A stretch of 64,000 nt of DNA from Leptolyngbya iicbica LK (lineage in GTDB: Bacteria > Cyanobacteriota > Cyanobacteriia > Phormidesmidales > Phormidesmidaceae), in the NCBI RefSeq assembly GCF_004212215.1, contig NZ_QVFV01000002.1, positions 1 to 64,000 on the forward strand, in the 5' to 3' direction. Within the stretch, counting starts at the first letter, position 1. Every line of letters starts with the position of its first letter. Below are positions 1 to 64,000 of the stretch, piece after piece. The notes beneath the pieces were generated by a model. The model was not told the origin of the DNA. It was given only the letters and a program-made list of their open reading frames with translations, and did no database searches. Both the position numbers and the translations under genes were made by a program.

Positions 1-83
1 CTCAGCGAGGAGTTGATTGGCAGATGAAAGTTGATGATGCCAGAAGCAAGTTGACCTCTGTCTACCCTAAAATCAAGCTTTGA
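1..83 (+). CDS. IS630-family transposase, C-terminal end (cut by window edge)
   Basis: Reading from base 3, the last 26 codons before the TGA at 81-83 give a peptide containing VDWQMKVDDARSKL and ending in YPKIKL. This matches the usual tail of IS630-family (DDE_3) transposases, in which a W-Q-F/M-x(3)-DAR-x-KL-x(3)-YP motif closes the protein. The start lies outside the window, so intactness of the element cannot be judged. No clear right terminal repeat is visible in the next 90 bases. Confidence 0.6.
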   Translation, partial: QRGVDWQMKVDDARSKLTSVYPKIKL

Positions 84-176
84 CGCTGCACTAGGAGCAA
101 TAGTTATCTGGAGTTGTGGATGTTGCTCTGGCGATCGCTGACAACTGCGCCTTAACCTAGTTGCGGCTTTTAATAA

Positions 177-1025
177 CTAGCCGATAGCCTCCTGCCGAAT
201 AAAGGTTTGAGCGACTTCGAGCAATAGTCGTACGCCTAAAAATAGTAGGAATATGGCAAAAGCGCGCTTGAGTTTGGGAGCGGCGATTTGATGGCAAAGT
301 TGAGTTCCGAGGGGGGCGCCGAGCATCGTGAAGGGAGCGACTAACCCCACAGCGGGCCAGTAGATGGTGCCGGTTGCCAAGGGAATGCTCAAATCTTGAA
401 TGGTCAAAGTCAGGCAACTCAGGGTGCCAACGAGGGCGATCGGCAAGGTGAAAGAGGCGGAGGTGCCGCTGGCCTGACTCATCGGCAAACCAGAATAGAG
501 CAGAAACGGCACGCTAATGGCCCCGCCCCCAATTCCCAAAACGCCAGATTTGAACCCCAAAACAGTGCCCACGGCGTGGGTGAGTGGCGGGCTCGGTTCA
601 CCCGGTTGGTCTGGTTTGGGCAGCCAATTAAACAAGATTTTGAGGGCAATGAAGACGAGGAAAAGGCCAAACACGCATTCTAAGCACTCGGAGTTCAAGT
701 GATTGGCGACTAGCTTGCCGGCAACGACCCCGATCGCGATCGCGGGCAAGATGCGGCGAAAGAGGGACCATTGCACATCTCCCCGTTGATGATGCGACCA
801 GGCCGAAGACGCCGAGGTAAAGACCATGATGCACATGGCACTGCCAGCCGCTAGGTGCATCACCCACTCATGGGGCAAATCCAGCAGTCGAAACAGATAA
901 AACAAGCCGGGCACAATCACCATGCCGCCCCCGATGCCAAACAAACCCGACAAAATTCCTGCGGTCAGCCCCAACCCGGCAAACAACGTCATGTCTCCAC
1001 CAGATAGCATCTTGAGTATGGCCAC
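177..1025 (-). CDS. TauE/SafE-type sulfite/anion exporter, membrane protein
   Basis: Polytopic inner-membrane protein of 282 residues, the usual size for the TauE/SafE (DUF81) family, whose members export sulfite, sulfoacetate or similar organosulfur anions. The family's two-fold internal repeat is visible: SGLFGIGGG near residues 26-34 and GVLGIGGGAISVP near residue 160, each opening a bundle of hydrophobic helices. The longest frame starts at GTG 1025, but the AAGGAG motif touches that codon. The ATG at 1010 (residue 6) or at 992 (residue 12) may be the true start. It stands alone, divergent from nothing and followed by the IS630 tail on the other strand. The substrate cannot be inferred. 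Confidence 0.85.
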   Translation of the reverse strand: MAILKMLSGGDMTLFAGLGLTAGILSGLFGIGGGMVIVPGLFYLFRLLDLPHEWVMHLAAGSAMCIMVFTSASSAWSHHQRGDVQWSLFRRILPAIAIGVVAGKLVANHLNSECLECVFGLFLVFIALKILFNWLPKPDQPGEPSPPLTHAVGTVLGFKSGVLGIGGGAISVPFLLYSGLPMSQASGTSASFTLPIALVGTLSCLTLTIQDLSIPLATGTIYWPAVGLVAPFTMLGAPLGTQLCHQIAAPKLKRAFAIFLLFLGVRLLLEVAQTFIRQEAIG

Positions 1026-1297
1026 TCCTTTCGAGAGGTGTTTGGTGATGTCACCGCGATCGCCCCTGAGTCTTCATGCTCGTTTCATCGGTTGACTAGG
1101 GGAACCGACGTCTCGGTGACGATAGTTTCATTATTGCTTAACTTTTTGCCACTGTTTCAGCCAATTCACTGGCTCTGCTAGGAATGGTAAGTCGCGATCG
1201 CAATTCAGCGGTGTGATGACAAATCAACTGTAGTCAATCATTCGCAGGAAACTGCAAGGGTTGCTGTCATAAACATTGACGATATCACTCAGCGGCA

Positions 1298-1978
1298 TCA
1301 CTGTTCGGATTGGGCTTGCTCCATCACGGCACGAGCGACCGTGGCCACTCCACATACAGAAATGCCACAACGCCGCAGTTCCTGAGCCGCGATTTGAACC
1401 GTTGTGCCTGTCGTGTAGATATCATCCAACAATAAAACAGGCTGTTGTGGTCGCTGTTGAAACGCTTTTCCCATAGAGAATGCGCCTGCCAAATTTTGCC
1501 GTCGGGCCTCCATTCCCAGGCCAAATTGAGGCGCAGTGGCCCGTTGTCGCACTAAGCCCTGGCGTACCAGCGTCAAGCCCGTTTGATGGCAAAACGCTTT
1601 GGCGATTAGCTCGGCTTGGTTATAACCCCGCTCGCGCTGCTTTGCCGCAAACATCGGGATGGGTACGACCAGGGGCGATCTCCGAGTAAGGGGAGATTGC
1701 TGCCAACGCTGCCCCAGGGCCGAGCCGAGCGGCAACGCCAACTCAGGATGCTGATCATATTTGAGGGCTGCGATCGCCCGCTTTAAGGCTCCCTGATAAG
1801 TTGCCCAAGTCAATACGGGCAGGGCTTGGGGGGCAGTCTGAGATGGCTGCGATGGGGCGGTGCGACTAACCTGAGCCCAGCAATTAGGGCAAAGCGCCTG
1901 GGGAGAAGGGCGATCGCACAGCGGGCAGGGCTGCTGAAGAAAAAGATTAGTAAATGATCTTAAAGACTGGGTCAACAT
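1298..1978 (-). CDS. comF: ComF family phosphoribosyltransferase-like protein
   Basis: 226-residue ComF-family protein. An N-terminal zinc-ribbon-like knuckle uses C18, C21, C30 and C33. The C-terminal half is a type I phosphoribosyltransferase fold with the PRPP-binding loop VLLLDDIYTTGTT. The family is linked to DNA uptake and transformation (ComFC/GntX) and is found in naturally competent cyanobacteria. The substrate is unknown. It starts at ATG 1978 and is divergent from the PEP-synthase-like gene at 2238. The 259-base spacer should hold both promoters. Confidence 0.85.
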   Translation of the reverse strand: MLTQSLRSFTNLFLQQPCPLCDRPSPQALCPNCWAQVSRTAPSQPSQTAPQALPVLTWATYQGALKRAIAALKYDQHPELALPLGSALGQRWQQSPLTRRSPLVVPIPMFAAKQRERGYNQAELIAKAFCHQTGLTLVRQGLVRQRATAPQFGLGMEARRQNLAGAFSMGKAFQQRPQQPVLLLDDIYTTGTTVQIAAQELRRCGISVCGVATVARAVMEQAQSEQ

Positions 1979-2172
1979 GATTGAGGAATTTAATAGAAGC
2001 GTGTCACGTTGCCTTTACTCACTGCTGCGGTATTTACCATTGTCTTGACACGAGAGTGTTTGCGCCTAGGGTAAAACTAACGATCTCAGACATCGATTGA
2101 CTGAACGGTACAGATGCTTCAGCGTCTTTGCGGGTTGATACAAGCACCCGTGATTTACTGCCATTAAGTGAG

Positions 2173-2202
2173 AGCGCCCCTACACTGTTGGGCAGGGGCG
2201 CT
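2173..2202. repeat. 9-bp perfect hairpin upstream of the PEP-synthase-like gene
   Basis: AGCGCCCCT at 2173-2181 is repeated in inverse as AGGGGCGCT at 2194-2202 with a 12-base loop. It lies 36 bases before the start at 2238 with no gene ending nearby. It could be an attenuator-like leader structure or a short dispersed repeat. No T-tract follows, so a normal terminator is unlikely. Confidence 0.4.
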
Positions 2203-2237
2203 GGGGTTGTCTTTGTGTAGACTCAGTTGCCGGCTAT

Positions 2238-4493
2238 ATGTCCTGTTTTTTGCCAATTACCCCCACGACTGATGTGCAGGCACCGCAAGTTGGGGAATCA
2301 GCCAGTCTGCTGCAGCGTGCTCAGCAGGCTGGGCACGCTGTGCCGCCAAGTTGGGTGATTCCGGCAGCGTATTTTCACCAGACCTTGCAGAAGCTCGAAG
2401 CGCGGGAGCCCTTGCTAACCGATTGGCCCCAGTTGTTGTGGCAAACCACCGAGCCCACCGGATATGCCGTGCAGCAAGTAGCAAAACGTCTGCGCCAACC
2501 GCTCCTCAATCTCCCACTGGACTTGTCCTGGGCCGAGCTACTGGCAGCCATTAATACGCCTGCCGTGCGTTTGTTGCCATCCCTATGGCTCGGCGAGCAA
2601 GTTGCTACTGTGCCCTGGGGACAAATGCTGGCGGCGCCCGTTTGTTGGGCCGACCCAGAAGCGTTGGAAGCCGCTCTCAAACAAGTTTGGCTTTCGGCCC
2701 TCGATGCTAAAAGCCTGACCTTTTGGCGGTTTTGGCGAGCAACTCAGGCCGACACAGAGGCGCATTATCCCGCCATGGTGAACTTGGCCGTGATCGTGCA
2801 GGCCGTGGAACCGGCGACTTTTTCCGGCACGTTGACCGTCCGCCCCGCTACGATCGCGATCGCCGCTGTGGAAGGTTTGCCTCAGGCCTTAGCGGAATGC
2901 TGTCCGGCAACCTTCTCTGGCAAATTGCCGCAGTTGCCCCATTTTCCCTGGCAAGTAGGCTTTCAAGAAACGTTCTACCGTCCGCCTAATCGCCCCGACG
3001 ACAACGTTCCGGCGTTAATCGAGTCTGGGTTGACTAAAGTGGAGCGATCGCGCCTCCAGTTAACGGTGCCAGACCCAGTTGAGCAACCGTTGTGGAGTTT
3101 GGCACAGGAGCTGACCCAGTGGTCAGAGCAGCCGCTGCATCTGGAATGGCTGCAGCATGCCGAAAGTGGCACCCTGCAAATTTCGCAGCTGTATGCCTGG
3201 CCGCTGCAACCTTATGAAGCTCAGACCACATTATCAAAATCTGACAGCAGCGAGGCGCTGGCTGGGCGGGGTGCCGCCCCTGGCACTGCCCAAGGTCACG
3301 CCTTAATTTTGGCCCCCGATCAGCCCGCCCCCATGTCGGCCCATCGACAAATCATCATTGCGTCAGAAATCGCACCCGACCAACTTCCCCTGCTGAAAAC
3401 GGCTAGTGGGGTGGTGGCTGAGCGCGGGGGGCTGACCTGCCATGCCGCTGTGTTGGCCCGCGAACTGGGGCTGCCAGCGATTGTGGGGTTGTCCCATGCC
3501 ACCACTCGCCTGCAACCCGGTGAAGCCATCGAAATTGACGGCGATCGCGGACTCATTACCCGATTGCCCAATTTGCCCAGTGTGCCCCCGGCCCCAGCGT
3601 TGCCCACCGTGGAGTTAGCCCCGACCCAGACGGAAATTTGGGTTAACCTGAGCCAACCAGAGATTGCCGTTGCGATCGCGGCCCTGCCGGTCACCGGAGT
3701 TGGTTTACTCCGGTCAGAATGGCTGATGATGCCCGTCCTCGAACGCCAGCATCCCTATCACTGGCTAGCTACCGGCCAAAAAGAACTCTTGCTAAAACGA
3801 CTGGAGCAGCAGTTACGCCCCATTCTCGAAGCGTTTCATCCCCGCCCTGTGCGATATCGCAGCCTCGATATTCGCACCAGCGAATTTGCCCAATTAGCCG
3901 GTGCCCCAGCGGTAGAACCCAATCCCATGCTGGGGGTGCGGGGGGCCTTTAGCTATCACCATCACCCCCAATTCTTTGGTTTAGAGTTAACGTTGCTCAA
4001 ACGGTTGCAAGACCAGGGTTATGACAACCTGCAGCTAATCCTGCCCTTCGTGCGCACGGTAGAAGAAGTCCAATACTGCCAAACTGCGATCGCCGCGATG
4101 GGGCTACACCAGCAGCCTGACTTTGCCCTGTGGATGATGGCGGAAGTGCCGTCGGTGCTGTTTCAACTACCGCAGTATGTCGCAGCGGGCATCCAAGGCA
4201 TCGCCATCGGCACCCACGACCTGACTCAACTACTATTGGGCATCGATCGCGACCAAACCGTGTTTACGGCTCCCTACGATGAAACGCACCCCGCCGTGCA
4301 ACAAGCGATCGCGCAATTAATTCACACCGCTCAGCAGGCGGGCATTTCCTGCTGCCTCTGCGGGAGTTCACCCACCCATCATCCAGAATTTGTCGCGGCG
4401 GCGGTGCGCCAACAGGTGACGGGCCTTTCCGTCGATGTTTCAGCCCTCGCCCTCGCTGCCCAAATTGTCCAGCAGGCCGAAACCAACCGTTGA
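2238..4493 (+). CDS. PEP-utilising enzyme, phosphoenolpyruvate synthase-like
   Basis: 751-residue relative of phosphoenolpyruvate synthase (PpsA) and pyruvate phosphate dikinase. The central swivelling phosphohistidine domain is clear: GGLTCHAAVLARELG with His402 as the phospho-acceptor. The C-terminal TIM barrel shows GVGLLRSEWL, NPMLGVRGAF, GTHDLTQLLLGIDRD and a C-L-C-G-S segment near the end, matching PEP-binding signatures (the family normally has G-x-C-G-Q). The N-terminal 350 residues correspond to the ATP-grasp part but carry few recognisable ATP-binding motifs. PEP/pyruvate interconversion is therefore likely but not assured. It may be a cyanobacterial paralogue with altered nucleotide use. 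It starts at ATG 2238 and stands alone. Confidence 0.75.
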   Translation: MSCFLPITPTTDVQAPQVGESASLLQRAQQAGHAVPPSWVIPAAYFHQTLQKLEAREPLLTDWPQLLWQTTEPTGYAVQQVAKRLRQPLLNLPLDLSWAELLAAINTPAVRLLPSLWLGEQVATVPWGQMLAAPVCWADPEALEAALKQVWLSALDAKSLTFWRFWRATQADTEAHYPAMVNLAVIVQAVEPATFSGTLTVRPATIAIAAVEGLPQALAECCPATFSGKLPQLPHFPWQVGFQETFYRPPNRPDDNVPALIESGLTKVERSRLQLTVPDPVEQPLWSLAQELTQWSEQPLHLEWLQHAESGTLQISQLYAWPLQPYEAQTTLSKSDSSEALAGRGAAPGTAQGHALILAPDQPAPMSAHRQIIIASEIAPDQLPLLKTASGVVAERGGLTCHAAVLARELGLPAIVGLSHATTRLQPGEAIEIDGDRGLITRLPNLPSVPPAPALPTVELAPTQTEIWVNLSQPEIAVAIAALPVTGVGLLRSEWLMMPVLERQHPYHWLATGQKELLLKRLEQQLRPILEAFHPRPVRYRSLDIRTSEFAQLAGAPAVEPNPMLGVRGAFSYHHHPQFFGLELTLLKRLQDQGYDNLQLILPFVRTVEEVQYCQTAIAAMGLHQQPDFALWMMAEVPSVLFQLPQYVAAGIQGIAIGTHDLTQLLLGIDRDQTVFTAPYDETHPAVQQAIAQLIHTAQQAGISCCLCGSSPTHHPEFVAAAVRQQVTGLSVDVSALALAAQIVQQAETNR

Positions 4494-4585
4494 TTGACAG
4501 GGCCAATTTCCCTCCCTGCGCACAGTCCCCAGAGCCGCGATCGCAGTTCTATAATCGTGATTGTGGCGCGGGGCAACCATTCCAG

Positions 4586-5167
4586 CTAAGTCATCTCGCC
4601 CCGAATGGCTGGGGCCGTGGCGAGATGCTCAGCCCCAGCTTGCATTGACGCAATATCCGCTTCTGACCAAAGACGCACTGATTGACAGTGATGGGCCACG
4701 AGCAACCCCCAAAGACCAGTCGGGATTAGTACCGGCACGACTAAATTCGCCCGTACTTGCAACTCACACAGAAAGTCGCGATGACAGTCGGCAATCGGTT
4801 CAGCTTCGATATCCGCGATCGCTCGCACTCGTCCGGCTAGATAAAGCTCTGCATATTCATCGTTAAAGCATTCATCGGGGCCGGTTGACCCAAAGATTGA
4901 ATAGCGCGGGTCACTCAAGGCTTCAAAGGTGACCTGACCTTCCCATTGCCGATAAAAGTAATACAGCACCACCCGATCCACCTGTAGTTGATGCTGCAGG
5001 TCAGTCGTGACTTGCTCGACCATCGCATCTCGCTCTAGACTTTGCGCTAGGCGAATGAGGGTGTGGCGCAATCCGGGATCAGCGTCCGACCAGCTATGAC
5101 GGGTAGACCTTTCAGGCATTGTTATGGATAAACCGAAGCGAACGTTATGATTACAGCTCAGTTCCAC
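4586..5167 (-). CDS. Stand-alone GAF-domain protein, DXCF-type cyanobacteriochrome
   Basis: The 193 residues hold one GAF domain (about 30-190) and nothing else. It carries both cysteines of DXCF cyanobacteriochromes. DECF at 98-101 gives the second Cys (C100). C128 followed by H129 in ADCHRDFL is the canonical bilin-attachment Cys, next to VRANLVVPVL and GLWGLLVAHHC, as in the AnPixJ/TePixJ GAF domains. A covalently bound phycocyanobilin or phycoviolobilin is thus expected. No histidine kinase, GGDEF, methyl-accepting or HTH domain is attached, so it must act through a partner or as a fragment. The longest frame starts at GTG 5167. The ATG at 5119 (residue 17) is a plausible alternative, and neither has a good Shine-Dalgarno. 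It is monocistronic. Confidence 0.75.
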   Translation of the reverse strand: MELSCNHNVRFGLSITMPERSTRHSWSDADPGLRHTLIRLAQSLERDAMVEQVTTDLQHQLQVDRVVLYYFYRQWEGQVTFEALSDPRYSIFGSTGPDECFNDEYAELYLAGRVRAIADIEAEPIADCHRDFLCELQVRANLVVPVLIPTGLWGLLVAHHCQSVRLWSEADIASMQAGAEHLATAPAIRGEMT

Positions 5168-5313
5168 TTTAATCGGTCCAGTACCAGAGACCCGGTTTTG
5201 CTTAGAGCAGCTTCATAACTTTAGGCAAAGCTGTGATGTGTGTCAGCTTCATCGTTTTAGAGGGAGCCGAGGTTAGGAGCTAGATCCTAGAGCTGTGGGT
5301 CATCAGTCCCGAA

Positions 5314-5386
5314 CGGTCATCCCCCCAATCGGCCCATCGTCCCGTGTTTACGGTCATCCCCCCAATCGGCCCATCGTCCCGTGTTT
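5314..5386. repeat. Two tandem copies of a 36-bp sequence, period 37
   Basis: Bases 5314-5349 are repeated exactly at 5351-5386, with a single A between. Each copy begins CGGTCATCCCCCC and ends CGTCCCGTGTTT. The second copy runs into the GTG at 5381 of the truncated nitroreductase frame. A perfect duplication suggests a recent slippage or recombination event in decaying DNA. Confidence 0.9.
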
Positions 5387-6361
5387 GAGGAACCTGAGCG
5401 GCTGCGCCAAATCATTGAGCAGGATGTGCTGGCAGGACAACCCGCCTCGCTGATTAGCATTAAGGAGCGACCTGCAATCCCCACGATCGCCCCGTTCCGC
5501 AAACCATCAGGGCGGTTCTATCGAGGCTCCAATCGATATCGGAGAAGTGATATGAATCCGGCAAATGATGGACGATTTCTCAACCTGTTGGGCTGCCTGG
5601 GCTTTCTGGCCCAGGGACTATCGGCCCAATGTCACTTTGTCCCCTCGGGCGAGGGCGCTGTGCACATCGAGTTCCAATCGACAGAAAAGCGCATCACCCC
5701 CCTGTTCAAAGCGATCCCACACCGTCAATGCACCCGTGCCGAGTACGACGGTACCCCCCTTACGCCTGAAGAGTTGCACCAGCTAGAGATGGCCGGGATG
5801 GGGGACGGTGTGCGGGTGCTCATGCTGACGTCACCCCCAGCGATGGAAACCGTGCTGGACTATGTGGTGCAGGGCAACACCGCCCAGTTCAATAACCCGG
5901 CGTTTATGGAGGAGCTGAAATATTGGATCCGCTTCAATGACCAGGAGGCAATCCGCACTGGCGATGGCCTGTCAGGACGGGCCACGGGCAATCCGCCGAT
6001 TCCGCGCTGGCTCGGGGCTCTGTTGTCCAAAGTCTTATTTCGGGTGCAGCCAGAGAACGAAAAAATCGCCCGCTATATCCGCAGTTCCTCAGGCATTGCC
6101 GTCTTTGTCTCCGAGGTGGATGACCCGCCCCATTGGGTAGAAGCAGGTCGCTGTTACGAACGGTTTGCCCTGCAGGCAACAGCCCTGGGGATTCGCAATG
6201 CCTTTATCAACCAGCCCGTGGAGGAAGTGAATCTGCGACCCGCGTTTGCCAGGGCGTTGGGGTTGACTGCTGGTCGCCCTGATCTCGTGGTGCGGTTTGG
6301 ACGGGGGGCCGAGATGCCCCGCTCCCTCCGGCGATCGCTGGATGCCGTGATCGGGGGTTGA
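5381..6361 (+). pseudogene. Nitroreductase (Acg-like FMN oxidoreductase), N-terminal half lost
   Basis: The frame gives 326 residues. From about residue 65 it follows the Acg-like nitroreductase family (proteins with two half-barrels that bind FMN). Family signatures include AIPHRQCTRAEYDG, the SSGIAVF strand and a C-terminal ALGIRNAFINQP segment with a closing GRPDLVVRFG. The usual N-terminal SxNTQPW flavin-binding motif is missing. In its place are some 60 residues of unrelated sequence (starting FEEPERLRQIIEQD) read from the tandem-repeat region. I infer an N-terminal deletion and fusion to foreign sequence, so probably inactive. The GTG start at 5381 has no good ribosome-binding site. A Tn3-type transposase remnant abuts its 3' end. 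Confidence 0.6.
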
Positions 6362-6852
6362 GTAGTTTTTGAGCGCAAGTCTTTGGTCAGCAGTTCCAAA
6401 ATCGCCAGCGCATCATCCTGAGCGGTTGCCTCCACATCCCTAGCAAAAGCCAGCAGGGTTGCTATCCGCCGGGACTGGGGCATCCGCTCAATCGTTTGGA
6501 CACGCGAGGTGAATGCCTTCCGTTAAAGGACTATTAGCCGACTGGGTGGGACACTGGGGAGTACCCACTGACCAACCCCGATGGCGCGTATCCGCCGCAG
6601 CCGGTGAAGTGCCGAGACTACCGCCGGGGCACTGCGCCGTGTAGGAGAGCGTCTCAACTGGTCGAGACCAGTCGCTCTGGTATTCTTATCCAGCTTGAGC
6701 AACTTCTCTAACTGACGGCATTGCTCTACATTCAGCAAGCACGATAACAGTTTCCAAATCCGCTGTGAAACCCGCTCCCGCACAGTAGCGACCCAGCGCT
6801 CTAACCTGCTTACTCCCGGCAGCAAGGTCTTCTCAAACCCCTATACTGTTAA
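6362..6852 (-). pseudogene. Tn3-family transposase (TnpA) remnant, two frames
   Basis: On the minus strand, 6825-6523 encodes LLPGVSRLERWVATVRERV, later LDQLRRSPTRRSAP and then IRAIGVG. After a stop and a change of frame, 6510-6362 encodes VQTIERMPQSRRIATLLAF, ATAQDDALAILELL and KDLRSK. Together these match, in order, a stretch of the N-terminal half of Tn3-type TnpA (an LLPG-LERLV segment, the LxxLRR-P-R-SG segment, and the RR-ATLLAF-R-LEATAQDDALDLLD segment). Both ends are cut by stops and no catalytic DDE domain or 38-bp terminal repeats are present. It is a dead fragment showing past transposition here. Confidence 0.65.
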
Positions 6853-6895
6853 GCATTAATCAATCACCTCACTTAATCCTCATTTATTCCGCTCT

Positions 6896-7804
6896 ATGAC
6901 AGCTCAACTCACCGCGCCCGCCCCCCTGGAACCGTTGACCTGGAATTGGCAAGGCCATCGCATCTGTTACACCATCCAGGGCCAGGGCCAACCGCTGGTG
7001 CTCATCCACGGGTTTGGTGCGTCCATCGGTCACTGGCGTAAAAATATACCTGCCCTGGCTGCCGCTGGCTATCAGGTACACGCGATCGACCTGCTGGGGT
7101 TTGGCGCTTCTGATAAGCCCCCCCTGAGCTACACCCTAGAGCTGTGGGAAACCCTGCTGCAAGACTACTGGCGCGCCCATATCAACCGCCCGGCAATATT
7201 TGTAGGCAACTCGATCGGCGGCCTGATGACCCTGATGATGTTGGCCCACGCCCCCGAGATGGCCCAGGCCGGAGTGCTGCTCAACTGTGCTGGCGGGTTA
7301 AATCATCGACCCGAAGAGCTGAATTTACCATTGCGCATGGTGATGGGTGCCTTCAGCAAAGTTGTGAACTCCAATTTGCTCGGGCCGTTCGTCTTTAACG
7401 AAGTGCGCCGCAAGTTTCGCATTCGTGGGTCGCTGCAGCAGGTGTATGGCAATCGTGAGGCCATCACCGATGAGCTTGTCGAGATTTTATATCGCCCGTC
7501 TTGCGATCCGGGGGCACAAAAAGTGTTTGCCTCCATTTTGGCGGCACCCCCCGGCCCCAAACCTGAGGAGCTATTGCCCCAGATTCAGCAACCACTCTTA
7601 GTCCTCTGGGGCGAAGATGACCCTTGGACGCCGATCAAAGGGGCCGATATTTATCGCGAATTGAGTGAGGCGAATGACGAGAACGCTCCAGCCGTCACGT
7701 TTCATGCCATTGCGAATACAGGCCATTGTCCCCACGATGAACGCCCCGAGGTCGTGAATCCGCTCATCCTTGACTGGTTACAGACTCTGACTCCTGCGGC
7801 TTAG
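6896..7804 (+). CDS. Alpha/beta hydrolase, pheophytinase/haloperoxidase-like
   Basis: 302-residue alpha/beta-hydrolase. An oxyanion strand LVLIHGFGASIGHW lies near residue 35-50. The nucleophile elbow VGNSIGG places Ser106. The acid is probably in GEDDPW (D241 or D242), and TGHCPHDERP supplies His280. The NSIGG elbow and the long cap resemble the cyanobacterial relatives of plant pheophytinase and other chlorophyll-side-chain esterases, but the family is broad and the substrate is not settled. The start is ATG 6896. There is no signal peptide, so it is expected in the cytoplasm. It stands alone between the transposase remnant and the ExbB operon. Confidence 0.8.
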   Translation: MTAQLTAPAPLEPLTWNWQGHRICYTIQGQGQPLVLIHGFGASIGHWRKNIPALAAAGYQVHAIDLLGFGASDKPPLSYTLELWETLLQDYWRAHINRPAIFVGNSIGGLMTLMMLAHAPEMAQAGVLLNCAGGLNHRPEELNLPLRMVMGAFSKVVNSNLLGPFVFNEVRRKFRIRGSLQQVYGNREAITDELVEILYRPSCDPGAQKVFASILAAPPGPKPEELLPQIQQPLLVLWGEDDPWTPIKGADIYRELSEANDENAPAVTFHAIANTGHCPHDERPEVVNPLILDWLQTLTPAA

Positions 7805-8208
7805 CGATCGCGGTCCATCTGCCCGGAACTTTTTCTAGCAAGAGCGTCATTCTACTTTGCGATGGTTGGCCTTGTCCCTGATGGCAAACCCGACCATCGC
7901 TTCTAGCAGCTTGATGATCAGCGCTCTCAGGCAAATTGCGTGTGTCAAACCTGATTGAGCCTTCAATAGGGTGTTCCAGTCGCCTGTGCATCTGGATTGG
8001 AATCGACTGGAAGCCGCTAGTGTGACTGTCACCAACTCCGAGTGTCACTGTCTTAAACCGGAATTAAACTCAATAAGGACTTCTGTTAATCTTTGACATA
8101 AGGTCTTTCGTTATTCTGACTGACAGGATGAGGCATCAGACTCTGCTGGATTAAAGCCCGCTTTGATTGCCAGAGTGACTCGTAAATTCCGCTTTCACTA
8201 GAGCCTAT
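7805..8208. other. 404-base spacer with a possible broken minus-strand ORF
   Basis: A minus-strand frame at 8035-7847 (62 codons, ending IRDKANHRKVE) is open and protein-like, with LRALIIKLLEAMVGF, but I do not recognise it. Its 5' end has no start with a ribosome-binding site. It may be the tail of a dead transposase. Near 8020-8060 the motifs GTGACTGTCAC and GTGTCACTGTC form short direct and inverted repeats. The promoter of the exbB operon must also lie here. Confidence 0.3.
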
Positions 8209-8904
8209 ATGACGACTGTATTTGATTTTTTGGCGAGGGGTGGCCCCGTAATGGTGCCCATTTTGGGCTGCTCGGTCTTAACGATCGCCACTGCTTTAGA
8301 ACGCACCTGGTTTTGGACAAGTTTGCTCAAACGCGAAAGCCAGGTCGTTAATGAAGTGTTGGAAGCCGCGCGGCAGGACTTGGATGAAGCGGCCGCGATC
8401 GCGGCCCGGGCTAACGATACCCCCGTCGGGCGCTTTCTATCGGCCCCCCTGCGGCTCAAAAATCCCTCCCCCGAGACCTTTCGGCTTGCCCTCGAAAATG
8501 CGGGCGACAAAGAATTTGTGCAGATGCGACGGGGTGACAAACTGCTCGAAACTATCGTTGCCGTGGCCCCGTTGTTGGGCTTATTGGGCACAGTGACGGG
8601 CCTCATCGCCACGTTTAATAATCTCAATATTGGCGGCGGCGGCAACACCGACACCTCCCAGGCCGCCGCCGGCATCGGGGAAGCGCTCATCACCACAGCG
8701 GCCGGCATGGTCGTGGCCATTCTAGCCCTGTTAGTGTTTCGCATTATGGTGACATTTCAAGGGCAACAGATGGACTATTTCTCCGAAGCGGGCAACGAAC
8801 TAGAGCTCATTTATCGACAATATTGGTACGAACCGGCCCTCTCTGCCGTCGATCATCCCGCTCAGCCCCCGCGCTCCGAGCCCTTCGTGGCTGAGCGCTA
8901 TTAA
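8209..8904 (+). CDS. exbB: MotA/TolQ/ExbB proton-channel family protein
   Basis: 231-residue ExbB/TolQ-type stator subunit in the inner membrane. It forms the pentameric proton-driven motor that works with ExbD. A first transmembrane helix lies at about 10-30 (GGPVMVPILGCSVLTIATAL). The signature TM2-loop-TM3 region follows: APLLGLLGTVTGLIATF and GEALITTAAGMVVAILALL, with the conserved Thr pair in TM3. It is followed after 20 bases by the first exbD and then by a second one, so the three form an operon. ATG 8209 is the only sensible start. Confidence 0.88.
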   Translation: MTTVFDFLARGGPVMVPILGCSVLTIATALERTWFWTSLLKRESQVVNEVLEAARQDLDEAAAIAARANDTPVGRFLSAPLRLKNPSPETFRLALENAGDKEFVQMRRGDKLLETIVAVAPLLGLLGTVTGLIATFNNLNIGGGGNTDTSQAAAGIGEALITTAAGMVVAILALLVFRIMVTFQGQQMDYFSEAGNELELIYRQYWYEPALSAVDHPAQPPRSEPFVAERY

Positions 8905-8924
8905 CGCTTAATCCATTCGCCGCT

Positions 8925-9338
8925 ATGCGCTTTCGCGAAACCCGAGACACTGCTCCCCCCCAAATTGACCTGATTCCGATGCTGACGGTCATGATGGGAG
9001 TGCTAGCCTTTTTTGTTGTCGTTACCCTCACCCTCGGCAGCGAAGAAGCCATTGACATGCAGCTACCGGCGGCTCAGCCCGAAGAGTCTCCCCCCACGCC
9101 ATCCACCACCAATCCTTTCATTGTTGAAATGCAGGCTGATGGTGGCTTCACAGTCAATACAAATCCCATTGACAAAGAAACCCTCAAAGTCGAAATGGAG
9201 GCCTACTTGGCTGAAAATGCGGACCATGTGGTCTATCTACTGCCCGCTCGCGACTTACCCTATGAACAGGTGATTCAGTTTTTGGGCGAAATGCGCGCCA
9301 TCGGGGGCGATCGCGTGTCGCTCGCGATCGAAGAATAA
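8925..9338 (+). CDS. exbD: ExbD/TolR-family protein lacking the channel aspartate
   Basis: 137 residues, single N-terminal transmembrane helix (about 15-35) and a periplasmic domain ending GGDRVSLAIEE, as in ExbD/TolR. The N-terminal signature reads IDLIPMLTVMMGVLAFF. The position that is the essential proton-carrying Asp in ExbD (INVTPxxDVML in the family) is Thr21 here. The paralogue just downstream has Asp at the same position. I infer that this subunit cannot conduct protons itself and may form a heterodimer with the second ExbD. The operon spacing is 20 bases after exbB. Confidence 0.82.
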   Translation: MRFRETRDTAPPQIDLIPMLTVMMGVLAFFVVVTLTLGSEEAIDMQLPAAQPEESPPTPSTTNPFIVEMQADGGFTVNTNPIDKETLKVEMEAYLAENADHVVYLLPARDLPYEQVIQFLGEMRAIGGDRVSLAIEE

Positions 9339-9415
9339 CTGGCTCATCGACATCTCATGCACTTCTTAGCCGAGCCAGCCCAACTGCCCCCTTCCTTACA
9401 TTCTCCCTGCCTGCC

Positions 9416-9832
9416 ATGCGTCGTCCTCGCTCGTCCGCCTCTAAGATCCCTGAAGTCAACCTCGTGCCCATGATGGACGTGTTGATGACCGTGCTGACCT
9501 TTTTTATCATCATTTCCATGACCTTGACGGGCAGACAGTTGATCGGCATTGAAATTCCTGAAAATGTCGAAGGCACTGATGCCGAAGTGGATTCCGCCGT
9601 CCAGGCCGAAGCCCTCATCATCGGTCTCGAGCGCGATGGCAACATTATTTTGGAGGACGAACAGATAAGTTTTCAGCAGCTAACTCAGCGCATTCGCGCC
9701 CATTTTGCTGAAAATCCAGACGGTACCCTGCTCCTGAAAGCAGATAAAAACTTACCCTACGACGACGTTGCTGTGTTCTTGACCGATTTGCGCGACATTG
9801 GCGGTAACCGTGTCTCCCTCGCGGTGGAATAG
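9416..9832 (+). CDS. exbD: ExbD/TolR-family protein with intact channel aspartate
   Basis: 138-residue ExbD/TolR protein. Its helix reads VNLVPMMDVLMTVLTFF with Asp21 at the proton-pathway position, followed by a periplasmic domain ending GGNRVSLAVE. It shares the domain layout and final motif with the preceding ExbD, so the two are paralogues from an old duplication. It lies 77 bases downstream of the first copy in the same direction and should be the active half of an ExbD heterodimer or homodimer driven with ExbB. The start is ATG 9416. Confidence 0.87.
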   Translation: MRRPRSSASKIPEVNLVPMMDVLMTVLTFFIIISMTLTGRQLIGIEIPENVEGTDAEVDSAVQAEALIIGLERDGNIILEDEQISFQQLTQRIRAHFAENPDGTLLLKADKNLPYDDVAVFLTDLRDIGGNRVSLAVE

Positions 9833-9896
9833 ACCGTGCAGCTGTGATGCCTTACCGAGAACTCGCCAAGGCATGAAAACGCCACCGGGGTGACCT

Positions 9897-11363
9897 TTAT
9901 GCCCAGTGAGCCAAATCGGGCGAGCGGGCAGTAGCCTTGCTCGGCGGGTCAACTTGGGTGGGGAGGAAGATTTCGAACTCGGTGCCTGGCATAGACGGGG
10001 ATGCCGTGTGGTCTGAACTCGGGATGGGCGATCGCAAAATTAAGTGACCGCCATGCTTTTCGGTCACAATCTGTCGGGTAATCGGCAAGCCGAGTCCGGT
10101 GCCATCGCCCGCTGGCTTGGTGGTAAAAAAGTCGTCAAATACCTTGCTTTGAATCGCGGCGGGAATGCCTGGCCCGTTGTCCCGAATGCGAATCGAGATC
10201 CAAGCGGTGTCTGTGAGAGGGGGCTCCTGCATATTACGAGTAATCTCTGCCGGAAGGCGATCGCACTGGTGAGTGGTCAGCGTGATGCACGGTTGCCACG
10301 TATCGGCGACCCGCGATAACGGCGAAGCTGACTCACGATTAGTGGACCCATCAGCTGACTGTGATAAGGCCGCCTGGTGCGCTAACAATGCATCAATGGC
10401 GTTGCTAATAATATTCATAAAGACCTGACCCATCTGACCGCTAAAGCAAGACACCTCGGGGAGGCTATCAGCATATTGTTTGTGAACAGTAACGCCTTCT
10501 TTTAGGCGATTATTTAAAATTTGCAGCGTACTATCTAAACTCTGATGAATATCGATCAAGTCTCGCTGCAATTCATCCATCCGGGCAAATGTTCGCAGAC
10601 TCGTCACTAAATTGCGAAGGCGGTCCGTTCCGGTTTTCATACTTTGCAAAAGCTGGGGCAAATCACGCAAAATATAGTCTAAGTCAATGCTTTTCTTGAT
10701 CTTTCTAAGTGAGTCACTTTGAGATATACTCTCCTCTTCATAGGCCTGAATCAAAGTAATTAAATCTTCGGTATACTCCTCAAAATAGTTGAGATTTCCC
10801 CAAATAAAGTTGACGGGGTTGCGAATCTCGTGGGCCACTCCCGCCATCATTTTGCCTAGCGCCGCCATCTTCTCGCTCTGCATCCGCTCCGCGCGAGTTT
10901 TTTCCGCCAGCAGATTAGTGGTCAGCTGATGCACTGTCGATTGTGCTTGCAACAAGTCATGCACATCTAATAGATAAAACGGTTGAGTCGGTGACCGCTG
11001 CGATTCAACGACAATGGGTTCATACAACAGGTCTGAAGGACGAGCGATCGCGTGTTGGGCAGCCTCGGTAATCTTTGTGGTTCCCGATAGTCGCAAATAA
11101 TTGTGCGTAATAAATCGATGCAATGTTGCCACTGATCGCTGCAAAAAAAGCTCGCGACCATAGGGTTGGCTGATCACCTCAAGGAAATGTCGACGAGAGA
11201 TGACGCCCTGCAAACGACCATCCCGAGCCAACAAAATTACGCCTGGCAACACAGGGTCGCGCTCTAAAGCTTGAAAAATTACACTTCCGAGAGTGGCTGG
11301 CTTGACCCCAAAATGATGCAGCTGCAGGTTCTCTAAGGTTGAGTCAATCCGGAGATCGTCCAT
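9897..11363 (-). CDS. CBS-domain sensor histidine kinase
   Basis: About 490 residues, soluble. Residues 1-140 hold two CBS-like motifs (LPGVILLARDGRLQGVISR; later PFYLLDVHDLL), which usually bind adenosyl ligands. A coiled linker leads to HisKA with phospho-His near residue 178 in MMAGVAHEIRNPVNF. The HATPase_c domain follows with the N-box QVFMNIISNAIDALL, G1 IRDNGPGIP and G2 GTGLGLPI. No transmembrane helix or receiver domain is present, so the response regulator is elsewhere. The frame opens at TTG 11372, but the ATG at 11363 is preferred. It is convergent with the exbD genes. A link to the Ton-like genes on both sides is only positional. Confidence 0.85.
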   Translation of the reverse strand: MDDLRIDSTLENLQLHHFGVKPATLGSVIFQALERDPVLPGVILLARDGRLQGVISRRHFLEVISQPYGRELFLQRSVATLHRFITHNYLRLSGTTKITEAAQHAIARPSDLLYEPIVVESQRSPTQPFYLLDVHDLLQAQSTVHQLTTNLLAEKTRAERMQSEKMAALGKMMAGVAHEIRNPVNFIWGNLNYFEEYTEDLITLIQAYEEESISQSDSLRKIKKSIDLDYILRDLPQLLQSMKTGTDRLRNLVTSLRTFARMDELQRDLIDIHQSLDSTLQILNNRLKEGVTVHKQYADSLPEVSCFSGQMGQVFMNIISNAIDALLAHQAALSQSADGSTNRESASPLSRVADTWQPCITLTTHQCDRLPAEITRNMQEPPLTDTAWISIRIRDNGPGIPAAIQSKVFDDFFTTKPAGDGTGLGLPITRQIVTEKHGGHLILRSPIPSSDHTASPSMPGTEFEIFLPTQVDPPSKATARSPDLAHWA

Positions 11364-11758
11364 AACATTCAAGTAGCAAACGAATCATCACGATGACGCA
11401 GACGCCCTGACTATAAACCTCAGCGTTTGAGGTATTTAAAATTACGTACCCACCCCCAACTTACCACTCAGATCCACCTGCACAGGGTGATTCCAGGTTT
11501 ACGTATGGCTAAGGTCAGGTTAAGCTTTGAGCCCGTTCAACTCAGCAGAATACTCACCAAGAATCAGCCAGACCATATAGCAGTCCGCAGTAAGGTACCA
11601 ACAGGCAAGGAGCTTAAGCCCCTTGTTCCGCAGCCTGGGGATGTACGGAGCTATCTACGCGGCGCTATACCAACCATATTGGGCACCGCCGACAGGTTTA
11701 TCGATGGCCATGGAGACTTGAGCCATCGCAAGATTTCAGGACTTGCCAAACGACTCTG
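11364..11758. other. Spacer of 395 bases, no convincing gene
   Basis: A plus-strand frame of 117 codons (11427-11780) crosses the spacer but looks random, rich in basic residues with no domain, and overlaps the TonB-like gene end. The spacer should hold the promoter for the histidine kinase and the 3' end of the TonB-like transcript. I see no strong terminator. Confidence 0.4.
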
Positions 11759-13195
11759 TCAACGCAGAAAGCTCGCGTAGAACACGGAATTTGAGTCGCT
11801 CAAATCAAATGCCTGCGACGTTAGCGGCTGACAATTGACCCCGTTGTAGGCGGTCTGCACAACAACGACATAAGCCTGAGGCGTGGCTGCTGTGGGAAAC
11901 TCAAAATCTTCCACCAGCGCTTTGGCGCGATCGTCAAACACGGCATAGCCAGTAGAACGTAGTAGTTGGGGCTCGCCTTGCAAGTGGCCATCGGTATTCA
12001 CCATCACTCCCCAGCGGGCTTCTTCCGGTTCGATGGGCAGGCAAATGTTATCGGGATAAGTAACGCGGTCTGCCAAGTCCTCTAAAACATTTTCTGCGGC
12101 CACTTCTGCACTCGCGATCGCCTCGTCTCTAGCCAGTGAATTCAGCCACTCTGCCTGATTGTGCCGCGCTTCAGACAGAGTGGTTGATGTGGGGCCAACA
12201 TAACTTTCTAACACCGCAAAATAGTCGTCTGGCAAGTCCGTACCTGCAGGCGGCCATTGGCACCCTGCTGGGTCATAATCGACCATGATTTGAACCAAGT
12301 AGGCCTGAGGTAGATCCTGGCTGGGGTAGGTATGCTGCTCTGCCATGGCTCGGGCCGCCTGATTAAATTGACGATACCCAGACGATCGCAGAGTCATGAT
12401 ATCGCTGTTGACGGTGCCATCTGCTTCAACCAAAACCAGCAGTTCCGCCATCTCAGGGGCATTGGGTAGACAAATCTTGGCCTCATAGGGGATGGGCTCG
12501 ATCTCGGTCAACGGTTGAATCTTTAAGTTGCTGTAGGGGTTGCCCTGCTCGGTAAAACTGCTGAGCCAAATTGATTGCCGCTCAGCGGTTTCTTCTGCGG
12601 TCAACGGATTTAGCCCTTGATAAGTGGCAAACACGTCAGCATAGCTAAGGAATTGTCGCCGCCCTGCCACCGCGCCTGCATTGGGGGCCGGTGGCGGCGG
12701 ATTGGGATTATTGAGCGGGGGCACGACTGGAGACGAGTTAGTGCGATCGCTTCTCGCCGACGCATTCTGAGGCGAGTTACGGCGTTGATTAGCCGCAGGT
12801 CGCGTCTCCCTACGTCGCGCATTGCTAGTGGTGGCGCGGCGGTTATTCGCCCGTAAATTACCACTGGTCTCTCTTGACCGTGCTGCCCCCGATGCCTGAA
12901 CCGAATTGCCGCTAGGCGTCGCCGTCCTTGCTGATTGATTGGCCCTTGGTCTGGCATCTGTGGTGCTCGTGGTCTCAGGGTTGTTCGTCGATCGCTGAGA
13001 AGTAGGTGGCGCAGTTTTGGTCACCGTAATCCCCTCCTCCTCAGGGTCAGGAGGGGGTAACAATTCATCCTCATCTGGTGCGGTCGGCACGAATAAAATC
13101 ATGCCGTGCAATCCTAACGAGAACAGCAACATGAATGGTAAAAGATATCGCTTCAGCGATCGCTTAACAGTTGATAGAGCAGAGGGCTTTGACAT
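11759..13195 (-). CDS. TonB-like energy transducer with two C-terminal TonB-like modules
   Basis: 478 residues. A short cytoplasmic tail is followed by one membrane anchor (about 17-36, LLPFMLLFSLGLHGMILFV). Next comes an acidic-proline stretch (LLPPPDPEEE), then a long Arg/Asn/Ser/Pro-rich spacer to about 170. Two similar modules follow. Each has a CLPxxPE-type start, a strand with DGxx, an L-R-S-S/T-G-Y motif and a P-Q-A-Y-(L/V)V strand (near 250-310 and 400-460). The layout is that of TonB, whose C-terminal domain pulls on outer-membrane receptors using ExbB/ExbD. Two modules in one chain is unusual. The exbB-exbD-exbD operon lies 2-3.5 kb away, beyond the kinase. No TonB-dependent receptor is in the window. 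The start is ATG 13195. Confidence 0.6.
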   Translation of the reverse strand: MSKPSALSTVKRSLKRYLLPFMLLFSLGLHGMILFVPTAPDEDELLPPPDPEEEGITVTKTAPPTSQRSTNNPETTSTTDARPRANQSARTATPSGNSVQASGAARSRETSGNLRANNRRATTSNARRRETRPAANQRRNSPQNASARSDRTNSSPVVPPLNNPNPPPPAPNAGAVAGRRQFLSYADVFATYQGLNPLTAEETAERQSIWLSSFTEQGNPYSNLKIQPLTEIEPIPYEAKICLPNAPEMAELLVLVEADGTVNSDIMTLRSSGYRQFNQAARAMAEQHTYPSQDLPQAYLVQIMVDYDPAGCQWPPAGTDLPDDYFAVLESYVGPTSTTLSEARHNQAEWLNSLARDEAIASAEVAAENVLEDLADRVTYPDNICLPIEPEEARWGVMVNTDGHLQGEPQLLRSTGYAVFDDRAKALVEDFEFPTAATPQAYVVVVQTAYNGVNCQPLTSQAFDLSDSNSVFYASFLR

Positions 13196-13372
13196 TATTC
13201 GGGCTGAGGGAAAGAATTTCTATAAATTAAGCGATTCAAGAAAGTCAATATCCTCACTACTTTGGGCTCAGAATGACGCTTGCGATGCAGAATCAATACT
13301 GATACATCATAAAAGTAGAGAGCTGATCTCAGCTTAAATCTTCAATCAGATATCACCATTGACTAGAAATAC

Positions 13373-14185
13373 TTAACCGCGAGGATCGGCAGTCCAAAAA
13401 ATCAAAACGATACTGGCTGGAGGATTACCCGGACCAATCTTGATCGTCGAGACATATAAAGTCGGCACCCCATTATCTTGAATTTCAAATAACTGTTCAC
13501 CACAATATCCGTCAGGAACTTCGACTAATGTCTGGTTGGCAAATGTGAGCGGTAAATCTTCGGAGACAACCAGACCATAATTTCGGCGAAAAAACTTTAA
13601 TTGGTTGGCTTGAGCCAGTAATCGATATCCGTTCGGAGTGATTTCGGCAAAGAAGCAATCTAAATTCAGGTTTTGCAAATAACCCAGCGCCCAAATATTT
13701 TGAGGAAAGTCAGCAGTGCCATCAAATTCGACATTAATACTTCCGGTCTGACCAAGCAGAGTTGACTGTCGAGTGGGGTCAAACTGAGGGTTGCCCTCGT
13801 TATCTAGAGGATTTTCTTCCAGGGCTGTTTCCTCATCTAACATTGGCTCATCAATGACTTCATCTGATACGATAGGCCGCTCTAAATCAGGAGGAATTAA
13901 CGAGTTTTGAATTGGAGGATCAGGGGTTTGAGGCTGTTCAGGCAGTGTTTCTGTTGTAGGCTCCTCTAGTGCGGGAAGATCACTAATACTTAAAATGTCA
14001 ATGGCTTCTTCCTCCTCGGTTAATGTTTCTTCCTCAGTAACCTCTGGTTCACGCTCTTGATCAGGAATCGGCATCAACATAAGAGCCATATGCAGCAGTA
14101 ATGAAAGCCCCATTAGAGGGAAAAGTAACCATTGCCACTGCTTCTTGCGGTGTAATGAAGAAGCCTCAGTGTTAGGAAGTATCAA
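13373..14185 (-). CDS. TonB-like membrane-anchored protein with acidic spacer
   Basis: 270 residues. An N-terminal anchor at about 18-38 (LLFPLMGLSLLLHMALML) is followed by an extremely acidic, proline-containing linker (about 40-140, for example TEEETLTEEEEAID). A C-terminal globular domain with two Cys (about 150-268) follows. The plan parallels the TonB-like gene just downstream (same strand, 177-base gap), but the C-terminal domain does not show its LRSSGY motif. It is probably a partner or diverged paralogue spanning the periplasm. The frame opens at TTG 14185 with no ATG before the membrane helix, so the start is uncertain. Confidence 0.5.
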   Translation of the reverse strand: MILPNTEASSLHRKKQWQWLLFPLMGLSLLLHMALMLMPIPDQEREPEVTEEETLTEEEEAIDILSISDLPALEEPTTETLPEQPQTPDPPIQNSLIPPDLERPIVSDEVIDEPMLDEETALEENPLDNEGNPQFDPTRQSTLLGQTGSINVEFDGTADFPQNIWALGYLQNLNLDCFFAEITPNGYRLLAQANQLKFFRRNYGLVVSEDLPLTFANQTLVEVPDGYCGEQLFEIQDNGVPTLYVSTIKIGPGNPPASIVLIFWTADPRG

Positions 14186-14313
14186 AGTTCTTAAAGAGTC
14201 AAGCCAAAATATCCGACAAGTTTTTCGTCACTGCAGTCCAGTTAAGTGACGGAACCATCAAAGCAGCTTTGCGAGTCTTAAGCTTTCTCATCTCTAAAAG
14301 CAATCTCTAAAAG

Positions 14314-14344
14314 CAACCCCAAGACTGAAGTTGTCTTGGGGTTG
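14314..14344 (-). terminator. Rho-independent terminator of the pstS transcript
   Basis: A 12-bp perfect stem (CAACCCCAAGAC at 14314-14325 with GTCTTGGGGTTG at 14333-14344, 7-base loop). It is followed on the minus strand by CTTTTAG. It lies 137 bases beyond the pstS stop, separating pstS from the TonB-like genes. Just beside it, TCTCTAAAAGCAA is present twice in tandem (about 14292-14317). Confidence 0.6.
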
Positions 14345-14480
14345 TAGATTGCGATCGCCAAACCAGCAAAAGTTGAACGGTGTTATCCCCCCAATTAAGG
14401 AAAGTGATTAGCCTTAATCAACCAAAGAGTTTGAGAGTCAGCAAAACTTAAAACAGGCAAGAATCATTATCTGGACTGAC

Positions 14481-15407
14481 TTACAGGCCGGCCAAAGCAT
14501 CATCCAGCTGCGCCAACGCCTCATCATAGTCGCTGCTATCTACCGCAATGTATCCAACTTCTTCAAGCAGGTCGGTATCCCGAGCAGTTTCCAGATAGTA
14601 GCGGACATAAGCCTCAACTTCAGGTCTTTCTAGGGCGTCGGTGCTGATGTAAATGAATAGTGGGCGAGACAATGGGTAAGAGCCATCTTTACCGGTTTCA
14701 AAGCTCGCTGCTACACCTTCGACAGCAACACCGTTCAAGATGTCTTGGTTTTCTAGATAGTAAGCCAGGCCAAAGTACCCCAAGGCATTCTCATCACCGG
14801 AAACCCCGACTACTAGAATGTTGTCGTCTTCACTGGCAACGTAGTCAGCGCGACTAGCACCAGACTCACCCACAACCTCTTCTGTGAAGAAGTCAAATGT
14901 ACCGGAATCTGTTCCGGGGCCATACAAGCGGATAGGGGCATTAGGCCAGCTGGAATTAACCTGACTCCAGCGAGTAATCGTCCCCTCAGCCTCGGGGGCC
15001 CAGAGTGTATTCAATTCTTCAAAGGTAATATTGGTGAGCCAATCATTCTCAGGATGAGCGACCAGAGCCAGAGCGTCCAACCCAACTAAGACTTCAATGT
15101 ATTCAATCCCAGCAGCAGCGCAGGCCTCGACCTCTTCGGGCTTGATCGGGCGGGAAGCGTTGGAGATGACCGTTTCACCAGCGCAGAATTTGCTGAAGCC
15201 CCCCCCGGTGCCAGAAACACCAACGGCAACATTGACCCCAGGGTTAACCTCCATAAAGGTTTCTGCCACCGCTTCTGAAATTGGAAACACAGTGCTGGAG
15301 CCATCAAGGACGATGATCTCTTGAGCCTGAGCTGAGGGGGCGATCGCTAGACCAACAGCAGTGGCTGCAACTACTGCACTGACTGTTGTGAATCGATTAG
15401 CAAACAT
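14481..15407 (-). CDS. sphX: Phosphate ABC transporter substrate-binding protein, PstS/SphX family
   Basis: 308 residues with a classical signal peptide (cleavage near APSAQA-QE, residue 28). The mature part has the PstS/SphX fold: [18 protein letters not shown] at the N-terminus, [16 protein letters not shown] for one phosphate loop and [16 protein letters not shown] for the other. It captures phosphate in the periplasm for the Pst transporter. No pstCAB genes are nearby, which fits SphX, a stand-alone phosphate-binding protein common in cyanobacteria. Which of the two names applies needs a tree. GGAG precedes ATG 15407. A possible Pho box lies about 110 bases upstream. Confidence 0.85.
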
Positions 15408-15911
15408 AAGTTATTACACTCCGTGGGTGTATCAGACATCACCAGACCAAAAGAAAAAATATCAACCGAAGATTATCGAGACCTTTACTAAAGCCCAAGG
15501 GGATATTGGGGTTGAATTAAGCTTTGATTAACTGTCAGCAAATGGATTCAGTGAATCGGCCGAGATATGAAGTGCATCTTTGCCGAGGACTGATCGGTAG
15601 CTCATTACAGTGAAAACAAGCAGGCACTTAATTTCAGTGGCGCTTTAAACCTGAGGACGATGGCATCGGTTCACGGCAAAATTCGGGATATGGCCGTGCT
15701 CCTAGACCCCACTTCACAATCGATAGAACTGGCCCTGACCGATTCTTTTGGGTAGCGCCCATCAATATGAGATTCCAGCAGCCACATCATTGCAGGATTG
15801 TTCTCTGCCCCGCAGCCAAAGTAGTCTTGGGTGATTTTAGGAGACTTTCCCGATAGAACTCCCAGACAAATTTGCCCCACTCTAGACATCCTTTTAGGAC
15901 ACAGCTTGTTT
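15408..15911. other. Spacer of about 500 bases upstream of pstS/sphX
   Basis: It contains the presumed pstS promoter and Pho box at its left end. A minus-strand open stretch (to 15671) merely extends from the kinase gene's other frames and is not credible as a gene. I see no RNA structure. Confidence 0.4.
15514..15532 (-). promoter_or_regulatory. Possible SphR Pho box
   Basis: On the minus strand GTTAATCA-AAG-CTTAATTC gives two T-T-A-A-T half-sites spaced 11 bases, like the tandem CTTAACCT repeats bound by cyanobacterial SphR/PhoB. They are followed by a weaker CCCAATAT. It lies 107-125 bases upstream of the pstS start. The match to consensus is partial, so this is tentative. Confidence 0.3.
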
Positions 15912-17672
15912 TTAGAAGATGAGATCAAGGCCGAGGGCTTGCAGATCAATATGATGTAAACAGGTATCTTGCCCTTGTTGGCTAACGATCCAGAGCCCAT
16001 GAGGAGGGTGAAAGCAGACCGCTTCAGGAATGGGTAAATCGTTGATCTGGCCAATAAGTTGTCCGTAATAGTTGATGAGGCGCATTTCGCCTTTCTGGCT
16101 GATGGCTACATAACCAGTGACCAGTTCACCAAACCAATGAGGCACGATATCGAGACGGCAGCGCATGATGCGATAGGGCTTAATTCGGATGACCAAGAAA
16201 TCTTGTTGCTTAGTACCTGCCAGGGCAATACAGCTACCTGGCTTTTGGCTGGCAAACAGGTGATGAATATTAGTCTGAACGCTGACCTTGCCCAGTGACT
16301 GCCCTTTGCGGCTTAAGACATGCAGATGAGACTGTTTGTCCTGCTGACTCGCGATCGCATAATGGCGATCGTCTAACATGGCGGCAGTTGTGGGTACCTG
16401 CTCGTCCTCAGTCGGTAACTCACGGATGATAGGAGATGAATGGTGAGTATTCACCGCCCACAGCCGGCGGGGCGATGCTAGAGACTGGACAATCGCCCAT
16501 TGTTGGCCGCCCGGTAATACTGCGATCGCTGTGTTAAAAGTTGCCAGCGTGACGAGGCTACTGGTTGTCAGCAAATGTAATTGGTTTTGAGTGACCACCA
16601 GCACGCCTGATGGCACCTGACAGAGTTGTGTAATCGGGGCATCAAAGTCCCAAGTTGCGGCTGGGCGCTCAGAGTCAAGAGTCTGAGTATTTGTTAGTGA
16701 CCAGCCATATAGCTGATGACCATGAGCCGTCAACAGTTGGGGCAGAGCATCGGTCGCGTTCAATAACGCAAGAGCTGAACAACGGTCAGGTAATTGGACA
16801 GGCTCTTGAGGCGCGAAGGAGCCCACCGTTTTCAGCGCGGCAATCTTGGGAAACCGTTCGCGTAAGTCTCCGGCGGTCAAGGTTTTCCGCACCTTTAAAA
16901 TCGCGGCTTTCATGTCTGTGGCGCTGCGATAGCGACGAGGCGTGAGTTTTTCGGTCGCCTTCTTTAAGATTGCTTGAATGCTGACGGGCAAACTGTCTGG
17001 CAGTTTCACTGCATGGTTGAGATGGCACACCATGAGCTGGTTATAGTTGCCAGAAAAGGGGCGATCGCCCAGCAGCAACTCATACAACATAATGCCCACA
17101 GCATACAAATCTGAGGCCGCCGAAAACTGGAAATAGAACCGCTCAGGGGCCATATAAGCAGGTGACCCAGTCGCCCCTTTATCCTTGCCTTGGTACTCTT
17201 GGCTCAGTCGAGCAATGCCAAAATCGGAGACCTTGGCTCGCCACCCATGGGGCGATAAGCTGAGCAAAATATTTTCGGGTTTGATATCGCAGTGAATTAA
17301 CCCTTTGGCATGGGCATGTTCCAGAGCGGACAAGATTTCGGTCGTGAGCGTCAAAATCTCCGCCAAGGTTAGCTGCGTGCCCTGCTCCATCAGATCGCGC
17401 AGAGTGCCCCCTTCGCAATAGTCCAACACCAATTGCCGACCACTGCCGGATTGGTCTAGGGCAAGGCAATTAGCAATGTGTGGGTGGTCGAGGCTGAGTA
17501 AAAAGCGGAATTCTCGGAGGAACTGGTGGGTCGGAAAGCGATCGCGGTTTAAATTTTTAAGCGCCACCAATCGCCCACTTTTGCGATGGATGGCGCAGTA
17601 AACTTGCCCAAATTGCCCTTGTCCCACTAACCCTAGAGACCGATATTTAGCACTTTGATAGGTTTTCAGCAC
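15912..17672 (-). CDS. spkG: Serine/threonine protein kinase, SpkG-like (PAP operon)
   Basis: 586 residues. An N-terminal Hanks-type kinase (about 10-270) has the glycine loop GQGQFGQV, Lys39 in VALKNL, catalytic HCDIKPEN (Cys in place of Arg in the HRD motif), KVSDFG and YMAPERF. The remaining 300 residues are repeat-like beta strands that may form a propeller, with no clear membrane helix. Size and position as the last gene after two V4R proteins match Slr0152 (SpkG) of Synechocystis, which closes the slr0144-slr0152 operon linked to photosystem II assembly and stress response. It starts at ATG 17672, 37 bases after the preceding gene. Confidence 0.75.
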   Translation of the reverse strand: MLKTYQSAKYRSLGLVGQGQFGQVYCAIHRKSGRLVALKNLNRDRFPTHQFLREFRFLLSLDHPHIANCLALDQSGSGRQLVLDYCEGGTLRDLMEQGTQLTLAEILTLTTEILSALEHAHAKGLIHCDIKPENILLSLSPHGWRAKVSDFGIARLSQEYQGKDKGATGSPAYMAPERFYFQFSAASDLYAVGIMLYELLLGDRPFSGNYNQLMVCHLNHAVKLPDSLPVSIQAILKKATEKLTPRRYRSATDMKAAILKVRKTLTAGDLRERFPKIAALKTVGSFAPQEPVQLPDRCSALALLNATDALPQLLTAHGHQLYGWSLTNTQTLDSERPAATWDFDAPITQLCQVPSGVLVVTQNQLHLLTTSSLVTLATFNTAIAVLPGGQQWAIVQSLASPRRLWAVNTHHSSPIIRELPTEDEQVPTTAAMLDDRHYAIASQQDKQSHLHVLSRKGQSLGKVSVQTNIHHLFASQKPGSCIALAGTKQQDFLVIRIKPYRIMRCRLDIVPHWFGELVTGYVAISQKGEMRLINYYGQLIGQINDLPIPEAVCFHPPHGLWIVSQQGQDTCLHHIDLQALGLDLIF

Positions 17673-17709
17673 AGTGATCGTAGACGCGAGGGGAAGTTAA
17701 GATGACGGG

Positions 17710-18366
17710 TTACTGAGTCAACATTTGCATGATTGCAGTGTGGGGCTGACCTTCTTGGACTAAGGCTTCTGCGGCTTCGAGACGGTTTTCTAAACCCAGA
17801 ACGAAACGGTTGCGATCGGCCCCCATCGACTCACAGCTGATTTGGACACAGGTTAAATCACGCCCCGTCAGTTGACTAAAGAATGCTTGCAAAACGCCAC
17901 ATTCTAAAGCTCCCGAAGGCTGATTCGGCTGAATTGCATGGGCCGTAAAGGGCGAATTCTGCACTTCAATCACCAAAAACCCCTTCATTTGGTAATCGGT
18001 GTTGACCGTGAGTACTCCCCAGCCGTGGGTGCGCCAGCATTCCTGCAAAGCTTTGACAAATTCCACCATTGACAAGTCGGCAACACCCTTTTGGTAATAG
18101 TCGCTGAGCTCCTCGCAAAAGCGCGCATAAAAGTTTTTGCCCCACCACAGGCCACAGTTGCGCAGCACGTAGCGGGTCGCCTGCCCAGTTTCCTGGTTCA
18201 AACCTGCCACAATCGACTTCATCAAGGCATCAGGCAACGCCAGCAGGCGATCGCCACGTCGATTTTCCAGCAGTCCCAGTTCTAGGGTGCCTCGGATATA
18301 GACATCGCTCGCAAAATAGTTACTGGGTAAGCGATCGTCAACAAGTAAATCAGCAACCGAAATCAT
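17710..18366 (-). CDS. V4R-domain protein, Slr0147-like
   Basis: About 218 residues. The C-terminal half carries a V4R (4-vinyl reductase) domain, ending in SQLTGRDLTCVQISCESMG and then an FVLG strand. The N-terminal half is helical. It resembles the other V4R protein at 19303-19989 and corresponds by order to Slr0147 of the Synechocystis PAP operon. V4R domains bind small hydrophobic ligands or tetrapyrrole-like molecules, so a role in handling pigment intermediates during PSII assembly is possible but unproven. The frame opens at TTG 18384. ATG 18366 with AGAGGA six bases upstream is the better start. Only 24 bases separate it from the upstream gene. Confidence 0.7.
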   Translation of the reverse strand: MISVADLLVDDRLPSNYFASDVYIRGTLELGLLENRRGDRLLALPDALMKSIVAGLNQETGQATRYVLRNCGLWWGKNFYARFCEELSDYYQKGVADLSMVEFVKALQECWRTHGWGVLTVNTDYQMKGFLVIEVQNSPFTAHAIQPNQPSGALECGVLQAFFSQLTGRDLTCVQISCESMGADRNRFVLGLENRLEAAEALVQEGQPHTAIMQMLTQ

Positions 18367-18390
18367 AACGTCCTCTTTCTGCAAATGAGA

Positions 18391-18909
18391 TTAAAACAAG
18401 CCAATCAAAGATTCACTGGTGATCGCTTCTGCGGACTCGTCGTTTAATTGTCCCCCAGCAATCAAACGCTCAGCCGCATCTAAGCCAGGAGTCAACAGCG
18501 CCATTTGAGCCGGCGAAAACCGTCCCGCAAACTGAGTTTTGATGAGCTGATAAAGCGCAATATCAATCGCTTGAGTGTTGTAAGCTTCAACAATTTCAGG
18601 CAGCCAACCTTCTAAGCGCTTCGTCACCATGTCAATGTCATCAGTCAGCATCGCCATAGCCGCATAACGCACCATCAAGATGCCATTTTGCAGACTGCGC
18701 TTGAGTTTTTCTTCCGACTCTTGGGGAAACTGCTTTTGTAGGGCGTCAGCCACCGACTGCATCAGAGTGACTTCTTCATTGCGCAAGCGTTGGTAAAAGT
18801 TGATGCGCTCTGGCAAAGAACTCACAAATTGACTCAGGGCATTTAATTCGTCAGCTTGTAGATACCCTTTTTCGGGTTCGTCAAACAAAGCTTCGAGTTT
18901 GGGATTCAT
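18391..18909 (-). CDS. Phycobilisome-protein-like PAP operon protein, Slr0146-like
   Basis: 172 residues, all helical by composition. LPERINFYQRLRNEEVTLMQ and the NGILMVRYAAMAMLTDD helix resemble degenerate phycobiliprotein-like globin folds, but no bilin-binding Cys is present (the protein has none). By position it equals Slr0146 of the slr0144-slr0152 operon, whose members co-purify with photosystem II assembly intermediates. The exact role is unknown. GGAG lies 8 bases before ATG 18909. Confidence 0.55.
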   Translation of the reverse strand: MNPKLEALFDEPEKGYLQADELNALSQFVSSLPERINFYQRLRNEEVTLMQSVADALQKQFPQESEEKLKRSLQNGILMVRYAAMAMLTDDIDMVTKRLEGWLPEIVEAYNTQAIDIALYQLIKTQFAGRFSPAQMALLTPGLDAAERLIAGGQLNDESAEAITSESLIGLF

Positions 18910-18979
18910 CAGGGGTGCTCCAAATTAATGAGTACAAGCAGCGGCATCAAGCTGTGAGAGGAATGCAGGGACAGCCATC

Positions 18980-19306
18980 TCAGAACAGATCCGCAAATCC
19001 ATCTAAAGTAATGTCGTCTTCCATCGGCAAATCAGGCTGAATGTCGAGGGGAGCGACTGGCACGGCAATATTTGGTTTGCCATCCCAAGGGAAAAGGTTG
19101 AAATATTCACCCACGCTGAGGGTGAGGCTCAGGCCATTAGCGCCAGTAGCATCCGCTGACGAACTGCCAGCAGTCGGGCTGGGGCGATTGACCGGCATCC
19201 CTGTCCAGGGCATCTGCTCAAAGAATTCGCGGACTGACAAGGTTGACCAGCTGTTGGCCGGGGTCTGATGACCATTGCGATGACCGTTCATAAGTGCGGT
19301 ACTCAT
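18980..19306 (-). CDS. Small PAP operon protein, Slr0145-like
   Basis: 108 residues with two copies of a short motif: LSVREFFEQMPWTGMP (about 24-39) and LSVGEYFNLFPWDGKP (about 64-79). It ends in an acidic tail (DDITLDGFADLF). The pattern S-V-x-E-(F/Y)-F-x(3)-PW-x-G may be a docking motif. It also recurs loosely as the FKDFFQFNP segment in the upstream V4R protein. Its start overlaps the stop of the upstream gene (ATGA at 19303-19306), so translation is coupled. By order it equals Slr0145. Function unknown. Confidence 0.6.
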   Translation of the reverse strand: MSTALMNGHRNGHQTPANSWSTLSVREFFEQMPWTGMPVNRPSPTAGSSSADATGANGLSLTLSVGEYFNLFPWDGKPNIAVPVAPLDIQPDLPMEDDITLDGFADLF

Positions 19307-19989
19307 CCTTGAACCTCCCCGGCACGTAGACGTTTCTCGATGTCGCGAGCGGTGGCGCCTTCATTCATCCAGAAGGCAGCCGCATCAATCCGTTCTTTGC
19401 CGCCGAGCAGGAATTTACAGTAAGTCTCGCCCATGGAGTAGCACTGAATTTCAATGCAGCTCAGTTGTTTGCGCACCATTTCGGTGAAGAAGCCTGCGAA
19501 CAAACCGGCGTAAATATGGCAGACGGGCTTGCCGACATCGCCCAGGGTGCGCGCCACTGCTGAGTCAAACACGTTGATGAACATGAACCCTTGCTTGCGA
19601 TCGCTCATGTCCACTTCCCAGCGGCCCCAGCCTTGAGAGGTGAAAGGCCACCACCAGGTTTCTAACAAAAACATGAGGTTAGCCTTACGGGCACTCATGC
19701 CAAATTCTTTCTCAAACCAACTTTCAAAGAATAAGGAATCTTGTTTGCCCCATTCCAAACCAATGGAGTACATGATGGCAGCAGAGGCTTCACCGACTTC
19801 CTCCTCTAAGCCTTCAAGCAAGCCGATAATAAAGTCTTCACTGGAGAAAAAGTTGCGACTGCCGTTCCAATCAACCACACTGCCAGCGTTGGGATTGAAT
19901 TGAAAAAAGTCCTTGAAGCTGTAGTGATTGTGCTTCTTAGGGTGGCGGTCATGAAGCTGGTGATTGCTGGTTAATAAACTGGTTGACAT
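19303..19989 (-). CDS. V4R-domain protein, Slr0144-like, first gene of PAP operon
   Basis: 228 residues. A V4R domain covers about 90-205, with GWGRWEVDMSD, HIYAGLFAGFFTEMV and a Cys-rich end (LSCIEIQCYSMGETYCKFLL). The four Cys near 175-192 are typical V4R metal- or ligand-binding candidates. It is the first gene of a tight five-gene minus-strand operon whose order (V4R, small protein, phycobilisome-like, V4R, kinase) copies slr0144-slr0147 plus slr0152 of Synechocystis. AGGAAA lies five bases upstream of ATG 19989. A role in PSII assembly or repair at the thylakoid is inferred from that synteny. Confidence 0.72.
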   Translation of the reverse strand: MSTSLLTSNHQLHDRHPKKHNHYSFKDFFQFNPNAGSVVDWNGSRNFFSSEDFIIGLLEGLEEEVGEASAAIMYSIGLEWGKQDSLFFESWFEKEFGMSARKANLMFLLETWWWPFTSQGWGRWEVDMSDRKQGFMFINVFDSAVARTLGDVGKPVCHIYAGLFAGFFTEMVRKQLSCIEIQCYSMGETYCKFLLGGKERIDAAAFWMNEGATARDIEKRLRAGEVQG

Positions 19990-20459
19990 AGTTTCCTGCC
20001 CGAGAAGCTCGTTTTATGAACTGTTAGGTGTAATGTGCCCACGGCAGAAGCAACATCAACGATTCCAGGAAAAAGTTGAAAAATCTTAAGCTAATACGGC
20101 CCTGGTGAGTCGCAGCGATCGCCCCAGGTCACCCATATTGAGGCATTAAAGCCCGTAATTATGCGGTGACCTAAACAAAGAAAGTTTTCTGAGCGCTGAG
20201 TGCTCCTTAGGGATTTGAGCTAGATAAGTCAGGCGTAAATGGCCAACTAATGCGGCATCATGATGGCGTTTCCGATTTTTATTCGATAATTAAAGCAGTC
20301 AAAACATTAATGGGGATAAATGAATCACGCTGCCAACCGCAGGATTGATTCATGTTCTAATCCTTTCTAGCAATGTCGGTATCGATGCTATTCACAAAAA
20401 CCACTTTCGCAGACTTTGATTTCGCATTAGGATGACATCGCACGTTAGGGGATAGGCTG
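19990..20459. promoter_or_regulatory. Divergent control region of the PAP operon
   Basis: 470 bases between the PAP operon (leftward) and the pRiA4b-family gene (rightward). It contains a perfect 8-bp inverted repeat, AGGTCACC at 20126-20133 and GGTGACCT at 20165-20172, 31 bases apart and about 140 bases upstream of the first PAP start. It may be an operator or a hairpin. No ORF is convincing here. Confidence 0.4.
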
Positions 20460-21491
20460 ATGGCAAAATCCACTAAATCGGAAAAAGTCCCAAAGGCAAT
20501 GCAGGCCAAGTTTGACAGCATTACTGCCCTTACCGACGAGTTTGCTGCACAACACCTTAACGATGAATATGCCACCTTGATGCATCAGGCAACGGCGGCC
20601 CTTTGTCGTAAGCGCCCCTCGCCATTAAATAGTGGGCGCGATCGCAGTTGGGCCTGTGGCATCAGTCATGCGATCGGCATGGTGAATTTTTTGTTTGACC
20701 CGTCGCAATCGCCGCATGTCAGTGCCACCGATTTATATGCCTGGTTTGGTGTGAGCAACAGCACCGGGCAAGGCAAATCAAAACAGGTGCGTGACATCCT
20801 TGATATGGGCCAACTCGACCCAGAGTGGTGCCTGCCCAGTCTGTTAGGTGACAATCCCTTAGCGTGGATGATCTCGGTCAATGGCATGATTTTGGATGCG
20901 CGATCGGCCCCGCCCGAAGTGCAGGAACAACTGGCGGCAGCGGGTATCATTCCATATGTCCCTGAGACCATTGGGGATACGGTGACTTCAGCACCTCCCA
21001 GACCGAAATTACCAAAACGAGTGATCGAGCGATCGGGGGAGGCACTCTACATTTTGGAAGTTGATTTGGTGGATGGGCCAATTACCGAAAGCTTTGCTCA
21101 AACGAATCCCCGCGTTATGCGGATCGTTCTGATCAAAGGTGAGCAGTCGCTTCAAGACTTACACCAAATCCTCTTTGAGGCGTTCGATCGCGAAGAAGCA
21201 CACATGTATGAGTTTGCGGTCGGTGGCACCGGCCCCGATGATCCGGACTGTCAGCGCTATGGGCTGACGGCCAGTGGCCTGGAATATGACGGTGACGTGG
21301 CCCAGACCACTATTAACGATCTCAACCTCGAAGAGGGCGAAATTTTTGGCTATACCTTCGACTTTGGCGATAACTGGTGGCACGTTTTGGAAGTGAAGAA
21401 TGTGCGAAAAAAAGCGCCTAAGGGTCAGGAATATCCCAAAATTACTAGCCGTGAGGGACAAAGCCCGCCACAATATGCTGATTTTGACTGA
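20460..21491 (+). CDS. DUF6398 / plasmid pRiA4b ORF-3 family protein
   Basis: 343 residues in two parts. Residues 5-165 match DUF6398 proteins (KVPKAMQAKFDSI, AALCRKRPSPL, WACGISHAIGMVNFLFDPSQ, DPEWCLPSLL). Residues 195-335 are the pRiA4b ORF-3-like fold (LKVDLVDGPI-type strand, LHQILFEAFDREEAHMYEF, FGYTFDFGDNWWHVLEV). The pRiA4b domain occurs in IS1096-type passenger proteins and many stand-alone genes, and its function is not established. The DUF6398 part has a helix-turn-helix-like SNSTGQGKSKQVRDIL region, which could be nucleic-acid binding (inference). It starts at ATG 20460. Confidence 0.75.
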   Translation: MAKSTKSEKVPKAMQAKFDSITALTDEFAAQHLNDEYATLMHQATAALCRKRPSPLNSGRDRSWACGISHAIGMVNFLFDPSQSPHVSATDLYAWFGVSNSTGQGKSKQVRDILDMGQLDPEWCLPSLLGDNPLAWMISVNGMILDARSAPPEVQEQLAAAGIIPYVPETIGDTVTSAPPRPKLPKRVIERSGEALYILEVDLVDGPITESFAQTNPRVMRIVLIKGEQSLQDLHQILFEAFDREEAHMYEFAVGGTGPDDPDCQRYGLTASGLEYDGDVAQTTINDLNLEEGEIFGYTFDFGDNWWHVLEVKNVRKKAPKGQEYPKITSREGQSPPQYADFD

Positions 21492-21669
21492 ATGGGAAGG
21501 CGCGATGACCCAAGAAATCTCTTCCTGTACAAAACAGTTTCTCCAGTCATTTAGCCGCAATATTTGGGCAGCTCTGTCGCCCGACAGAGTAACTAGTTCC
21601 GCACCATGAGGGATGTAAAAGAGAAGGTGTCTCGGTACTGTTGTACCGTTAGCACGTGAAGGAACATAT

Positions 21670-21867
21670 ATGCACTCACTTATTTATATGCCTCTTATGC
21701 AAGTAGAGACGGCCAGTGCTTCTTACTTATCAACAGTGACCATCTTGGGGATCGTTGGTTTTATTGCAGCGGTCAGCATTGGCTCGATTGCCTGGTATAA
21801 CTCTAAGCGACCCACAGGTTGGGAAGGTAAAGAACGCCCAGACATTGTGCCAGAAGTAGAAAAGTAA
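21670..21867 (+). CDS. psb35: Small one-helix thylakoid protein, Psb35-like
   Basis: 65 residues. One transmembrane helix (about 20-42, VTILGIVGFIAAVSIGSIAW) is followed by a polar tail YNSKRPTGWEGKERPD, which I recognise as the signature of the small cyanobacterial protein Psb35. Psb35 is reported to stabilise the CP47 assembly module and its high-light-inducible proteins in photosystem II biogenesis. AAGGA lies six bases before ATG 21670. The start at Met7 or Met10 would also keep the helix. It sits 1.7 kb from the PAP operon, another PSII-assembly locus. A good terminator follows. Confidence 0.55.
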   Translation: MHSLIYMPLMQVETASASYLSTVTILGIVGFIAAVSIGSIAWYNSKRPTGWEGKERPDIVPEVEK

Positions 21868-21938
21868 ATTGGTTTGCTAAGCCTTCTGACTAATTAACAA
21901 GTTCATTTAAGGCTTTTACATCAAATAAAGATTTCGAC

Positions 21939-21976
21939 AGGTGGCCACACTCAGAAGTTGTGTGACCACCTTTTTG
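21939..21976 (+). terminator. Rho-independent terminator of psb35
   Basis: The stem AGGTGGCCACAC (21939-21950) pairs with GTGTGACCACCT (21960-21971) with one mismatch and a 9-base loop, followed by TTTTT. It lies 72 bases after the psb35 stop. Confidence 0.8.
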
Positions 21977-22630
21977 CTAGCCTTCAATTCGTTTTAGATG
22001 AGTCTTTTGAGCGCAGCGCAGGTTCGATTCAAATAAGTTCGAGTCAAGGGCATTGATTAAGTGCAGTTGGCACCAATATCGAAGGAAAGCGGCGAGGGGA
22101 ATGTTGCTAGCGTGGGGCGATCGCTAATAACTTCCTCTGAAGTTAAAGTACAGCGTACAGCGAAACACTCCGTAACTTAGTAGGGCGTTCCCTCTAATAG
22201 GGATGCTAAGGAGTCTGCCTGCCATGGCAGGGAGAGGAATTTCAGTCAGGAACTTGAAATCAAGGAAATTTATCTAAGGCAGTCGTTTTCCTCGATTTTC
22301 ATAATCAGACTTGCATTGCCCAATCGCATATTGGACTAATTAGTTGAAAAAGCCCACCGAAATGTCTAACTCACATTCCTTCATGGCAGCTTAATATTTT
22401 CTTGAACAAGTTTCAGTGCCCAAATGAAGTAATGTTGAAATATGTCAGACCTATGCTGAACAAATGGCTTCATAATAGTTGCCTCTTGGTCAATCTATGG
22501 TTCTTGAAGATTTCATAGAAACCATGCCTTGACACTTGTTAACCTTGAGCCCCACGGTTAGCAATAGGAATCTGTTAGGAGCTGTTTGACAGCATTACTC
22601 ACCTGTCAGAATTAAGGAGTTCACCAAAAC
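21977..22630. other. 650-base spacer with a structured segment
   Basis: No ORF over 60 codons is credible. The stretch 22128-22231 holds several hairpins (listed separately). The right end must carry the promoter of the holin-like gene, whose AAGGAG lies 11 bases before its ATG. Confidence 0.4.
22128..22231. ncRNA. Candidate structured RNA: three consecutive hairpins
   Basis: Three features follow each other. TAACTTC-CTCT-GAAGTTA at 22128-22145 is a perfect 7-bp stem. A nested structure at 22168-22213 has outer CTCC/GGAG, middle CTTA/TAAG and inner TCCCT/AGGGA arms. The 14-bp palindrome CCTGCCATGGCAGG is at 22218-22231. So many paired arms in 100 bases of non-coding sequence suggest an RNA gene or long leader. 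The orientation is unknown. I do not recognise a named family. Confidence 0.3.
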
Positions 22631-23002
22631 ATGTCTGGTTTAATTATCAGTTTTTTAATTACCGTAGTTGTCCTAGCCATCAGCCTATGGTTGGTTTCTT
22701 TATTGCCCACTGGCGTAGAAGTTGACAGCCCCGTTAAAGCATTGCTAGGCGGAGCGATTATTGGTGCCCTCAATGGGCTTTACCACTTTTTGCCACAAGG
22801 CCTGCGAACTTTTGGTGCGATCATTAGCCTGGGCTTGATTCCGCTCATCATTAGTATTGTGGTGTTTGGTTTGGCGGCGATGCTGGTCGATGGTTTTCGA
22901 CTTAAATGGGGGGTTATGAGTGCAATTTTGGGCGCTTTTGCCTTGACCATTGTGAACAGCATTTTGACCTGGATTTTGACTTCGATTGGTCTGCTGGCCT
23001 AG
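22631..23002 (+). CDS. Phage-holin-family (4-TMS) membrane protein
   Basis: 123 residues with four hydrophobic helices (about 3-23, 34-54, 59-83, 92-120). Cyanobacterial and actinobacterial homologues of this length are classed as the phage holin family (mycobacterial 4-TMS holin type), but they are ordinary chromosomal genes and a lytic role is not shown. GVEVDSPVKALLGGAIIGALN is typical for the group. AAGGAG precedes ATG 22631 by 11 bases, a slightly long spacing. A strong terminator follows. The convergent neighbour is a lysozyme-like gene, a suggestive pairing. Confidence 0.7.
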   Translation: MSGLIISFLITVVVLAISLWLVSLLPTGVEVDSPVKALLGGAIIGALNGLYHFLPQGLRTFGAIISLGLIPLIISIVVFGLAAMLVDGFRLKWGVMSAILGAFALTIVNSILTWILTSIGLLA

Positions 23003-23033
23003 TCAACAGCACAAGCTAAACGCGATCGCTAAA

Positions 23034-23077
23034 CTGCCTGAATATCCTTGATTCTTTAGGATTTCAGGCAGTTTTTT
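23034..23077 (+). terminator. Rho-independent terminator after the holin-like gene
   Basis: CTGCCTGAATATCC pairs with AGGATTTCAGGCAG (23058-23071), two internal mismatches, followed by six T. It lies 32 bases after the stop codon. Confidence 0.85.
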
Positions 23078-23144
23078 GCCGGGAAAGCAGCAGAGCCCGA
23101 CTCACGACGCTGGGTTCAGGGGGCTCCCAAACCGATCAGGTGAC

Positions 23145-23855
23145 TTATGGGACGCTGGCAAGTTCTTCTTGCAGCATTTGTTGATAAATCTCTTGCAGGT
23201 AGGGCGTAACCACATTATCTTCAGTGCCGTAGCCCAAACTGGTCCAAGTGCCGGAGAGCAAATAGAACACATCTTCGATTTGCCCTTGGCGTAGCAGTTC
23301 GGCAATGTCAGCATTCCAGGCGTTGACATCGTTTAACCAACGATAAACGACAGCATCTTGATAAGTGGGCTCGAAGCTGTAGTCTGCCCACCAGGAATAC
23401 CACTGGGGGGGATCGGGATGATACTGTCTAGCTTTTTCGAGCCAAGTGGTGCTCAGAAATTGATACCGTCCGGCGGCGGTGGTGCAATCCCCCGTGTTGG
23501 GGCCAGCCACAATCTCAATACAAAGGTCAGGATGTTGGGTCAAATCGTTGATGCGCTGCCCGCCATAGAGAGTGTGATAGGGATCTGCAGTGTGCGATTC
23601 GGCCACCGAGATGGTGCGCATCAGGGCGCGGATGTAGGGATCGCCCGTTTCCATCGCCAGGGGCACTGAGTCGACGTCCCCGACAAACGGTAACTGGTGC
23701 AGCGATCGTCCAAAAATGAGTGGACTTTCCGTGGATATCAGCCAGGCGACCGCGAGGAGGAAGAAGGCCGTCCCCAAGATTGGCCCGCGATTGTTGGATG
23801 TTGCAGGCGACAAATTCTGGTGCGAATGTGGCTGGGCAGGGGGTAAAGCGTCCAC
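23145..23855 (-). CDS. Glycoside hydrolase (GH104/lambda-lysozyme-like) with membrane anchor
   Basis: 236 residues. An N-terminal hydrophobic segment (about 26-42) could be an uncleaved signal anchor. It is followed by a lysozyme-like domain: MRTISVAESHTADPY with the probable catalytic Glu, TLYGGQRINDLTQHP, and GDCTTAAGRYQFLSTTW. The pattern is that of GH104 enzymes (phage lambda R-type transglycosylases), which cleave peptidoglycan between MurNAc and GlcNAc. The domain faces the periplasm, suggesting wall remodelling. The start is GTG 23855. It is convergent with the holin-like gene 140 bases away. Confidence 0.75.
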   Translation of the reverse strand: MDALPPAQPHSHQNLSPATSNNRGPILGTAFFLLAVAWLISTESPLIFGRSLHQLPFVGDVDSVPLAMETGDPYIRALMRTISVAESHTADPYHTLYGGQRINDLTQHPDLCIEIVAGPNTGDCTTAAGRYQFLSTTWLEKARQYHPDPPQWYSWWADYSFEPTYQDAVVYRWLNDVNAWNADIAELLRQGQIEDVFYLLSGTWTSLGYGTEDNVVTPYLQEIYQQMLQEELASVP

Positions 23856-24308
23856 GGGTAATCAGTTGTGAAAATCACTGAGCAGGTTGTTGTCGCTAAT
23901 AGTAGCTTACGAAAGTAAAAAGCCTGCAAGCTAAAGTTTGTCAGTCTTTACGTTTACAGTTTGCAATCTGAAGTGGGTGGGGGCCTCTGGGCATTTGAAG
24001 TAATGAAGTATGAACGGTGCAGGCGATCGCTGCGCTAGCAGCAGGGATGGATGATATCAGGCCGCTTCGATAAGTTTTGACGCAGGGGCGATCGCATCCC
24101 CAAAGCAACTTTTAAGATGAGAGTAACCGACGTCGGCCGGTCATTGCAGACAAGAACGAGGTGCTGGCATCACTTTCGGCAGCCTAGCAGCGATTCCGAG
24201 CGAAGATGCGGATCTTCACCGCGCATTGCTAAGCAGTCGAACATGGCCTGATTGCCTAGTTTTACTGCGATATCATCGACAACGGCGAAGAACCCTGGGG
24301 GAGTTAGC
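23856..24308. other. Spacer of 450 bases
   Basis: Divergent promoters for the lysozyme-like gene (leftward) and the DUF2555 gene (rightward) are expected. It has several HIP1-type GATCGC sites. I see no ORF, RNA or strong hairpin. Confidence 0.35.
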
Positions 24309-24524
24309 ATGAGCACACTGAATGATGTTTCTCAAGAGTCGGTCTTGGCGATGACTCGCGAGTCAGTTGCCGAGCTTGCTAAACGACTAGAGCAAGATGC
24401 CTACGACAGCGCCTTTGATGGCCTCAAAGATTGGCATTTGCTGAGAGCAATAGCCTTTCAACGGCCCGAGCTAGTGCAGAACTATACCTATTTGCTCGAT
24501 AATGAGCCCTTCGATGAAGAGTAG
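24309..24524 (+). CDS. DUF2555 family small protein
   Basis: 71 residues from ATG 24309, which has GGGGGAG six bases upstream. The frame is open from 24252, but that start has no ribosome-binding site. The features TRESVAELAKRLEQDAY, DGLKDWHLLRAIAFQRPEL and YLLDNEPFDEE match the cyanobacterial DUF2555 family, short cytosolic proteins of unknown function. It lies 24 bases upstream of coaBC on the same strand, so the two are probably co-transcribed, an arrangement I recall from other cyanobacteria. Confidence 0.65.
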   Translation: MSTLNDVSQESVLAMTRESVAELAKRLEQDAYDSAFDGLKDWHLLRAIAFQRPELVQNYTYLLDNEPFDEE

Positions 24525-24548
24525 ATAGTTCACTTTGGGCACCCATTC

Positions 24549-25775
24549 ATGAGGGCAGCGACGACGCATCGAGTCATTTTGGGAATCGGGGGCGGCATTG
24601 CTGCTTACAAAATCTGCGAAGTCGCGTCAAGTCTGGCGAAGATCGGCGTTGATGTGGTTCCGGTTATGACAGCGGGGGCACAGGAATTTGTGACGCCGCT
24701 GTCGCTTGCGACTCTGTGTCGCCATCCGGCCTATACCGATCGCGACTTTTGGGCGGCGACCCATTCCCGACCCTTGCACATTGACTTGGGGGAATCGGCG
24801 GATTTGCTGGTGATTGCGCCGTTAACGGCCAACACGCTGGGCAAGCTGGCCCACGGTCTGGCCGACAACTTGCTGACGAATACGGTGCTGGCATCGACTT
24901 GTCCGGTGTTGTTGGTGCCCGCAATGAACACCGACATGTGGCAGCAGCACAGTGTGCAGCGCAACTGGCAGCAGCTTTTGGCTGATCCGCGCTATCACGC
25001 GATCGCGCCAGGGGCGGGACGGCTGGCCTGCGATCGCGTCGGCCAGGGGCGCCTGGCCGAACCGCAGGAAATTTTAGCGGTGATTGACTCGTTGTTGCTC
25101 ACGCGAGGGCAGCGCGATTTAGCGGGCAAACATCTACTGATCAGTGCCGGTAGCACCCAGGAATATCTTGATCCAGTGCGGTTTATCGGCAATCCCTCTA
25201 CAGGGAAAATGGGAGTGGCCCTGGCGCAAGCTGCGGCCCATCGGGGCGCGGCGGTGACCCTGGTGCATGGGCCGATGGCGGTGGAACATCGGCAAGCGCT
25301 GACCGGGGTACAGCAAATTGCCGTCACGACCGCTGCCGAAATGCAGCAAGCCCTGGTAGCGCAATTGCCCCAAGCGGATTGGATCATCATGGCGGCGGCG
25401 GTGGCGGATGTGAGGCCCCGCGATCGCGCTCCGCAAAAATTGCCCAAAGCGGCCCTGCCAGACCAGTTGCCCTTGGCTCCCGTACCGGACATCGCGGCTC
25501 ATTTGGCCAGCCTGAAAAAAGATCACCAGCGACTCATTGGCTTTGCGGCCCAAACGGGCGAGATTGAGTCTCCTGCCCGCCAAAAGTTGCAAAGGAAAGG
25601 ATTGGATGCGATTGTAGCCAACCCCATTGATCGGGCTAACAGCGGCTTTGGCAGCGACTCGAACCAAGCAATTCTATTGGGGCGCTCAGGACAGCGACAT
25701 GAGGTGCCCGCCTGTGCCAAACGCCATTTGGCCCACCAGATCTACGATTTTGTGAACGCTTTAGGCGATCGCTGA
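24549..25775 (+). CDS. coaBC: Bifunctional phosphopantothenoylcysteine decarboxylase/phosphopantothenate-cysteine ligase
   Basis: 408 residues, the normal size for CoaBC (Dfp). It makes 4-phosphopantetheine for coenzyme A: CoaB joins phosphopantothenate and cysteine using CTP, and CoaC decarboxylates with FMN. The N-terminal flavoprotein begins [19 protein letters not shown] and has the PAMNTDMW substrate motif. The ligase half starts near residue 190 with [19 protein letters not shown], then NPSTGKMG and the AAVADVRP dimer motif. It starts at ATG 24549. The probable operon partner is the DUF2555 gene. Confidence 0.93.
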
Positions 25776-25830
25776 CAAAGTATCTCCCGTTCGTCGGGGG
25801 GAGGGGGGGAGATGCTGGCAAATAGCATTC

Positions 25831-25873
25831 CCCCGTCGTAGGGGTAGGGCAGTGCCCTACCCCTACGACGGGG
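25831..25873. repeat. 21-bp perfect inverted repeat with one-base loop
   Basis: CCCCGTCGTAGGGGTAGGGCA at 25831-25851 is followed by G and its exact reverse complement at 25853-25873. It lies between coaBC and the convergent 26004-26438 gene, 55 bases after the coaBC stop. A weaker ATCTCCC/GGGAGAT hairpin lies just before it (about 25783-25814). It may act as a bidirectional terminator or be a mobile palindromic (REP/MITE-like) unit. Its arms are GC-rich, with no T-tract. Confidence 0.75.
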
Positions 25874-26003
25874 CTGATCTGAGGAGGTTTTTTCAGCGCA
25901 ACGCCCTTACCGCCGGGTTATGCACCCCAGTCGGTATTTGGGTTCCAGGAGTTCTGCCGGACCTCACAGTGTCTGAGGTCGGTAGAGCAGGGCATGCTCC
26001 TAG

Positions 26004-26438
26004 CTACTTCATAAATTTGCTGGCCATGCCGATCATCCCGGCCATTTGTCCAAGATCAACTTCGCCCGACAGCACCTTTTCCAGGAGCCCTTCGCCCTGA
26101 TTGTTCGAACCCTTGACGATAAATTGCGCAATCAGCGGGGTCACGCTTTTTACCATGGCCGGTTCGACGCCGACGTGTTGAGCGATCGCCATCACCTGCT
26201 CGGACGCCAGCAGCTTTTCGACCGCTCCCGTAGCGGCAACGGATTGCAAGCTCCCAATGAGGGAACTAGCATCGCCGCGCTTTTGTAATTCCGTTTGCAG
26301 ATCGTGGGCGACATCACCAATTTTGCTGTTGTCAACCGGGGCGTTGTTCAGGGCGCCCAACACCGTGCCCATCAGGTCATTGCTGGCGTCGGTGTCAGAG
26401 CGGGCGATCGCTTGTCCCACCAGATTCATCAAATCCAT
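26004..26438 (-). CDS. DUF937-like small helical protein, function unknown
   Basis: 144 residues, no signal peptide, all-helical composition. LVGQAIARSDTDASNDLMG, LIGSLQSVAATGAVEKLL and QFIVKGSNNQGEGLLEKVL recall small helical bacterial proteins such as the DUF937/YidB group, but the match is loose. I do not assign a function. It starts at ATG 26438 and is the only gene on its strand here. Confidence 0.6.
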   Translation of the reverse strand: MDLMNLVGQAIARSDTDASNDLMGTVLGALNNAPVDNSKIGDVAHDLQTELQKRGDASSLIGSLQSVAATGAVEKLLASEQVMAIAQHVGVEPAMVKSVTPLIAQFIVKGSNNQGEGLLEKVLSGEVDLGQMAGMIGMASKFMK

Positions 26439-26604
26439 CGTGTCTTCACCATGCTTACAACATCACATTACAGATAACACGGGTTGTCTCGAAGCCGCAG
26501 TATTCCTAACTGGCAAACGCTCGGATTGCCCCGCCTGAATGGACTGCTGCGCCCGGGCTGCTTATAATCAGGGACTTCGTCGTGCCCCGGAAATGACGCC
26601 GCCC

Positions 26605-28086
26605 TTAATCGCTGAGTTGCGCTTGCAAAATGGGATAGAGCGATCGCGATAAATGCCGCCGCCGCGCCGGGGTGTCATCCAGCGAAAACAGCGGGACTGT
26701 GATGGAGGGCGGCAGCAACGGCTGAATGACCTGCCAGAGTTGGCGTTTGGTCAAGACTTTGCTGGGGGCAAAGGTGGTGTCGGCTTCTGGCGTGAGGGTG
26801 TGATTCGCGATCGCCGTTTGAATGGCGGATTTAGCCCAGTGATTCGCGGACACATCTGCCAGAGGGGCCTTCGCGTCTGGGGAGGGCATGGGGGACTGGG
26901 GCAAGCGGGCCAGGGCTGAAGCAAGCACCGCTTTGGTGATGGGCGTGGTGGGCCGAAAACTTAAGTCGCGGCGGCGCATGGTGCGCACCACATCGGCGAT
27001 CGCCACCATTTGAATCGCCTCAAAATCCGGATCGTCCAACGCCACATCATCAAAGGCAAAAATGGGAATGCCCTGGCGCACCAGCGTTTGCTGTAACCGC
27101 CAGGCCCAATGGGGCGATTGCCGGAGGGCTTGCAAACTGCCTAATTGGGCCGCCCGAGCCGCAATTTGTCCGGCGGCTTCGCCTAAGGCCCACTGGGCGC
27201 GGGGATGGGCAAATAGTGGCCGCAACTGAGGCTCACACCCCGGCATACTGACGTTGAGAAAGCCTTCTGTATTTTGCAAAATCAGCGATCGCAACGGCAC
27301 TGAAACCGGATGCGGTTTGGCCCCCGACGATGTCCCGGTCGCCATGACCAGCGCCACGCTATCCGTAAAAAAGACACCCCGCGCCTCATGCCGCTGGGGA
27401 GCGATCGCCTCATCGACCGTGATTTCATGTTCGGGAATGAGGGTGGCCGCTGAAGCGACGGCTAAATCTTGTTGCAAACGCGCCCCTGCCGTGGCGTCGA
27501 GAATGAGCCGCGCATGCACCTGAAACTGCTGCTGCGTCGTCACGTCATAAAACACCACCTGATGCACTCGGCGCTGCTGTCGCTGCTGCGAGTAAAGCAC
27601 GCGAATGGGCCGCCCTTGGGGAATCAGCATGAGCTGCTGGTTTTGCAGGTAAGGGGCGATCGCCTGCCGAAACTGACTGTCTCGTGTGTGGGGCGGCGAG
27701 GGTGCAGAGGTCGCCTCAAAGTTGTCTGAAGCGACCTCTGGAGGCGTCGCCCTTAAGGCGGGGCGCGATCGCCCCTGCGTCCAAAAAGTCTGCTGACTTT
27801 GGGACATGACAGTCCCCTCTTCCCAGGGCGAAATGCGTCGACCTAAACGCCAGCTAAAGTACGACGTGGCTGGTTGCAATCGCAATTGCTCGGGCCAAGT
27901 TGCGCCCCCATTTGATTTGCCTGCCTGGGCCCAACAAACCTGTCCCCCCGCTTGCAAAATCGCCAAGGTGGCCGTGTATGCCGCCACCGAATTGCCCACG
28001 ACGAGGGTTTGGCAAAAGACCGTCTCGCGATGGGCGGGCCGCAGTATCCCCAGTTGTCTCACGGTTAGGCTGCTAGCCACGGTCAT
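26605..28086 (-). CDS. FAD-dependent oxidoreductase with C-terminal SLH-like repeats
   Basis: 493 residues from ATG 28086, which has AGGAGG six bases upstream (the longer frame to 28122 lacks this). The N-terminal Rossmann strand TLVVGNSVAAYTATLAIL is a relaxed FAD motif, followed by a middle domain with RLILDATAGARLQQDL. From about residue 370, two S-layer-homology-like repeats appear: RRDLSFRPTTPITKAVLASAL, then PLADVSANHWAKSAIQTAI followed by TFAPSKVLTK. SLH modules normally attach proteins to the cell wall, yet no signal peptide is visible, so the location is unclear. The substrate is unknown. Confidence 0.65.
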   Translation of the reverse strand: MTVASSLTVRQLGILRPAHRETVFCQTLVVGNSVAAYTATLAILQAGGQVCWAQAGKSNGGATWPEQLRLQPATSYFSWRLGRRISPWEEGTVMSQSQQTFWTQGRSRPALRATPPEVASDNFEATSAPSPPHTRDSQFRQAIAPYLQNQQLMLIPQGRPIRVLYSQQRQQRRVHQVVFYDVTTQQQFQVHARLILDATAGARLQQDLAVASAATLIPEHEITVDEAIAPQRHEARGVFFTDSVALVMATGTSSGAKPHPVSVPLRSLILQNTEGFLNVSMPGCEPQLRPLFAHPRAQWALGEAAGQIAARAAQLGSLQALRQSPHWAWRLQQTLVRQGIPIFAFDDVALDDPDFEAIQMVAIADVVRTMRRRDLSFRPTTPITKAVLASALARLPQSPMPSPDAKAPLADVSANHWAKSAIQTAIANHTLTPEADTTFAPSKVLTKRQLWQVIQPLLPPSITVPLFSLDDTPARRRHLSRSLYPILQAQLSD

Positions 28087-28122
28087 CCCCGCCTCCTGGT
28101 AATTGGCATCACCATATCTCAT

Positions 28123-28410
28123 CCCGCAATCGCCCGCATAGCCTTGACCAGCAGGGGTTTAAAAAACTTCGATAGCGGGGATCCCAGGGCCTCATTCGAC
28201 GAATAAATGATCGGCAGCAATCAGTCATTTTTCCCGCTCTATTTTGCCGCTTTGCCATTCATCAGGTGCGATCGAAGGACAACAATTTCAGCCTCAACGT
28301 TTCTGCGGCTTCCTATCAGCGACCTCTAAATGTTTCATAAGATCAAATATCCTAAAGATCGCCTGTACTTTAGGTCGAGTGTACTGCTATTTTAAAACTA
28401 TCCCTTAGTC
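28123..28410. promoter_or_regulatory. Divergent promoter region, FAD oxidoreductase and sbcC
   Basis: About 290 bases, AT-richer than its flanks near 28330-28400 (TAAGATCAAATATCC and TATTTTAAAAC). Promoters for both directions are expected. No recognised operator. Confidence 0.3.
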
Positions 28411-31400
28411 GTGACGGGCATGATTCCCAAGCAGCTAACGCTCCGCAACTTTCTGAGTTATCGAGCGACTACCCTCAACTTTGACGGGTTGCAAGTTGCC
28501 TGTGTGTCTGGCCCGAACGGGTCTGGCAAATCGTCACTATTAGAAGCGATCGCCTGGGCGGTATGGGGGCATAGCCGCACGGTCGCTGAGGACGACGTCA
28601 TTCATCTCGGCACCTTAGAAGCGCAGGTCGATTTCACGTTTGAGCACCAACAACAGTTGTATCGCGTGGTGCGATCGCGACGACGCCATCAGGGCGGTTC
28701 GCTGGAATTTCAAGTGCAGACCGAGCAGGGCTGGCGACCTCTGACCCAGCGGGGTATGCGGGCCACTCAACAGTTAATTTGCCAAACCCTGCGGCTGGAC
28801 TATGAGACGTTTGTCAACTCCGCCTATTTGCGGCAGGGGCGAGCGGATGAGTTTATGCTCAAGCGGCCCAGCGAGCGCAAACAGATTCTCGCGGATTTGC
28901 TGAAGCTCGGGCAATACGACGACCTGGCGAACAAAGCCAAAGACCGGGCGCGGGAAGCCAAAGCCACCGTGTCGCTGCTGGAAACCTCCGTCGCAAATCT
29001 GGAAGTGCAAGTGCAGCAGCGCGGCGCGATCGCTCAGCAGGCCAAAGCGCTCGAAGCCCATTTGACGACTCTGCAACAGACCGATGAGGCAGATCAGACC
29101 CGCCATCAACAGCTAGCCCAGCAGCAGCAACAGCGACAAACTCTGGTGCAATCACAAAGCTTGCTAGAACAGCAACTCAGCCATAACCGGACGGAAACCG
29201 AGCGGCTCGCGGCAGAGATGGCGAAGGTGACAACCCAATGGCAAGCGGTCACGGCGATTTTAGAGCAGGCGGAGGAGATTGCCGCTGGCCTGGCGCAACT
29301 CCAAGACTTAGAAACCGAGGATGAAGCCTTTTCAGCTAAATTTCAGCAGCAGCAAACCTTGCAGGCGGAGCGCGATCGCCATTACCAGGCCCATCAAATT
29401 CAGGCTCAGCAGTTGCAAACCCAGCGCCAACAGCAACAGCAGGAGCGCGATCGCATCATCCAGCAGTTGGCCGACCTGGAGCCCATTTTGCAAAAGCGCG
29501 CAGCGGTGCAAGAGGCTCTGGTAGCCCTGACCCAAGCCCGCGATCGCCTACAACACCTCGATCAGGTGCAGCTCCAAGTGAGTCCCCTCCGGCAGCGGCA
29601 GCAAATGCTGCAACGACAGCTCGACCAAACCCAGGCCGAACTCACCGCCCGGCTCACCGCCCTCGCCAATTCGGAATATCAGCTCCAGCAACAGCAAGCC
29701 CAGCAGCCCCAGTTGCAGCAGGCCGTGCTCGCCGTCGGCCACACGCTAGAAGACCTGACCGCCAAACGCGCCTATCAAGAAAAAGTGCGTGAAAAGGGCA
29801 TCGAGCGCCGCCACTTTATGGAACGCTTGCAGGCAGAGCAGCGCAGCTATGAAACGCAACTCGGTCACATTGAGCAAAAGTTGCAGCTCTTGCAGCAGCC
29901 CGATGCTGCCTGCCCCGTCTGCGATCGCCCCCTCGACCAGCACAACTGGGACGATGTCCTGCAAAAACATCAGACTGAGCGGGAGGAATTGCAGCGGGAG
30001 ATTTGGGTGATTCGCGAGCAGTTGGCCGTCTCCGAGCGAGAAATTCAGGTCTTGCGCCAGGAATATCGCGAACTGGAGGAGGAAATCGCCAGCTACGGTC
30101 ACATTCTCGAGCAGCGGGGCAGTTTAATGGCCCAATTAAACTCCAACGCGTCCGTCGCTCAGCAGCTTGCGGCCCTGGGGCAAGAGCGATCGCATTTGGA
30201 ACGGTGCTTGCAAGAGCGCAACTACGCCCAAGATTTGCAGGCAGAGCTGCAGCAGATCGAAGCGCAACTCGTCCAGCTTGCCTACGATGAGCGCGATCAC
30301 GCCCTGGCGCGGGGACAGGTGGATCGCCTGCGGTGGGCTGAGATTCGTCAGGCCGAGATTCGCCAGGCGGAACGTCAGCAGACCCAGTTGCTAGAACGGC
30401 AGCCGCAACTCGAAGCAGCGATCGCCACTTTAGAGACCGAAATCACGGCCCTCAAAGAGTCCGACACCGTAAAAGCGATCGTCCAGCGAGATGAGCAACT
30501 CGCCGCGCTAGGTTACAGCCTCGACCAGCATCAAGCCCTGAGAGCCCAACTCAAAACGGCCCAAGCTTGGCGACTACGTCATCAACAATTGCAGCAGGCC
30601 CAGCAGCAACAGCCCCAGCTACAGCAACAACTGGCCGCTTTAGCCGACCAGCAGCAACAGGTAGCCGACCAGCAGACCGAGCTCACGACCCAACGCCAAA
30701 CCCTTGCCGCGCAGCTGGCACAATGCCCGGATGTGCAATCAGAGCTGCAGCAAGTGCAGCAGCGCCAGCGCGATCGCCAACAGCAACGCGAACAACACCT
30801 CTCGCAACTGGGAGCCCTGCGCCAGCAGCTCGTCCAGTTTGATCAACTGCAAGATCAACTCACCCAACAGCAGCAAGACTTACACCAGGCCCGTCGCGGC
30901 TACCGCGTCCATCAAGAACTCGCCACCGCCTTTGGCCGCAACGGCCTCCAGGCATTGCTGATCGAGCATCTGCTGCCCCAGCTCGAAGCTGAAACCAATC
31001 ACCTCTTGGGTCGCCTCAGCGCTCACCAACTGCATGTGCAATTTGTCACCCAGCGGGCCGGTCGCAGCCGCCAGGGCAAACTCATCGACACGCTGGATAT
31101 CGTGATTGCCGACGCCCAGGGTACCCGCCCCTACGAAACCTACTCCGGTGGGGAAGCCTTTCGGGTGAACTTTGCCATTCGCCTCGCCTTGGCGCGACTA
31201 CTGGCCCAGCGCTCGGGCACCCCCCTACGCACGCTGATTATTGACGAAGGATTTGGCACCCAAGATCGCGAAGGGTGCGATCGCCTCATTGGCGCGATTA
31301 ACGCGATCGCTGCCGACTTTGCCTGCATTCTCGCCGTCACCCACATTCCCCATTTCCGCGAAGCCTTTGAGACCCGCATCGATGTCTGCAAAACTCCCGA

Positions 31401-31428
31401 TGGCTCTCAACTCCTCCTCTCCAGGTAA
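28411..31428 (+). CDS. sbcC: Exonuclease SbcCD subunit C (SMC-like ATPase)
   Basis: 1005 residues of the Rad50/SbcC type. Walker A GPNGSGKSS lies near residue 34. Long Gln-rich coiled coils flank a zinc hook CPVC at exactly 501-504, the middle of the chain. The C-terminal lobe has the ABC signature TYSGGEAFRVNFAIRLALA and Walker B RTLIIDEGFGTQD. With SbcD it cleaves hairpins and protein-blocked DNA ends. sbcD is not in the window. It starts at GTG 28411, or at ATG 28420 three codons on; neither has a strong ribosome-binding site. It is convergent with the nSTAND gene, 135 bases away. Confidence 0.92.
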   Translation: MTGMIPKQLTLRNFLSYRATTLNFDGLQVACVSGPNGSGKSSLLEAIAWAVWGHSRTVAEDDVIHLGTLEAQVDFTFEHQQQLYRVVRSRRRHQGGSLEFQVQTEQGWRPLTQRGMRATQQLICQTLRLDYETFVNSAYLRQGRADEFMLKRPSERKQILADLLKLGQYDDLANKAKDRAREAKATVSLLETSVANLEVQVQQRGAIAQQAKALEAHLTTLQQTDEADQTRHQQLAQQQQQRQTLVQSQSLLEQQLSHNRTETERLAAEMAKVTTQWQAVTAILEQAEEIAAGLAQLQDLETEDEAFSAKFQQQQTLQAERDRHYQAHQIQAQQLQTQRQQQQQERDRIIQQLADLEPILQKRAAVQEALVALTQARDRLQHLDQVQLQVSPLRQRQQMLQRQLDQTQAELTARLTALANSEYQLQQQQAQQPQLQQAVLAVGHTLEDLTAKRAYQEKVREKGIERRHFMERLQAEQRSYETQLGHIEQKLQLLQQPDAACPVCDRPLDQHNWDDVLQKHQTEREELQREIWVIREQLAVSEREIQVLRQEYRELEEEIASYGHILEQRGSLMAQLNSNASVAQQLAALGQERSHLERCLQERNYAQDLQAELQQIEAQLVQLAYDERDHALARGQVDRLRWAEIRQAEIRQAERQQTQLLERQPQLEAAIATLETEITALKESDTVKAIVQRDEQLAALGYSLDQHQALRAQLKTAQAWRLRHQQLQQAQQQQPQLQQQLAALADQQQQVADQQTELTTQRQTLAAQLAQCPDVQSELQQVQQRQRDRQQQREQHLSQLGALRQQLVQFDQLQDQLTQQQQDLHQARRGYRVHQELATAFGRNGLQALLIEHLLPQLEAETNHLLGRLSAHQLHVQFVTQRAGRSRQGKLIDTLDIVIADAQGTRPYETYSGGEAFRVNFAIRLALARLLAQRSGTPLRTLIIDEGFGTQDREGCDRLIGAINAIAADFACILAVTHIPHFREAFETRIDVCKTPDGSQLLLSR

Positions 31429-31562
31429 GTTTCACCCCTCCAGCCCCGCCCCACCTATGAGATCTCCGATCTCGACACCCGGCGCAGAGGGCGATCAATG
31501 TGTCCGCTTCTTCATTCGTCGCCATTGGTTTCTGGCATCTTGTCCTGTTACAGCTACATCAC

Positions 31563-34346
31563 TTACTGGGCTGCCACTGTTTTCGAAATCGCTTTTGCCT
31601 TCTCCAATGCCTCCATTAGCCGAGATTGTGGCTCTTCGCGGACATAGCGCACGAGGTAGTCATGGACGAGTTGATAGCGGTCTTCCGGTTCTTCAGGGAT
31701 CTCGAAGACGAGGCCCGACCCGACGAGGATATTCAGCACCATGGTGAGCTGATCCACCGCGAAAGGCATTTCCAGCAGCTTCAGTTCGTATTCCAGTTCC
31801 TCTCGCGTTTTCAGCGGGCGATAGAGGCGCTGTTCGCGGTCTTCGTCCGTCAGTAAATAGAGAACGAGCCAGGCCAGCTTTTCGTTGGGGGGGCCGCAGT
31901 CGCGGACGACGTAGGCGAGGTAGTCCTGCACCAGCTTTTCTTTCGGGGTGGGGCCGATCGCATCATACTGATCCAGCGTGTGAATCTCCTCGCGCTGGAG
32001 CTGCGCCCCCACCACCTGCAATTCAATCGGGCGCACATCGCCGGTTTCGGCGGCGAGGTCATTAACGAGACGATGAATCAGGTCATTCGGCAGGGGATAT
32101 TGGGCGGCACTGGTGAGCTGGCGGATCACATCTTCCGCTGCTGCGGGGCTAAAGTTCGCCAGGGGATAGCGCTGGTCGCGGCTGAGCAGGTCTTGATCCT
32201 GCATTTGGCTGGCGGCGTTGATGATGCATTCCGCTTCGAGCAAGTGGTGCAGGTAGTCCTCCCGCAGGGCCAGCACCACCTTCACAAAGGGCTGGTCGAT
32301 GCACAGGCCGAGAAATTCGTAAAACTGGCGACGATCGCGGGGATCATCTTTATCAAAAAAGAACTCCTCAAACTGGTCAAAAATCAGCACAAAGGCGCGA
32401 TTTTTATCGATGCCCCGGCGCAGTTTGGCCATCAGCGTTGCCCCGGTGATGGGGGTGTCGGCTGCGTCCGGGAGGATGGGAAACCAGGGCTTGAGGGCGT
32501 CATTCAGCGCCGTGTTGAGGGTTTGCTCCCAGTTGCCATAGGTTTGAATCAGCAGCGGGATCGTGGGGTTGCCTTCGATTGAACTGCCCTGCCGCCGCAA
32601 CATCGGCACCAGTCCGGCGGTGAGGATAGAGCTTTTGCCCACCCCCGAGGGGCCGTGGACGATCACGATCGCGTGGGGATTGCCTTGGAGTCGGGTAGCC
32701 AGTCGCTCCACATCGAATAGGCGACCCGAGGCGCGAATTTCCGCCGCCACTGCCGCTTCGGTGATGCCGTCAAACTGCTTCACCGTGCCCAAGTGCCGAT
32801 GGGGCTGCACTGCTCCCGCCCCGATAAAGGCCCGCAGGTTATAGCGATATTCGACCTGGCGCAGGTCTTGCTTGATGCAAAAGGCGTCCCAGTATTGCCC
32901 CAGCTCAAAGTAATGGTGAATCAACTCTTCCAGCACTTTGATGTGCAGCGTGAGATCCACCTCGGGGTCAGTTTCCCGGCGGGCATCTTCTAAATAGTGA
33001 ATGGCGGCGCGGGGATCGCTGAGGTGCATCTGTGCTTCCCCCAGCAAAAAGCGATACCAGCCCCGCTGAAACCGTTTCGCCACGATCAAAGCCTGGGCCA
33101 GGTCGCGATCGCTTGTTTCCCCGTCTTCCAGATCCGCTTCGGCGGTATCGAGAATGTCGAGGGCCTGGGCAGCTTCGCTTTGAGCGGTGAGCCAGTCTTC
33201 TTTGATCAGGGCCACTTCGGCGAGAAAGCCGTGGTCGCGGGCGAGACGCACCGGGTCAGCGGTTTCCTGATGCAGCGAAATGCCTTCGTTGGCGAGGATT
33301 TCCAGCGCCACCCAATCCCGCTGTTTTTGCAGCACCTCCGCCAGGACGTGGATGAAGCGGGCGAGATGGGGCGTCTGGTCGCGATCGCGAAACTGCTCCA
33401 ATAACGGCTCAAAATAGCCGCGAGCCTGCCGCAGCGACGCCTCGTAGGTAGCCCGTTGAACAGCCGCATAAGTACGCCACCATAGCCCAAGATGCAGCCA
33501 CAGCACCGCCCGACAATCCGCCGCCGTGAGCCCTGCGGTCTCCAGCGCGGGGGACGATTCGGGGTCGGCGTGGGCATCCCAAAAGGCCAGACTGCGTTCG
33601 TACCGTTCTCGTGCGGTGTCCATCTCCAGGCGACTGTGGGCTTCGCGGCCTTGCAAAAAGTCGAGGCTCGCTTGTAAGCAGGCGTCCGGGGTGACGCCCT
33701 GGGCCGCGAGGTCTTCCACCGCAAATTCCAGCTCGCTGCGGAGAGCATCACTGCCAATCAGGCGAATGGAGGTGGTGGACGGTTCGCGATCGCCCCCCCG
33801 CGCCAGGATGGTGTTGAAGAGCTGCTGCGTTCCCACTTTGAGGGAATGAATCAGCTCCCCGGCGGGCAATTTGAAGGCGATCGCGGCGGGGGAAAAACTG
33901 CGGGAGTCGGGAGCCTGCTGCAAAAACTGCTGCCGCACCCGGCGATTCATCCAAATCGCGATGGGAAAGGGGAACTGCTGCCGAAAGTCGTCGCGTCCCA
34001 TATTGGTCGCCCGCAGCACCGCCTGCAAATCCGCCGGGGTGAGGTAATCCAGTCCCACAATCAGCAGGCCGGGGGGCAGGCGATCGCCCGTTGCATGTTG
34101 AATGATTTCCCGCAGATTTTGAAACTGTTGCGGTAGTTGCAGCACTTCCGCCAGTCCCGCATTCACCAACTCTTGATTCACCAGGTAGCGCAGCCGATGG
34201 TAGTCGCACCCCAGGGCAATCAGGGAAAATTCGCCCTGGGCAAGTTGCAGCGCGTTGCGCAACTCCGCCAACGCTGTCTGGTTGTGGCGGAGCAGTTCCG
34301 CGTCGGTATAGGCGCGTCCGGTATTGTCGTTTAGGTCGCCAGCCAC
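31563..34346 (-). CDS. nSTAND1-type NTPase with N-terminal sensor-like and TPR regions
   Basis: About 927 residues. Part one (to about 230) is an alpha/beta region with ALGCDYHRLRYLVNQEL and LLIVGLDYLTPADLQAV, perhaps a nuclease-like or regulatory fold I cannot name. The middle (about 240-540) is rich in TPR-like helices (FLAEVALIKEDWLTAQSEAA). The STAND NTPase follows: Walker A HGPSGVGKSSILTAGLVP and Walker B AFVLIFDQFEEFF, then a winged-helix-like end (YQLVHDYLVRYV). Unusually for nSTAND1, no WD40 repeats follow. The frame opens at TTG 34394. GTG 34346 overlaps the upstream AAA gene by 16 bases and is preferred. It forms a two-gene operon; a defence or signalling switch is inferred. Confidence 0.65.
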   Translation of the reverse strand: MAGDLNDNTGRAYTDAELLRHNQTALAELRNALQLAQGEFSLIALGCDYHRLRYLVNQELVNAGLAEVLQLPQQFQNLREIIQHATGDRLPPGLLIVGLDYLTPADLQAVLRATNMGRDDFRQQFPFPIAIWMNRRVRQQFLQQAPDSRSFSPAAIAFKLPAGELIHSLKVGTQQLFNTILARGGDREPSTTSIRLIGSDALRSELEFAVEDLAAQGVTPDACLQASLDFLQGREAHSRLEMDTARERYERSLAFWDAHADPESSPALETAGLTAADCRAVLWLHLGLWWRTYAAVQRATYEASLRQARGYFEPLLEQFRDRDQTPHLARFIHVLAEVLQKQRDWVALEILANEGISLHQETADPVRLARDHGFLAEVALIKEDWLTAQSEAAQALDILDTAEADLEDGETSDRDLAQALIVAKRFQRGWYRFLLGEAQMHLSDPRAAIHYLEDARRETDPEVDLTLHIKVLEELIHHYFELGQYWDAFCIKQDLRQVEYRYNLRAFIGAGAVQPHRHLGTVKQFDGITEAAVAAEIRASGRLFDVERLATRLQGNPHAIVIVHGPSGVGKSSILTAGLVPMLRRQGSSIEGNPTIPLLIQTYGNWEQTLNTALNDALKPWFPILPDAADTPITGATLMAKLRRGIDKNRAFVLIFDQFEEFFFDKDDPRDRRQFYEFLGLCIDQPFVKVVLALREDYLHHLLEAECIINAASQMQDQDLLSRDQRYPLANFSPAAAEDVIRQLTSAAQYPLPNDLIHRLVNDLAAETGDVRPIELQVVGAQLQREEIHTLDQYDAIGPTPKEKLVQDYLAYVVRDCGPPNEKLAWLVLYLLTDEDREQRLYRPLKTREELEYELKLLEMPFAVDQLTMVLNILVGSGLVFEIPEEPEDRYQLVHDYLVRYVREEPQSRLMEALEKAKAISKTVAAQ

Positions 34347-35632
34347 TGTTGGTAGACCTCGTTGTTGGCTAGGACGGGATTGATATCGACCCAACGCCCG
34401 CGATCATCCCGATACTCATACAAAAAGAGCCCCATTAGCAGACTATTGTACTCATCATTGCCCTGGAAGGTGCGCGCCTTCACTGCCTGAGCGAGTAGCT
34501 GCCATTCCGTCGCGTCAATGATGCCCACCAGCTCGTTTTGTTCGTCCCGTAGCTCTTGTGCCAGCGTCTCAGTGGTGATGGGCAACCCCTGTTTGCGCAG
34601 GCAGCCCGTGACGTAGCGCAACACATTGCGCACATGGCCCCCACTGGCGAGGCAGAGGCGATCGAGCGTGGCCGGATCGTCAAAAATCTCGGTAACGCGG
34701 TTGAGGCGATCGCCCGCACTCAAATCAGGAAAGGCCCGCGCCATCACCATCTGCCGCAGCTTCGCCATGCTGGTGGGATTGATCTCGCCGTCAATGGTTT
34801 TCACGGGCACCATGGTCAGCACCCGTGGCCGCAGCCCAAACCGATTCATCAGCATGGGCAAATCGTTGGAAAATACCAGTTCTAAAGGAATGGTGTAGAT
34901 CACGTGACAGTCCAGTCGCTTCAGCTGATCCCCGCGATCCACAAACAGATATTCTGGCTGCGATCGCCCGTTGGGTTTCGCATTCCGCAGCATTTTTTCT
35001 AGATTGTCGGCGATCGCCACCAATCCCTGCTTTCCCTGCGCTTTGAGTTGGGCAATCCCCGGAGTCAGCAACTCCCCATTGATGGCATCCAAAATGTTCT
35101 TCGTGCGCGGTTCGAGGTACTGGTGGAGCTGCGATCGTAGATTGGTACTCTCTTTGGACTGGGCGGTGATTTCCGCAATGCCCACCGACAGCGTCACATC
35201 CGACAGCTCGATCGGCATCTGCAACGTCTCCACAATGCTGCGAAACAGCCGCTGGAAATAGGGTGGCTGCAATTTGATCCCCACCGCTTCTAAACTGGCG
35301 CTGATCTGCCGCGCCATCACCAGCAAAATATCCGTCACCTCCACATCCGCCAACTCTAAATCTTGGCCCGAGTCAAAGTAGACGACATGGAAGCCCGCCT
35401 GCTGAAGCCGCTGCCGCAGTTGCAGCAGTTCCGTCGATTTGCCCGATCCCACATGCCCCGTGAGTAGCTGGGTCGTGGCCTCATCCGGCGACAGGTCAAC
35501 AATGGTGCGGGCCAGCTCGCGCACCATGTCGCCCCCCCGCACATCGGAAAAATCAATGTAATAGCGTGGGTCCGAGACCGGATTGCCCGGATTCGACGCT
35601 TTGAAAAAATTGCGGAGGAAAGCGGGGTCCAT
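34331..35632 (-). CDS. P-loop AAA NTPase, first gene of the nSTAND pair
   Basis: 433 residues, cytosolic. The N-terminus FLRNFFKASNPGNPVSDPRYYIDF leads into the Walker A motif LLTGHVGSGKSTELLQL near residue 60. After a helical middle come a DCHVIYTIPLELVF strand with a sensor-like MVPVKTIDG, and a C-terminal winged-helix-like section (GGHVRNVLRYV). It resembles ATPases of the AAA_16/ORC-like class found beside STAND genes in cyanobacteria. The downstream nSTAND gene starts inside its end, so the two are translationally coupled. Joint action as an assembled sensor-effector is inferred. It starts at ATG 35632. Confidence 0.7.
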   Translation of the reverse strand: MDPAFLRNFFKASNPGNPVSDPRYYIDFSDVRGGDMVRELARTIVDLSPDEATTQLLTGHVGSGKSTELLQLRQRLQQAGFHVVYFDSGQDLELADVEVTDILLVMARQISASLEAVGIKLQPPYFQRLFRSIVETLQMPIELSDVTLSVGIAEITAQSKESTNLRSQLHQYLEPRTKNILDAINGELLTPGIAQLKAQGKQGLVAIADNLEKMLRNAKPNGRSQPEYLFVDRGDQLKRLDCHVIYTIPLELVFSNDLPMLMNRFGLRPRVLTMVPVKTIDGEINPTSMAKLRQMVMARAFPDLSAGDRLNRVTEIFDDPATLDRLCLASGGHVRNVLRYVTGCLRKQGLPITTETLAQELRDEQNELVGIIDATEWQLLAQAVKARTFQGNDEYNSLLMGLFLYEYRDDRGRWVDINPVLANNEVYQQWLAT

Positions 35633-35916
35633 CGCGACTCAACTCCTGACGGCACGCCCTTTATAGCACGTCGATTTCAGCAGCAAGAACGAAATCGACA
35701 GGCATCAGCCAAAACCGCTCAGGAGACAGGTCCCTTGAATCACACAGGGGACGGGTCCCTGTCAAATTAACCAGTACAGTCAGGTTTAATTCAAGGGACC
35801 CGTCCCCTTAGGTTATTCGCGATCGCCGCCTTCCCTTTTCATCCTTCGAGGTAAGGCAACAGAATCCCGGTTTTGTGAATTAAAGGAACCTGAGTTTCCC
35901 GATGGGCACTTATGCC
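35633..35916. repeat. GC-rich palindromic repeats upstream of the AAA gene
   Basis: Left arm AGGGGACGGGTCCCT and its extension run 35746-35772. The right arm (35783-35808) is a near-exact reverse complement ending AAGGGACCCGTCCCCT. A third half, AGGTCCCTTGAAT, lies near 35728-35740. The same 15-base AGGGGACGGGTCCCT occurs at 56145-56159 near the TIR gene. It is a dispersed imperfect palindrome family. The promoter of the AAA gene should be in the remaining 100 bases. Confidence 0.7.
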
Positions 35917-36645
35917 TTAAGGACACTCTGCCAGGTCTTCAAGAATCACGGTGTTGTTTGGGCGTTGCCGGGGCACCCAGGCCTTACTGCCGTCATAAAT
36001 GCTGACTGCGATAAAGGTATTGCCATCCCAGGTGCCATCGCTTAAAGGCACATCAGGCGTAAAGTCACTGGATCTGTAAGCCGTATCGCCAACTCCATAA
36101 CGCCCCCTAACAGCCGAATTGAAGGATGGTTCTGAGTACACATTCGTTGGGACTTTGACACCAAAACAAGCAATCTGTTGAGGATCACCAGTTATAGGAA
36201 ATGTCGCCGCATTCAAACCAGGATTAGGGCAGTCCTCCGGCGGATACTCTTCCAGTACCTGAGTGCCGTCTGGGTTGTAAAGCGGCACCCAAGCAGTATT
36301 GCCATCATAAATAGCGACGGCAACAAAATTAGTGCCGACGCTATTATTCCAGGCGAATGTTGGCGGAATGGTCGTTGCATAGGCTCTGTCCCCCGCTGCG
36401 AACCTGGCTCCCGCCTCTGCAGCAAACGACGGGGTCGTATAAAGGTTGGTAGAGGCTCTGACGTAATAACAGAAACCATTCGCACCCGATGGAGATTGGG
36501 CTTTCGATGGGGTTTGGGCACTAGGCGAGAGCATCGCGAGAGAACTTGCGAAAACGCCTAGCCCCAATAAGGCAGCAGTTTTTCTCCAAAGTCTGGAAGC
36601 ACTTAGGCGAGTAGATGGTGATTTAGAGGCGTGTTGTTGTTTCAT
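35917..36645 (-). CDS. Secreted protein with two SH3-like repeats
   Basis: 242 residues with a signal peptide (hydrophobic core LLGLGVFASSLAMLSPSA, about 27-44). Two repeats follow. Repeat 1 (about 58-135) has CYYVRASTNLYTTPSF and an AIYDGNTAWVPL end. Repeat 2 (about 158-240) has CFGVKVPTNVYSEPSF and an SIYDGSKAWVPR end. Each Cys-x-N-(L/V)-Y-(T/S)-x-PSF unit with a closing AWVP strand is a bacterial SH3-like module, usually binding cell-wall peptides. Pairs of Cys might form disulfides. Envelope location is inferred. It is monocistronic, with GGAAAG before ATG 36645. Confidence 0.7.
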   Translation of the reverse strand: MKQQHASKSPSTRLSASRLWRKTAALLGLGVFASSLAMLSPSAQTPSKAQSPSGANGFCYYVRASTNLYTTPSFAAEAGARFAAGDRAYATTIPPTFAWNNSVGTNFVAVAIYDGNTAWVPLYNPDGTQVLEEYPPEDCPNPGLNAATFPITGDPQQIACFGVKVPTNVYSEPSFNSAVRGRYGVGDTAYRSSDFTPDVPLSDGTWDGNTFIAVSIYDGSKAWVPRQRPNNTVILEDLAECP

Positions 36646-37004
36646 GACGGTAGTCTTTCCCTGGTTGTTGAACGGGGAAAGACAAACACCGATCGCGGGT
36701 TGTGAGTTTTAACATTGCGGTCGCAACTCACAGCTCGGCTCAATGTGAGCGGGCCACAGTTGGCGAGTCGGGTTGCCTTTCCCCGTGGGGGTCAATTCCA
36801 AGATGCCTGACTTTTTTTAGTACGTCGATAGGGAAAAGTTCAGGACTCTTTTGGGAATTCAGCACAAAAACTCATCTATATTCAGGCTTATAGAGCTTGC
36901 GTACTATTTAAACAGAGACGAGGACGGACTGAAAAACCTTGCTGAGAGATCGCTCTCCCATCACCAACAATTCACCGTCGGGAGGAAGGACAGCTCTATT
37001 GAGA
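36646..37004. other. Spacer of 359 bases
   Basis: It carries the promoter of the secreted SH3 protein (leftward) and the 3' side of patD. A plus-strand frame of 63 codons (36702-36893) shows no protein-like features. I see no strong hairpin. Confidence 0.35.
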
Positions 37005-37376
37005 TCACTCATCCATCGCAACCTGCAACCCCTGGCAAAACTCCAAGAGCGTCTGAAGCTGCTTTTGCATCTGGGCCTGACGTTTTTGAAGGGTCAGAGA
37101 ATTTTTGGCAGACTGAAGAAAAGCCACATCCATCCCTAAAAGTCGCAACGCTCGATTGATTTCGGTCTGGTAAGATAACAGCCTTTCAGCGGAGGGAGTC
37201 GCCATGAGCGTCGGCAGTAATTGTGTTTGATACAGCTGTTGGGCTTGCAGAAATTGCTGCTGGAGCGATCGCCCATCCACCTGAGCAGCTTGAGCACAGT
37301 GTTGTACCCCGGTCAGCAGTTCGACGAATTGTGTTAACAGCTCAACCGCTGTCGGGTCATTGTTCGCGTCAGTCAT
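37005..37376 (-). CDS. patD: PatD family protein (heterocyst frequency control)
   Basis: 123 residues from ATG 37376, chosen because GGGGGCGACG directly precedes it. The longer frame to 37430 has no ribosome-binding site. The motif YQTEINRALRLLGMDVAFLQSA followed by a coiled region (LQKRQAQMQKQLQTLLEFC) is the hallmark of PatD-like proteins. In Nostoc, PatD limits heterocyst frequency. Many non-heterocystous cyanobacteria also carry a homologue, so its presence does not prove differentiation here. It is cytosolic, alone and upstream of relA/spoT on the opposite strand. Confidence 0.7.
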   Translation of the reverse strand: MTDANNDPTAVELLTQFVELLTGVQHCAQAAQVDGRSLQQQFLQAQQLYQTQLLPTLMATPSAERLLSYQTEINRALRLLGMDVAFLQSAKNSLTLQKRQAQMQKQLQTLLEFCQGLQVAMDE

Positions 37377-37776
37377 CGTCGCCCCCTGTATTCCCGATAA
37401 TTTGCGAGTCCCATGACATCGACCCGGCAAAAATTTTCAAATAATTGCGATTAACCCCAACCAGAGTCAACTCGGTATAGAATTCCTCAACTTTGTTTAT
37501 AGTAATGAGATAAACCTGTAACAATTGTGACTTTCAAATAGTAGATCCGTTCTGCTTTTAGCCCTGCTTAAGGCTTTTCTACTCAGTCAAAAATCCTCAT
37601 CCATCGGCTCATACCTTCCCCTAGTGGAGAGCTTTTCCGGCGTTTCAGTAGAGTCACGATCGCTAGCATTTTGAGGCTAGAATTCGTGACTCTCGCTGTT
37701 TCATTAATGCCTACACCATACGTAGGTTTTTCAGCTAGTGCATCACTAGCGACCCTGTCGTTTATTCTCGTTCCCC
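37377..37776. other. Spacer of 400 bases upstream of relA/spoT
   Basis: Divergent promoters of patD and relA are expected. No ORF is convincing. A 69-codon minus frame (37583-37792) has no features. No recognised regulatory element. Confidence 0.35.
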
Positions 37777-40128
37777 GTGATGGCCCATTCAATTGCGACC
37801 CTTCCGCAAGACTGCACCGTTCCTGATTGGCTGGCTAACTGCTTGTTGGCCCATGACGAGGTGCCTGCTAACGGCCACCACCATGGCAATGGTCATCACT
37901 CGGCGGCCGCGATCGCGCCACCAAGTGCCGATAAAGGGGCCACTCCCCTAACCCTGGACGATGTCGGATGTGATTTGGTGAGTCGGGCCTTTCAGTTTGC
38001 CTACAAGCTCCACGAAGGGCAGAAGCGGGCCTCGGGCGAAGCCTACATTTGTCACCCCATCGAAGTCGCCTGCTTGCTGCGAGACCTGGGCGGCGACAGT
38101 GCCATGATTGCTGCCGGATTTTTGCATGACGTGGTCGAGGATACTGACGTCACCGCCGATGAAATCGAGAGCCACTTTGGCGAAGAAGTTCGCCGCTTGG
38201 TGGAAGGGGTCACCAAGCTCTCGAAGTTCAACTTTCACAGTAAAACGGAACGACAAGCCGAAAACTTTCGCCGCATGTTTTTGGCGATGGCCCAGGATGT
38301 GCGGGTGATTGTGGTCAAGCTGGCCGATCGCCTCCACAACATGCGCACACTAGAGCATCTCAAACCCGAAAAACAGCGCCGCATTGCCGCCGAAACCTTA
38401 GAAATTTTTGCGCCCCTGGCAAATCGATTGGGGATCGGTCGCTTCAAATGGGAATTGGAGGATCTGTCCTTTAAGTACCTGGAGCCGGATGCCTATCGCA
38501 TGATGCAGACCCATGTGGCAGGCAAGCGCACCGATCGCGAAGCTCGCTTACAGACCGTGGCCTCAATCCTGCGAGATCGCATGGAACAGTCAGGCATCGG
38601 CATTGTGGATGTGAGTAGCCGTCCCAAACACCTCTACGGCATCTTTCGCAAAATGGAGCGCCAGCAAAAGGATTTCAACGAAATCTATGACGTCGCAGCC
38701 ATTCGCCTGATTGTGAATACCAATGAGGAATGTTACCGCGCCTTAGCGATCGCCCACGATGCCTTTCGCCCCATTCCTGGCCGCTTTAAAGACTACATTG
38801 GCTTGCCCAAACCAAACCGTTACCAGTCCCTACACACGGTCGTGATTGGCAGCTATGGCCGCCCGATCGAAGTGCAAATTCGCACGTTAGAAATGCACCA
38901 CATCGCCGAATACGGGATCGCCGCCCACTGGAAATATAAGGAGTCGGGTGGGGCAAGCACGACGCCCGTTTCCGCCGACGAAGAACGCTTCACCTGGTTG
39001 CGACAGCTGCTGGAATGGCAGAGCGACCTCAAAGATGCCCAAGAGTTTATGGACAACGTCAAGGGCAATCTGTTTGACGAAGACGTCTATGTCTTCACCC
39101 CAGACGGCGATGTCATTTCCCTGACGCGGGGGGCGACGCCGATCGACTTTGCCTATCGCATCCATACTGAGGTGGGCAATCATTGCGCCGGAGCCCGGGT
39201 CAATGGCCGCATGGTGCAACTCGATACGCCGTTAGAAAATGGCGACATCGTCGAAATCATTACCCAAAAGAACAGTCACCCCAGCCTGGATTGGCTGAAT
39301 TATGTTGTGACCGCTGGCGCGCGTAACCGCATTCGGCAATGGTATAAGCGATCGCACCGCGATGAAAACGTCGCCCGTGGTCGCGACATGCTTGAAAAAG
39401 AAATGGGCAAGAGCGGGCTGGATGCCATGCTCAAATCTGACCCGGCTCAGGCCGTGGCGGAACGCTGCAACTATCCCAGTGCAGAAGACTTGTTGGCAGG
39501 CTTGGGCTACGGCGAGGTGACCTTGAATCTGGTGGTCAACCGTCTGCGCGAAGCCGTCAAAGAGCACCAACCGCTCCAGTCGCGCCAGCCCAAGACCGAG
39601 CAAGAAGACGCCGAAACGCTGCTAGCAGAAGCCATCAGCACCCCGACACGCCCGGCCAAGCCCCAGTCTGACTCCCCCATTTTTGGGGTCGAAGGGTTGC
39701 TTTATCACATGGCCGGCTGCTGTAATCCCCTGCCAGGAGAATCCATCATCGGCGCGGTGTCGATGGGCTCACGGGGCATTGCCATCCATCGCCAAAACTG
39801 CCCGAATGTCGAGCGCATTCCCGGCGATCGCCTCATCCCCACCAGTTGGAACCTGGAAGAAGCCACCGCCAAACGCACCTCCACCTATCCCGTCCAGGTG
39901 CGCATTCAAGTCATCGATCGCGTCGGCGTGCTCAAAGATATTCTCAGTCACCTGTCCGATCTCGATATCAACGTCCACAAGGCCCAGGTCAAAACCTTCC
40001 CCGGCCAGACGGCGGAAATCGAACTGGGCTTAGATGTGCGCGACCACAACCATCTGGAGCAAACCTTCACCCAGGTGCGCAAAATGACTGACGTGCTCTC
40101 CCTCCACCGAGTCAGCGAATCAGCGTAG
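37777..40128 (+). CDS. relA: Bifunctional (p)ppGpp synthetase/hydrolase RelA/SpoT
   Basis: 783 residues. A hydrolase HD domain (HEGQKRASGEAYICHP; HD pair at 117-118 in AGFLHDVVEDT) is followed by the synthetase domain (SRPKHLYGIFRKME, YDVAAIRLIV, GRFKDYIGLPKPNRYQSLHT). TGS (YVFTPDGDVISLTRGATPIDFAYRIHTEVG), a ZFD-like Cys segment (MAGCCNPLPG) and C-terminal ACT (VQVRIQVIDRVGVLKDI) follow. It synthesises and degrades the stringent alarmone. The first 55 residues are His/Gly-rich and variable. The start may be GTG 37777 or ATG 37780. It is single-copy in this window. Confidence 0.93.
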   Translation: MMAHSIATLPQDCTVPDWLANCLLAHDEVPANGHHHGNGHHSAAAIAPPSADKGATPLTLDDVGCDLVSRAFQFAYKLHEGQKRASGEAYICHPIEVACLLRDLGGDSAMIAAGFLHDVVEDTDVTADEIESHFGEEVRRLVEGVTKLSKFNFHSKTERQAENFRRMFLAMAQDVRVIVVKLADRLHNMRTLEHLKPEKQRRIAAETLEIFAPLANRLGIGRFKWELEDLSFKYLEPDAYRMMQTHVAGKRTDREARLQTVASILRDRMEQSGIGIVDVSSRPKHLYGIFRKMERQQKDFNEIYDVAAIRLIVNTNEECYRALAIAHDAFRPIPGRFKDYIGLPKPNRYQSLHTVVIGSYGRPIEVQIRTLEMHHIAEYGIAAHWKYKESGGASTTPVSADEERFTWLRQLLEWQSDLKDAQEFMDNVKGNLFDEDVYVFTPDGDVISLTRGATPIDFAYRIHTEVGNHCAGARVNGRMVQLDTPLENGDIVEIITQKNSHPSLDWLNYVVTAGARNRIRQWYKRSHRDENVARGRDMLEKEMGKSGLDAMLKSDPAQAVAERCNYPSAEDLLAGLGYGEVTLNLVVNRLREAVKEHQPLQSRQPKTEQEDAETLLAEAISTPTRPAKPQSDSPIFGVEGLLYHMAGCCNPLPGESIIGAVSMGSRGIAIHRQNCPNVERIPGDRLIPTSWNLEEATAKRTSTYPVQVRIQVIDRVGVLKDILSHLSDLDINVHKAQVKTFPGQTAEIELGLDVRDHNHLEQTFTQVRKMTDVLSLHRVSESA

Positions 40129-40278
40129 GTTTGAGCTGGCTTGAGACTGTTGGCGATCGCTGTCTTCGGCAAGCGCAAGTCTCATGAAATGGTTGCCAAG
40201 GCTGACTTCCAGCCCGACGCTCTGGGGATTGGCCTCGACGCACTTCTGAGCTCAGCGCATGACGCTGAGCCGATGTGG

Positions 40279-42078
40279 TTACTCCACCGATTCGATTTCG
40301 CTCTCCGTCGGTGGGGCCGACAATTGCCCGGCAATCCACCAACCAAAGACCCCCGCAAAGAAGAGAATGCCGATCGCCACTACCGCAATCCACCACTGAG
40401 GTATCGTCGCCGTCGGGCCACCCCCCGTCTGCTCAGCCGTAGTGGCGGCTGCGTCCTCCTCACCGTAAAGCAACGCTTTAGAGGCATCCGTGAGATCTTC
40501 TGCCGTGGGCTCATCGTCTTCAGCAGGCATTTCAGGCGTAGCTCCAAAGGCATTCGCCAGCAAAGGCTTGACGTGCATCAGCGCCACGGCGACGTTGTCG
40601 TGACCGTTTTTCTGATTTGCCAGTTGAATCCAAGAGTCCACAGCGGACTGGAGCGAAATGATGTCTTTGGTGATGAGGCCGATGTAGTTGGCCCAGGCGT
40701 TTTCGATTTGATAGTTGTCGCTGAGCCCGTCCGTACACAGCAGCAGCACGCCCTCCTCATCCAGCGTCAGCCTTTGCACATGGGGGGTGAGGTATTGACT
40801 ATTGCGGGTGCCGATCGCCTGCGTCAGGGAACTGGCCTCGGGGCGATCGCGCAGCGTACTGTAAAAAGCTCGTCCGGCCAGGGTTTCCCGTCCGGCAATA
40901 TCGTCATCCACCGTGAGCTGATGGCAGTAGTCCGGGGTAATCCAGTAAGCGCGGCTATCGCCAACCTGGGCGATATACACCTCATCTACCTGAATCCAGC
41001 CGTTTGGTGTTTTGATGCGTTGGGGCACCACCAGCGCCATCACCAACGTCGTGCCCATGCGTTGCCGCTCACTGCGGCCCTGCAAATCATTTTGGGCATT
41101 GACCAGATCATTCACCACCCGAATAGCCGCTTCGATCTGTTGGGCCACCACCTGCGGCGGCACGGCGATTTCCTCCCGTCCACACTCCGCCAAGAGCCCT
41201 TGCAGCTGGGGATGCAGCGATCGCACCACAATCTGACTGGCCACCTCCCCCGCTTCATGCCCCCCGACGCCATCACACACAATTGCAATGCGCGGCGTCG
41301 GCATTTCTGACTGCTCACCCACGGGGAAACAGGCATCTTCGTTGCGGGCTTGATTGGGGCCAGGGTCAGTGTTGCCCGCCACTCGGAATCGCGGGCGATA
41401 CGTCGCCGACTCCCGCAGTAATAAATAGTTGAGATCAACTGACAGTTGCTCTGCCGCCAACTCAGTGGTGGTCATCGACTGTACGAGGTTGCGCAGGGAG
41501 GCCGCGATCGCCCCTTGCGCTGAGTCCACTAACCCGGTCCAGCTGGCCCCCAAGTCTTGAAGAGTCGGGGGTTGCTCATCGGGAATGAGCCGCAACAGCC
41601 GCACGCGCCAGCCTTCCACGCGAATGTTTTCTGGCTCTAGCAAACTGCTTGCCACCTTGAGCGGTTCTAACTCCTGCCAGAGCTGCCAAATTTGCCACAG
41701 CCAAGATAATTGCCGCACCGCCGTCACTTGCGGCCACCGCTCCGTCAGGGGCGGAAACAACTCGCCAGAACGGGCATTAACCGGCGCATTTTCAAGCAAA
41801 ATCCAGGGCTCTTTTTTCCCTTTTTGCGGCAGCACGTCATACACCCCTGGCACATGCAGCCGTTGACGATGGGCGTGCAGATATCGCGGCACTGACGGCG
41901 GCCACGCATCAGGCTTGGCCGGGGGCGTCTCGGGTTTGAGGTCTTGCCAAATGTGGGGGGCAATCACCTCATAGCGATCGCCAATCGTGTCACCCACCGC
42001 CACCGCCTCCGTCCCGGCTCCGATGGCCCAGAGACATACTCGCGTTTGGGTTCCGACTCGCTCTGCACTTACTGTCAT
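40279..42078 (-). CDS. PP2C-type serine/threonine phosphatase with C-terminal membrane anchor
   Basis: 599 residues. The first 230 are a helical, kinase-like or sensor-like region (DLNYLLLRESATYRP) found in cyanobacterial PP2C proteins. The catalytic domain (about 235-510) begins RVAGNTDPGPNQARNEDACF and contains CDGVGGHEAGEVAS and IAQVGDSRAYW. It ends with LLCTDGLSDNY and NGHDNVAVALM, which supplies the metal-binding Asp residues. A final helix (about 563-585) anchors it to a membrane. It dephosphorylates Ser/Thr-phosphoproteins, perhaps countering kinases such as SpkG. It starts at ATG 42078. A 389-codon frame opposite it is a shadow. Confidence 0.85.
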   Translation of the reverse strand: MTVSAERVGTQTRVCLWAIGAGTEAVAVGDTIGDRYEVIAPHIWQDLKPETPPAKPDAWPPSVPRYLHAHRQRLHVPGVYDVLPQKGKKEPWILLENAPVNARSGELFPPLTERWPQVTAVRQLSWLWQIWQLWQELEPLKVASSLLEPENIRVEGWRVRLLRLIPDEQPPTLQDLGASWTGLVDSAQGAIAASLRNLVQSMTTTELAAEQLSVDLNYLLLRESATYRPRFRVAGNTDPGPNQARNEDACFPVGEQSEMPTPRIAIVCDGVGGHEAGEVASQIVVRSLHPQLQGLLAECGREEIAVPPQVVAQQIEAAIRVVNDLVNAQNDLQGRSERQRMGTTLVMALVVPQRIKTPNGWIQVDEVYIAQVGDSRAYWITPDYCHQLTVDDDIAGRETLAGRAFYSTLRDRPEASSLTQAIGTRNSQYLTPHVQRLTLDEEGVLLLCTDGLSDNYQIENAWANYIGLITKDIISLQSAVDSWIQLANQKNGHDNVAVALMHVKPLLANAFGATPEMPAEDDEPTAEDLTDASKALLYGEEDAAATTAEQTGGGPTATIPQWWIAVVAIGILFFAGVFGWWIAGQLSAPPTESEIESVE

Positions 42079-42626
42079 TTGCTCAGATGGTCTGCGTCCA
42101 TCACAACACTACTGATCGCCTGTCCTGACCCTGGGGCCAAGAAGTTAGGTTTAATCCTAGTGGATCTTTTCGTTTTTGGTCCCTCGGGTTGCAGCATATT
42201 TAGCGTCGCGCCCCAAACCTAAACGAATTGTGCTGATTGTATGTAACTCCTGAGAAACAGCGCCATCATATTGATGAAGCGTTACCCATTGCAGGTTTGG
42301 CTCATGTGGGTGCAAACTCCATGCCCCCGTGAGATGACGCCCAGGGGTGACCGCTTCACGTCAGCAAATGCCGTCAATGTTTCAGGTAACCCAGTCCAAA
42401 AGCGGGAAGTTTTCGCTTTTTTCAGGAACATAGCACCGCAATCGTGTAGTTCCTGATGAATTGCCAGCAGGATCTTGCTAGAACGACCGTTTTCTCACAT
42501 GGGCAGGGCCTTTGGGTCAATGGACGAGGGGACATCTCACACGATGTCGATATTGCCATTGTTCTAACGTCACTCCGTTGGAGCGCGGTCATAGATTTGT
42601 TGAATGGTTGACTCCTTGAGTCACAG
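42079..42626. other. Spacer of 548 bases
   Basis: Divergent promoters of the phosphatase and nfeD are expected. I see no ORF with a ribosome-binding site and no strong hairpin or RNA signature. Confidence 0.35.
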
Positions 42627-43085
42627 TTGATGATTGGGTTGATTTGGGTTCTTGGGCAGGCTATGAGTCTTCCGCTGTTTTGGTTAATTATTGGTGGTGT
42701 GCTCTGTTTGATGGAGCTAGTTCTGCCAACCGCATTCATTGAGGCCACGCTTGGGGTGAGTGCGCTCATCGTTTCGGTCGTGGCGCTAGTGGTGCCTCAG
42801 TTTTCGATCCAGGTGGCGATTTGGATGGTGCTGTCGGTATTGGCCAACTGGGCCCTCAAGCGCTTTGTGCCCAAACGCACGCCCTACACCCTGGCCGACT
42901 CGACCGAAGCCCGGACTCTGACCGCGATCGCCGCCGGCCAAACGGGCCGCGTGTTGTATGAAGGCAACTCTTGGCAGGCTCAGTGTGACGACCAAGAAGC
43001 CGCGATCGGGGCTGATGAACCCGTGATCGTGGTGGGCCGCAAAGGCAACACGCTACTGATCATGCCCGAACACAGTATTCGTTAG
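42627..43085 (+). CDS. NfeD family membrane protein
   Basis: 152 residues. Three transmembrane helices (about 8-30, 35-55, 60-80) are followed by an OB-fold C-terminus (GQTGRVLYEGNSWQAQ, PVIVVGRKGNTLLIMPEH). This is the short NfeD type, which partners Band 7/SPFH proteins in membrane microdomains. The next gene encodes just such a protein, 63 bases on, so they form an operon. The start is ATG 42627 (or 42630). Confidence 0.85.
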   Translation: MMIGLIWVLGQAMSLPLFWLIIGGVLCLMELVLPTAFIEATLGVSALIVSVVALVVPQFSIQVAIWMVLSVLANWALKRFVPKRTPYTLADSTEARTLTAIAAGQTGRVLYEGNSWQAQCDDQEAAIGADEPVIVVGRKGNTLLIMPEHSIR

Positions 43086-43148
43086 TGACCGTCTGTGCGA
43101 CTCGTTCTGAACCTGTTTGCATTCACCGTTTTTGAGGAAGATTTAAGT

Positions 43149-44105
43149 ATGAATCCCATTGTTTTCTTGATCGTTCTGGCGTTGGGCGGAGGTGTTGCGT
43201 CCAGCGCCGTCAAAATCGTCAACCAAAGTGACGAAGCGTTGGTCGAAACGCTAGGTCGCTACAACGGGAAAAAGCTCACGCCAGGGCTTAACTTCATCAC
43301 CCCCGTCCTCGATAAAGTTGTGTTTAAGCAGACCGTGCGGGAACGGGTGCTCGATGTGCCGCCCCAGTCTTGCATCACCCGCGACAACGTCTCGATATCG
43401 GTGGATGCCGTCGTCTACTGGCGCATCGTGGACATGGAAAAGGCTTACTACAAAGTTGAAAACCTGCAAGCCGCAATGGTCAATCTAGTGCTGACCCAGA
43501 TTCGCTCTGAGATGGGCAAGCTAGAACTCGACGAAACCTTTACCGCTCGTTCTGAAATTAATGAGTCCCTGCTGCGGGAACTGGATATCTCCACGGACCC
43601 CTGGGGCGTCAAGGTGACGCGGGTCGAACTGCGGGACATCATGCCCTCCAAAGCCGTGCAAGATTCCATGGAACTGCAAATGGCAGCAGAGCGGCGCAAG
43701 CGGGCCGCCGTCCTGACTTCAGAAGGGGAACGCGAGTCAGCCGTAAACTCGGCCAAAGGTCAGGCAGAGTCAGAAGTATTGGCTGCAGAATCGGGCAAAA
43801 AAGCTGCCATTTTAGACGCCGAAGCCCAGCAAAAGGCGATCGTTTTGAAAGCTCAAGCGTTCCGTCAAGAAGCGGTGCTTAAGGCCCAGGCCACTTCGGA
43901 AGCCATGGCCATTATTGCCGATAAGCTGCGCTCCGATCCCGAAGCGAAAGAGGCATTACAGTTCCTCTTGGCGCAAGGCTATTTGGAAATGGGTCAGCAA
44001 ATTGGCGGCAGCGACAGCAGCAAGGTCATGTTTATGGACCCGCGCAGCATTCCCGCCACCTTGGAAGGGATGAAGGCGATCGTGGGCGATGGCAACATTG
44101 GTTAG
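43149..44105 (+). CDS. SPFH/Band 7 paraslipin-type membrane-scaffold protein
   Basis: 318 residues from ATG 43149, with GAGGAAG nine bases upstream. The longer frame to 43095 lacks this signal. One N-terminal anchor (about 3-20) is followed by an SPFH domain ([40 protein letters not shown]). Then come an Ala/Glu-rich coiled coil (about 190-270, [20 protein letters not shown]) and a [15 protein letters not shown] tail, as in paraslipins such as Slr1128. It forms large oligomers at the membrane and, with NfeD, a microdomain. Confidence 0.87.
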
Positions 44106-44208
44106 CCATTGTCCTAGACCATTTTCAGAGGGCGCGCTTTGGGTGTTCAAACGGATGTCCAGTGGTTCACACCTTCCCAAAACTTGCCCTCCCAAGACTT
44201 AAACAGTT

Positions 44209-44661
44209 ATGCAGTCACATTCGACTAAGCCAAATTGCTCGCAACGACAGAATGCTGTGAGCGATCGCCCTGTTGCAGATGTTGCCCAACGGCAAGTGTT
44301 GGTCTGCCAGCACAAAACCTGCCTCAAGGATGGCGCTGCCCCTGTACTGCAAGCTGGCCAAGGGCAACAAACTCCAATAATGGCAACGGTCATAGCCTCC
44401 GGCTGCCTAGGCAACTGCGGTAACGGACCATCAGTATTGGTGTTACCAGAGCAGACGTTATACAGCCACGTGCGATCGCAGGAGTTAGCCGCAATTTTGA
44501 GTCGTCATCGGCAAGAATTGCCCACATCGCGATCGCCATCAGAAAGTTCACCCCAACCGCCAGCCAGTCGTGCAGAGCGACGGGTAGCCATTATCGGGCT
44601 TAGTATTGCCGTGCTGCTGATTATGGGTTGCCTAGCCTGGATGCTCTACTCCCTAGTTTGA
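44209..44661 (+). CDS. Thioredoxin-like [2Fe-2S] ferredoxin with C-terminal membrane anchor
   Basis: 150 residues. Cys are placed as VLVCQHKTCLKDGA (near 33 and 38) and ASGCLGNCGNGPSVLVLPE (near 65 and 69). This CxxxxC...CxxxC pattern is the thioredoxin-fold [2Fe-2S] ferredoxin class. The chain continues through a Ser/Pro-rich linker to a C-terminal helix (about 127-148, VAIIGLSIAVLLIMGCLAWML), predicting a tail-anchored electron carrier. It follows the Band 7 gene by 103 bases on the same strand and may be part of that operon. The first 20 residues are unconserved-looking. Electron partners are unknown. Confidence 0.75.
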   Translation: MQSHSTKPNCSQRQNAVSDRPVADVAQRQVLVCQHKTCLKDGAAPVLQAGQGQQTPIMATVIASGCLGNCGNGPSVLVLPEQTLYSHVRSQELAAILSRHRQELPTSRSPSESSPQPPASRAERRVAIIGLSIAVLLIMGCLAWMLYSLV

Positions 44662-45530
44662 GTAATTCGCGGTCAAACATTTCCCCGCTAAGACACGAGC
44701 AAAATACCAAGTCTTCAGCTGCCTGCCCAGAACGTCGTCGGTCGCCAAACCAGTATCTTTTCAATCGTAATCATTGATTTATTCGATGGTTAATGCTGGG
44801 AGCGATTATTGGGTTTGAGTCTTACCAAATCTCTGATTGCCAAACCATGAGGGAAGTGGCGAAGTCGCGTCGACTTATCCTGTCTGGACACTGGGGAGTA
44901 AACGGCCATCCTGCCAGGATAGTAAGGCTTTCTGCAAAACTGATGCGGGCGCTGTTGGGGCTGAATCAGGATGAATCGCTAGCTTTGTAGTTGCGGTAAT
45001 TATGCCACTCAGTTTTTTCGCTTGCAGGGCATTCCGGTTGACAGGCCAAAGGCTGAGCGTGTCGAATTTAACAGCAAAATAATAATAAACCGACAAATAT
45101 CTCTGTATGCTGTGCCGTAATCGAGCCACCGCGTCGCCATTGGGGCTAACTTGATCCCTTATTTTTGATTGAGTTAGGGACTAGTCGGCAGTTGTTGCTT
45201 AGCTAGGCTTTCGCGGCTGAGTGTGTTTCAGCAGACAGGTTTAGAAAGTTGACAGTTTGTCATCTTTCTTGAATCCCAGTGGACTATCCGCCGTTTCTTA
45301 AGTGGGTGACGAGTCACTCGCACAAGTGACGCTCACAGTTGTTGTGTGGATAGAGATTTCTGTTTAATCCTCAATTCGGTTTAGCCAGCCCCAAAAAGGA
45401 AGCCAATCATTGCATGATTTGAAGTTTCCAAGGGTCGGTCTTATATCCTTAATTATTCATTGAGGTCAGGCAGTTTTGGGCGGTGAAATCGCTGTGCTGA
45501 ATGTTTGATATTTGTTTACGAGAGATTCTC
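44662..45530. other. 870-base spacer before the AGCS symporter
   Basis: No gene is supported: frames at 44793-44990 (plus) and 44875-45129 (minus) look random. Near 45306-45317, GTGAC-GA-GTCAC is a short palindrome. No glycine or Na+ riboswitch core is recognisable, though the long leader would allow one. Confidence 0.35.
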
Positions 45531-47132
45531 ATGAGTTATGTAAAACGACATCCTGACTCGGAGGCAGAGGCTGCCTTGTCGAGACAATTGTCTAAGCTGT
45601 CAAACCCCCGGAATCCCCTGCTGATAATTTCCTTGGCAGGCATTTTTCTGGCTTTGTTAGCTCGACCTGGTCTAGCCCAAGACGAGGCATTGACAGGGGT
45701 AGACGCGATTTTCGCCCCCATTGTCAACGTCATGGCCACTCTCCTATTTTTCAAAATTGGTGGAGAAAATGGCTTTCCCTTTATTGTGCTGTGGTTGTTT
45801 ATCGCGGCACTGTTTTTTACGCTGCGCATGGGCTTCATCAACCTGCGCGGCTTTAAGCATGCCATCGATGTGGTGCGCGGTAAGTATGACGACCCCCATG
45901 ACGAAGGTGAGGTGTCGCACTTCCAAGCCCTGGCAACGGCAGTCTCTGGGACGGTCGGCTTGGGGAATATCGCCGGGGTGGCGGTGGCAATTCAGTTGGG
46001 TGGTCCCGGTGCCATGTTCTGGCTGACGTTGGCTGGGTTCCTCGGCATGGTGACCAAGTTTGTTGAATGTTCGCTCGCGGTGAAATACCGTCGCGTACTG
46101 GACGATGGCACAGTGCTGGGCGGTCCGATGTATTACCTCACTCGCGGCCTTTCTAACAAAGGGATGCGACCTTTGGGGCAAGGCTTGGCAGTGCTATTTT
46201 GCATCCTTTGTATCGGTGGTAGCTTGGGTGGAGCAAATATGTTCCAGTCAAACCAGGCTTATGCGGCGATTAGCGGGTTGATTCCTGGCTTGCCCGCGTG
46301 GATTTTTGGTTTGATTCTCGCTGGGTTGTCAGCCTTTGTGATTATTGGCGGCATTCGTCGTATTGGCGCTGTGGCTGAGAAGCTCGTTCCGGCGATGGCG
46401 GCAATTTATGCGATCGCCTGTCTCTTTGTCATCATCGTGAATATTGCTGAGGTCCCAGCAGCAATCGGCACCATCATCAGTGAAGCGTTTGCTCCCACAG
46501 CGGTAGCCGGTGGTCTGGTCGGTGTCATTGTGCAGGGAATTCGCCGGAGTTCCTTCTCGAATGAAGCGGGTGTGGGGTCGGCGGCGATCGCGCACTCGGC
46601 GGCTCGTACCGATGAGCACATTCGCGAAGGCATTGTGGCCTTGCTAGAGCCCTTCATTGACACCATCGTGATCTGTAACATGACCGCGATCGCGATCGTG
46701 TTAACCGGGGTTTATCAAGACACTGGCGAGGGTTTGAGCGGCGTCGCCATGACCTCCAGCGCCTTTGAATCCGTCATTGGCTGGTTTCCCATCATCTTGA
46801 GTATTGCGGTTTGCCTGTTCGCCTTCTCCACCATTATTTCTTGGAGCTACTACGGCATCCAAGCGTGGACGTATCTGTTTGGCGAGCGCAGCACGCTGCT
46901 GTTCAAGCTGATTTATGTCACCTGCACCTTCTTGGGCACTCTGACTAGCCTGGGCCTCATCATCGACTTTAGCGACTTGATGCTGTTGGGCATGGCCTTT
47001 CCCAACTTGGTCGGTTGCTACATCTTGTCGAACGAGTTGGCGGGCGACCTAAAGGACTACTGGCAACGGTTAACCTCCGGACAGATGCCAACCTATGACG
47101 AAATGGCGACAGCGAGTACGCCCTCTGAATAA
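45531..47132 (+). CDS. Alanine/glycine:cation symporter (AGCS) family
   Basis: 533 residues from ATG 45531, with GAGAG nearby (frame open from 45501). After a long N-terminal extension with a hydrophobic segment ending near SLAGIFLALLARPGLA, the AGCS fold shows RMGFINLRGFKHAIDVVRG, TVGLGNIAGVAVAIQLGGPGA, GGSLGGANMFQSNQAYA and SSFSNEAGVGSAAIAHSAA. It imports alanine or glycine coupled to Na+. A double terminator-like hairpin set follows the stop. Confidence 0.9.
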   Translation: MSYVKRHPDSEAEAALSRQLSKLSNPRNPLLIISLAGIFLALLARPGLAQDEALTGVDAIFAPIVNVMATLLFFKIGGENGFPFIVLWLFIAALFFTLRMGFINLRGFKHAIDVVRGKYDDPHDEGEVSHFQALATAVSGTVGLGNIAGVAVAIQLGGPGAMFWLTLAGFLGMVTKFVECSLAVKYRRVLDDGTVLGGPMYYLTRGLSNKGMRPLGQGLAVLFCILCIGGSLGGANMFQSNQAYAAISGLIPGLPAWIFGLILAGLSAFVIIGGIRRIGAVAEKLVPAMAAIYAIACLFVIIVNIAEVPAAIGTIISEAFAPTAVAGGLVGVIVQGIRRSSFSNEAGVGSAAIAHSAARTDEHIREGIVALLEPFIDTIVICNMTAIAIVLTGVYQDTGEGLSGVAMTSSAFESVIGWFPIILSIAVCLFAFSTIISWSYYGIQAWTYLFGERSTLLFKLIYVTCTFLGTLTSLGLIIDFSDLMLLGMAFPNLVGCYILSNELAGDLKDYWQRLTSGQMPTYDEMATASTPSE

Positions 47133-47142
47133 ATGTGAGCAT

Positions 47143-47178
47143 TTGGCGGCATAAGGTGTTCGCTAGCCGCCAAGTTTT
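47143..47178 (+). terminator. Terminator of the AGCS gene
   Basis: TTGGCGGC at 47143-47150 pairs with GCCGCCAA at 47166-47173 (8 bp, 15-base loop), followed by GTTTT. It lies 11 bases after the stop codon. Confidence 0.75.
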
Positions 47179-47187
47179 GCGAGGAGA

Positions 47188-47227
47188 AGCATCCGGCTGA
47201 TCCGTTTTTATCCGGTGGCCGGATGCT
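47188..47227. terminator. Second hairpin, possible bidirectional terminator
   Basis: AGCATCCGGC (47188-47197) is repeated in inverse as GCCGGATGCT (47218-47227), a 10-bp perfect stem with a 20-base T-rich loop, followed by TTGCTTTC. It serves the AGCS transcript or, read on the minus strand, the small ORF at 47282-47476. Confidence 0.5.
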
Positions 47228-47281
47228 TTGCTTTCATCAAAAAGCGGTCATTGCTGGGCAAATTGCCGCCTAAAGGTTTGC

Positions 47282-47476
47282 CTAGTAGCAAGAATCTACT
47301 TCTTGATAAGCTTCTTGCTCAATGATGAAGCGACGTCGTTGACTCGGGGGCAGCGACTGATATTCACCATACGTTTGGCAAAACTGCCAGAAAGCTTGCA
47401 ACAAGCTCCATGGAGAAGTCTTGGAATTTAAGCCTCGGAGTTCTGGAGCATGGGTAGAAATTGAAAGCCAAAACAT
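47282..47476 (-). CDS. Small hypothetical protein, 64 residues
   Basis: AAGGAG sits seven bases before ATG 47476, one of the better ribosome-binding sites here, so translation is likely. The peptide has no membrane helix and no recognised domain. It is rich in aromatic residues (WSLLQAFWQFCQTYG) and has a basic stretch QRRRF. A terminator-like hairpin at 47188-47227 lies downstream. I do not recognise it. It could be a small cyanobacterial orphan or a stress peptide. Confidence 0.5.
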   Translation of the reverse strand: MFWLSISTHAPELRGLNSKTSPWSLLQAFWQFCQTYGEYQSLPPSQRRRFIIEQEAYQEVDSCY

Positions 47477-48412
47477 GATTTGCTCCTTGCATCTTGGGTT
47501 GTTTTACTTGCTTGCCTTGATCTTAAAAAGCCCTGATTTTTAGAACAAACACTACGGTCGATAGCAACTATGCAAAAGCTACATACTTACGTCATGACTT
47601 AGTGATATGGGTACAGCGATCGCATTGATGTCGGCCAGTTTGGCTCACTCATATGCCATCGGTTGTCAGGAGTTGAGCAGGTTAAGGTGTCCTGAAGGGG
47701 GGCATCGAACCTCAGTACATCAAGCCAACAAGTCGATCTTCAGCGATCGGACAAGGTACGCACAGAGGCAATCTCAACCAATTGTTTCGGATACAATCAA
47801 GGTTTTTGCAACTGTACTGGTTTGCAGAAATGTGGATTGTTCAGGTGGCTCGATGACAGAGCTTCGATATGGGTACCAGTAACCTGAAGATGACTTCAAC
47901 TGAACGAAGCGGCGGCGACCTGAAACAGGTCCCATGGCTGACCCATTCCCACTCTGGCTTCAGTGAGTCTGTCGCAGAGTTCTCGACATCACCATCAGGC
48001 TAAAGCCGTCGCCTCGATTGGTTTATCACTAGAAGTCATAGCTGGACTTTCCATCTGGCTCAGGCATGAAAGATGCCGCTAGCAAATTGGCCAGGCAGTA
48101 AGCAAAACATTTCGCGTTAGGCAAAACACATCAATACAAGTATCAATACAAAAATCGCGAGACCCAGTAGTGCTACTAGATCTCGCTGGCGACAAAACCG
48201 AAGATTTTACTCAGTAATCAGGATTTGATAAATTCCAAACCTTTTGAAGAGACATCTTGCCCGCTCTGGCACGGTCGAGACGACTGACCACTCTTAACTA
48301 AATTCCTACTCCTCAGTAAGATTTCAGCCCCAAAAGTACGGCTAAATACTCCGCCCAAAGCCTGTAAATGGGGACAAGCCTTCAAACTGTGAAAGCCCTG
48401 AAAAAATCAGCC
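47477..48412. other. Almost 1 kb without a gene
   Basis: No ORF of merit. It has two notable hairpin areas. At 47890-48020, GAAG-ATGA-CTTC and GACCTG-AAA-CAGGTC are followed by a distant GGCGAC/GTCGCC pair. At 48155-48190 an imperfect stem of the form GCGAGACCCAGTAG-TG-CTACTAG-ATCTCGC occurs. Either could be an RNA gene or a terminator. Known cyanobacterial RNA genes (ssrA, rnpB, ffs) were not recognised. Confidence 0.35.
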
Positions 48413-48451
48413 GAGCTTGGCTAAAAATGGCGATACGGGTTAGCCAAGCTC
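48413..48451 (-). terminator. Terminator of the universal stress protein gene
   Basis: A 12-bp perfect stem, GAGCTTGGCTAA (48413-48424) with TTAGCCAAGCTC (48440-48451), loop 15. On the minus strand it is followed by GGCTGATTTTTTC. It lies 46 bases past the uspA stop. Confidence 0.75.
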
Positions 48452-48496
48452 GTGATCAAACTCTCCGTTTCAAGACCCGCTGAGCCAATTCACGAA

Positions 48497-48925
48497 TTAG
48501 TGGCGAATGACCAATACCGGGCAGTGGGAAAAGCGCACAACTTTTTCGGAGACTGACCCCATGAAAAATCTCGACAACCCCGTCTTGCCGCTAGAAGGAA
48601 TCACAATTAAGTCCACGCCGTTGCTCTGGGCATAGTCAATAATCTCAGAGCTGGGGTTTCCCACTTCAACTGTAAATTTAATTTTCTGATAGACCTCTTC
48701 TGGGAAATGTTTGGCGTACATCTCGCGAATTTTAGCAATGCGAGTATCGTCATCAACGGTTTGCCAAACAACGCCAGGGTCAGTGGCTTCGAGAGGAGAC
48801 AACACATACAGCGCATGAACTTTGGCAGGATCTTTGACAAATTCCAAAGTATCTTTGAGCGCCTTCATGGCTTCATCGGAGAAGTCAATGGGAACTAGGA
48901 CGTTTTCACTAGAAAACAGGGGCAT
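48497..48925 (-). CDS. Universal stress protein UspA family
   Basis: 142 residues, single Usp domain. VLVPIDFSDEAMKAL begins the fold. The C-terminal SSGKTGLSRFFMGSVSEKVVR and HCPVLVIRH give the ATP-binding G-x2-G-x(9)-G-S pattern. Such proteins bind ATP and help under nutrient, oxidative or light stress. GAGAGGA lies eight bases before ATG 48925, and a clear terminator follows. Confidence 0.9.
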   Translation of the reverse strand: MPLFSSENVLVPIDFSDEAMKALKDTLEFVKDPAKVHALYVLSPLEATDPGVVWQTVDDDTRIAKIREMYAKHFPEEVYQKIKFTVEVGNPSSEIIDYAQSNGVDLIVIPSSGKTGLSRFFMGSVSEKVVRFSHCPVLVIRH

Positions 48926-49308
48926 TATGTAATCCTCTCATAACTATTTGAACACTGATATTGAGCGGCTCGGGCTCGATGAAGTAATTTTTGATTTTGT
49001 AGTTAAGCAAACATTAAGCTAACTGCGCCTCTACTCTTTTATTTTAAGGCGGAACCAGGATCTATCATGTATCGATTGTTAACAAAATCCTCGTCAAAGT
49101 AATCGTCTTCAGCAAATAGCAGAACCAATCTCTGGTTAGATGATTTTCCAGAATTATGCTGCCTATACTTTTGCAACGGTAACGATGCCGTTGATTGGCG
49201 GCGACTTCTTAAAACTTATGAATCGCTCAAGCTGTGATCTGATTATTCAGACGTTAGGCTGTAATCAGTTTCAACCAGATCTGTAATTGAGATTTCCACA
49301 TAGAAAAT
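48926..49308. promoter_or_regulatory. Divergent control region, uspA and putA
   Basis: 383 bases, AT-rich around 49000-49120. It should hold promoters for both neighbours. No operator or riboswitch was recognised. Confidence 0.3.
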
Positions 49309-52300
49309 ATGGTTACCCAACTGCAAAAGCCCGATTACGAAACTAAAACCTTAGCGATCGCCAACGGCCTGCTGATGGCGACCCGTGAAAAGAAAAACTT
49401 CCTGGCCCAGATGCGCGACCAAATGCGGTGGGACGACAAGATCATGGACTTTGCCATGGGCAATCCGGGGTTGAAAGTGCAGCTCTTTCGCTTCATTGAC
49501 GCGCTGCCCGCCCTGCGGAGTAAGCCGGAAATTGCCCGTCACTTGCAAGAGTATCTGTCTGCCGAAGCGGTGGAATTGCCCGGGGCGCTCAAGAATCTGA
49601 TGAACTTCACCAATCCGGATTCGATGCCGGGACAGCTAGCGGCGACGACTGTGGCCCCAGCGGTGGAAACCCTCGCCTATCGCTACATCTCGGGAGAAAA
49701 CATCGATAAGGCGGTCAAGGTAATCGAGCGGATGCGGAAGGATAAGCTCACCTTCACGATGGATCTGTTAGGGGAAGCGGTGATTACCGAGGCCGAAGCG
49801 GAAGCCTATCTATATCGCTACTTAGACTTGATGACGCAGCTCTCGGCTGCGGCTAAAAATTGGAAAACCGTGGACGCGATCGACCGGGCGGGTGACCAAA
49901 CCCTTTCAAAAGTGCAGGTGTCGGTCAAACTCACAGCATTCTATTCTCAATTTGATCCGCTCGATGCGGAAGGCAGTCGGCAGGCGGTGAGCCAGCACAT
50001 TCGCACCTTGCTCCGGCGGTCTGCCGAGCTGGGGGTGATGGTGCATTTCGACATGGAGCAGTACGAGTATAAAGACCTGACGCTAGCGATTTTGAAAGAT
50101 CTGTTGATGGAGCCGGAATTTCGCGATCGCGATGATCTGGGCGTCACCATGCAGGCCTATTTGCGCGACAGCTATGAGGATTTGGAAGGACTGGTGGCCT
50201 GGGCCAAAGAGCGCGGCACCCCCGTCACCGTGCGCCTGGTCAAAGGGGCCTATTGGGATCAGGAAACCATCACCGCCCGGCAGAATAATTGGCCGACGCC
50301 GGTCTATAGCGAAAAGGTGTCGACCGATGCCAACTTTGAGCGCATGACGCGCCTGCTGCTAGAAAACCATCAATATCTATATGCGGCGATTGGCAGTCAC
50401 AATGTGCGATCGCAAGCCTATGCCATGGCGATCGCCGAAGAGCTGAACATTCCCAAGCGCAACATTGAGCTGCAAGTGCTGTATGGCATGGCGGACAAGC
50501 TGGCGAAAACCCTGGCCGATAAGGGCTACCGCGTGCGGGTCTACACGCCCTTTGGGGAACTGATTCCCGGCATGTCGTACCTGATTCGCCGCCTGCTCGA
50601 AAACACCGCGAACAGCTCCTTTTTGCGCCAAAACCTGGAAGACGCTTCGGTGGAAGATTTGCTGGCCGCCCCGCAGTTTGCGCCAGCCGATCAGGCCGTC
50701 GCAGCGGGTGAACCGGAAGACTGGGGCGAATGGTCGCCGCCGTTTGAGAACGCAGCGGACACCGATTATGCGATCGCCGCCGAGCGCGATGCCGCAACCG
50801 AAGCGATGGAGACGGTGCGCCAGCAACTCGGTCAGCGCTACCGCCCCATCATTAATGGTGAGGCGGTGAATACTGACACCAGTTTGGATTCGGTGAATCC
50901 CTCCAACCCTTCACAGTTGATTGGTAAGGTGGGCTTGACCAGTCAGGCCCAGGCTGATGCGGCGATCTCGGGTGCGAAAGCCGCCTTTGCCGATTGGGCC
51001 GCCACGCCGCCAGCAGAACGCGCCGCCATGCTGCGCCGCGCCGCCGACCTGATGGAATCGCGCCGTGCCGAACTCAATGCCTGGATTGTGTTAGAGGTGG
51101 GCAAACCGCTAGGACAGGCCGATCCAGAGGTGTCGGAAGCGATCGACTTTTGCCGCTTCTACGCCGATGAGATGGAGCGACTCGATGCGGGCTACGCCTA
51201 TGACTATCCGGGCGAAACCAACCGTTATCGCTACTTCCCACGGGGGCTGACGGTCGTCATTTCCCCCTGGAATTTTCCGTTTGCCATTACCACGGGCATG
51301 ACGGTGGCGTCGCTGGTCGCGGGTAACTGCACCCTGCTGAAGCCCGCCGAAAACTCGTCGGTGATTGCCGCCAAAATCGTTGAAATCCTGTATGAAGCAG
51401 GCATTCCCCACGGGGCACTGCAATTTTTGCCCGCAATCGGCTCTACGGTGGGGGCGCATCTGGTGCAGCATCCCGATGTTCACATGATTGCCTTCACTGG
51501 CTCCCGCGCAGTGGGGTGTGAAATCTATGCCAAAGCGGCGCAGTGGCAACCGGGGCAAAAGCATCTGAAGCGGGTGGTCGCGGAGATGGGCGGTAAAAAC
51601 GGCATCATCGTCGATGAAAGTGCCGATCTGGATCAGGCCGTGCAGGGGGTCGTGTACTCGGCGTTTGGCTTTAGCGGCCAAAAGTGCTCGGCGTGCTCTC
51701 GCGTCATTGTCGTGGAGTCAATCTACGACACCTTTTTGAATCGGCTGCTCGAAGCGACGCGATCGCTGAACGTCGGCGATGCGGCGGCGGCGAGTACCAA
51801 AGTTGGCCCCGTTATCGACGCTAAAGCCCAGGAAAAAATCCTGAGCTACATCGAGACGGGCAAGCAAGAAGCGACGTTGGCCCTGTCGCTGTCGGCTCCT
51901 GACCAGGGCTACTTCATTCCGCCGACGGTGTTTACCGATGTGGCCCCCGATGCCGTCATCGCTCAAGAGGAAATCTTTGGCCCGGTCTTGGCGGTGATTA
52001 AAGCCCCAGATTTTGACACCGCGTTAGCGATCGCCAACAACACCGATTACGGTCTCACAGGCGGTCTCTATTCCCGCACGCCGTCCCATATCGACCGGGT
52101 GCAGACTAATTTTGCGGTGGGTAATCTGTACATCAATCGCAGCATTACGGGCGCGATCGTCTCGCGACATCCCTTTGGGGGTCTCAAGATGTCTGGCGTC
52201 GGCTCCAAAGCGGGCGGGCCGGACTATCTCTTACAGTTCCTCGAACCCCGCCATGTCAGCGAAAACGTTCAGCGCCAAGGCTTTGCGCCGATCGCAGGCG

Positions 52301-52311
52301 TTGATGACTAG
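49309..52311 (+). CDS. putA: Bifunctional proline dehydrogenase / P5C dehydrogenase PutA
   Basis: 1000 residues. The PRODH (FAD) barrel (about 120-440) shows VSVKLTAFYSQFDP, HFDMEQYEYKDLTLAIL and the substrate-binding end YTPFGELIPGMSYLIRRLLEN. The ALDH half (about 520-980) has VISPWNFPFAI, AFTGSRAVG, VAEMGGKNGIIVD with Glu, and catalytic Cys in FSGQKCSACSRV, then EEIFGPVL. It oxidises proline to glutamate with channelled P5C. It lacks the RHH repressor domain of the E. coli type and the long C-terminal extension. It starts at ATG 49309. Confidence 0.92.
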   Translation: MVTQLQKPDYETKTLAIANGLLMATREKKNFLAQMRDQMRWDDKIMDFAMGNPGLKVQLFRFIDALPALRSKPEIARHLQEYLSAEAVELPGALKNLMNFTNPDSMPGQLAATTVAPAVETLAYRYISGENIDKAVKVIERMRKDKLTFTMDLLGEAVITEAEAEAYLYRYLDLMTQLSAAAKNWKTVDAIDRAGDQTLSKVQVSVKLTAFYSQFDPLDAEGSRQAVSQHIRTLLRRSAELGVMVHFDMEQYEYKDLTLAILKDLLMEPEFRDRDDLGVTMQAYLRDSYEDLEGLVAWAKERGTPVTVRLVKGAYWDQETITARQNNWPTPVYSEKVSTDANFERMTRLLLENHQYLYAAIGSHNVRSQAYAMAIAEELNIPKRNIELQVLYGMADKLAKTLADKGYRVRVYTPFGELIPGMSYLIRRLLENTANSSFLRQNLEDASVEDLLAAPQFAPADQAVAAGEPEDWGEWSPPFENAADTDYAIAAERDAATEAMETVRQQLGQRYRPIINGEAVNTDTSLDSVNPSNPSQLIGKVGLTSQAQADAAISGAKAAFADWAATPPAERAAMLRRAADLMESRRAELNAWIVLEVGKPLGQADPEVSEAIDFCRFYADEMERLDAGYAYDYPGETNRYRYFPRGLTVVISPWNFPFAITTGMTVASLVAGNCTLLKPAENSSVIAAKIVEILYEAGIPHGALQFLPAIGSTVGAHLVQHPDVHMIAFTGSRAVGCEIYAKAAQWQPGQKHLKRVVAEMGGKNGIIVDESADLDQAVQGVVYSAFGFSGQKCSACSRVIVVESIYDTFLNRLLEATRSLNVGDAAAASTKVGPVIDAKAQEKILSYIETGKQEATLALSLSAPDQGYFIPPTVFTDVAPDAVIAQEEIFGPVLAVIKAPDFDTALAIANNTDYGLTGGLYSRTPSHIDRVQTNFAVGNLYINRSITGAIVSRHPFGGLKMSGVGSKAGGPDYLLQFLEPRHVSENVQRQGFAPIAGVDD

Positions 52312-52357
52312 CACCGTTCGGCGTCAATTTGCTCACCTGTTGGCCCTCACCCTAAAT

Positions 52358-52419
52358 CCCTCGCCCAAAATGGGCGAGGGACTTGTCCGGCTCCTTCTTC
52401 CCGTGTGGGGAGAAGGAGC
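52358..52419. repeat. Two adjacent hairpins, dispersed GC-rich repeat
   Basis: CCCTCGCCCA-AAA-TGGGCGAGGG at 52358-52380 is a 10-bp stem. GCTCCTTCTTCCC at 52390-52402 pairs with GGGGAGAAGGAGC at 52407-52419 with one mismatch. The unit, following putA, is of the type widely scattered in cyanobacterial genomes (CCTCACCCTAAATCCCTC...). It may serve as a terminator between convergent genes. Confidence 0.7.
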
Positions 52420-52515
52420 TGAGAGGGGTCGAGCTTTACTCTTCCCGCAGGGGCAGGTGCTTGGTACGCGAAATAGATGCCTGTATCGCTGAAGGAGTAT
52501 TTTCTTGCCCATCCC

Positions 52516-53037
52516 TTACGGTACGGTGAATCCTTCTGGCAAGGTAGCGCCCTCTAAAGTGGCCCCATCCAACACGGCTTCTTCTAAATTGGTGCTGGCG
52601 AGGTTGGCGCCGGTCAAGTTGGCATCGGTGAAATCCGTGCCGGACAAATTAGCCCCCCGCAGATATGCGCCGCTCAAATCGGCTCCTTTGAGGTTGGCAT
52701 CGGTGAGGTTGGCGGATGTCAACGCCGCTTGCGTCAAATTCGCGTTCGACAAATCCGCATTTTGCAAATCAACGCTGTCCATCAGCGCGTTACTCAGGTC
52801 AGTGCCGTTGAGCTTGGCATTGCTCAGGTTGGAGCGGTTGAACTTGGCTTCCTTCAAACTTTGACCCGCCAAATCAGCCCCCAACAGATCGCAATCCAAG
52901 CACTCTCCGGCTTGGGCTTGGGCGATCGCATCGGCGGCATCGCCCCCCGCCTCAGGCCGGGAGCACCCGATCATCACAACACTGGCAGCGGCTAAAACAA
53001 CCCCAAAACCTCGGCAATAGGTGGAAATCACGCTCAT
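52516..53037 (-). CDS. Pentapeptide-repeat lipoprotein
   Basis: 173 residues. The N-terminal segment ends in a lipobox-like VVMIGC with Cys25, so the mature protein is probably lipid-anchored. From about residue 45 on, A(D/N)Lxx pentapeptides repeat more than 20 times (ADLAGQ, SNAKLN, ANLTGA). They form a right-handed quadrilateral beta helix. Such proteins are abundant in cyanobacteria, mostly of unknown function. It starts at ATG 53037, convergent with putA. Confidence 0.85.
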   Translation of the reverse strand: MSVISTYCRGFGVVLAAASVVMIGCSRPEAGGDAADAIAQAQAGECLDCDLLGADLAGQSLKEAKFNRSNLSNAKLNGTDLSNALMDSVDLQNADLSNANLTQAALTSANLTDANLKGADLSGAYLRGANLSGTDFTDANLTGANLASTNLEEAVLDGATLEGATLPEGFTVP

Positions 53038-53162
53038 GTAATATCGTCGTCGCTAAAGTCTTCAACAGTGTAACGTTAGCGAATTCAATTCATGACTCCG
53101 TATCACCGCGAACACGGAGCCATGACAATCGCCGCCAGAACCGCTAAACTGCATAACAACTC

Positions 53163-53186
53163 ATATCTGAACATTCACTCAGATAT
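53163..53186 (+). promoter_or_regulatory. SmtB/ArsR-type metal-responsive operator
   Basis: ATATCTGA-ACATTCAC-TCAGATAT is a perfect 8-bp inverted repeat over 24 bases, 24 bases upstream of the P-type ATPase start. It contains TGAACA and the flanking ATATC/GATAT of SmtB/ZiaR operators (a 12-2-12-like element). The right inner half deviates from TGTTCA. SmtB-family repressors release such sites on binding Zn or Cd. No repressor gene is nearby, so it must act in trans. Confidence 0.6.
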
Positions 53187-53210
53187 TCAGTCGTTTATCG
53201 GCCCACTCAG

Positions 53211-55250
53211 ATGTCAGATACCCACGATCGCGATTGCTGCCGTCCCGCGCCTCAGGGTGAGGCTCACCAACATAGCCGCGATGCCGCCCCCCGTGTAACC
53301 CACCCAACTCACGACGGCTGTAGCGTTTCCCCCTCCTCAGCGCCTCCTGATCGCTGCTGTGGCGACAGCACAGAAGCGTTTAACCTCTGGCGAGAACTGG
53401 CCCCAATCCTGATCTCGGTGCCGCTGTTGGTGATTGGCCTGGTCTTTAACGAGGCGCTGCAAGCCACGCCGGGCGGCATCGCGGAGTATGTCGTGCTGCT
53501 GCCTGCGTATCTGCTCTGCGGCTGGAGTGTGTTGACCAGCGCCGGACGCAACGTGCTACGGGGCCGCTGGTTTGACGAAAACTTTTTGATGACCATTGCC
53601 ACGGTGGGGGCGATCGCCATTCAAGAGCTGCCCGAAGCGGTCGGTGTCATGCTGTTCTTTCAAGTAGGGGAGCTGGTGCAGGGGCTGGCGGTGGGGCGAT
53701 CGCGGTGCTCCATCCAATCCCTGCTAGCAGTGCGGCCCGACACGGCCAATTTGCAGACGGGGGACACTGTCACGACCGTTGCACCGTCAACGGTGCAGGT
53801 GGGCGACGTGATTCTCGTGCGGCCAGGTGAAAAGGTGCCGTTGGATGGTGCGGTCTTGACGGGCACGTCGCGACTCGACACCTCGGCCCTGACCGGGGAA
53901 TCGGTACCGCGATCGGTGGTGGTGGGTGAGCCCGTACTGGCGGGCATGGTGAACCAGTCCGGTGCTCTGACGGTGCGTGTGACACGGCCCTTTGGCGAGT
54001 CGTCCATCAGCCGCATTTTGGATCTGGTGGAAAACGCCCGCAGCAAAAAGGCCCATACCGAAAAGTTCATCACCCGCTTTGCCCGCATTTATACCCCTGC
54101 CGTGGTGTTCATTTCCCTGGCGGTGGCGCTGCTGCCGCCGCTGCTGATTCCCGGCGCGACGGCGGCGACGTGGAGCTATCGGGCGCTGGTCATTCTCGTG
54201 ATTTCCTGTCCCTGCGGCTTGGTGATCAGCGTGCCGTTGGGCTTCTTTGGGGGCATTGGGGCGGCAGCCAAGCAGGGCATTTTGGTGAAGGGGGCGGCGT
54301 ATTTAGATGCGCTCACCCAGGTCAAGACGGTGGTATTTGATAAGACGGGGACGCTGACGCAAGGCAATTTTCAGGTGACGGACATCATCGCCCACAATGG
54401 GATGAGCGATCGCCAACTCCTGGCCCTCGCCGCCCATGCGGAATCCCAGTCCACCCATCCCGTCGCCCAGTCCATTCAGCGGGCCTACGACGGGGCGATC
54501 AATCACTCCGGCGTGCAGGACTATGAAGAAATTGCCGGACACGGGGTTCGCGCTCGGGTAAACGGGCAAACGGTCTTGGCGGGGAGCGATCGCCTGCTGC
54601 ACCGGGAGGCCATTCCCCATGACGAATGCTTCACTGACGGCACGATCGCTCACCTGGCGGTGGATGGCGAATATCAGGGCCGCATTCACATTGCGGATGA
54701 ACTGAAGCCGGATGCGGCGGCGGCGATTCGTCGCTTGCACCAGCAGGGCATCACGACCCACCTGCTGACGGGAGACAGTGCCTTTGTGGCAAAGGCGATC
54801 GCGGCACAACTGGGCATCGACCAGGTGCAGGCGGAGCTACTGCCCGAAGACAAAGTGACTGCTCTGGAAACCATCCTGGCGCAGCGCGCTGACCCGCAAC
54901 ACAAGGTGGCCTTTGTGGGGGATGGCATCAATGATGCCCCGGTGATTGCCCGCGCCGATGTGGGCATTGCCATGGGCGGTCTCGGCTCCGATGCGGCGAT
55001 CGAGACGGCGGATGTGGTGATCATGACGGATGCCCCGTCGAAGGTGGGGGACGCGATCGCGATCGCCCGCCGCACCCACCGCATCGTCTGGCAAAATATC
55101 GCCTTTGCCCTGGGGGTGAAAGGGCTGTTTATTGCGTTGGGGGCGATCGGGGTGGCGACTCTGTGGGAGGCGGTGTTTGCCGATGTGGGGGTGGCGCTGC
55201 TCGCCATTCTCAACGCCAGCCGCGTATTGCGGTCTGGCGCGACCCAATGA
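53211..55250 (+). CDS. Heavy-metal P1B-type ATPase (Zn/Cd/Co class)
   Basis: 679 residues. The N-terminus (1-55) is His/Cys-rich without a full HMA domain. CPC in transmembrane helix 6 (SCPCGLVIS), TGES actuator, DKTGTL phosphorylation site and STHP (the HP motif) follow, then GDGINDAPV. Members of this class export Zn2+, Cd2+ or Co2+ to the periplasm. ATG 53211 has no strong ribosome-binding site, so translation may begin at a leaderless or weak start. The SmtB-like operator just upstream supports metal-responsive control. It is monocistronic. Confidence 0.88.
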   Translation: MSDTHDRDCCRPAPQGEAHQHSRDAAPRVTHPTHDGCSVSPSSAPPDRCCGDSTEAFNLWRELAPILISVPLLVIGLVFNEALQATPGGIAEYVVLLPAYLLCGWSVLTSAGRNVLRGRWFDENFLMTIATVGAIAIQELPEAVGVMLFFQVGELVQGLAVGRSRCSIQSLLAVRPDTANLQTGDTVTTVAPSTVQVGDVILVRPGEKVPLDGAVLTGTSRLDTSALTGESVPRSVVVGEPVLAGMVNQSGALTVRVTRPFGESSISRILDLVENARSKKAHTEKFITRFARIYTPAVVFISLAVALLPPLLIPGATAATWSYRALVILVISCPCGLVISVPLGFFGGIGAAAKQGILVKGAAYLDALTQVKTVVFDKTGTLTQGNFQVTDIIAHNGMSDRQLLALAAHAESQSTHPVAQSIQRAYDGAINHSGVQDYEEIAGHGVRARVNGQTVLAGSDRLLHREAIPHDECFTDGTIAHLAVDGEYQGRIHIADELKPDAAAAIRRLHQQGITTHLLTGDSAFVAKAIAAQLGIDQVQAELLPEDKVTALETILAQRADPQHKVAFVGDGINDAPVIARADVGIAMGGLGSDAAIETADVVIMTDAPSKVGDAIAIARRTHRIVWQNIAFALGVKGLFIALGAIGVATLWEAVFADVGVALLAILNASRVLRSGATQ

Positions 55251-55362
55251 AGTAAACATGCGGACCGCAACGTTCCAGTTTTGTACACCTTAGGGCGCGT
55301 CATCAATTAATTCCAGAGACCTTGCGGGATAAGCATTACCGCGCCCGCACTCCTGAAACAAA

Positions 55363-55421
55363 CTAGGGCCTGTCGACCTTGTGCCGCCAGGATTTGACGA
55401 CTAAATGATGACAGGCCCTAG
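55363..55421. repeat. 12-bp inverted repeat, MITE-like element
   Basis: CTAGGGCCTGTC (55363-55374) recurs inversely as GACAGGCCCTAG (55410-55421). The 59-base unit lies between the ATPase and the antitoxin gene. The ends resemble short IS/MITE termini (CTAG target-like), but no transposase is attached. Confidence 0.5.
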
Positions 55422-55462
55422 AATGTCGGTAGTGGCCATCTGTGACAGTCCACTCAACCACC

Positions 55463-55693
55463 ATGACAACTTCTCAAATCTCGATTTCAGTAGACGATGA
55501 GACGGCTCAAGCGTATGCGGCGATGAGTCCAGAGGCCCAGCAAAAGGTGCAAATGGTGTTGCGGTTGCAAATGCAAGCATTACTCAATCAGCCGCCGCGA
55601 TCGCTACAAGCGATTATGGACGATATTGGCGCCAAGGCAGAGGCTCGTGGCCTGACCCCCCAGATATTGGAGACGCTGTTGAGTGACGACTGA
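55463..55693 (+). CDS. Putative antitoxin of a PIN-domain pair
   Basis: 76 residues from ATG 55463 (frame open from GTG 55442). The small helical protein ISVDDETAQAYAAMSPEAQQ followed by LQAIMDDIGAKAEARGL has the shape of antitoxins partnering COG1569 PIN toxins. The toxin gene begins inside its last codons (GTG 55683), an 11-base overlap that ties their expression. No DNA-binding motif is clear, so autoregulation is not proven. Confidence 0.6.
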   Translation: MTTSQISISVDDETAQAYAAMSPEAQQKVQMVLRLQMQALLNQPPRSLQAIMDDIGAKAEARGLTPQILETLLSDD

Positions 55694-56099
55694 GGGACGC
55701 TACGGGTTCGACACCAGCGTCATTGTGAGTGCCTTGCTGCGACCGGGATCAGTCCCCAGACAAGCGTTTGATTTAGCGACTGAGCGCGGGGTGATGCTGG
55801 CATCTGTCGCAACCCTGAGTGAACTGAGAGAGGTCTTATTTCGGCCCAAGTTTGATCGATACATTACGCTTCAGGAACGGCTGCAGTTTTTGGCCGCATT
55901 GATGGAGTCAGTGGTGCTGATCGACGTTGATGTGACGATTGCCGCGAGTCGTGATGCCAAAGACAACAAGTTCTTAGAACTAGCGGTCAGTGGCCAAGCC
56001 ACTTGTCTGGTGAGCGGAGATGAAGACTTATTGATCCTGCATCCGTTTCGAGGCATTGAGATATTGTCCCCGGCGGCCTTTTTGCAGCGAAAGGGATGA
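55683..56099 (+). CDS. PIN-domain toxin (COG1569, VapC-like)
   Basis: 138 residues, start GTG 55683. A PIN nuclease fold is expected from acidic residues D10 (FDTSVIVSALL), E47 (TLSELREVL), D94 (RDAKDNKFLELA) and D113 (SGDEDLL), which coordinate Mg2+/Mn2+. The length and the DAKDNKFLELA motif are typical for the COG1569 group of type II toxins, RNases that act on tRNA or mRNA. It is overlapped by its antitoxin. It is followed by GC-rich hairpins and the convergent TIR gene. Confidence 0.75.
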   Translation: MTTEGRYGFDTSVIVSALLRPGSVPRQAFDLATERGVMLASVATLSELREVLFRPKFDRYITLQERLQFLAALMESVVLIDVDVTIAASRDAKDNKFLELAVSGQATCLVSGDEDLLILHPFRGIEILSPAAFLQRKG

Positions 56100-56144
56100 G
56101 ATGGGTGGCGATATCGGGATGGATCGCCCCCAAAATCACCCATC

Positions 56145-56290
56145 AGGGGACGGGTCCCTCGGTCAATTCCTGACTATCCTGCTTGAGCCAACCGGGCCCC
56201 GTCCCCTCGCGCCCCACCGATCGCTTCAGGCACCCGGTCCCTGCCGGGTCACTCGATACCCTGAGGTTACGCCTCAGGGACCGGGTGCCT
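56145..56290. repeat. Two long hairpins between PIN toxin and TIR gene
   Basis: First, AGGGGACGGGTCCCT (56145-56159) faces an imperfect inverse GGGCCCCGTCCCCT (56194-56207). Second, AGGCACCCGGTCCCTG (56228-56243) has a perfect inverse CAGGGACCGGGTGCCT (56275-56290), with a nested CCTGAGG/CCTCAGG in its loop. The first 15-mer is identical to that at 35746-35760 beside the AAA gene. They may act as bidirectional terminators between the two convergent genes. Confidence 0.75.
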
Positions 56291-56300
56291 CCGGTGAGCT

Positions 56301-58847
56301 TTAAGACTGCTGAAGCTGCTGGAGCAGGGATTGGGTGAGGGGATGGTCGGAGAGGAGATCGCTTTGCCCCGCCTCTACAACTTTTGCCACCAAGCCGAAA
56401 AACCCTTGCCAGGTGGCCTGGATGTAGGGATGATCTTCGCCCAATTTTTGAACAAATACGCTCAGCGCCATGATGTAAAACCCCTCTGCATCGGTATAGC
56501 GATCTAACGTAGTGAACAAACCCGCCAGGTTGGCAAAATCTATCGCCGTATCAGGGTGGTCTTCGCCCAGTGCCGCAACATCAATTTGCATGGCTTGCAG
56601 ATACAACGGTTCGGCGGCCTCGTAACGGCCCTGCGATCGATACAGTCCGGCGAGATTGTTGAGGCTGGTGGCGACCGATGGATGGGCCTCGCCCAACAGC
56701 GCTTTCATCATCGCCAGCGCCTCTTGATACAGCGGTTCGGCGGCCTCGTAACGGCCCTGCGATTCGTACAGTCCGGCGAGATTGTTGAGGCTGGTGGCGA
56801 CCGATGGATGGGTCTCGCCCAACAGCGCTTTCATCATCGCCAGCGCCTCTTGATACAGCGGTTCGGCGGCCTCGTAACGGCCCTGGGATTCGTACAGTCC
56901 GGCGAGATTGTTGAGGCTGGTGGCGACCAATGGATGGGCCTCGCCCAACAGCGCTTTCATCATCGCCAGCGCCTCTTGATACAGCGGTTCGGCGGCCTCG
57001 TAACGGCCCTGCGATTGGTACAGTGCGGCGAGATTGTTGAGGCTGGTGGCGACAGCGGGATGGGTCTCGCCAAAGCGATCGCGGGTCGCGGCCAAACCAT
57101 CCTGATACCAGGGTTCCGTCTGACCGTAGTCTCCCTGCCCCTCATAAAATCGGCCTAACCCGATAAACGGCCAGTCTAGCGAGTCATCGGCGAGCCACGC
57201 TTGCCAGGTGGTGGCCGCTTCCGCCAGGTGAGGTATGGCGGGCGTCAGCGCCAAAATCTGATCGCGAGTGGGGGTTTGGGGTATTTGTTCCGCCAAGCTG
57301 ACCATCCTCTGACAATAGTCTCGCTTCAGCCCCTCGGCCTCAGCCCAGCCCTCCAACTTGTGCCGAAAGAACTCACGAATCAGCTGATGGAGTTGCACAG
57401 TGTCGCTACCCACCCAATTCAGCAAACTGCGATTAATCAGCCCCTCATCGCGCCAGTCTTCCAGGTCGTCAGGGTCAGTGTTGTCAGCCCACTCCACCAG
57501 CCACCCCCAGGGAATGGGGGCCAGGGCAAACAGACTCAGGCGATAGGCCAGTGCTTGCACGGGCGCGTCCAGGTCTTGCCAACTCAGTTCAAAGGCGGCG
57601 GCGACGCTTTCATGGTCGGCGGTCATGTCAGGGCGAGCTTGGCCCAGAGCACGAGCGGCCAATCTTTCGGCTTCCAGCCGTGCTTGCAGTTGGGCCAGCG
57701 TCCACGTCGGCTTCCGCTGCAAAAAGCGCCCCACCAGCTCCAGCCCCAAGGGCAGGTAGCCCAGCCACTCACACAGGGCAGCGGCAATTTCGCGTTCGGC
57801 ATCCAGCCGCTCCGCCCCGATCAGTGACGCCAGCAGCGCCAGCGCAGCCGCCTCACTCAGCACCTTAATCTCAAACGACCGAATCGACGCCCCCAGGTGC
57901 AGCCGCGTCGTCAGCAGCACCGTAAACCGACTCTGATCCGGCGGCAAATAAGGCTGAATCGTCCGATAAGCGGCGATGTCATCCCGCCCGCTGACATCAT
58001 CAATCACCACCAGCACCTCACCCGCTGTCGGCCACTGCCGCCAGCAAAGCTGGGCCTGGCGACCCAGGTCAATATCAGTGGGCACCGCCAGTTGCAGCTG
58101 ATCGGTGGCAAAGTTGACGATTTCCGTACCGAGGTTTTGCTCTTTAGCCGAGAGCCAGCAGATGCCGCCGGGGTAGGTGTTGGCCTTTAGCTGGGCCTTG
58201 GCATATTGCAGCGCCAGCTCCGTTTTGCCAATGCCCCCCATGCCACGAATAGCAGTGATAGCCAGCCGTTCGGTCTGCTGAAGCTGTTCGTGCAGCTGTT
58301 TCAGGTCTTCGTCGCGCCCCACAAACGCCACCGCCCCACTGCGCGGCAGGTTATTAACACATGAGCTTTTGCCAGGAAAGGTGCCCTTTTGTGGAGTCAC
58401 CCGCTCCGCAGTCGGCGTGCCACCAGGAAAGCTCGGGCGCAGATCCGGTTTGCCGCGTTCCTTCAAGGCATTCAGCAGCAACCGTTCCGCCTCGGCTTCA
58501 CTTTGCCCCACCAGGTCCACATAAATCTGCGGCCTCAACAGCCCCGTCGGCTGACACTCCCCCACCCGAATCGGCAACAGCCGCCGCTCCGCCCCCGTCG
58601 GGTCTTGGGCAAAGGCCGCCGCCCACTCCGGCTGCGTGTATAGCCCTTGCAGATAATGCTCCGACAGCACCATCACCGTGACTTGCGCGCCCGCCGCTGC
58701 CTCTTGCATTGCTAGCGCAAAGTTGCTCCCAGGCCGAAAGTCCCACACATCAATGACGGCGGTGTAGCCCTGCTCTTCCAGCACCCAGGCAATCCACTCG
58801 GCCCAGGTTTGGTCAGCGCGGTTGTAGCTAATAAAGAAATTTTTCAC
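56301..58847 (-). CDS. TIR-NB-ARC-TPR protein (bacterial NLR-like)
   Basis: 848 residues from GTG 58847; the frame runs to TTG 58928 but its first 27 codons look non-coding. A TIR domain (1-135) begins VKNFFISYNRADQTW and has the probable NADase Glu in QPEWAAAF. NB-ARC (about 165-460) has GMGGIGKTELALQYA, VLVVIDDVSGRDD and an LLTTR strand. After a helical linker come six TPR/kinesin-light-chain repeats of 42 residues (SLNNLAGLYESQGRYEAAEP). Such proteins can sense a trigger, oligomerise and degrade NAD+, and many defend against phages. That is family knowledge, not shown here. It lies next to a TA pair and an IS. Confidence 0.8.
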   Translation of the reverse strand: MKNFFISYNRADQTWAEWIAWVLEEQGYTAVIDVWDFRPGSNFALAMQEAAAGAQVTVMVLSEHYLQGLYTQPEWAAAFAQDPTGAERRLLPIRVGECQPTGLLRPQIYVDLVGQSEAEAERLLLNALKERGKPDLRPSFPGGTPTAERVTPQKGTFPGKSSCVNNLPRSGAVAFVGRDEDLKQLHEQLQQTERLAITAIRGMGGIGKTELALQYAKAQLKANTYPGGICWLSAKEQNLGTEIVNFATDQLQLAVPTDIDLGRQAQLCWRQWPTAGEVLVVIDDVSGRDDIAAYRTIQPYLPPDQSRFTVLLTTRLHLGASIRSFEIKVLSEAAALALLASLIGAERLDAEREIAAALCEWLGYLPLGLELVGRFLQRKPTWTLAQLQARLEAERLAARALGQARPDMTADHESVAAAFELSWQDLDAPVQALAYRLSLFALAPIPWGWLVEWADNTDPDDLEDWRDEGLINRSLLNWVGSDTVQLHQLIREFFRHKLEGWAEAEGLKRDYCQRMVSLAEQIPQTPTRDQILALTPAIPHLAEAATTWQAWLADDSLDWPFIGLGRFYEGQGDYGQTEPWYQDGLAATRDRFGETHPAVATSLNNLAALYQSQGRYEAAEPLYQEALAMMKALLGEAHPLVATSLNNLAGLYESQGRYEAAEPLYQEALAMMKALLGETHPSVATSLNNLAGLYESQGRYEAAEPLYQEALAMMKALLGEAHPSVATSLNNLAGLYRSQGRYEAAEPLYLQAMQIDVAALGEDHPDTAIDFANLAGLFTTLDRYTDAEGFYIMALSVFVQKLGEDHPYIQATWQGFFGLVAKVVEAGQSDLLSDHPLTQSLLQQLQQS
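56600..57060. repeat. 126-bp tandem repeats within the TPR region
   Basis: Copies start at 56658, 56784 and 56910, with a partial copy at 57036, exactly 126 bases apart and differing by only a few bases (2 of 126 between the first two). Each unit encodes one 42-residue TPR. Near-identity at silent sites means recent expansion or gene conversion, so TPR number probably varies between strains. Confidence 0.95.
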
Positions 58848-59179
58848 AGCGATCGCACTGACGGCGCAACGACAAATGAAGGGCGATCGCTCATCCACAG
58901 CGAGTCGGCCCCGCTCATCCCGAACCAAACTGCCATTATCCTAGCCTCAGCTGCCCACTCTGGCACCGGGCGCCGCCCCACCTGATCCACGCCTCTCCCC
59001 CCCTGTATCTTGAAACCCAGAACGGTAGACCGCTTTCCCCCTGGGTTCTAGCAACCGAGGTTTAGTCTAGGTCGCCGTTCTGCCATTGGTTGTGAACTCG
59101 AAAAATCGCCAGGGTCCAGAACCCGCATCGGACGAGGTCGAGTCACCCATGATGAAAGATTCAGAACGGGAGCCTCCGC
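58848..59179. other. Spacer of 330 bases, left flank of the IS110-type element
   Basis: The element's 5' non-coding end probably covers the right part. It holds CCCAGAACGG-loop-CCCTGGGTTCT (about 59018-59050) and GTCCAGAACCCGCATC (about 59114). In IS110-type elements this end encodes a bridge/seek RNA, so an RNA may be present. No TIR ends are visible. Confidence 0.35.
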
Positions 59180-60141
59180 ATGAACACAATCTCTGAACCC
59201 CAATGGATTGGCATTGATGTCAGTCAAGCCAACTTAGACATTGCTTTGCGTCCAGCAGGCAGCACCTGGCAAGTTAATAATACTGACTCCGGTTGGCAAA
59301 AATTACTGACACAGTTATCTGAGATCGCGGTTGTCCTCGTGGTGGTCGAGTCAACTGGTGGTCTGGAACGGGGAGTGGTGCCGGTCTTACAGCGGCAAGC
59401 CATGCCCGTAGCCGTGATCAATCCGAAGCGAGCGAGAGACTTTAGCAAAGCCTCGGGTCACTTCGCCAAGACTGATCGCATTGATGCCGAGATGCTGGCC
59501 ATTTTGGTGAAGCGCTGCAAACGTTACCGAAGCCCCTGGCGACCGAAGCACAGGAGGCGTTATCGGATTTGGTCCACCGCCGGCAGCAGGTCGTAGAGAT
59601 GCTCAACGACGAGCGTCGCCGTCGCCACAGTGCCCGCCATTGCAACGCTCGGGCCGACATCGACAGCCATATTGCATGGCTCCAGGAACGACTGAAAGCT
59701 TTAGACACCGAAATCGACCAGTTGCGTCAAAGCGATGCCGACTGGCAACAGCGCTATCAGTGTCTCACCAGTGTGCCAGGGGTGGGGCGCGTGGTGGCCA
59801 CCACCTTGCTCGCTTGCTTGCCGGAGTTAGGGCAGCTTTCTAGCAAACGGCTAGCGAGTCTGGTGGGGGTTGCTCCCTTCAACTTTGATAGTGGGAAGTT
59901 CAAGGGGAAGCGTCACATTGTCGGCGGTCGCGCTTTGGTGTGCTCTGCCCTGTACATGGCGGCTTTGGTAGCGGTGCAGCATAACCCCGTCATTGCTGCC
60001 TTATATGAACGACTCTTGGCCCGGAGCAAAGCCAAGAAAGTCGCCCTCATCGCTTGCGCTCACAAGCTCTTGGTCATTCTGAATGCCTTAGTCACTCAGC
60101 AGCAAGGCTGGCAAAATCCGCTGCCCCAGACGCCGGCTTAG
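59180..60141 (+). pseudogene. IS110-family transposase, frameshifted
   Basis: The N-terminal RuvC-like part (59180-59511) has the family DEDD residues D13 (IGIDVSQAN), E57 (VVVESTGG) and D99/D102 (KTDRIDAEML). After 59511 the reading must slip by one base (ALQTLPKPLATEAQEALSDL) to reach the C-terminal Transposase_20 part, which continues to 60141 with VPGVGRVVATTLLACLPELG and FKGKRHIVGGRALV. No slippery heptamer is seen, so it looks like a single-base deletion that breaks the gene. A programmed frameshift is less likely. Confidence 0.8.
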
Positions 60142-60189
60142 TCCACTTCACCGGGGGCGAGGGGTTGACAATCAAGATAATCGCTAAAG

Positions 60190-60247
60190 CCCCCAAGTTT
60201 GGGGGACTTCGAGCCGATTTCTTGAAAGCCCCCTTGGCAAGGGGGCG
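60190..60247. repeat. Two CCCCC-type hairpins downstream of the IS
   Basis: CCCCCAA-GT-TTGGGGG (60190-60205) and CCCCCTT-GGC-AAGGGGG (60229-60245) sit in a phrase (AAAGCCCCCAAGTTTGGGGG) that is a widespread intergenic repeat in bacteria, cyanobacteria included. It probably ends transcripts at convergent genes. Confidence 0.7.
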
Positions 60248-60331
60248 GCGACAGCGGAGGATCTCAAGCCCCGCTAAACAGGTAACCTTGTGAAGCTCAA
60301 TCTCATTCTGGCGACCAGGTCAATCCAGTCG

Positions 60332-61078
<747 letters not shown>

Positions 61079-61210
61079 CTACCGCTCTCCTGTCACAACT
61101 TCAATCCAAGGGGTTATCTTACGCCATCCGGTTATCCTCCCGTAAAGAGATTCGGTTTTCTAGCCCCGACGACTCAATGGGTCAACTAGGATGGACTTGT
61201 TGAGTCAAAA

Positions 61211-61540
61211 GTGGTGAGCAGCGTGGCAACCAAACAACAGTTCACGAGCTTTGCAGATTTGCTGGCCCAGAGCGATCGCCCCGTGCTAGTCGATTTCTAC
61301 GCAACTTGGTGTGGCCCCTGTCAAATGATGGCCCCAATTTTAGAGCAGGTAAATACCCAATTACAGGGACAGCTCAAAGTCGTGAAAATTGATACGGATC
61401 GCTATCCTCAACTTGCTTCGCAGTACCAGATTCACGCTCTCCCAACATTAGTTCTGTTTAAGCAAGGGCAACCCGCTCAACGCATCGAAGGCGTACGTAC
61501 CGCTGAGCAGCTTGTGCAAGATCTCAAACCCTTACTCTAA
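61211..61540 (+). CDS. Thioredoxin (WCGPC), first copy
   Basis: 109 residues. WCGPC (about 33-37, YATWCGPCQMMAP) is the redox centre, followed by the cis-Pro segment HALPTLVLF. It starts at GTG 61211. It shares fold and motif with the trxA at 61806 but is diverged (Gln-rich middle). It reduces disulfides of target proteins via NADPH- or ferredoxin-thioredoxin reductase. 265 bases separate it from the second copy. Confidence 0.88.
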   Translation: MVSSVATKQQFTSFADLLAQSDRPVLVDFYATWCGPCQMMAPILEQVNTQLQGQLKVVKIDTDRYPQLASQYQIHALPTLVLFKQGQPAQRIEGVRTAEQLVQDLKPLL

Positions 61541-61805
61541 GGTCATTACCAGTGCTGACAATATGGCTGTGCTCTCCATGCATCGCATCGCCAGGGCGAT
61601 CAGGGCCAAGAGTTCTAGCTGATTCGTACCAACGGTTTGAGGCGGTGAGGCAAAGTTTCCGCATCGCTTGATCGGAAGCCTGGCAGGACAGGTGAGTTGG
61701 AGCGATCGCTCAGAGTGTGTCTGAATGCAACGCCACTCAAAGAACTGACGCGACATTGGCTATGGTAGTATTTTGGTGATTAGGAAAGGTAAGGACATCT
61801 GAGGC

Positions 61806-62126
61806 ATGGCAGCCGTACAAGTAACTGATTCTTCCTTCAAGCAAGACGTGCTTGAAAGTGAACTTCCTGTTCTCGTTGATTTTTGGGCACCCTGGTGTGG
61901 ACCTTGCCGGATGGTTGCGCCCGTCGTTGATGAAATTTCTGAACAGTACGACGGTCAAGTCAAGGTCGTTAAGTTGAATACTGACGAAAACCCTAGTGTT
62001 GCGAGTCAGTATGGTATCCGCAGCATTCCAACGTTGATGATTTTCAAGGGTGGTCAACGGGTTGATATGGTTGTTGGTGCCGTTCCCAAAACGACTCTGG
62101 CAAACACACTCGAAAAATATCTTTAG
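61806..62126 (+). CDS. trxA: Thioredoxin TrxA (m-type like)
   Basis: 106 residues. The motif [10 protein letters not shown] and [21 protein letters not shown] are those of the m-type cyanobacterial TrxA, normally essential. A promoter-like TATGGT with an upstream TGACGC lies at about 61745-61765, and GAGG precedes ATG 61806. A strong terminator ends the transcript. Confidence 0.93.
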
Positions 62127-62186
62127 GGATTGATGAATCTGCCGTTGATCTTACTCAGGCAGCTAATCCTAACGGTTGACGATATG

Positions 62187-62224
62187 AAGTGACACTGTAT
62201 CGAACAGAGCAGTGTCACTTTTTG
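62187..62224 (+). terminator. Rho-independent terminator of trxA
   Basis: AAGTGACACTG (62187-62197) and CAGTGTCACTT (62210-62220) form an 11-bp perfect stem, 12-base loop, followed by TTT. It lies 61 bases past the stop. Confidence 0.85.
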
Positions 62225-62402
62225 ATCTGGCAAATTCTTGTCACGGGTGTCACGACAACGGCGACTTTGATTGTGATGTCTCTGCATTAAAGCTTTAACG
62301 ATGCGGTTGCAATGCGTGAACGCCGGACTGCAGAAAATCGACAAAGCCGAACTATCTAAACCACGTCATTTATATAAATGCTTACAAAGTGCCCTTCTTC
62401 TC

Positions 62403-63470
62403 TTAGGTCGGCGCTATCAAGTCATACACCGCAAATTGTTCTAGAAACTGAAAGCGTTCGCGTAACTTGGGTGGAACGTCCACTAAGTGCAATCTAGCCA
62501 ACCAATCCTGATCCTGAATTTCCGCCCTTACTTGGCTGGAAACAAACGTACGACTACTGGCCGCCGGAGTGAGCTTAGAGGCCAGCACCTGCACTCCAGA
62601 CGCAAGATGAAACGCTTCACCATAAACATATGTTCGGAACAGGTAAATATCGCCTTTATGCATGCCGACGGTCATCGCGCAGGAGACCTGATGGGTCTGC
62701 TGAAAGGCTTGCCAGTCTGACACCAGTGCATCAACCGCCGCCAGTGCCGTCTCAACTGAATCAAACAGCATTATGCACGCATCACCAATAAACATATTGA
62801 TGTCGCCACCAAACTTTTGACACACCTGCTTATGTAGCAGCTCATGCTGCGTTAACACCTGCTCAACTTGCTGAATACTATGAGTCTTGGCGTAGATGTT
62901 GTAGTTAGTCAGGTCAGAAATCACGATGACTTGGTCTGGGAGCACGCGGGTGCGATGTTGCAGATTGACCTTGTAGACCTGAGTCGTCTGGGTCATCCCC
63001 TTGAGCGAGAATTCACCAACATATGAGGTGTTGATCTCCGCCGCATTCAACGCGAGACAGGCCGCTTGCGAGAGATAGATTTCGTCTGGCGGCGTGACCG
63101 ACTCTAGACGGGCGGCGAGGTTAACAGGTGCGCCAAAAATGTCATTACCTTGATGCAATACGTCGCCTAATACAATCACGATGCGAACTGCAAGGCGATC
63201 GTCATCGCTTTTGCCCGTCTGCTCTAGGCGCAACTCGGCTTGGATAGCGCTGGCCGCCAAGGCCGCATCGGTGACGCTGGGAAATGTCAGCCAAAAGGCG
63301 TCCCCTTCTCCTTTCACCAGTTGGCCATCTTGCTTGGCGACCAGGTCTAAAATAAATTGCTTGTGCTCTGACAACAGCGTGCTTAACTCCGCCTCTGATA
63401 GGCGGCCTACGGTATTAGTAAAGCCACGAATATCAGTTTTCATAATGACGGTCGATCGCAATTCGCCCAT
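62403..63470 (-). CDS. Class III nucleotide cyclase-like protein with two cyclase domains
   Basis: 355 residues. Domain 1 (about 5-170) has MKTDIRGFT, KGEGDAFWLTF and GAPVNLAARLES, so it keeps two metal Asp residues and the Asn-Arg pair. Domain 2 (about 180-350) has VIVISDLTNYN and MFIGDACIMLF, with two Asp but a relaxed remainder. No GAF, PAS or membrane segment is present. Two cyclase domains in tandem could form the dimer within one chain. Whether it makes cAMP or cGMP is not clear. It starts at ATG 63470 and stands alone. Confidence 0.7.
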   Translation of the reverse strand: MGELRSTVIMKTDIRGFTNTVGRLSEAELSTLLSEHKQFILDLVAKQDGQLVKGEGDAFWLTFPSVTDAALAASAIQAELRLEQTGKSDDDRLAVRIVIVLGDVLHQGNDIFGAPVNLAARLESVTPPDEIYLSQAACLALNAAEINTSYVGEFSLKGMTQTTQVYKVNLQHRTRVLPDQVIVISDLTNYNIYAKTHSIQQVEQVLTQHELLHKQVCQKFGGDINMFIGDACIMLFDSVETALAAVDALVSDWQAFQQTHQVSCAMTVGMHKGDIYLFRTYVYGEAFHLASGVQVLASKLTPAASSRTFVSSQVRAEIQDQDWLARLHLVDVPPKLRERFQFLEQFAVYDLIAPT

Positions 63471-63868
63471 TGAATTTTCCCTGACTAATACCCCGGTTTG
63501 TTTGCAAATGAGGTTTAAGGGGGTTGCTTGGGGGCGTCAATCGCGGGAATTGCCAAAGGTTAGCTCAGACACTCCAACCGATTACCGACGCTCCTCAACC
63601 ATATACCAACAACTTTTCATGACTGACGTTGTCAACCAGTAGACTGATACGTCTAGAGAGATCGCCCAACCTCGTAGCACCAAATTAGATTGACAACTGA
63701 TTAGTTTTTGCAACTCTAAAAATAAGCAAGCTTAATATTAAAAAATCAATATCAACATTGGTCTTAAAGGCTCGAATTCTTAGCGGAATGATATTCTCTT
63801 CATAGAACAGAAGCAATCGTTTTAAATAGCTGCATTTGCTTTCTTCAATATAAATTCAGGTGTTCGCG
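63471..63868. promoter_or_regulatory. AT-rich region upstream of bicA
   Basis: 398 bases. The right 170 are AT-rich, with AGCTTAATATTAAAAAATC near 63730. Carbon-responsive LysR-type regulators (NdhR/CmpR) are known to control such transporters and favour T-N11-A sites, but I cannot assign one. No ORF is convincing. Confidence 0.35.
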
Positions 63869-64000
63869 ATGGCACTGACAAACCGCATAAACTTCAACAA
63901 TTTGCGCGGAGATCTCTTTGGCGGTGTGACGGCAGCCGTGATTGCTTTACCGATGGCACTGGCCTTTGGTGTTGCATCCGGTGCTGGCCCTGCTGCTGGT
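63869..64000 (+). CDS. bicA: SulP-family bicarbonate transporter BicA (N-terminal part, cut by window edge)
   Basis: The first 44 residues begin MALTNRINFNNLRGDLFGG, then TAAVIALPMALAFGVASGAG. This LRGDxFGG-x-TAAVIALPMALAFG block opens BicA and other SulP proteins. In cyanobacteria the closest are Na+-dependent HCO3- transporters. The rest lies outside the window. The name rests on this N-terminal segment only. Confidence 0.7.
   Translation, partial: MALTNRINFNNLRGDLFGGVTAAVIALPMALAFGVASGAGPAAG

Follow-up and report, generated by a model that had tools for sequence, protein, structure and literature searches.

The Ton and Tol motors of Escherichia coli are 5:2 complexes whose two Asp residues sit in different environments, and all current rotary models of MotAB, ExbBD and TolQR picture a dimeric axle that turns 36 degrees per proton, with the channel alternating between the two essential Asp residues (PMC12215075). 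Tandem exbD genes have been described in Xanthomonas and Flavobacterium psychrophilum (PMC3551730) and in Myxococcus xanthus (PMC6434023), and the AglRQS motor contains two MotB-like chains (PMC9389320). The statement of the first-pass annotation that normal Ton motors use identical ExbD chains is therefore too strong. Tandem exbD operons are thus already known; the open-access literature on paired ExbDs, Ton systems of cyanobacteria and phosphate yielded no report of such an operon with a conserved Asp-less ExbD partner, the arrangement described here.

The DNA analysed, referred to below as the window, is a stretch of 64,000 nucleotides from Leptolyngbya iicbica LK (contig NZ_QVFV01000002.1). 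It harbours an exbB gene followed by two exbD genes, copy 1 and copy 2, all three located where the first-pass annotation had placed them (Table 1). Both ExbD proteins match TolR/ExbD of solved structure across nearly their full length (E = 4.5e-7 for copy 1 against a solved TolR) and are 33% identical to each other. In this alignment residue 21 falls in the column of the essential pore Asp, which agrees with the earlier identification of that Asp as the proton-pathway residue of ExbD. The residue is Thr in copy 1 (codon ACG at 8985-8987, within IDLIPMLTVMMGVLAFF) and Asp in copy 2 (codon GAC at 9476-9478, within VNLVPMMDVLMTVLTFF), exactly the difference that had been noticed. Copy 2 combines a match to the family profile PF02472 with the pore Asp. 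Copy 1 passes the same profile and lacks the Asp; by its sequence it is an ExbD homologue, without the status of a canonical proton-carrying ExbD. The polar two-Thr ring that lines the pore of E. coli ExbB is formed by T148 and T181. The ExbB of the window retains the pore threonines and the Glu of TM3 (GLLGT and GEALITT), and GLLGT and GE-[AS]-x-x-T, covering both pore Thr positions, are present in 121 of 126 ExbB open reading frames of this lineage. Three further ExbD matches and three further ExbB matches lie elsewhere in the same genome.

Table 1. Position and identification of the motor genes and of the phosphate- and TonB-related features in the window.
Feature	Position	Strand	Identification
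exbB (ExbB, MotA/TolQ/ExbB-type pentamer subunit)	8209-8904	+	PF01618, E 3.4e-32, 111 bits (cut-off 22.9)
ExbD copy 1, Asp-less, Thr21	8925-9338	+	PF02472, E 5e-21, 75.5 bits (cut-off 25.4)
ExbD copy 2, Asp21	9416-9832	+	PF02472, E 6e-26, 91.4 bits
Pho box (predicted SphR/PhoB site)	8052-8070	+	CTTAAACC-gga-ATTAAACT, ~140-157 nt upstream of exbB
TonB-like protein	11759-13195	-	PF03544, E 3.6e-6; TIGR01352, E 5.6e-8; TonB C-terminal domain, SxxxH membrane motif SLGLH
Second TonB-like protein	13373-14185	-	N-terminal helix with SLLLH
PstS, periplasmic phosphate-binding protein	14481-15407	-	TIGR02136, E 2.3e-84, 283 bits (cut-off 206.6); PF12849
Second Pho box (predicted)	15514-15532	-	GTTAATCA-aag-CTTAATTC, ~107-125 nt upstream of pstS

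Position 21 is occupied by Asp in 112, Thr in 40 and Asn in 38 of 190 distinct ExbD proteins, and by no other residue. A tree computed without the residue-21 column resolves an Asn/Thr clade of 67 rows (34 Asn, 32 Thr, 1 Asp) and an Asp clade of 75 rows, of which 74 have Asp and one, on a long uncertain branch, Asn (L156). The alignment with many cyanobacterial ExbDs that the first-pass annotation had proposed thus places Asn or Thr in 66 of 67 members of one clade and Asp in 74 of 75 members of the other. On this tree, whose exact branching order is unsure because many of its internal branches are weak for so short a protein, nine changes at residue 21 are required, compared with 59.6 for shuffled labels; a tree from the periplasmic part alone requires 14. 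The asymmetry at residue 21 is real and ancient rather than a local quirk, and it is not due to chance, because the site admits only three residues in 190 proteins and the clades divide almost perfectly between Asp and Asn/Thr. Asp to Asn is a single transition. Within the Asn/Thr clade, Asn and Thr have been exchanged several times and Asp has been regained only once. This regain concerns a copy 1 orthologue (L037, 1498-1911, and L045; genome G045) in which an Asp-type helix is mounted on an Asn/Thr-type periplasmic domain. The periplasmic part of L037 is 88% identical to an Asn/Thr relative and its entire helix is of the Asp type; the event looks like a helix replacement, not a point reversal.

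Copy 1 is under normal purifying selection. Its dN/dS values (0.04-0.11) are similar to those of copy 2, its identity to orthologues declines at the same pace, with no sign of faster evolution than in the partner, and the transmembrane helix is among its most conserved parts. The pore face has diverged between the two copies: residues 21, 25 and 28, whose spacing puts them on one face of the helix, read D-T/S-T in the Asp copy and N/T-G-A in the Asn/Thr copy, with T or S against G, V or A at residue 25 and T against A at residue 28. In the periplasmic domain the copies differ at residues 70, 108-109 and 119, and the K108-A109 motif kept by the Asp copy is lost from the Asn/Thr copy. Residue 15 is Asn in the Asp copy and Asp in 71% of the Asn/Thr copies, the others having Asn (20%) or Glu (9%). 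The first-pass annotation had reasoned that an Asp at another position of the first copy would count against its reading. Such an Asp exists in the majority of cases, but the Asn and Glu residues rule out Asp15 as a universal replacement for Asp21.

Relatives of the window recognised by sequence belong to Halomicronema and Leptolyngbya-like genomes. Full-length orthologues of copy 1, at least 53% identical, are present in 47 of 63 genomes of the same family. Among 386 Cyanobacteria genomes drawn evenly, the copy 1 profile matches 23, and 15 of these have an Asn or Thr copy at the locus; a DNA pattern of the Asn/Thr helix, tighter than the profile and failing to detect the window's own gene, matched 11 of the 386, with none for the reversed control. 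A scan of 84,980 prokaryote species, one genome each, in which phyla beyond Cyanobacteria were covered solely by peptide patterns, gave 60 confirmed loci with an Asp-less copy. All are labelled cyanobacterial, and they include Leptolyngbya-like genera, Nodosilinea, Acaryochloris, Spirulina, Oculatella, Zarconia, a Coleofasciculus record and others. The pairing whose recurrence in other genomes was to be checked is widespread: an Asp ExbD adjoins the Asp-less copy in 44 of the 60 loci, though the gene order varies, both arrangements beside ExbB being seen. Three of the remaining 16 loci stop at contig ends, and most of the rest are from Nodosilinea-like genomes with a relocated Asp gene. In this Nodosilinea-like genus the Asp-less copy stands alone beside ExbB and the Asp copy occupies another locus of the genome. 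The objection that many genomes might have the first copy alone thus holds for the neighbourhood of ExbB in this genus, but not for its genomes as a whole.

Co-retention of the two copies persists in genomes whose Asp gene has relocated. Of the 47 genomes of the family that encode a complete Asp-less copy, 44 also have the Asp copy (43 from a later genome draw plus G040, which belonged to an earlier draw and was absent from the later one). The three exceptions are drafts: in both G005 and G012 the gene is close to the end of a contig, and the G008 assembly is 78% complete. The converse is not true. G020 has an Asp copy and no Asp-less copy, and G030, G032, G033 and G044 (L076-L079, L046, L047) each have just one ExbD of the lineage, an unlinked Asp protein with about 42% identity to copy 2; at the ExbB loci read in G033 and G044 (L046, L047), no ExbD adjoins ExbB. 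Because these genomes have the Asp copy only, the dependence runs one way: the Asp-less copy accompanies an Asp copy, which itself has no need of the Asp-less one. The Asp-only lineages retain the same ExbB, some with the exbB Pho box (L046, L047) or with pst genes or pstS alongside (L231, L252); a symmetric axle therefore suffices and the asymmetry is dispensable.

A few loci depart from the common arrangement. At L173 and L174 tandem ExbDs with Asp in both lie beside an ExbB of this lineage, and reflect either an arrangement older than the loss of Asp or an independent duplication. L140 contains a third ExbD (4423-4773), a truncated Asn-type duplicate that lies between the Asn copy and the Asp copy and lacks the first part of the pore helix. 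An apparent in-frame Thr-Asp ExbD fusion at L146 (3920-4801), which would have been direct evidence of pairing, was rejected: it is a frameshift join in a draft genome, and the first copy's own start lies in a different frame, so the gene is broken or misassembled.

The genes are embedded in a phosphate context that was absent from the first-pass reading. Pho boxes are predicted upstream of both exbB and pstS in the window (Table 1). The cyanobacterial consensus is a tandem CTTAACCT with 3-bp linkers, and three repeats are usual (PMC1906773); the exbB box of the window has two, with TTAA cores at 11-bp spacing. These cores are required for PhoB binding (PMC11126600). The pattern TTAA-N7-TTAA occurs at three sites in the window against 0.42 expected, one upstream of each of exbB and pstS and one at 49003. 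The last (49003-49017, minus strand, CTTAATGT-ttg-CTTAACTA) lies about 290 nt upstream of a plus-strand gene for a PutA-type proline dehydrogenase and is possibly a chance occurrence. Upstream of exbB genes of this lineage the pattern was found at 26 of 54 loci, compared with 0.38 expected, and every other spacing at no more than two. A Pho box precedes exbB in 28 of 38 loci of the lineage, a set having genomes in common with the 54, and in none of 16 paralogous exbB genes. A strict Pho box was absent upstream of relocated Asp copies in 13 unlinked cases; the promoter of the adjacent pstS, or a weaker box, may serve these copies.

Linkage to phosphate genes extends across the lineage. At L102, L104 and L246 the genes for ExbB, ExbD(T), ExbD(D), PstS, TonB2 and TonB form an array in one direction, and the second TonB-like gene also lies between PstS and TonB at L243. 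The set is flanked by pst genes or pstS in distant lineages (L140, L141, L147, L149, L151, L158, L220, L224, L228, L229, L237), as is the relocated Asp copy (L207, L209, L214, L240, L243, L245). When flanks of equal length (1.5 kb) were compared, 11 of the 113 loci from this lineage had PstS, a count in which some genomes are entered twice, and none of 42 other ExbB/ExbD loci did. The larger TonB-like protein of the window has both the C-terminal domain and the membrane motif that define TonB; the smaller one has no match among Pfam or NCBIfam models. Both tandem proteins bear the SxxxH helix motif, and pairing may extend to the TonB side as well. Among the proteins of the window that were compared with Pfam, no outer-membrane receptor (TBDT) was detected. 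A small lipoprotein-like gene with a CGNRL/CFNRL motif is located near exbB at L041 (588-1340), L104 (2232-2975) and L246 (11440-12198), and 25 of the 60 loci have related open reading frames. Pho-box control of the exbB-exbD-exbD set and its linkage to pstS and tonB are well supported by these comparisons, and the motor is probably made under phosphate starvation.

The reading favoured here, with a probability of about 0.58, is that the genes encode a Ton-type ExbB5:ExbD2 motor, probably produced by phosphate-starved cells and associated with TonB-like proteins and PstS, with what is most likely a heterodimeric axle in which one chain alone carries the proton. The two helices of the axle would come from copy 1 and copy 2. 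Asp21 of copy 2 would carry the proton, and the neutral Asn or Thr of copy 1 would resemble a permanently protonated Asp and carry none; in MotB, a change of Asp to Asn mimics the protonated state (PMC9389320). If the axle rotates, one proton would be passed for every two in a canonical motor, that is, about five protons per turn in 72-degree steps in place of ten in 36-degree steps. Together with the TonB-like proteins and PstS the motor might help to bring phosphate or phosphorus compounds across the outer membrane. Several observations run counter to this picture: the Asp-only lineages manage with a symmetric axle, the lineage represented by L037 has regained Asp in copy 1, and the single-species mutant ExbD(D25N) of E. 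coli is inactive (PMC11658791). The strictest version is put forward tentatively and is itself doubtful. In it, the axle would always have to combine ExbD(Asp) with ExbD(Asn/Thr) and would advance about 72 degrees per proton, with five protons per turn; the motor would be expressed under phosphate starvation and, through TonB and PstS, drive the passage of phosphate or phosphorus compounds over the outer membrane.

Two genes in an operon can also yield two separate homodimers, and this is the main rival to the heterodimeric axle. Both homodimers would use a common ExbB, the Asp/Asp form being active and the Asn/Asn or Thr/Thr form silent, so that the Asp-less copy would tune the number of motors or hold TonB/PstS as a regulator or natural dominant negative. 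The separate loci of the Nodosilinea-like genus, with the Asp gene beside PstS, would allow independent expression of the two ExbDs, and loss of the K-A motif from the Asn/Thr copy points in the same direction. Against it, the Asp copy accompanies the Asp-less one in all family genomes but the three drafts, and the adjacency seen at most named loci is what a single complex of fixed stoichiometry would predict; separate homodimers are on balance unlikely. The Asp-less ExbD might instead form a working motor alone, with the proton carried by Asp15 at the cytoplasmic end of the helix, by another acidic residue or by a residue of ExbB. The frequency of Asp15 in Asn/Thr copies, at a position held by Asn in the Asp copy, would fit such a motor, but the substitute is not conserved and the Asp-less copy is never on its own in a good-quality genome of the family, which makes this a long shot.

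Marginally less probable again is a role for the Asp-less copy outside the motor, for example as a membrane-anchored domain that binds peptidoglycan or docks TonB. Its periplasmic domain does differ from that of the Asp copy at several positions; however, a mere anchor would hardly count its transmembrane helix among the most conserved parts, and the Asp-less copy remains beside ExbB even where the Asp copy does not. That copy 1 is a degenerating, functionless duplicate is scarcely credible: although the Asp-less copy has been lost in some lineages (L046, L047) and the extra Asn gene of L140 is truncated, the low dN/dS, a rate equal to that of the partner and the wide retention contradict decay, and this explanation was rejected.

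That one member of the ExbD pair has stayed neutral at this site, as Asn or Thr, throughout many families of cyanobacteria suggests that a one-carrier motor is feasible. The gene pairs, the Asp-only relatives and the one natural regain of Asp amount to a natural test of whether two carriers are needed. Phosphate is limiting in many cyanobacterial habitats, and the Pho box and pstS linkage would give these organisms a phosphate-responsive Ton system; the open-access literature yielded no report of a Pho-linked ExbB or of a phosphate-responsive cyanobacterial Ton set.

Compared with TonB-ExbB-ExbD and TolA-TolQ-TolR of E. coli, the cyanobacterial set shares the ExbB/TolQ and ExbD/TolR families, the pore threonines, TonB partners and, in the Asp copy, the pore Asp. 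The E. coli motors contain one ExbD species with two identical Asp residues, whereas the cyanobacterial set adds an Asn/Thr ExbD, and its genetic linkage is to phosphate instead of iron genes. The regulatory context resembles the Pho regulon of cyanobacteria (SphS-SphR; pst operons, sphX and phoA) in the same TTAA-based tandem box and in the pstS neighbours; in contrast, the main text of the prediction across 19 genomes names no exbB, exbD or tonB (PMC1906773). The exbD1-exbD2 operons of Xanthomonas campestris, F. psychrophilum and M. xanthus likewise combine one ExbB with two tandem ExbD genes, but the published descriptions report no loss of Asp, and their roles are in pathogenicity or protease secretion. 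The AglR-AglQ-AglS gliding motor of Myxococcus similarly joins one MotA-like protein to two MotB/TolR-like proteins, although AglQ and AglS are both predicted to retain the Asp (PMC9389320). Paired TPH-vWA proteins with TolQ-like motors are vWA-domain proteins with an Asp in each chain, yet there too two different chains have been proposed for one 5:2 axle (PMC12204202).
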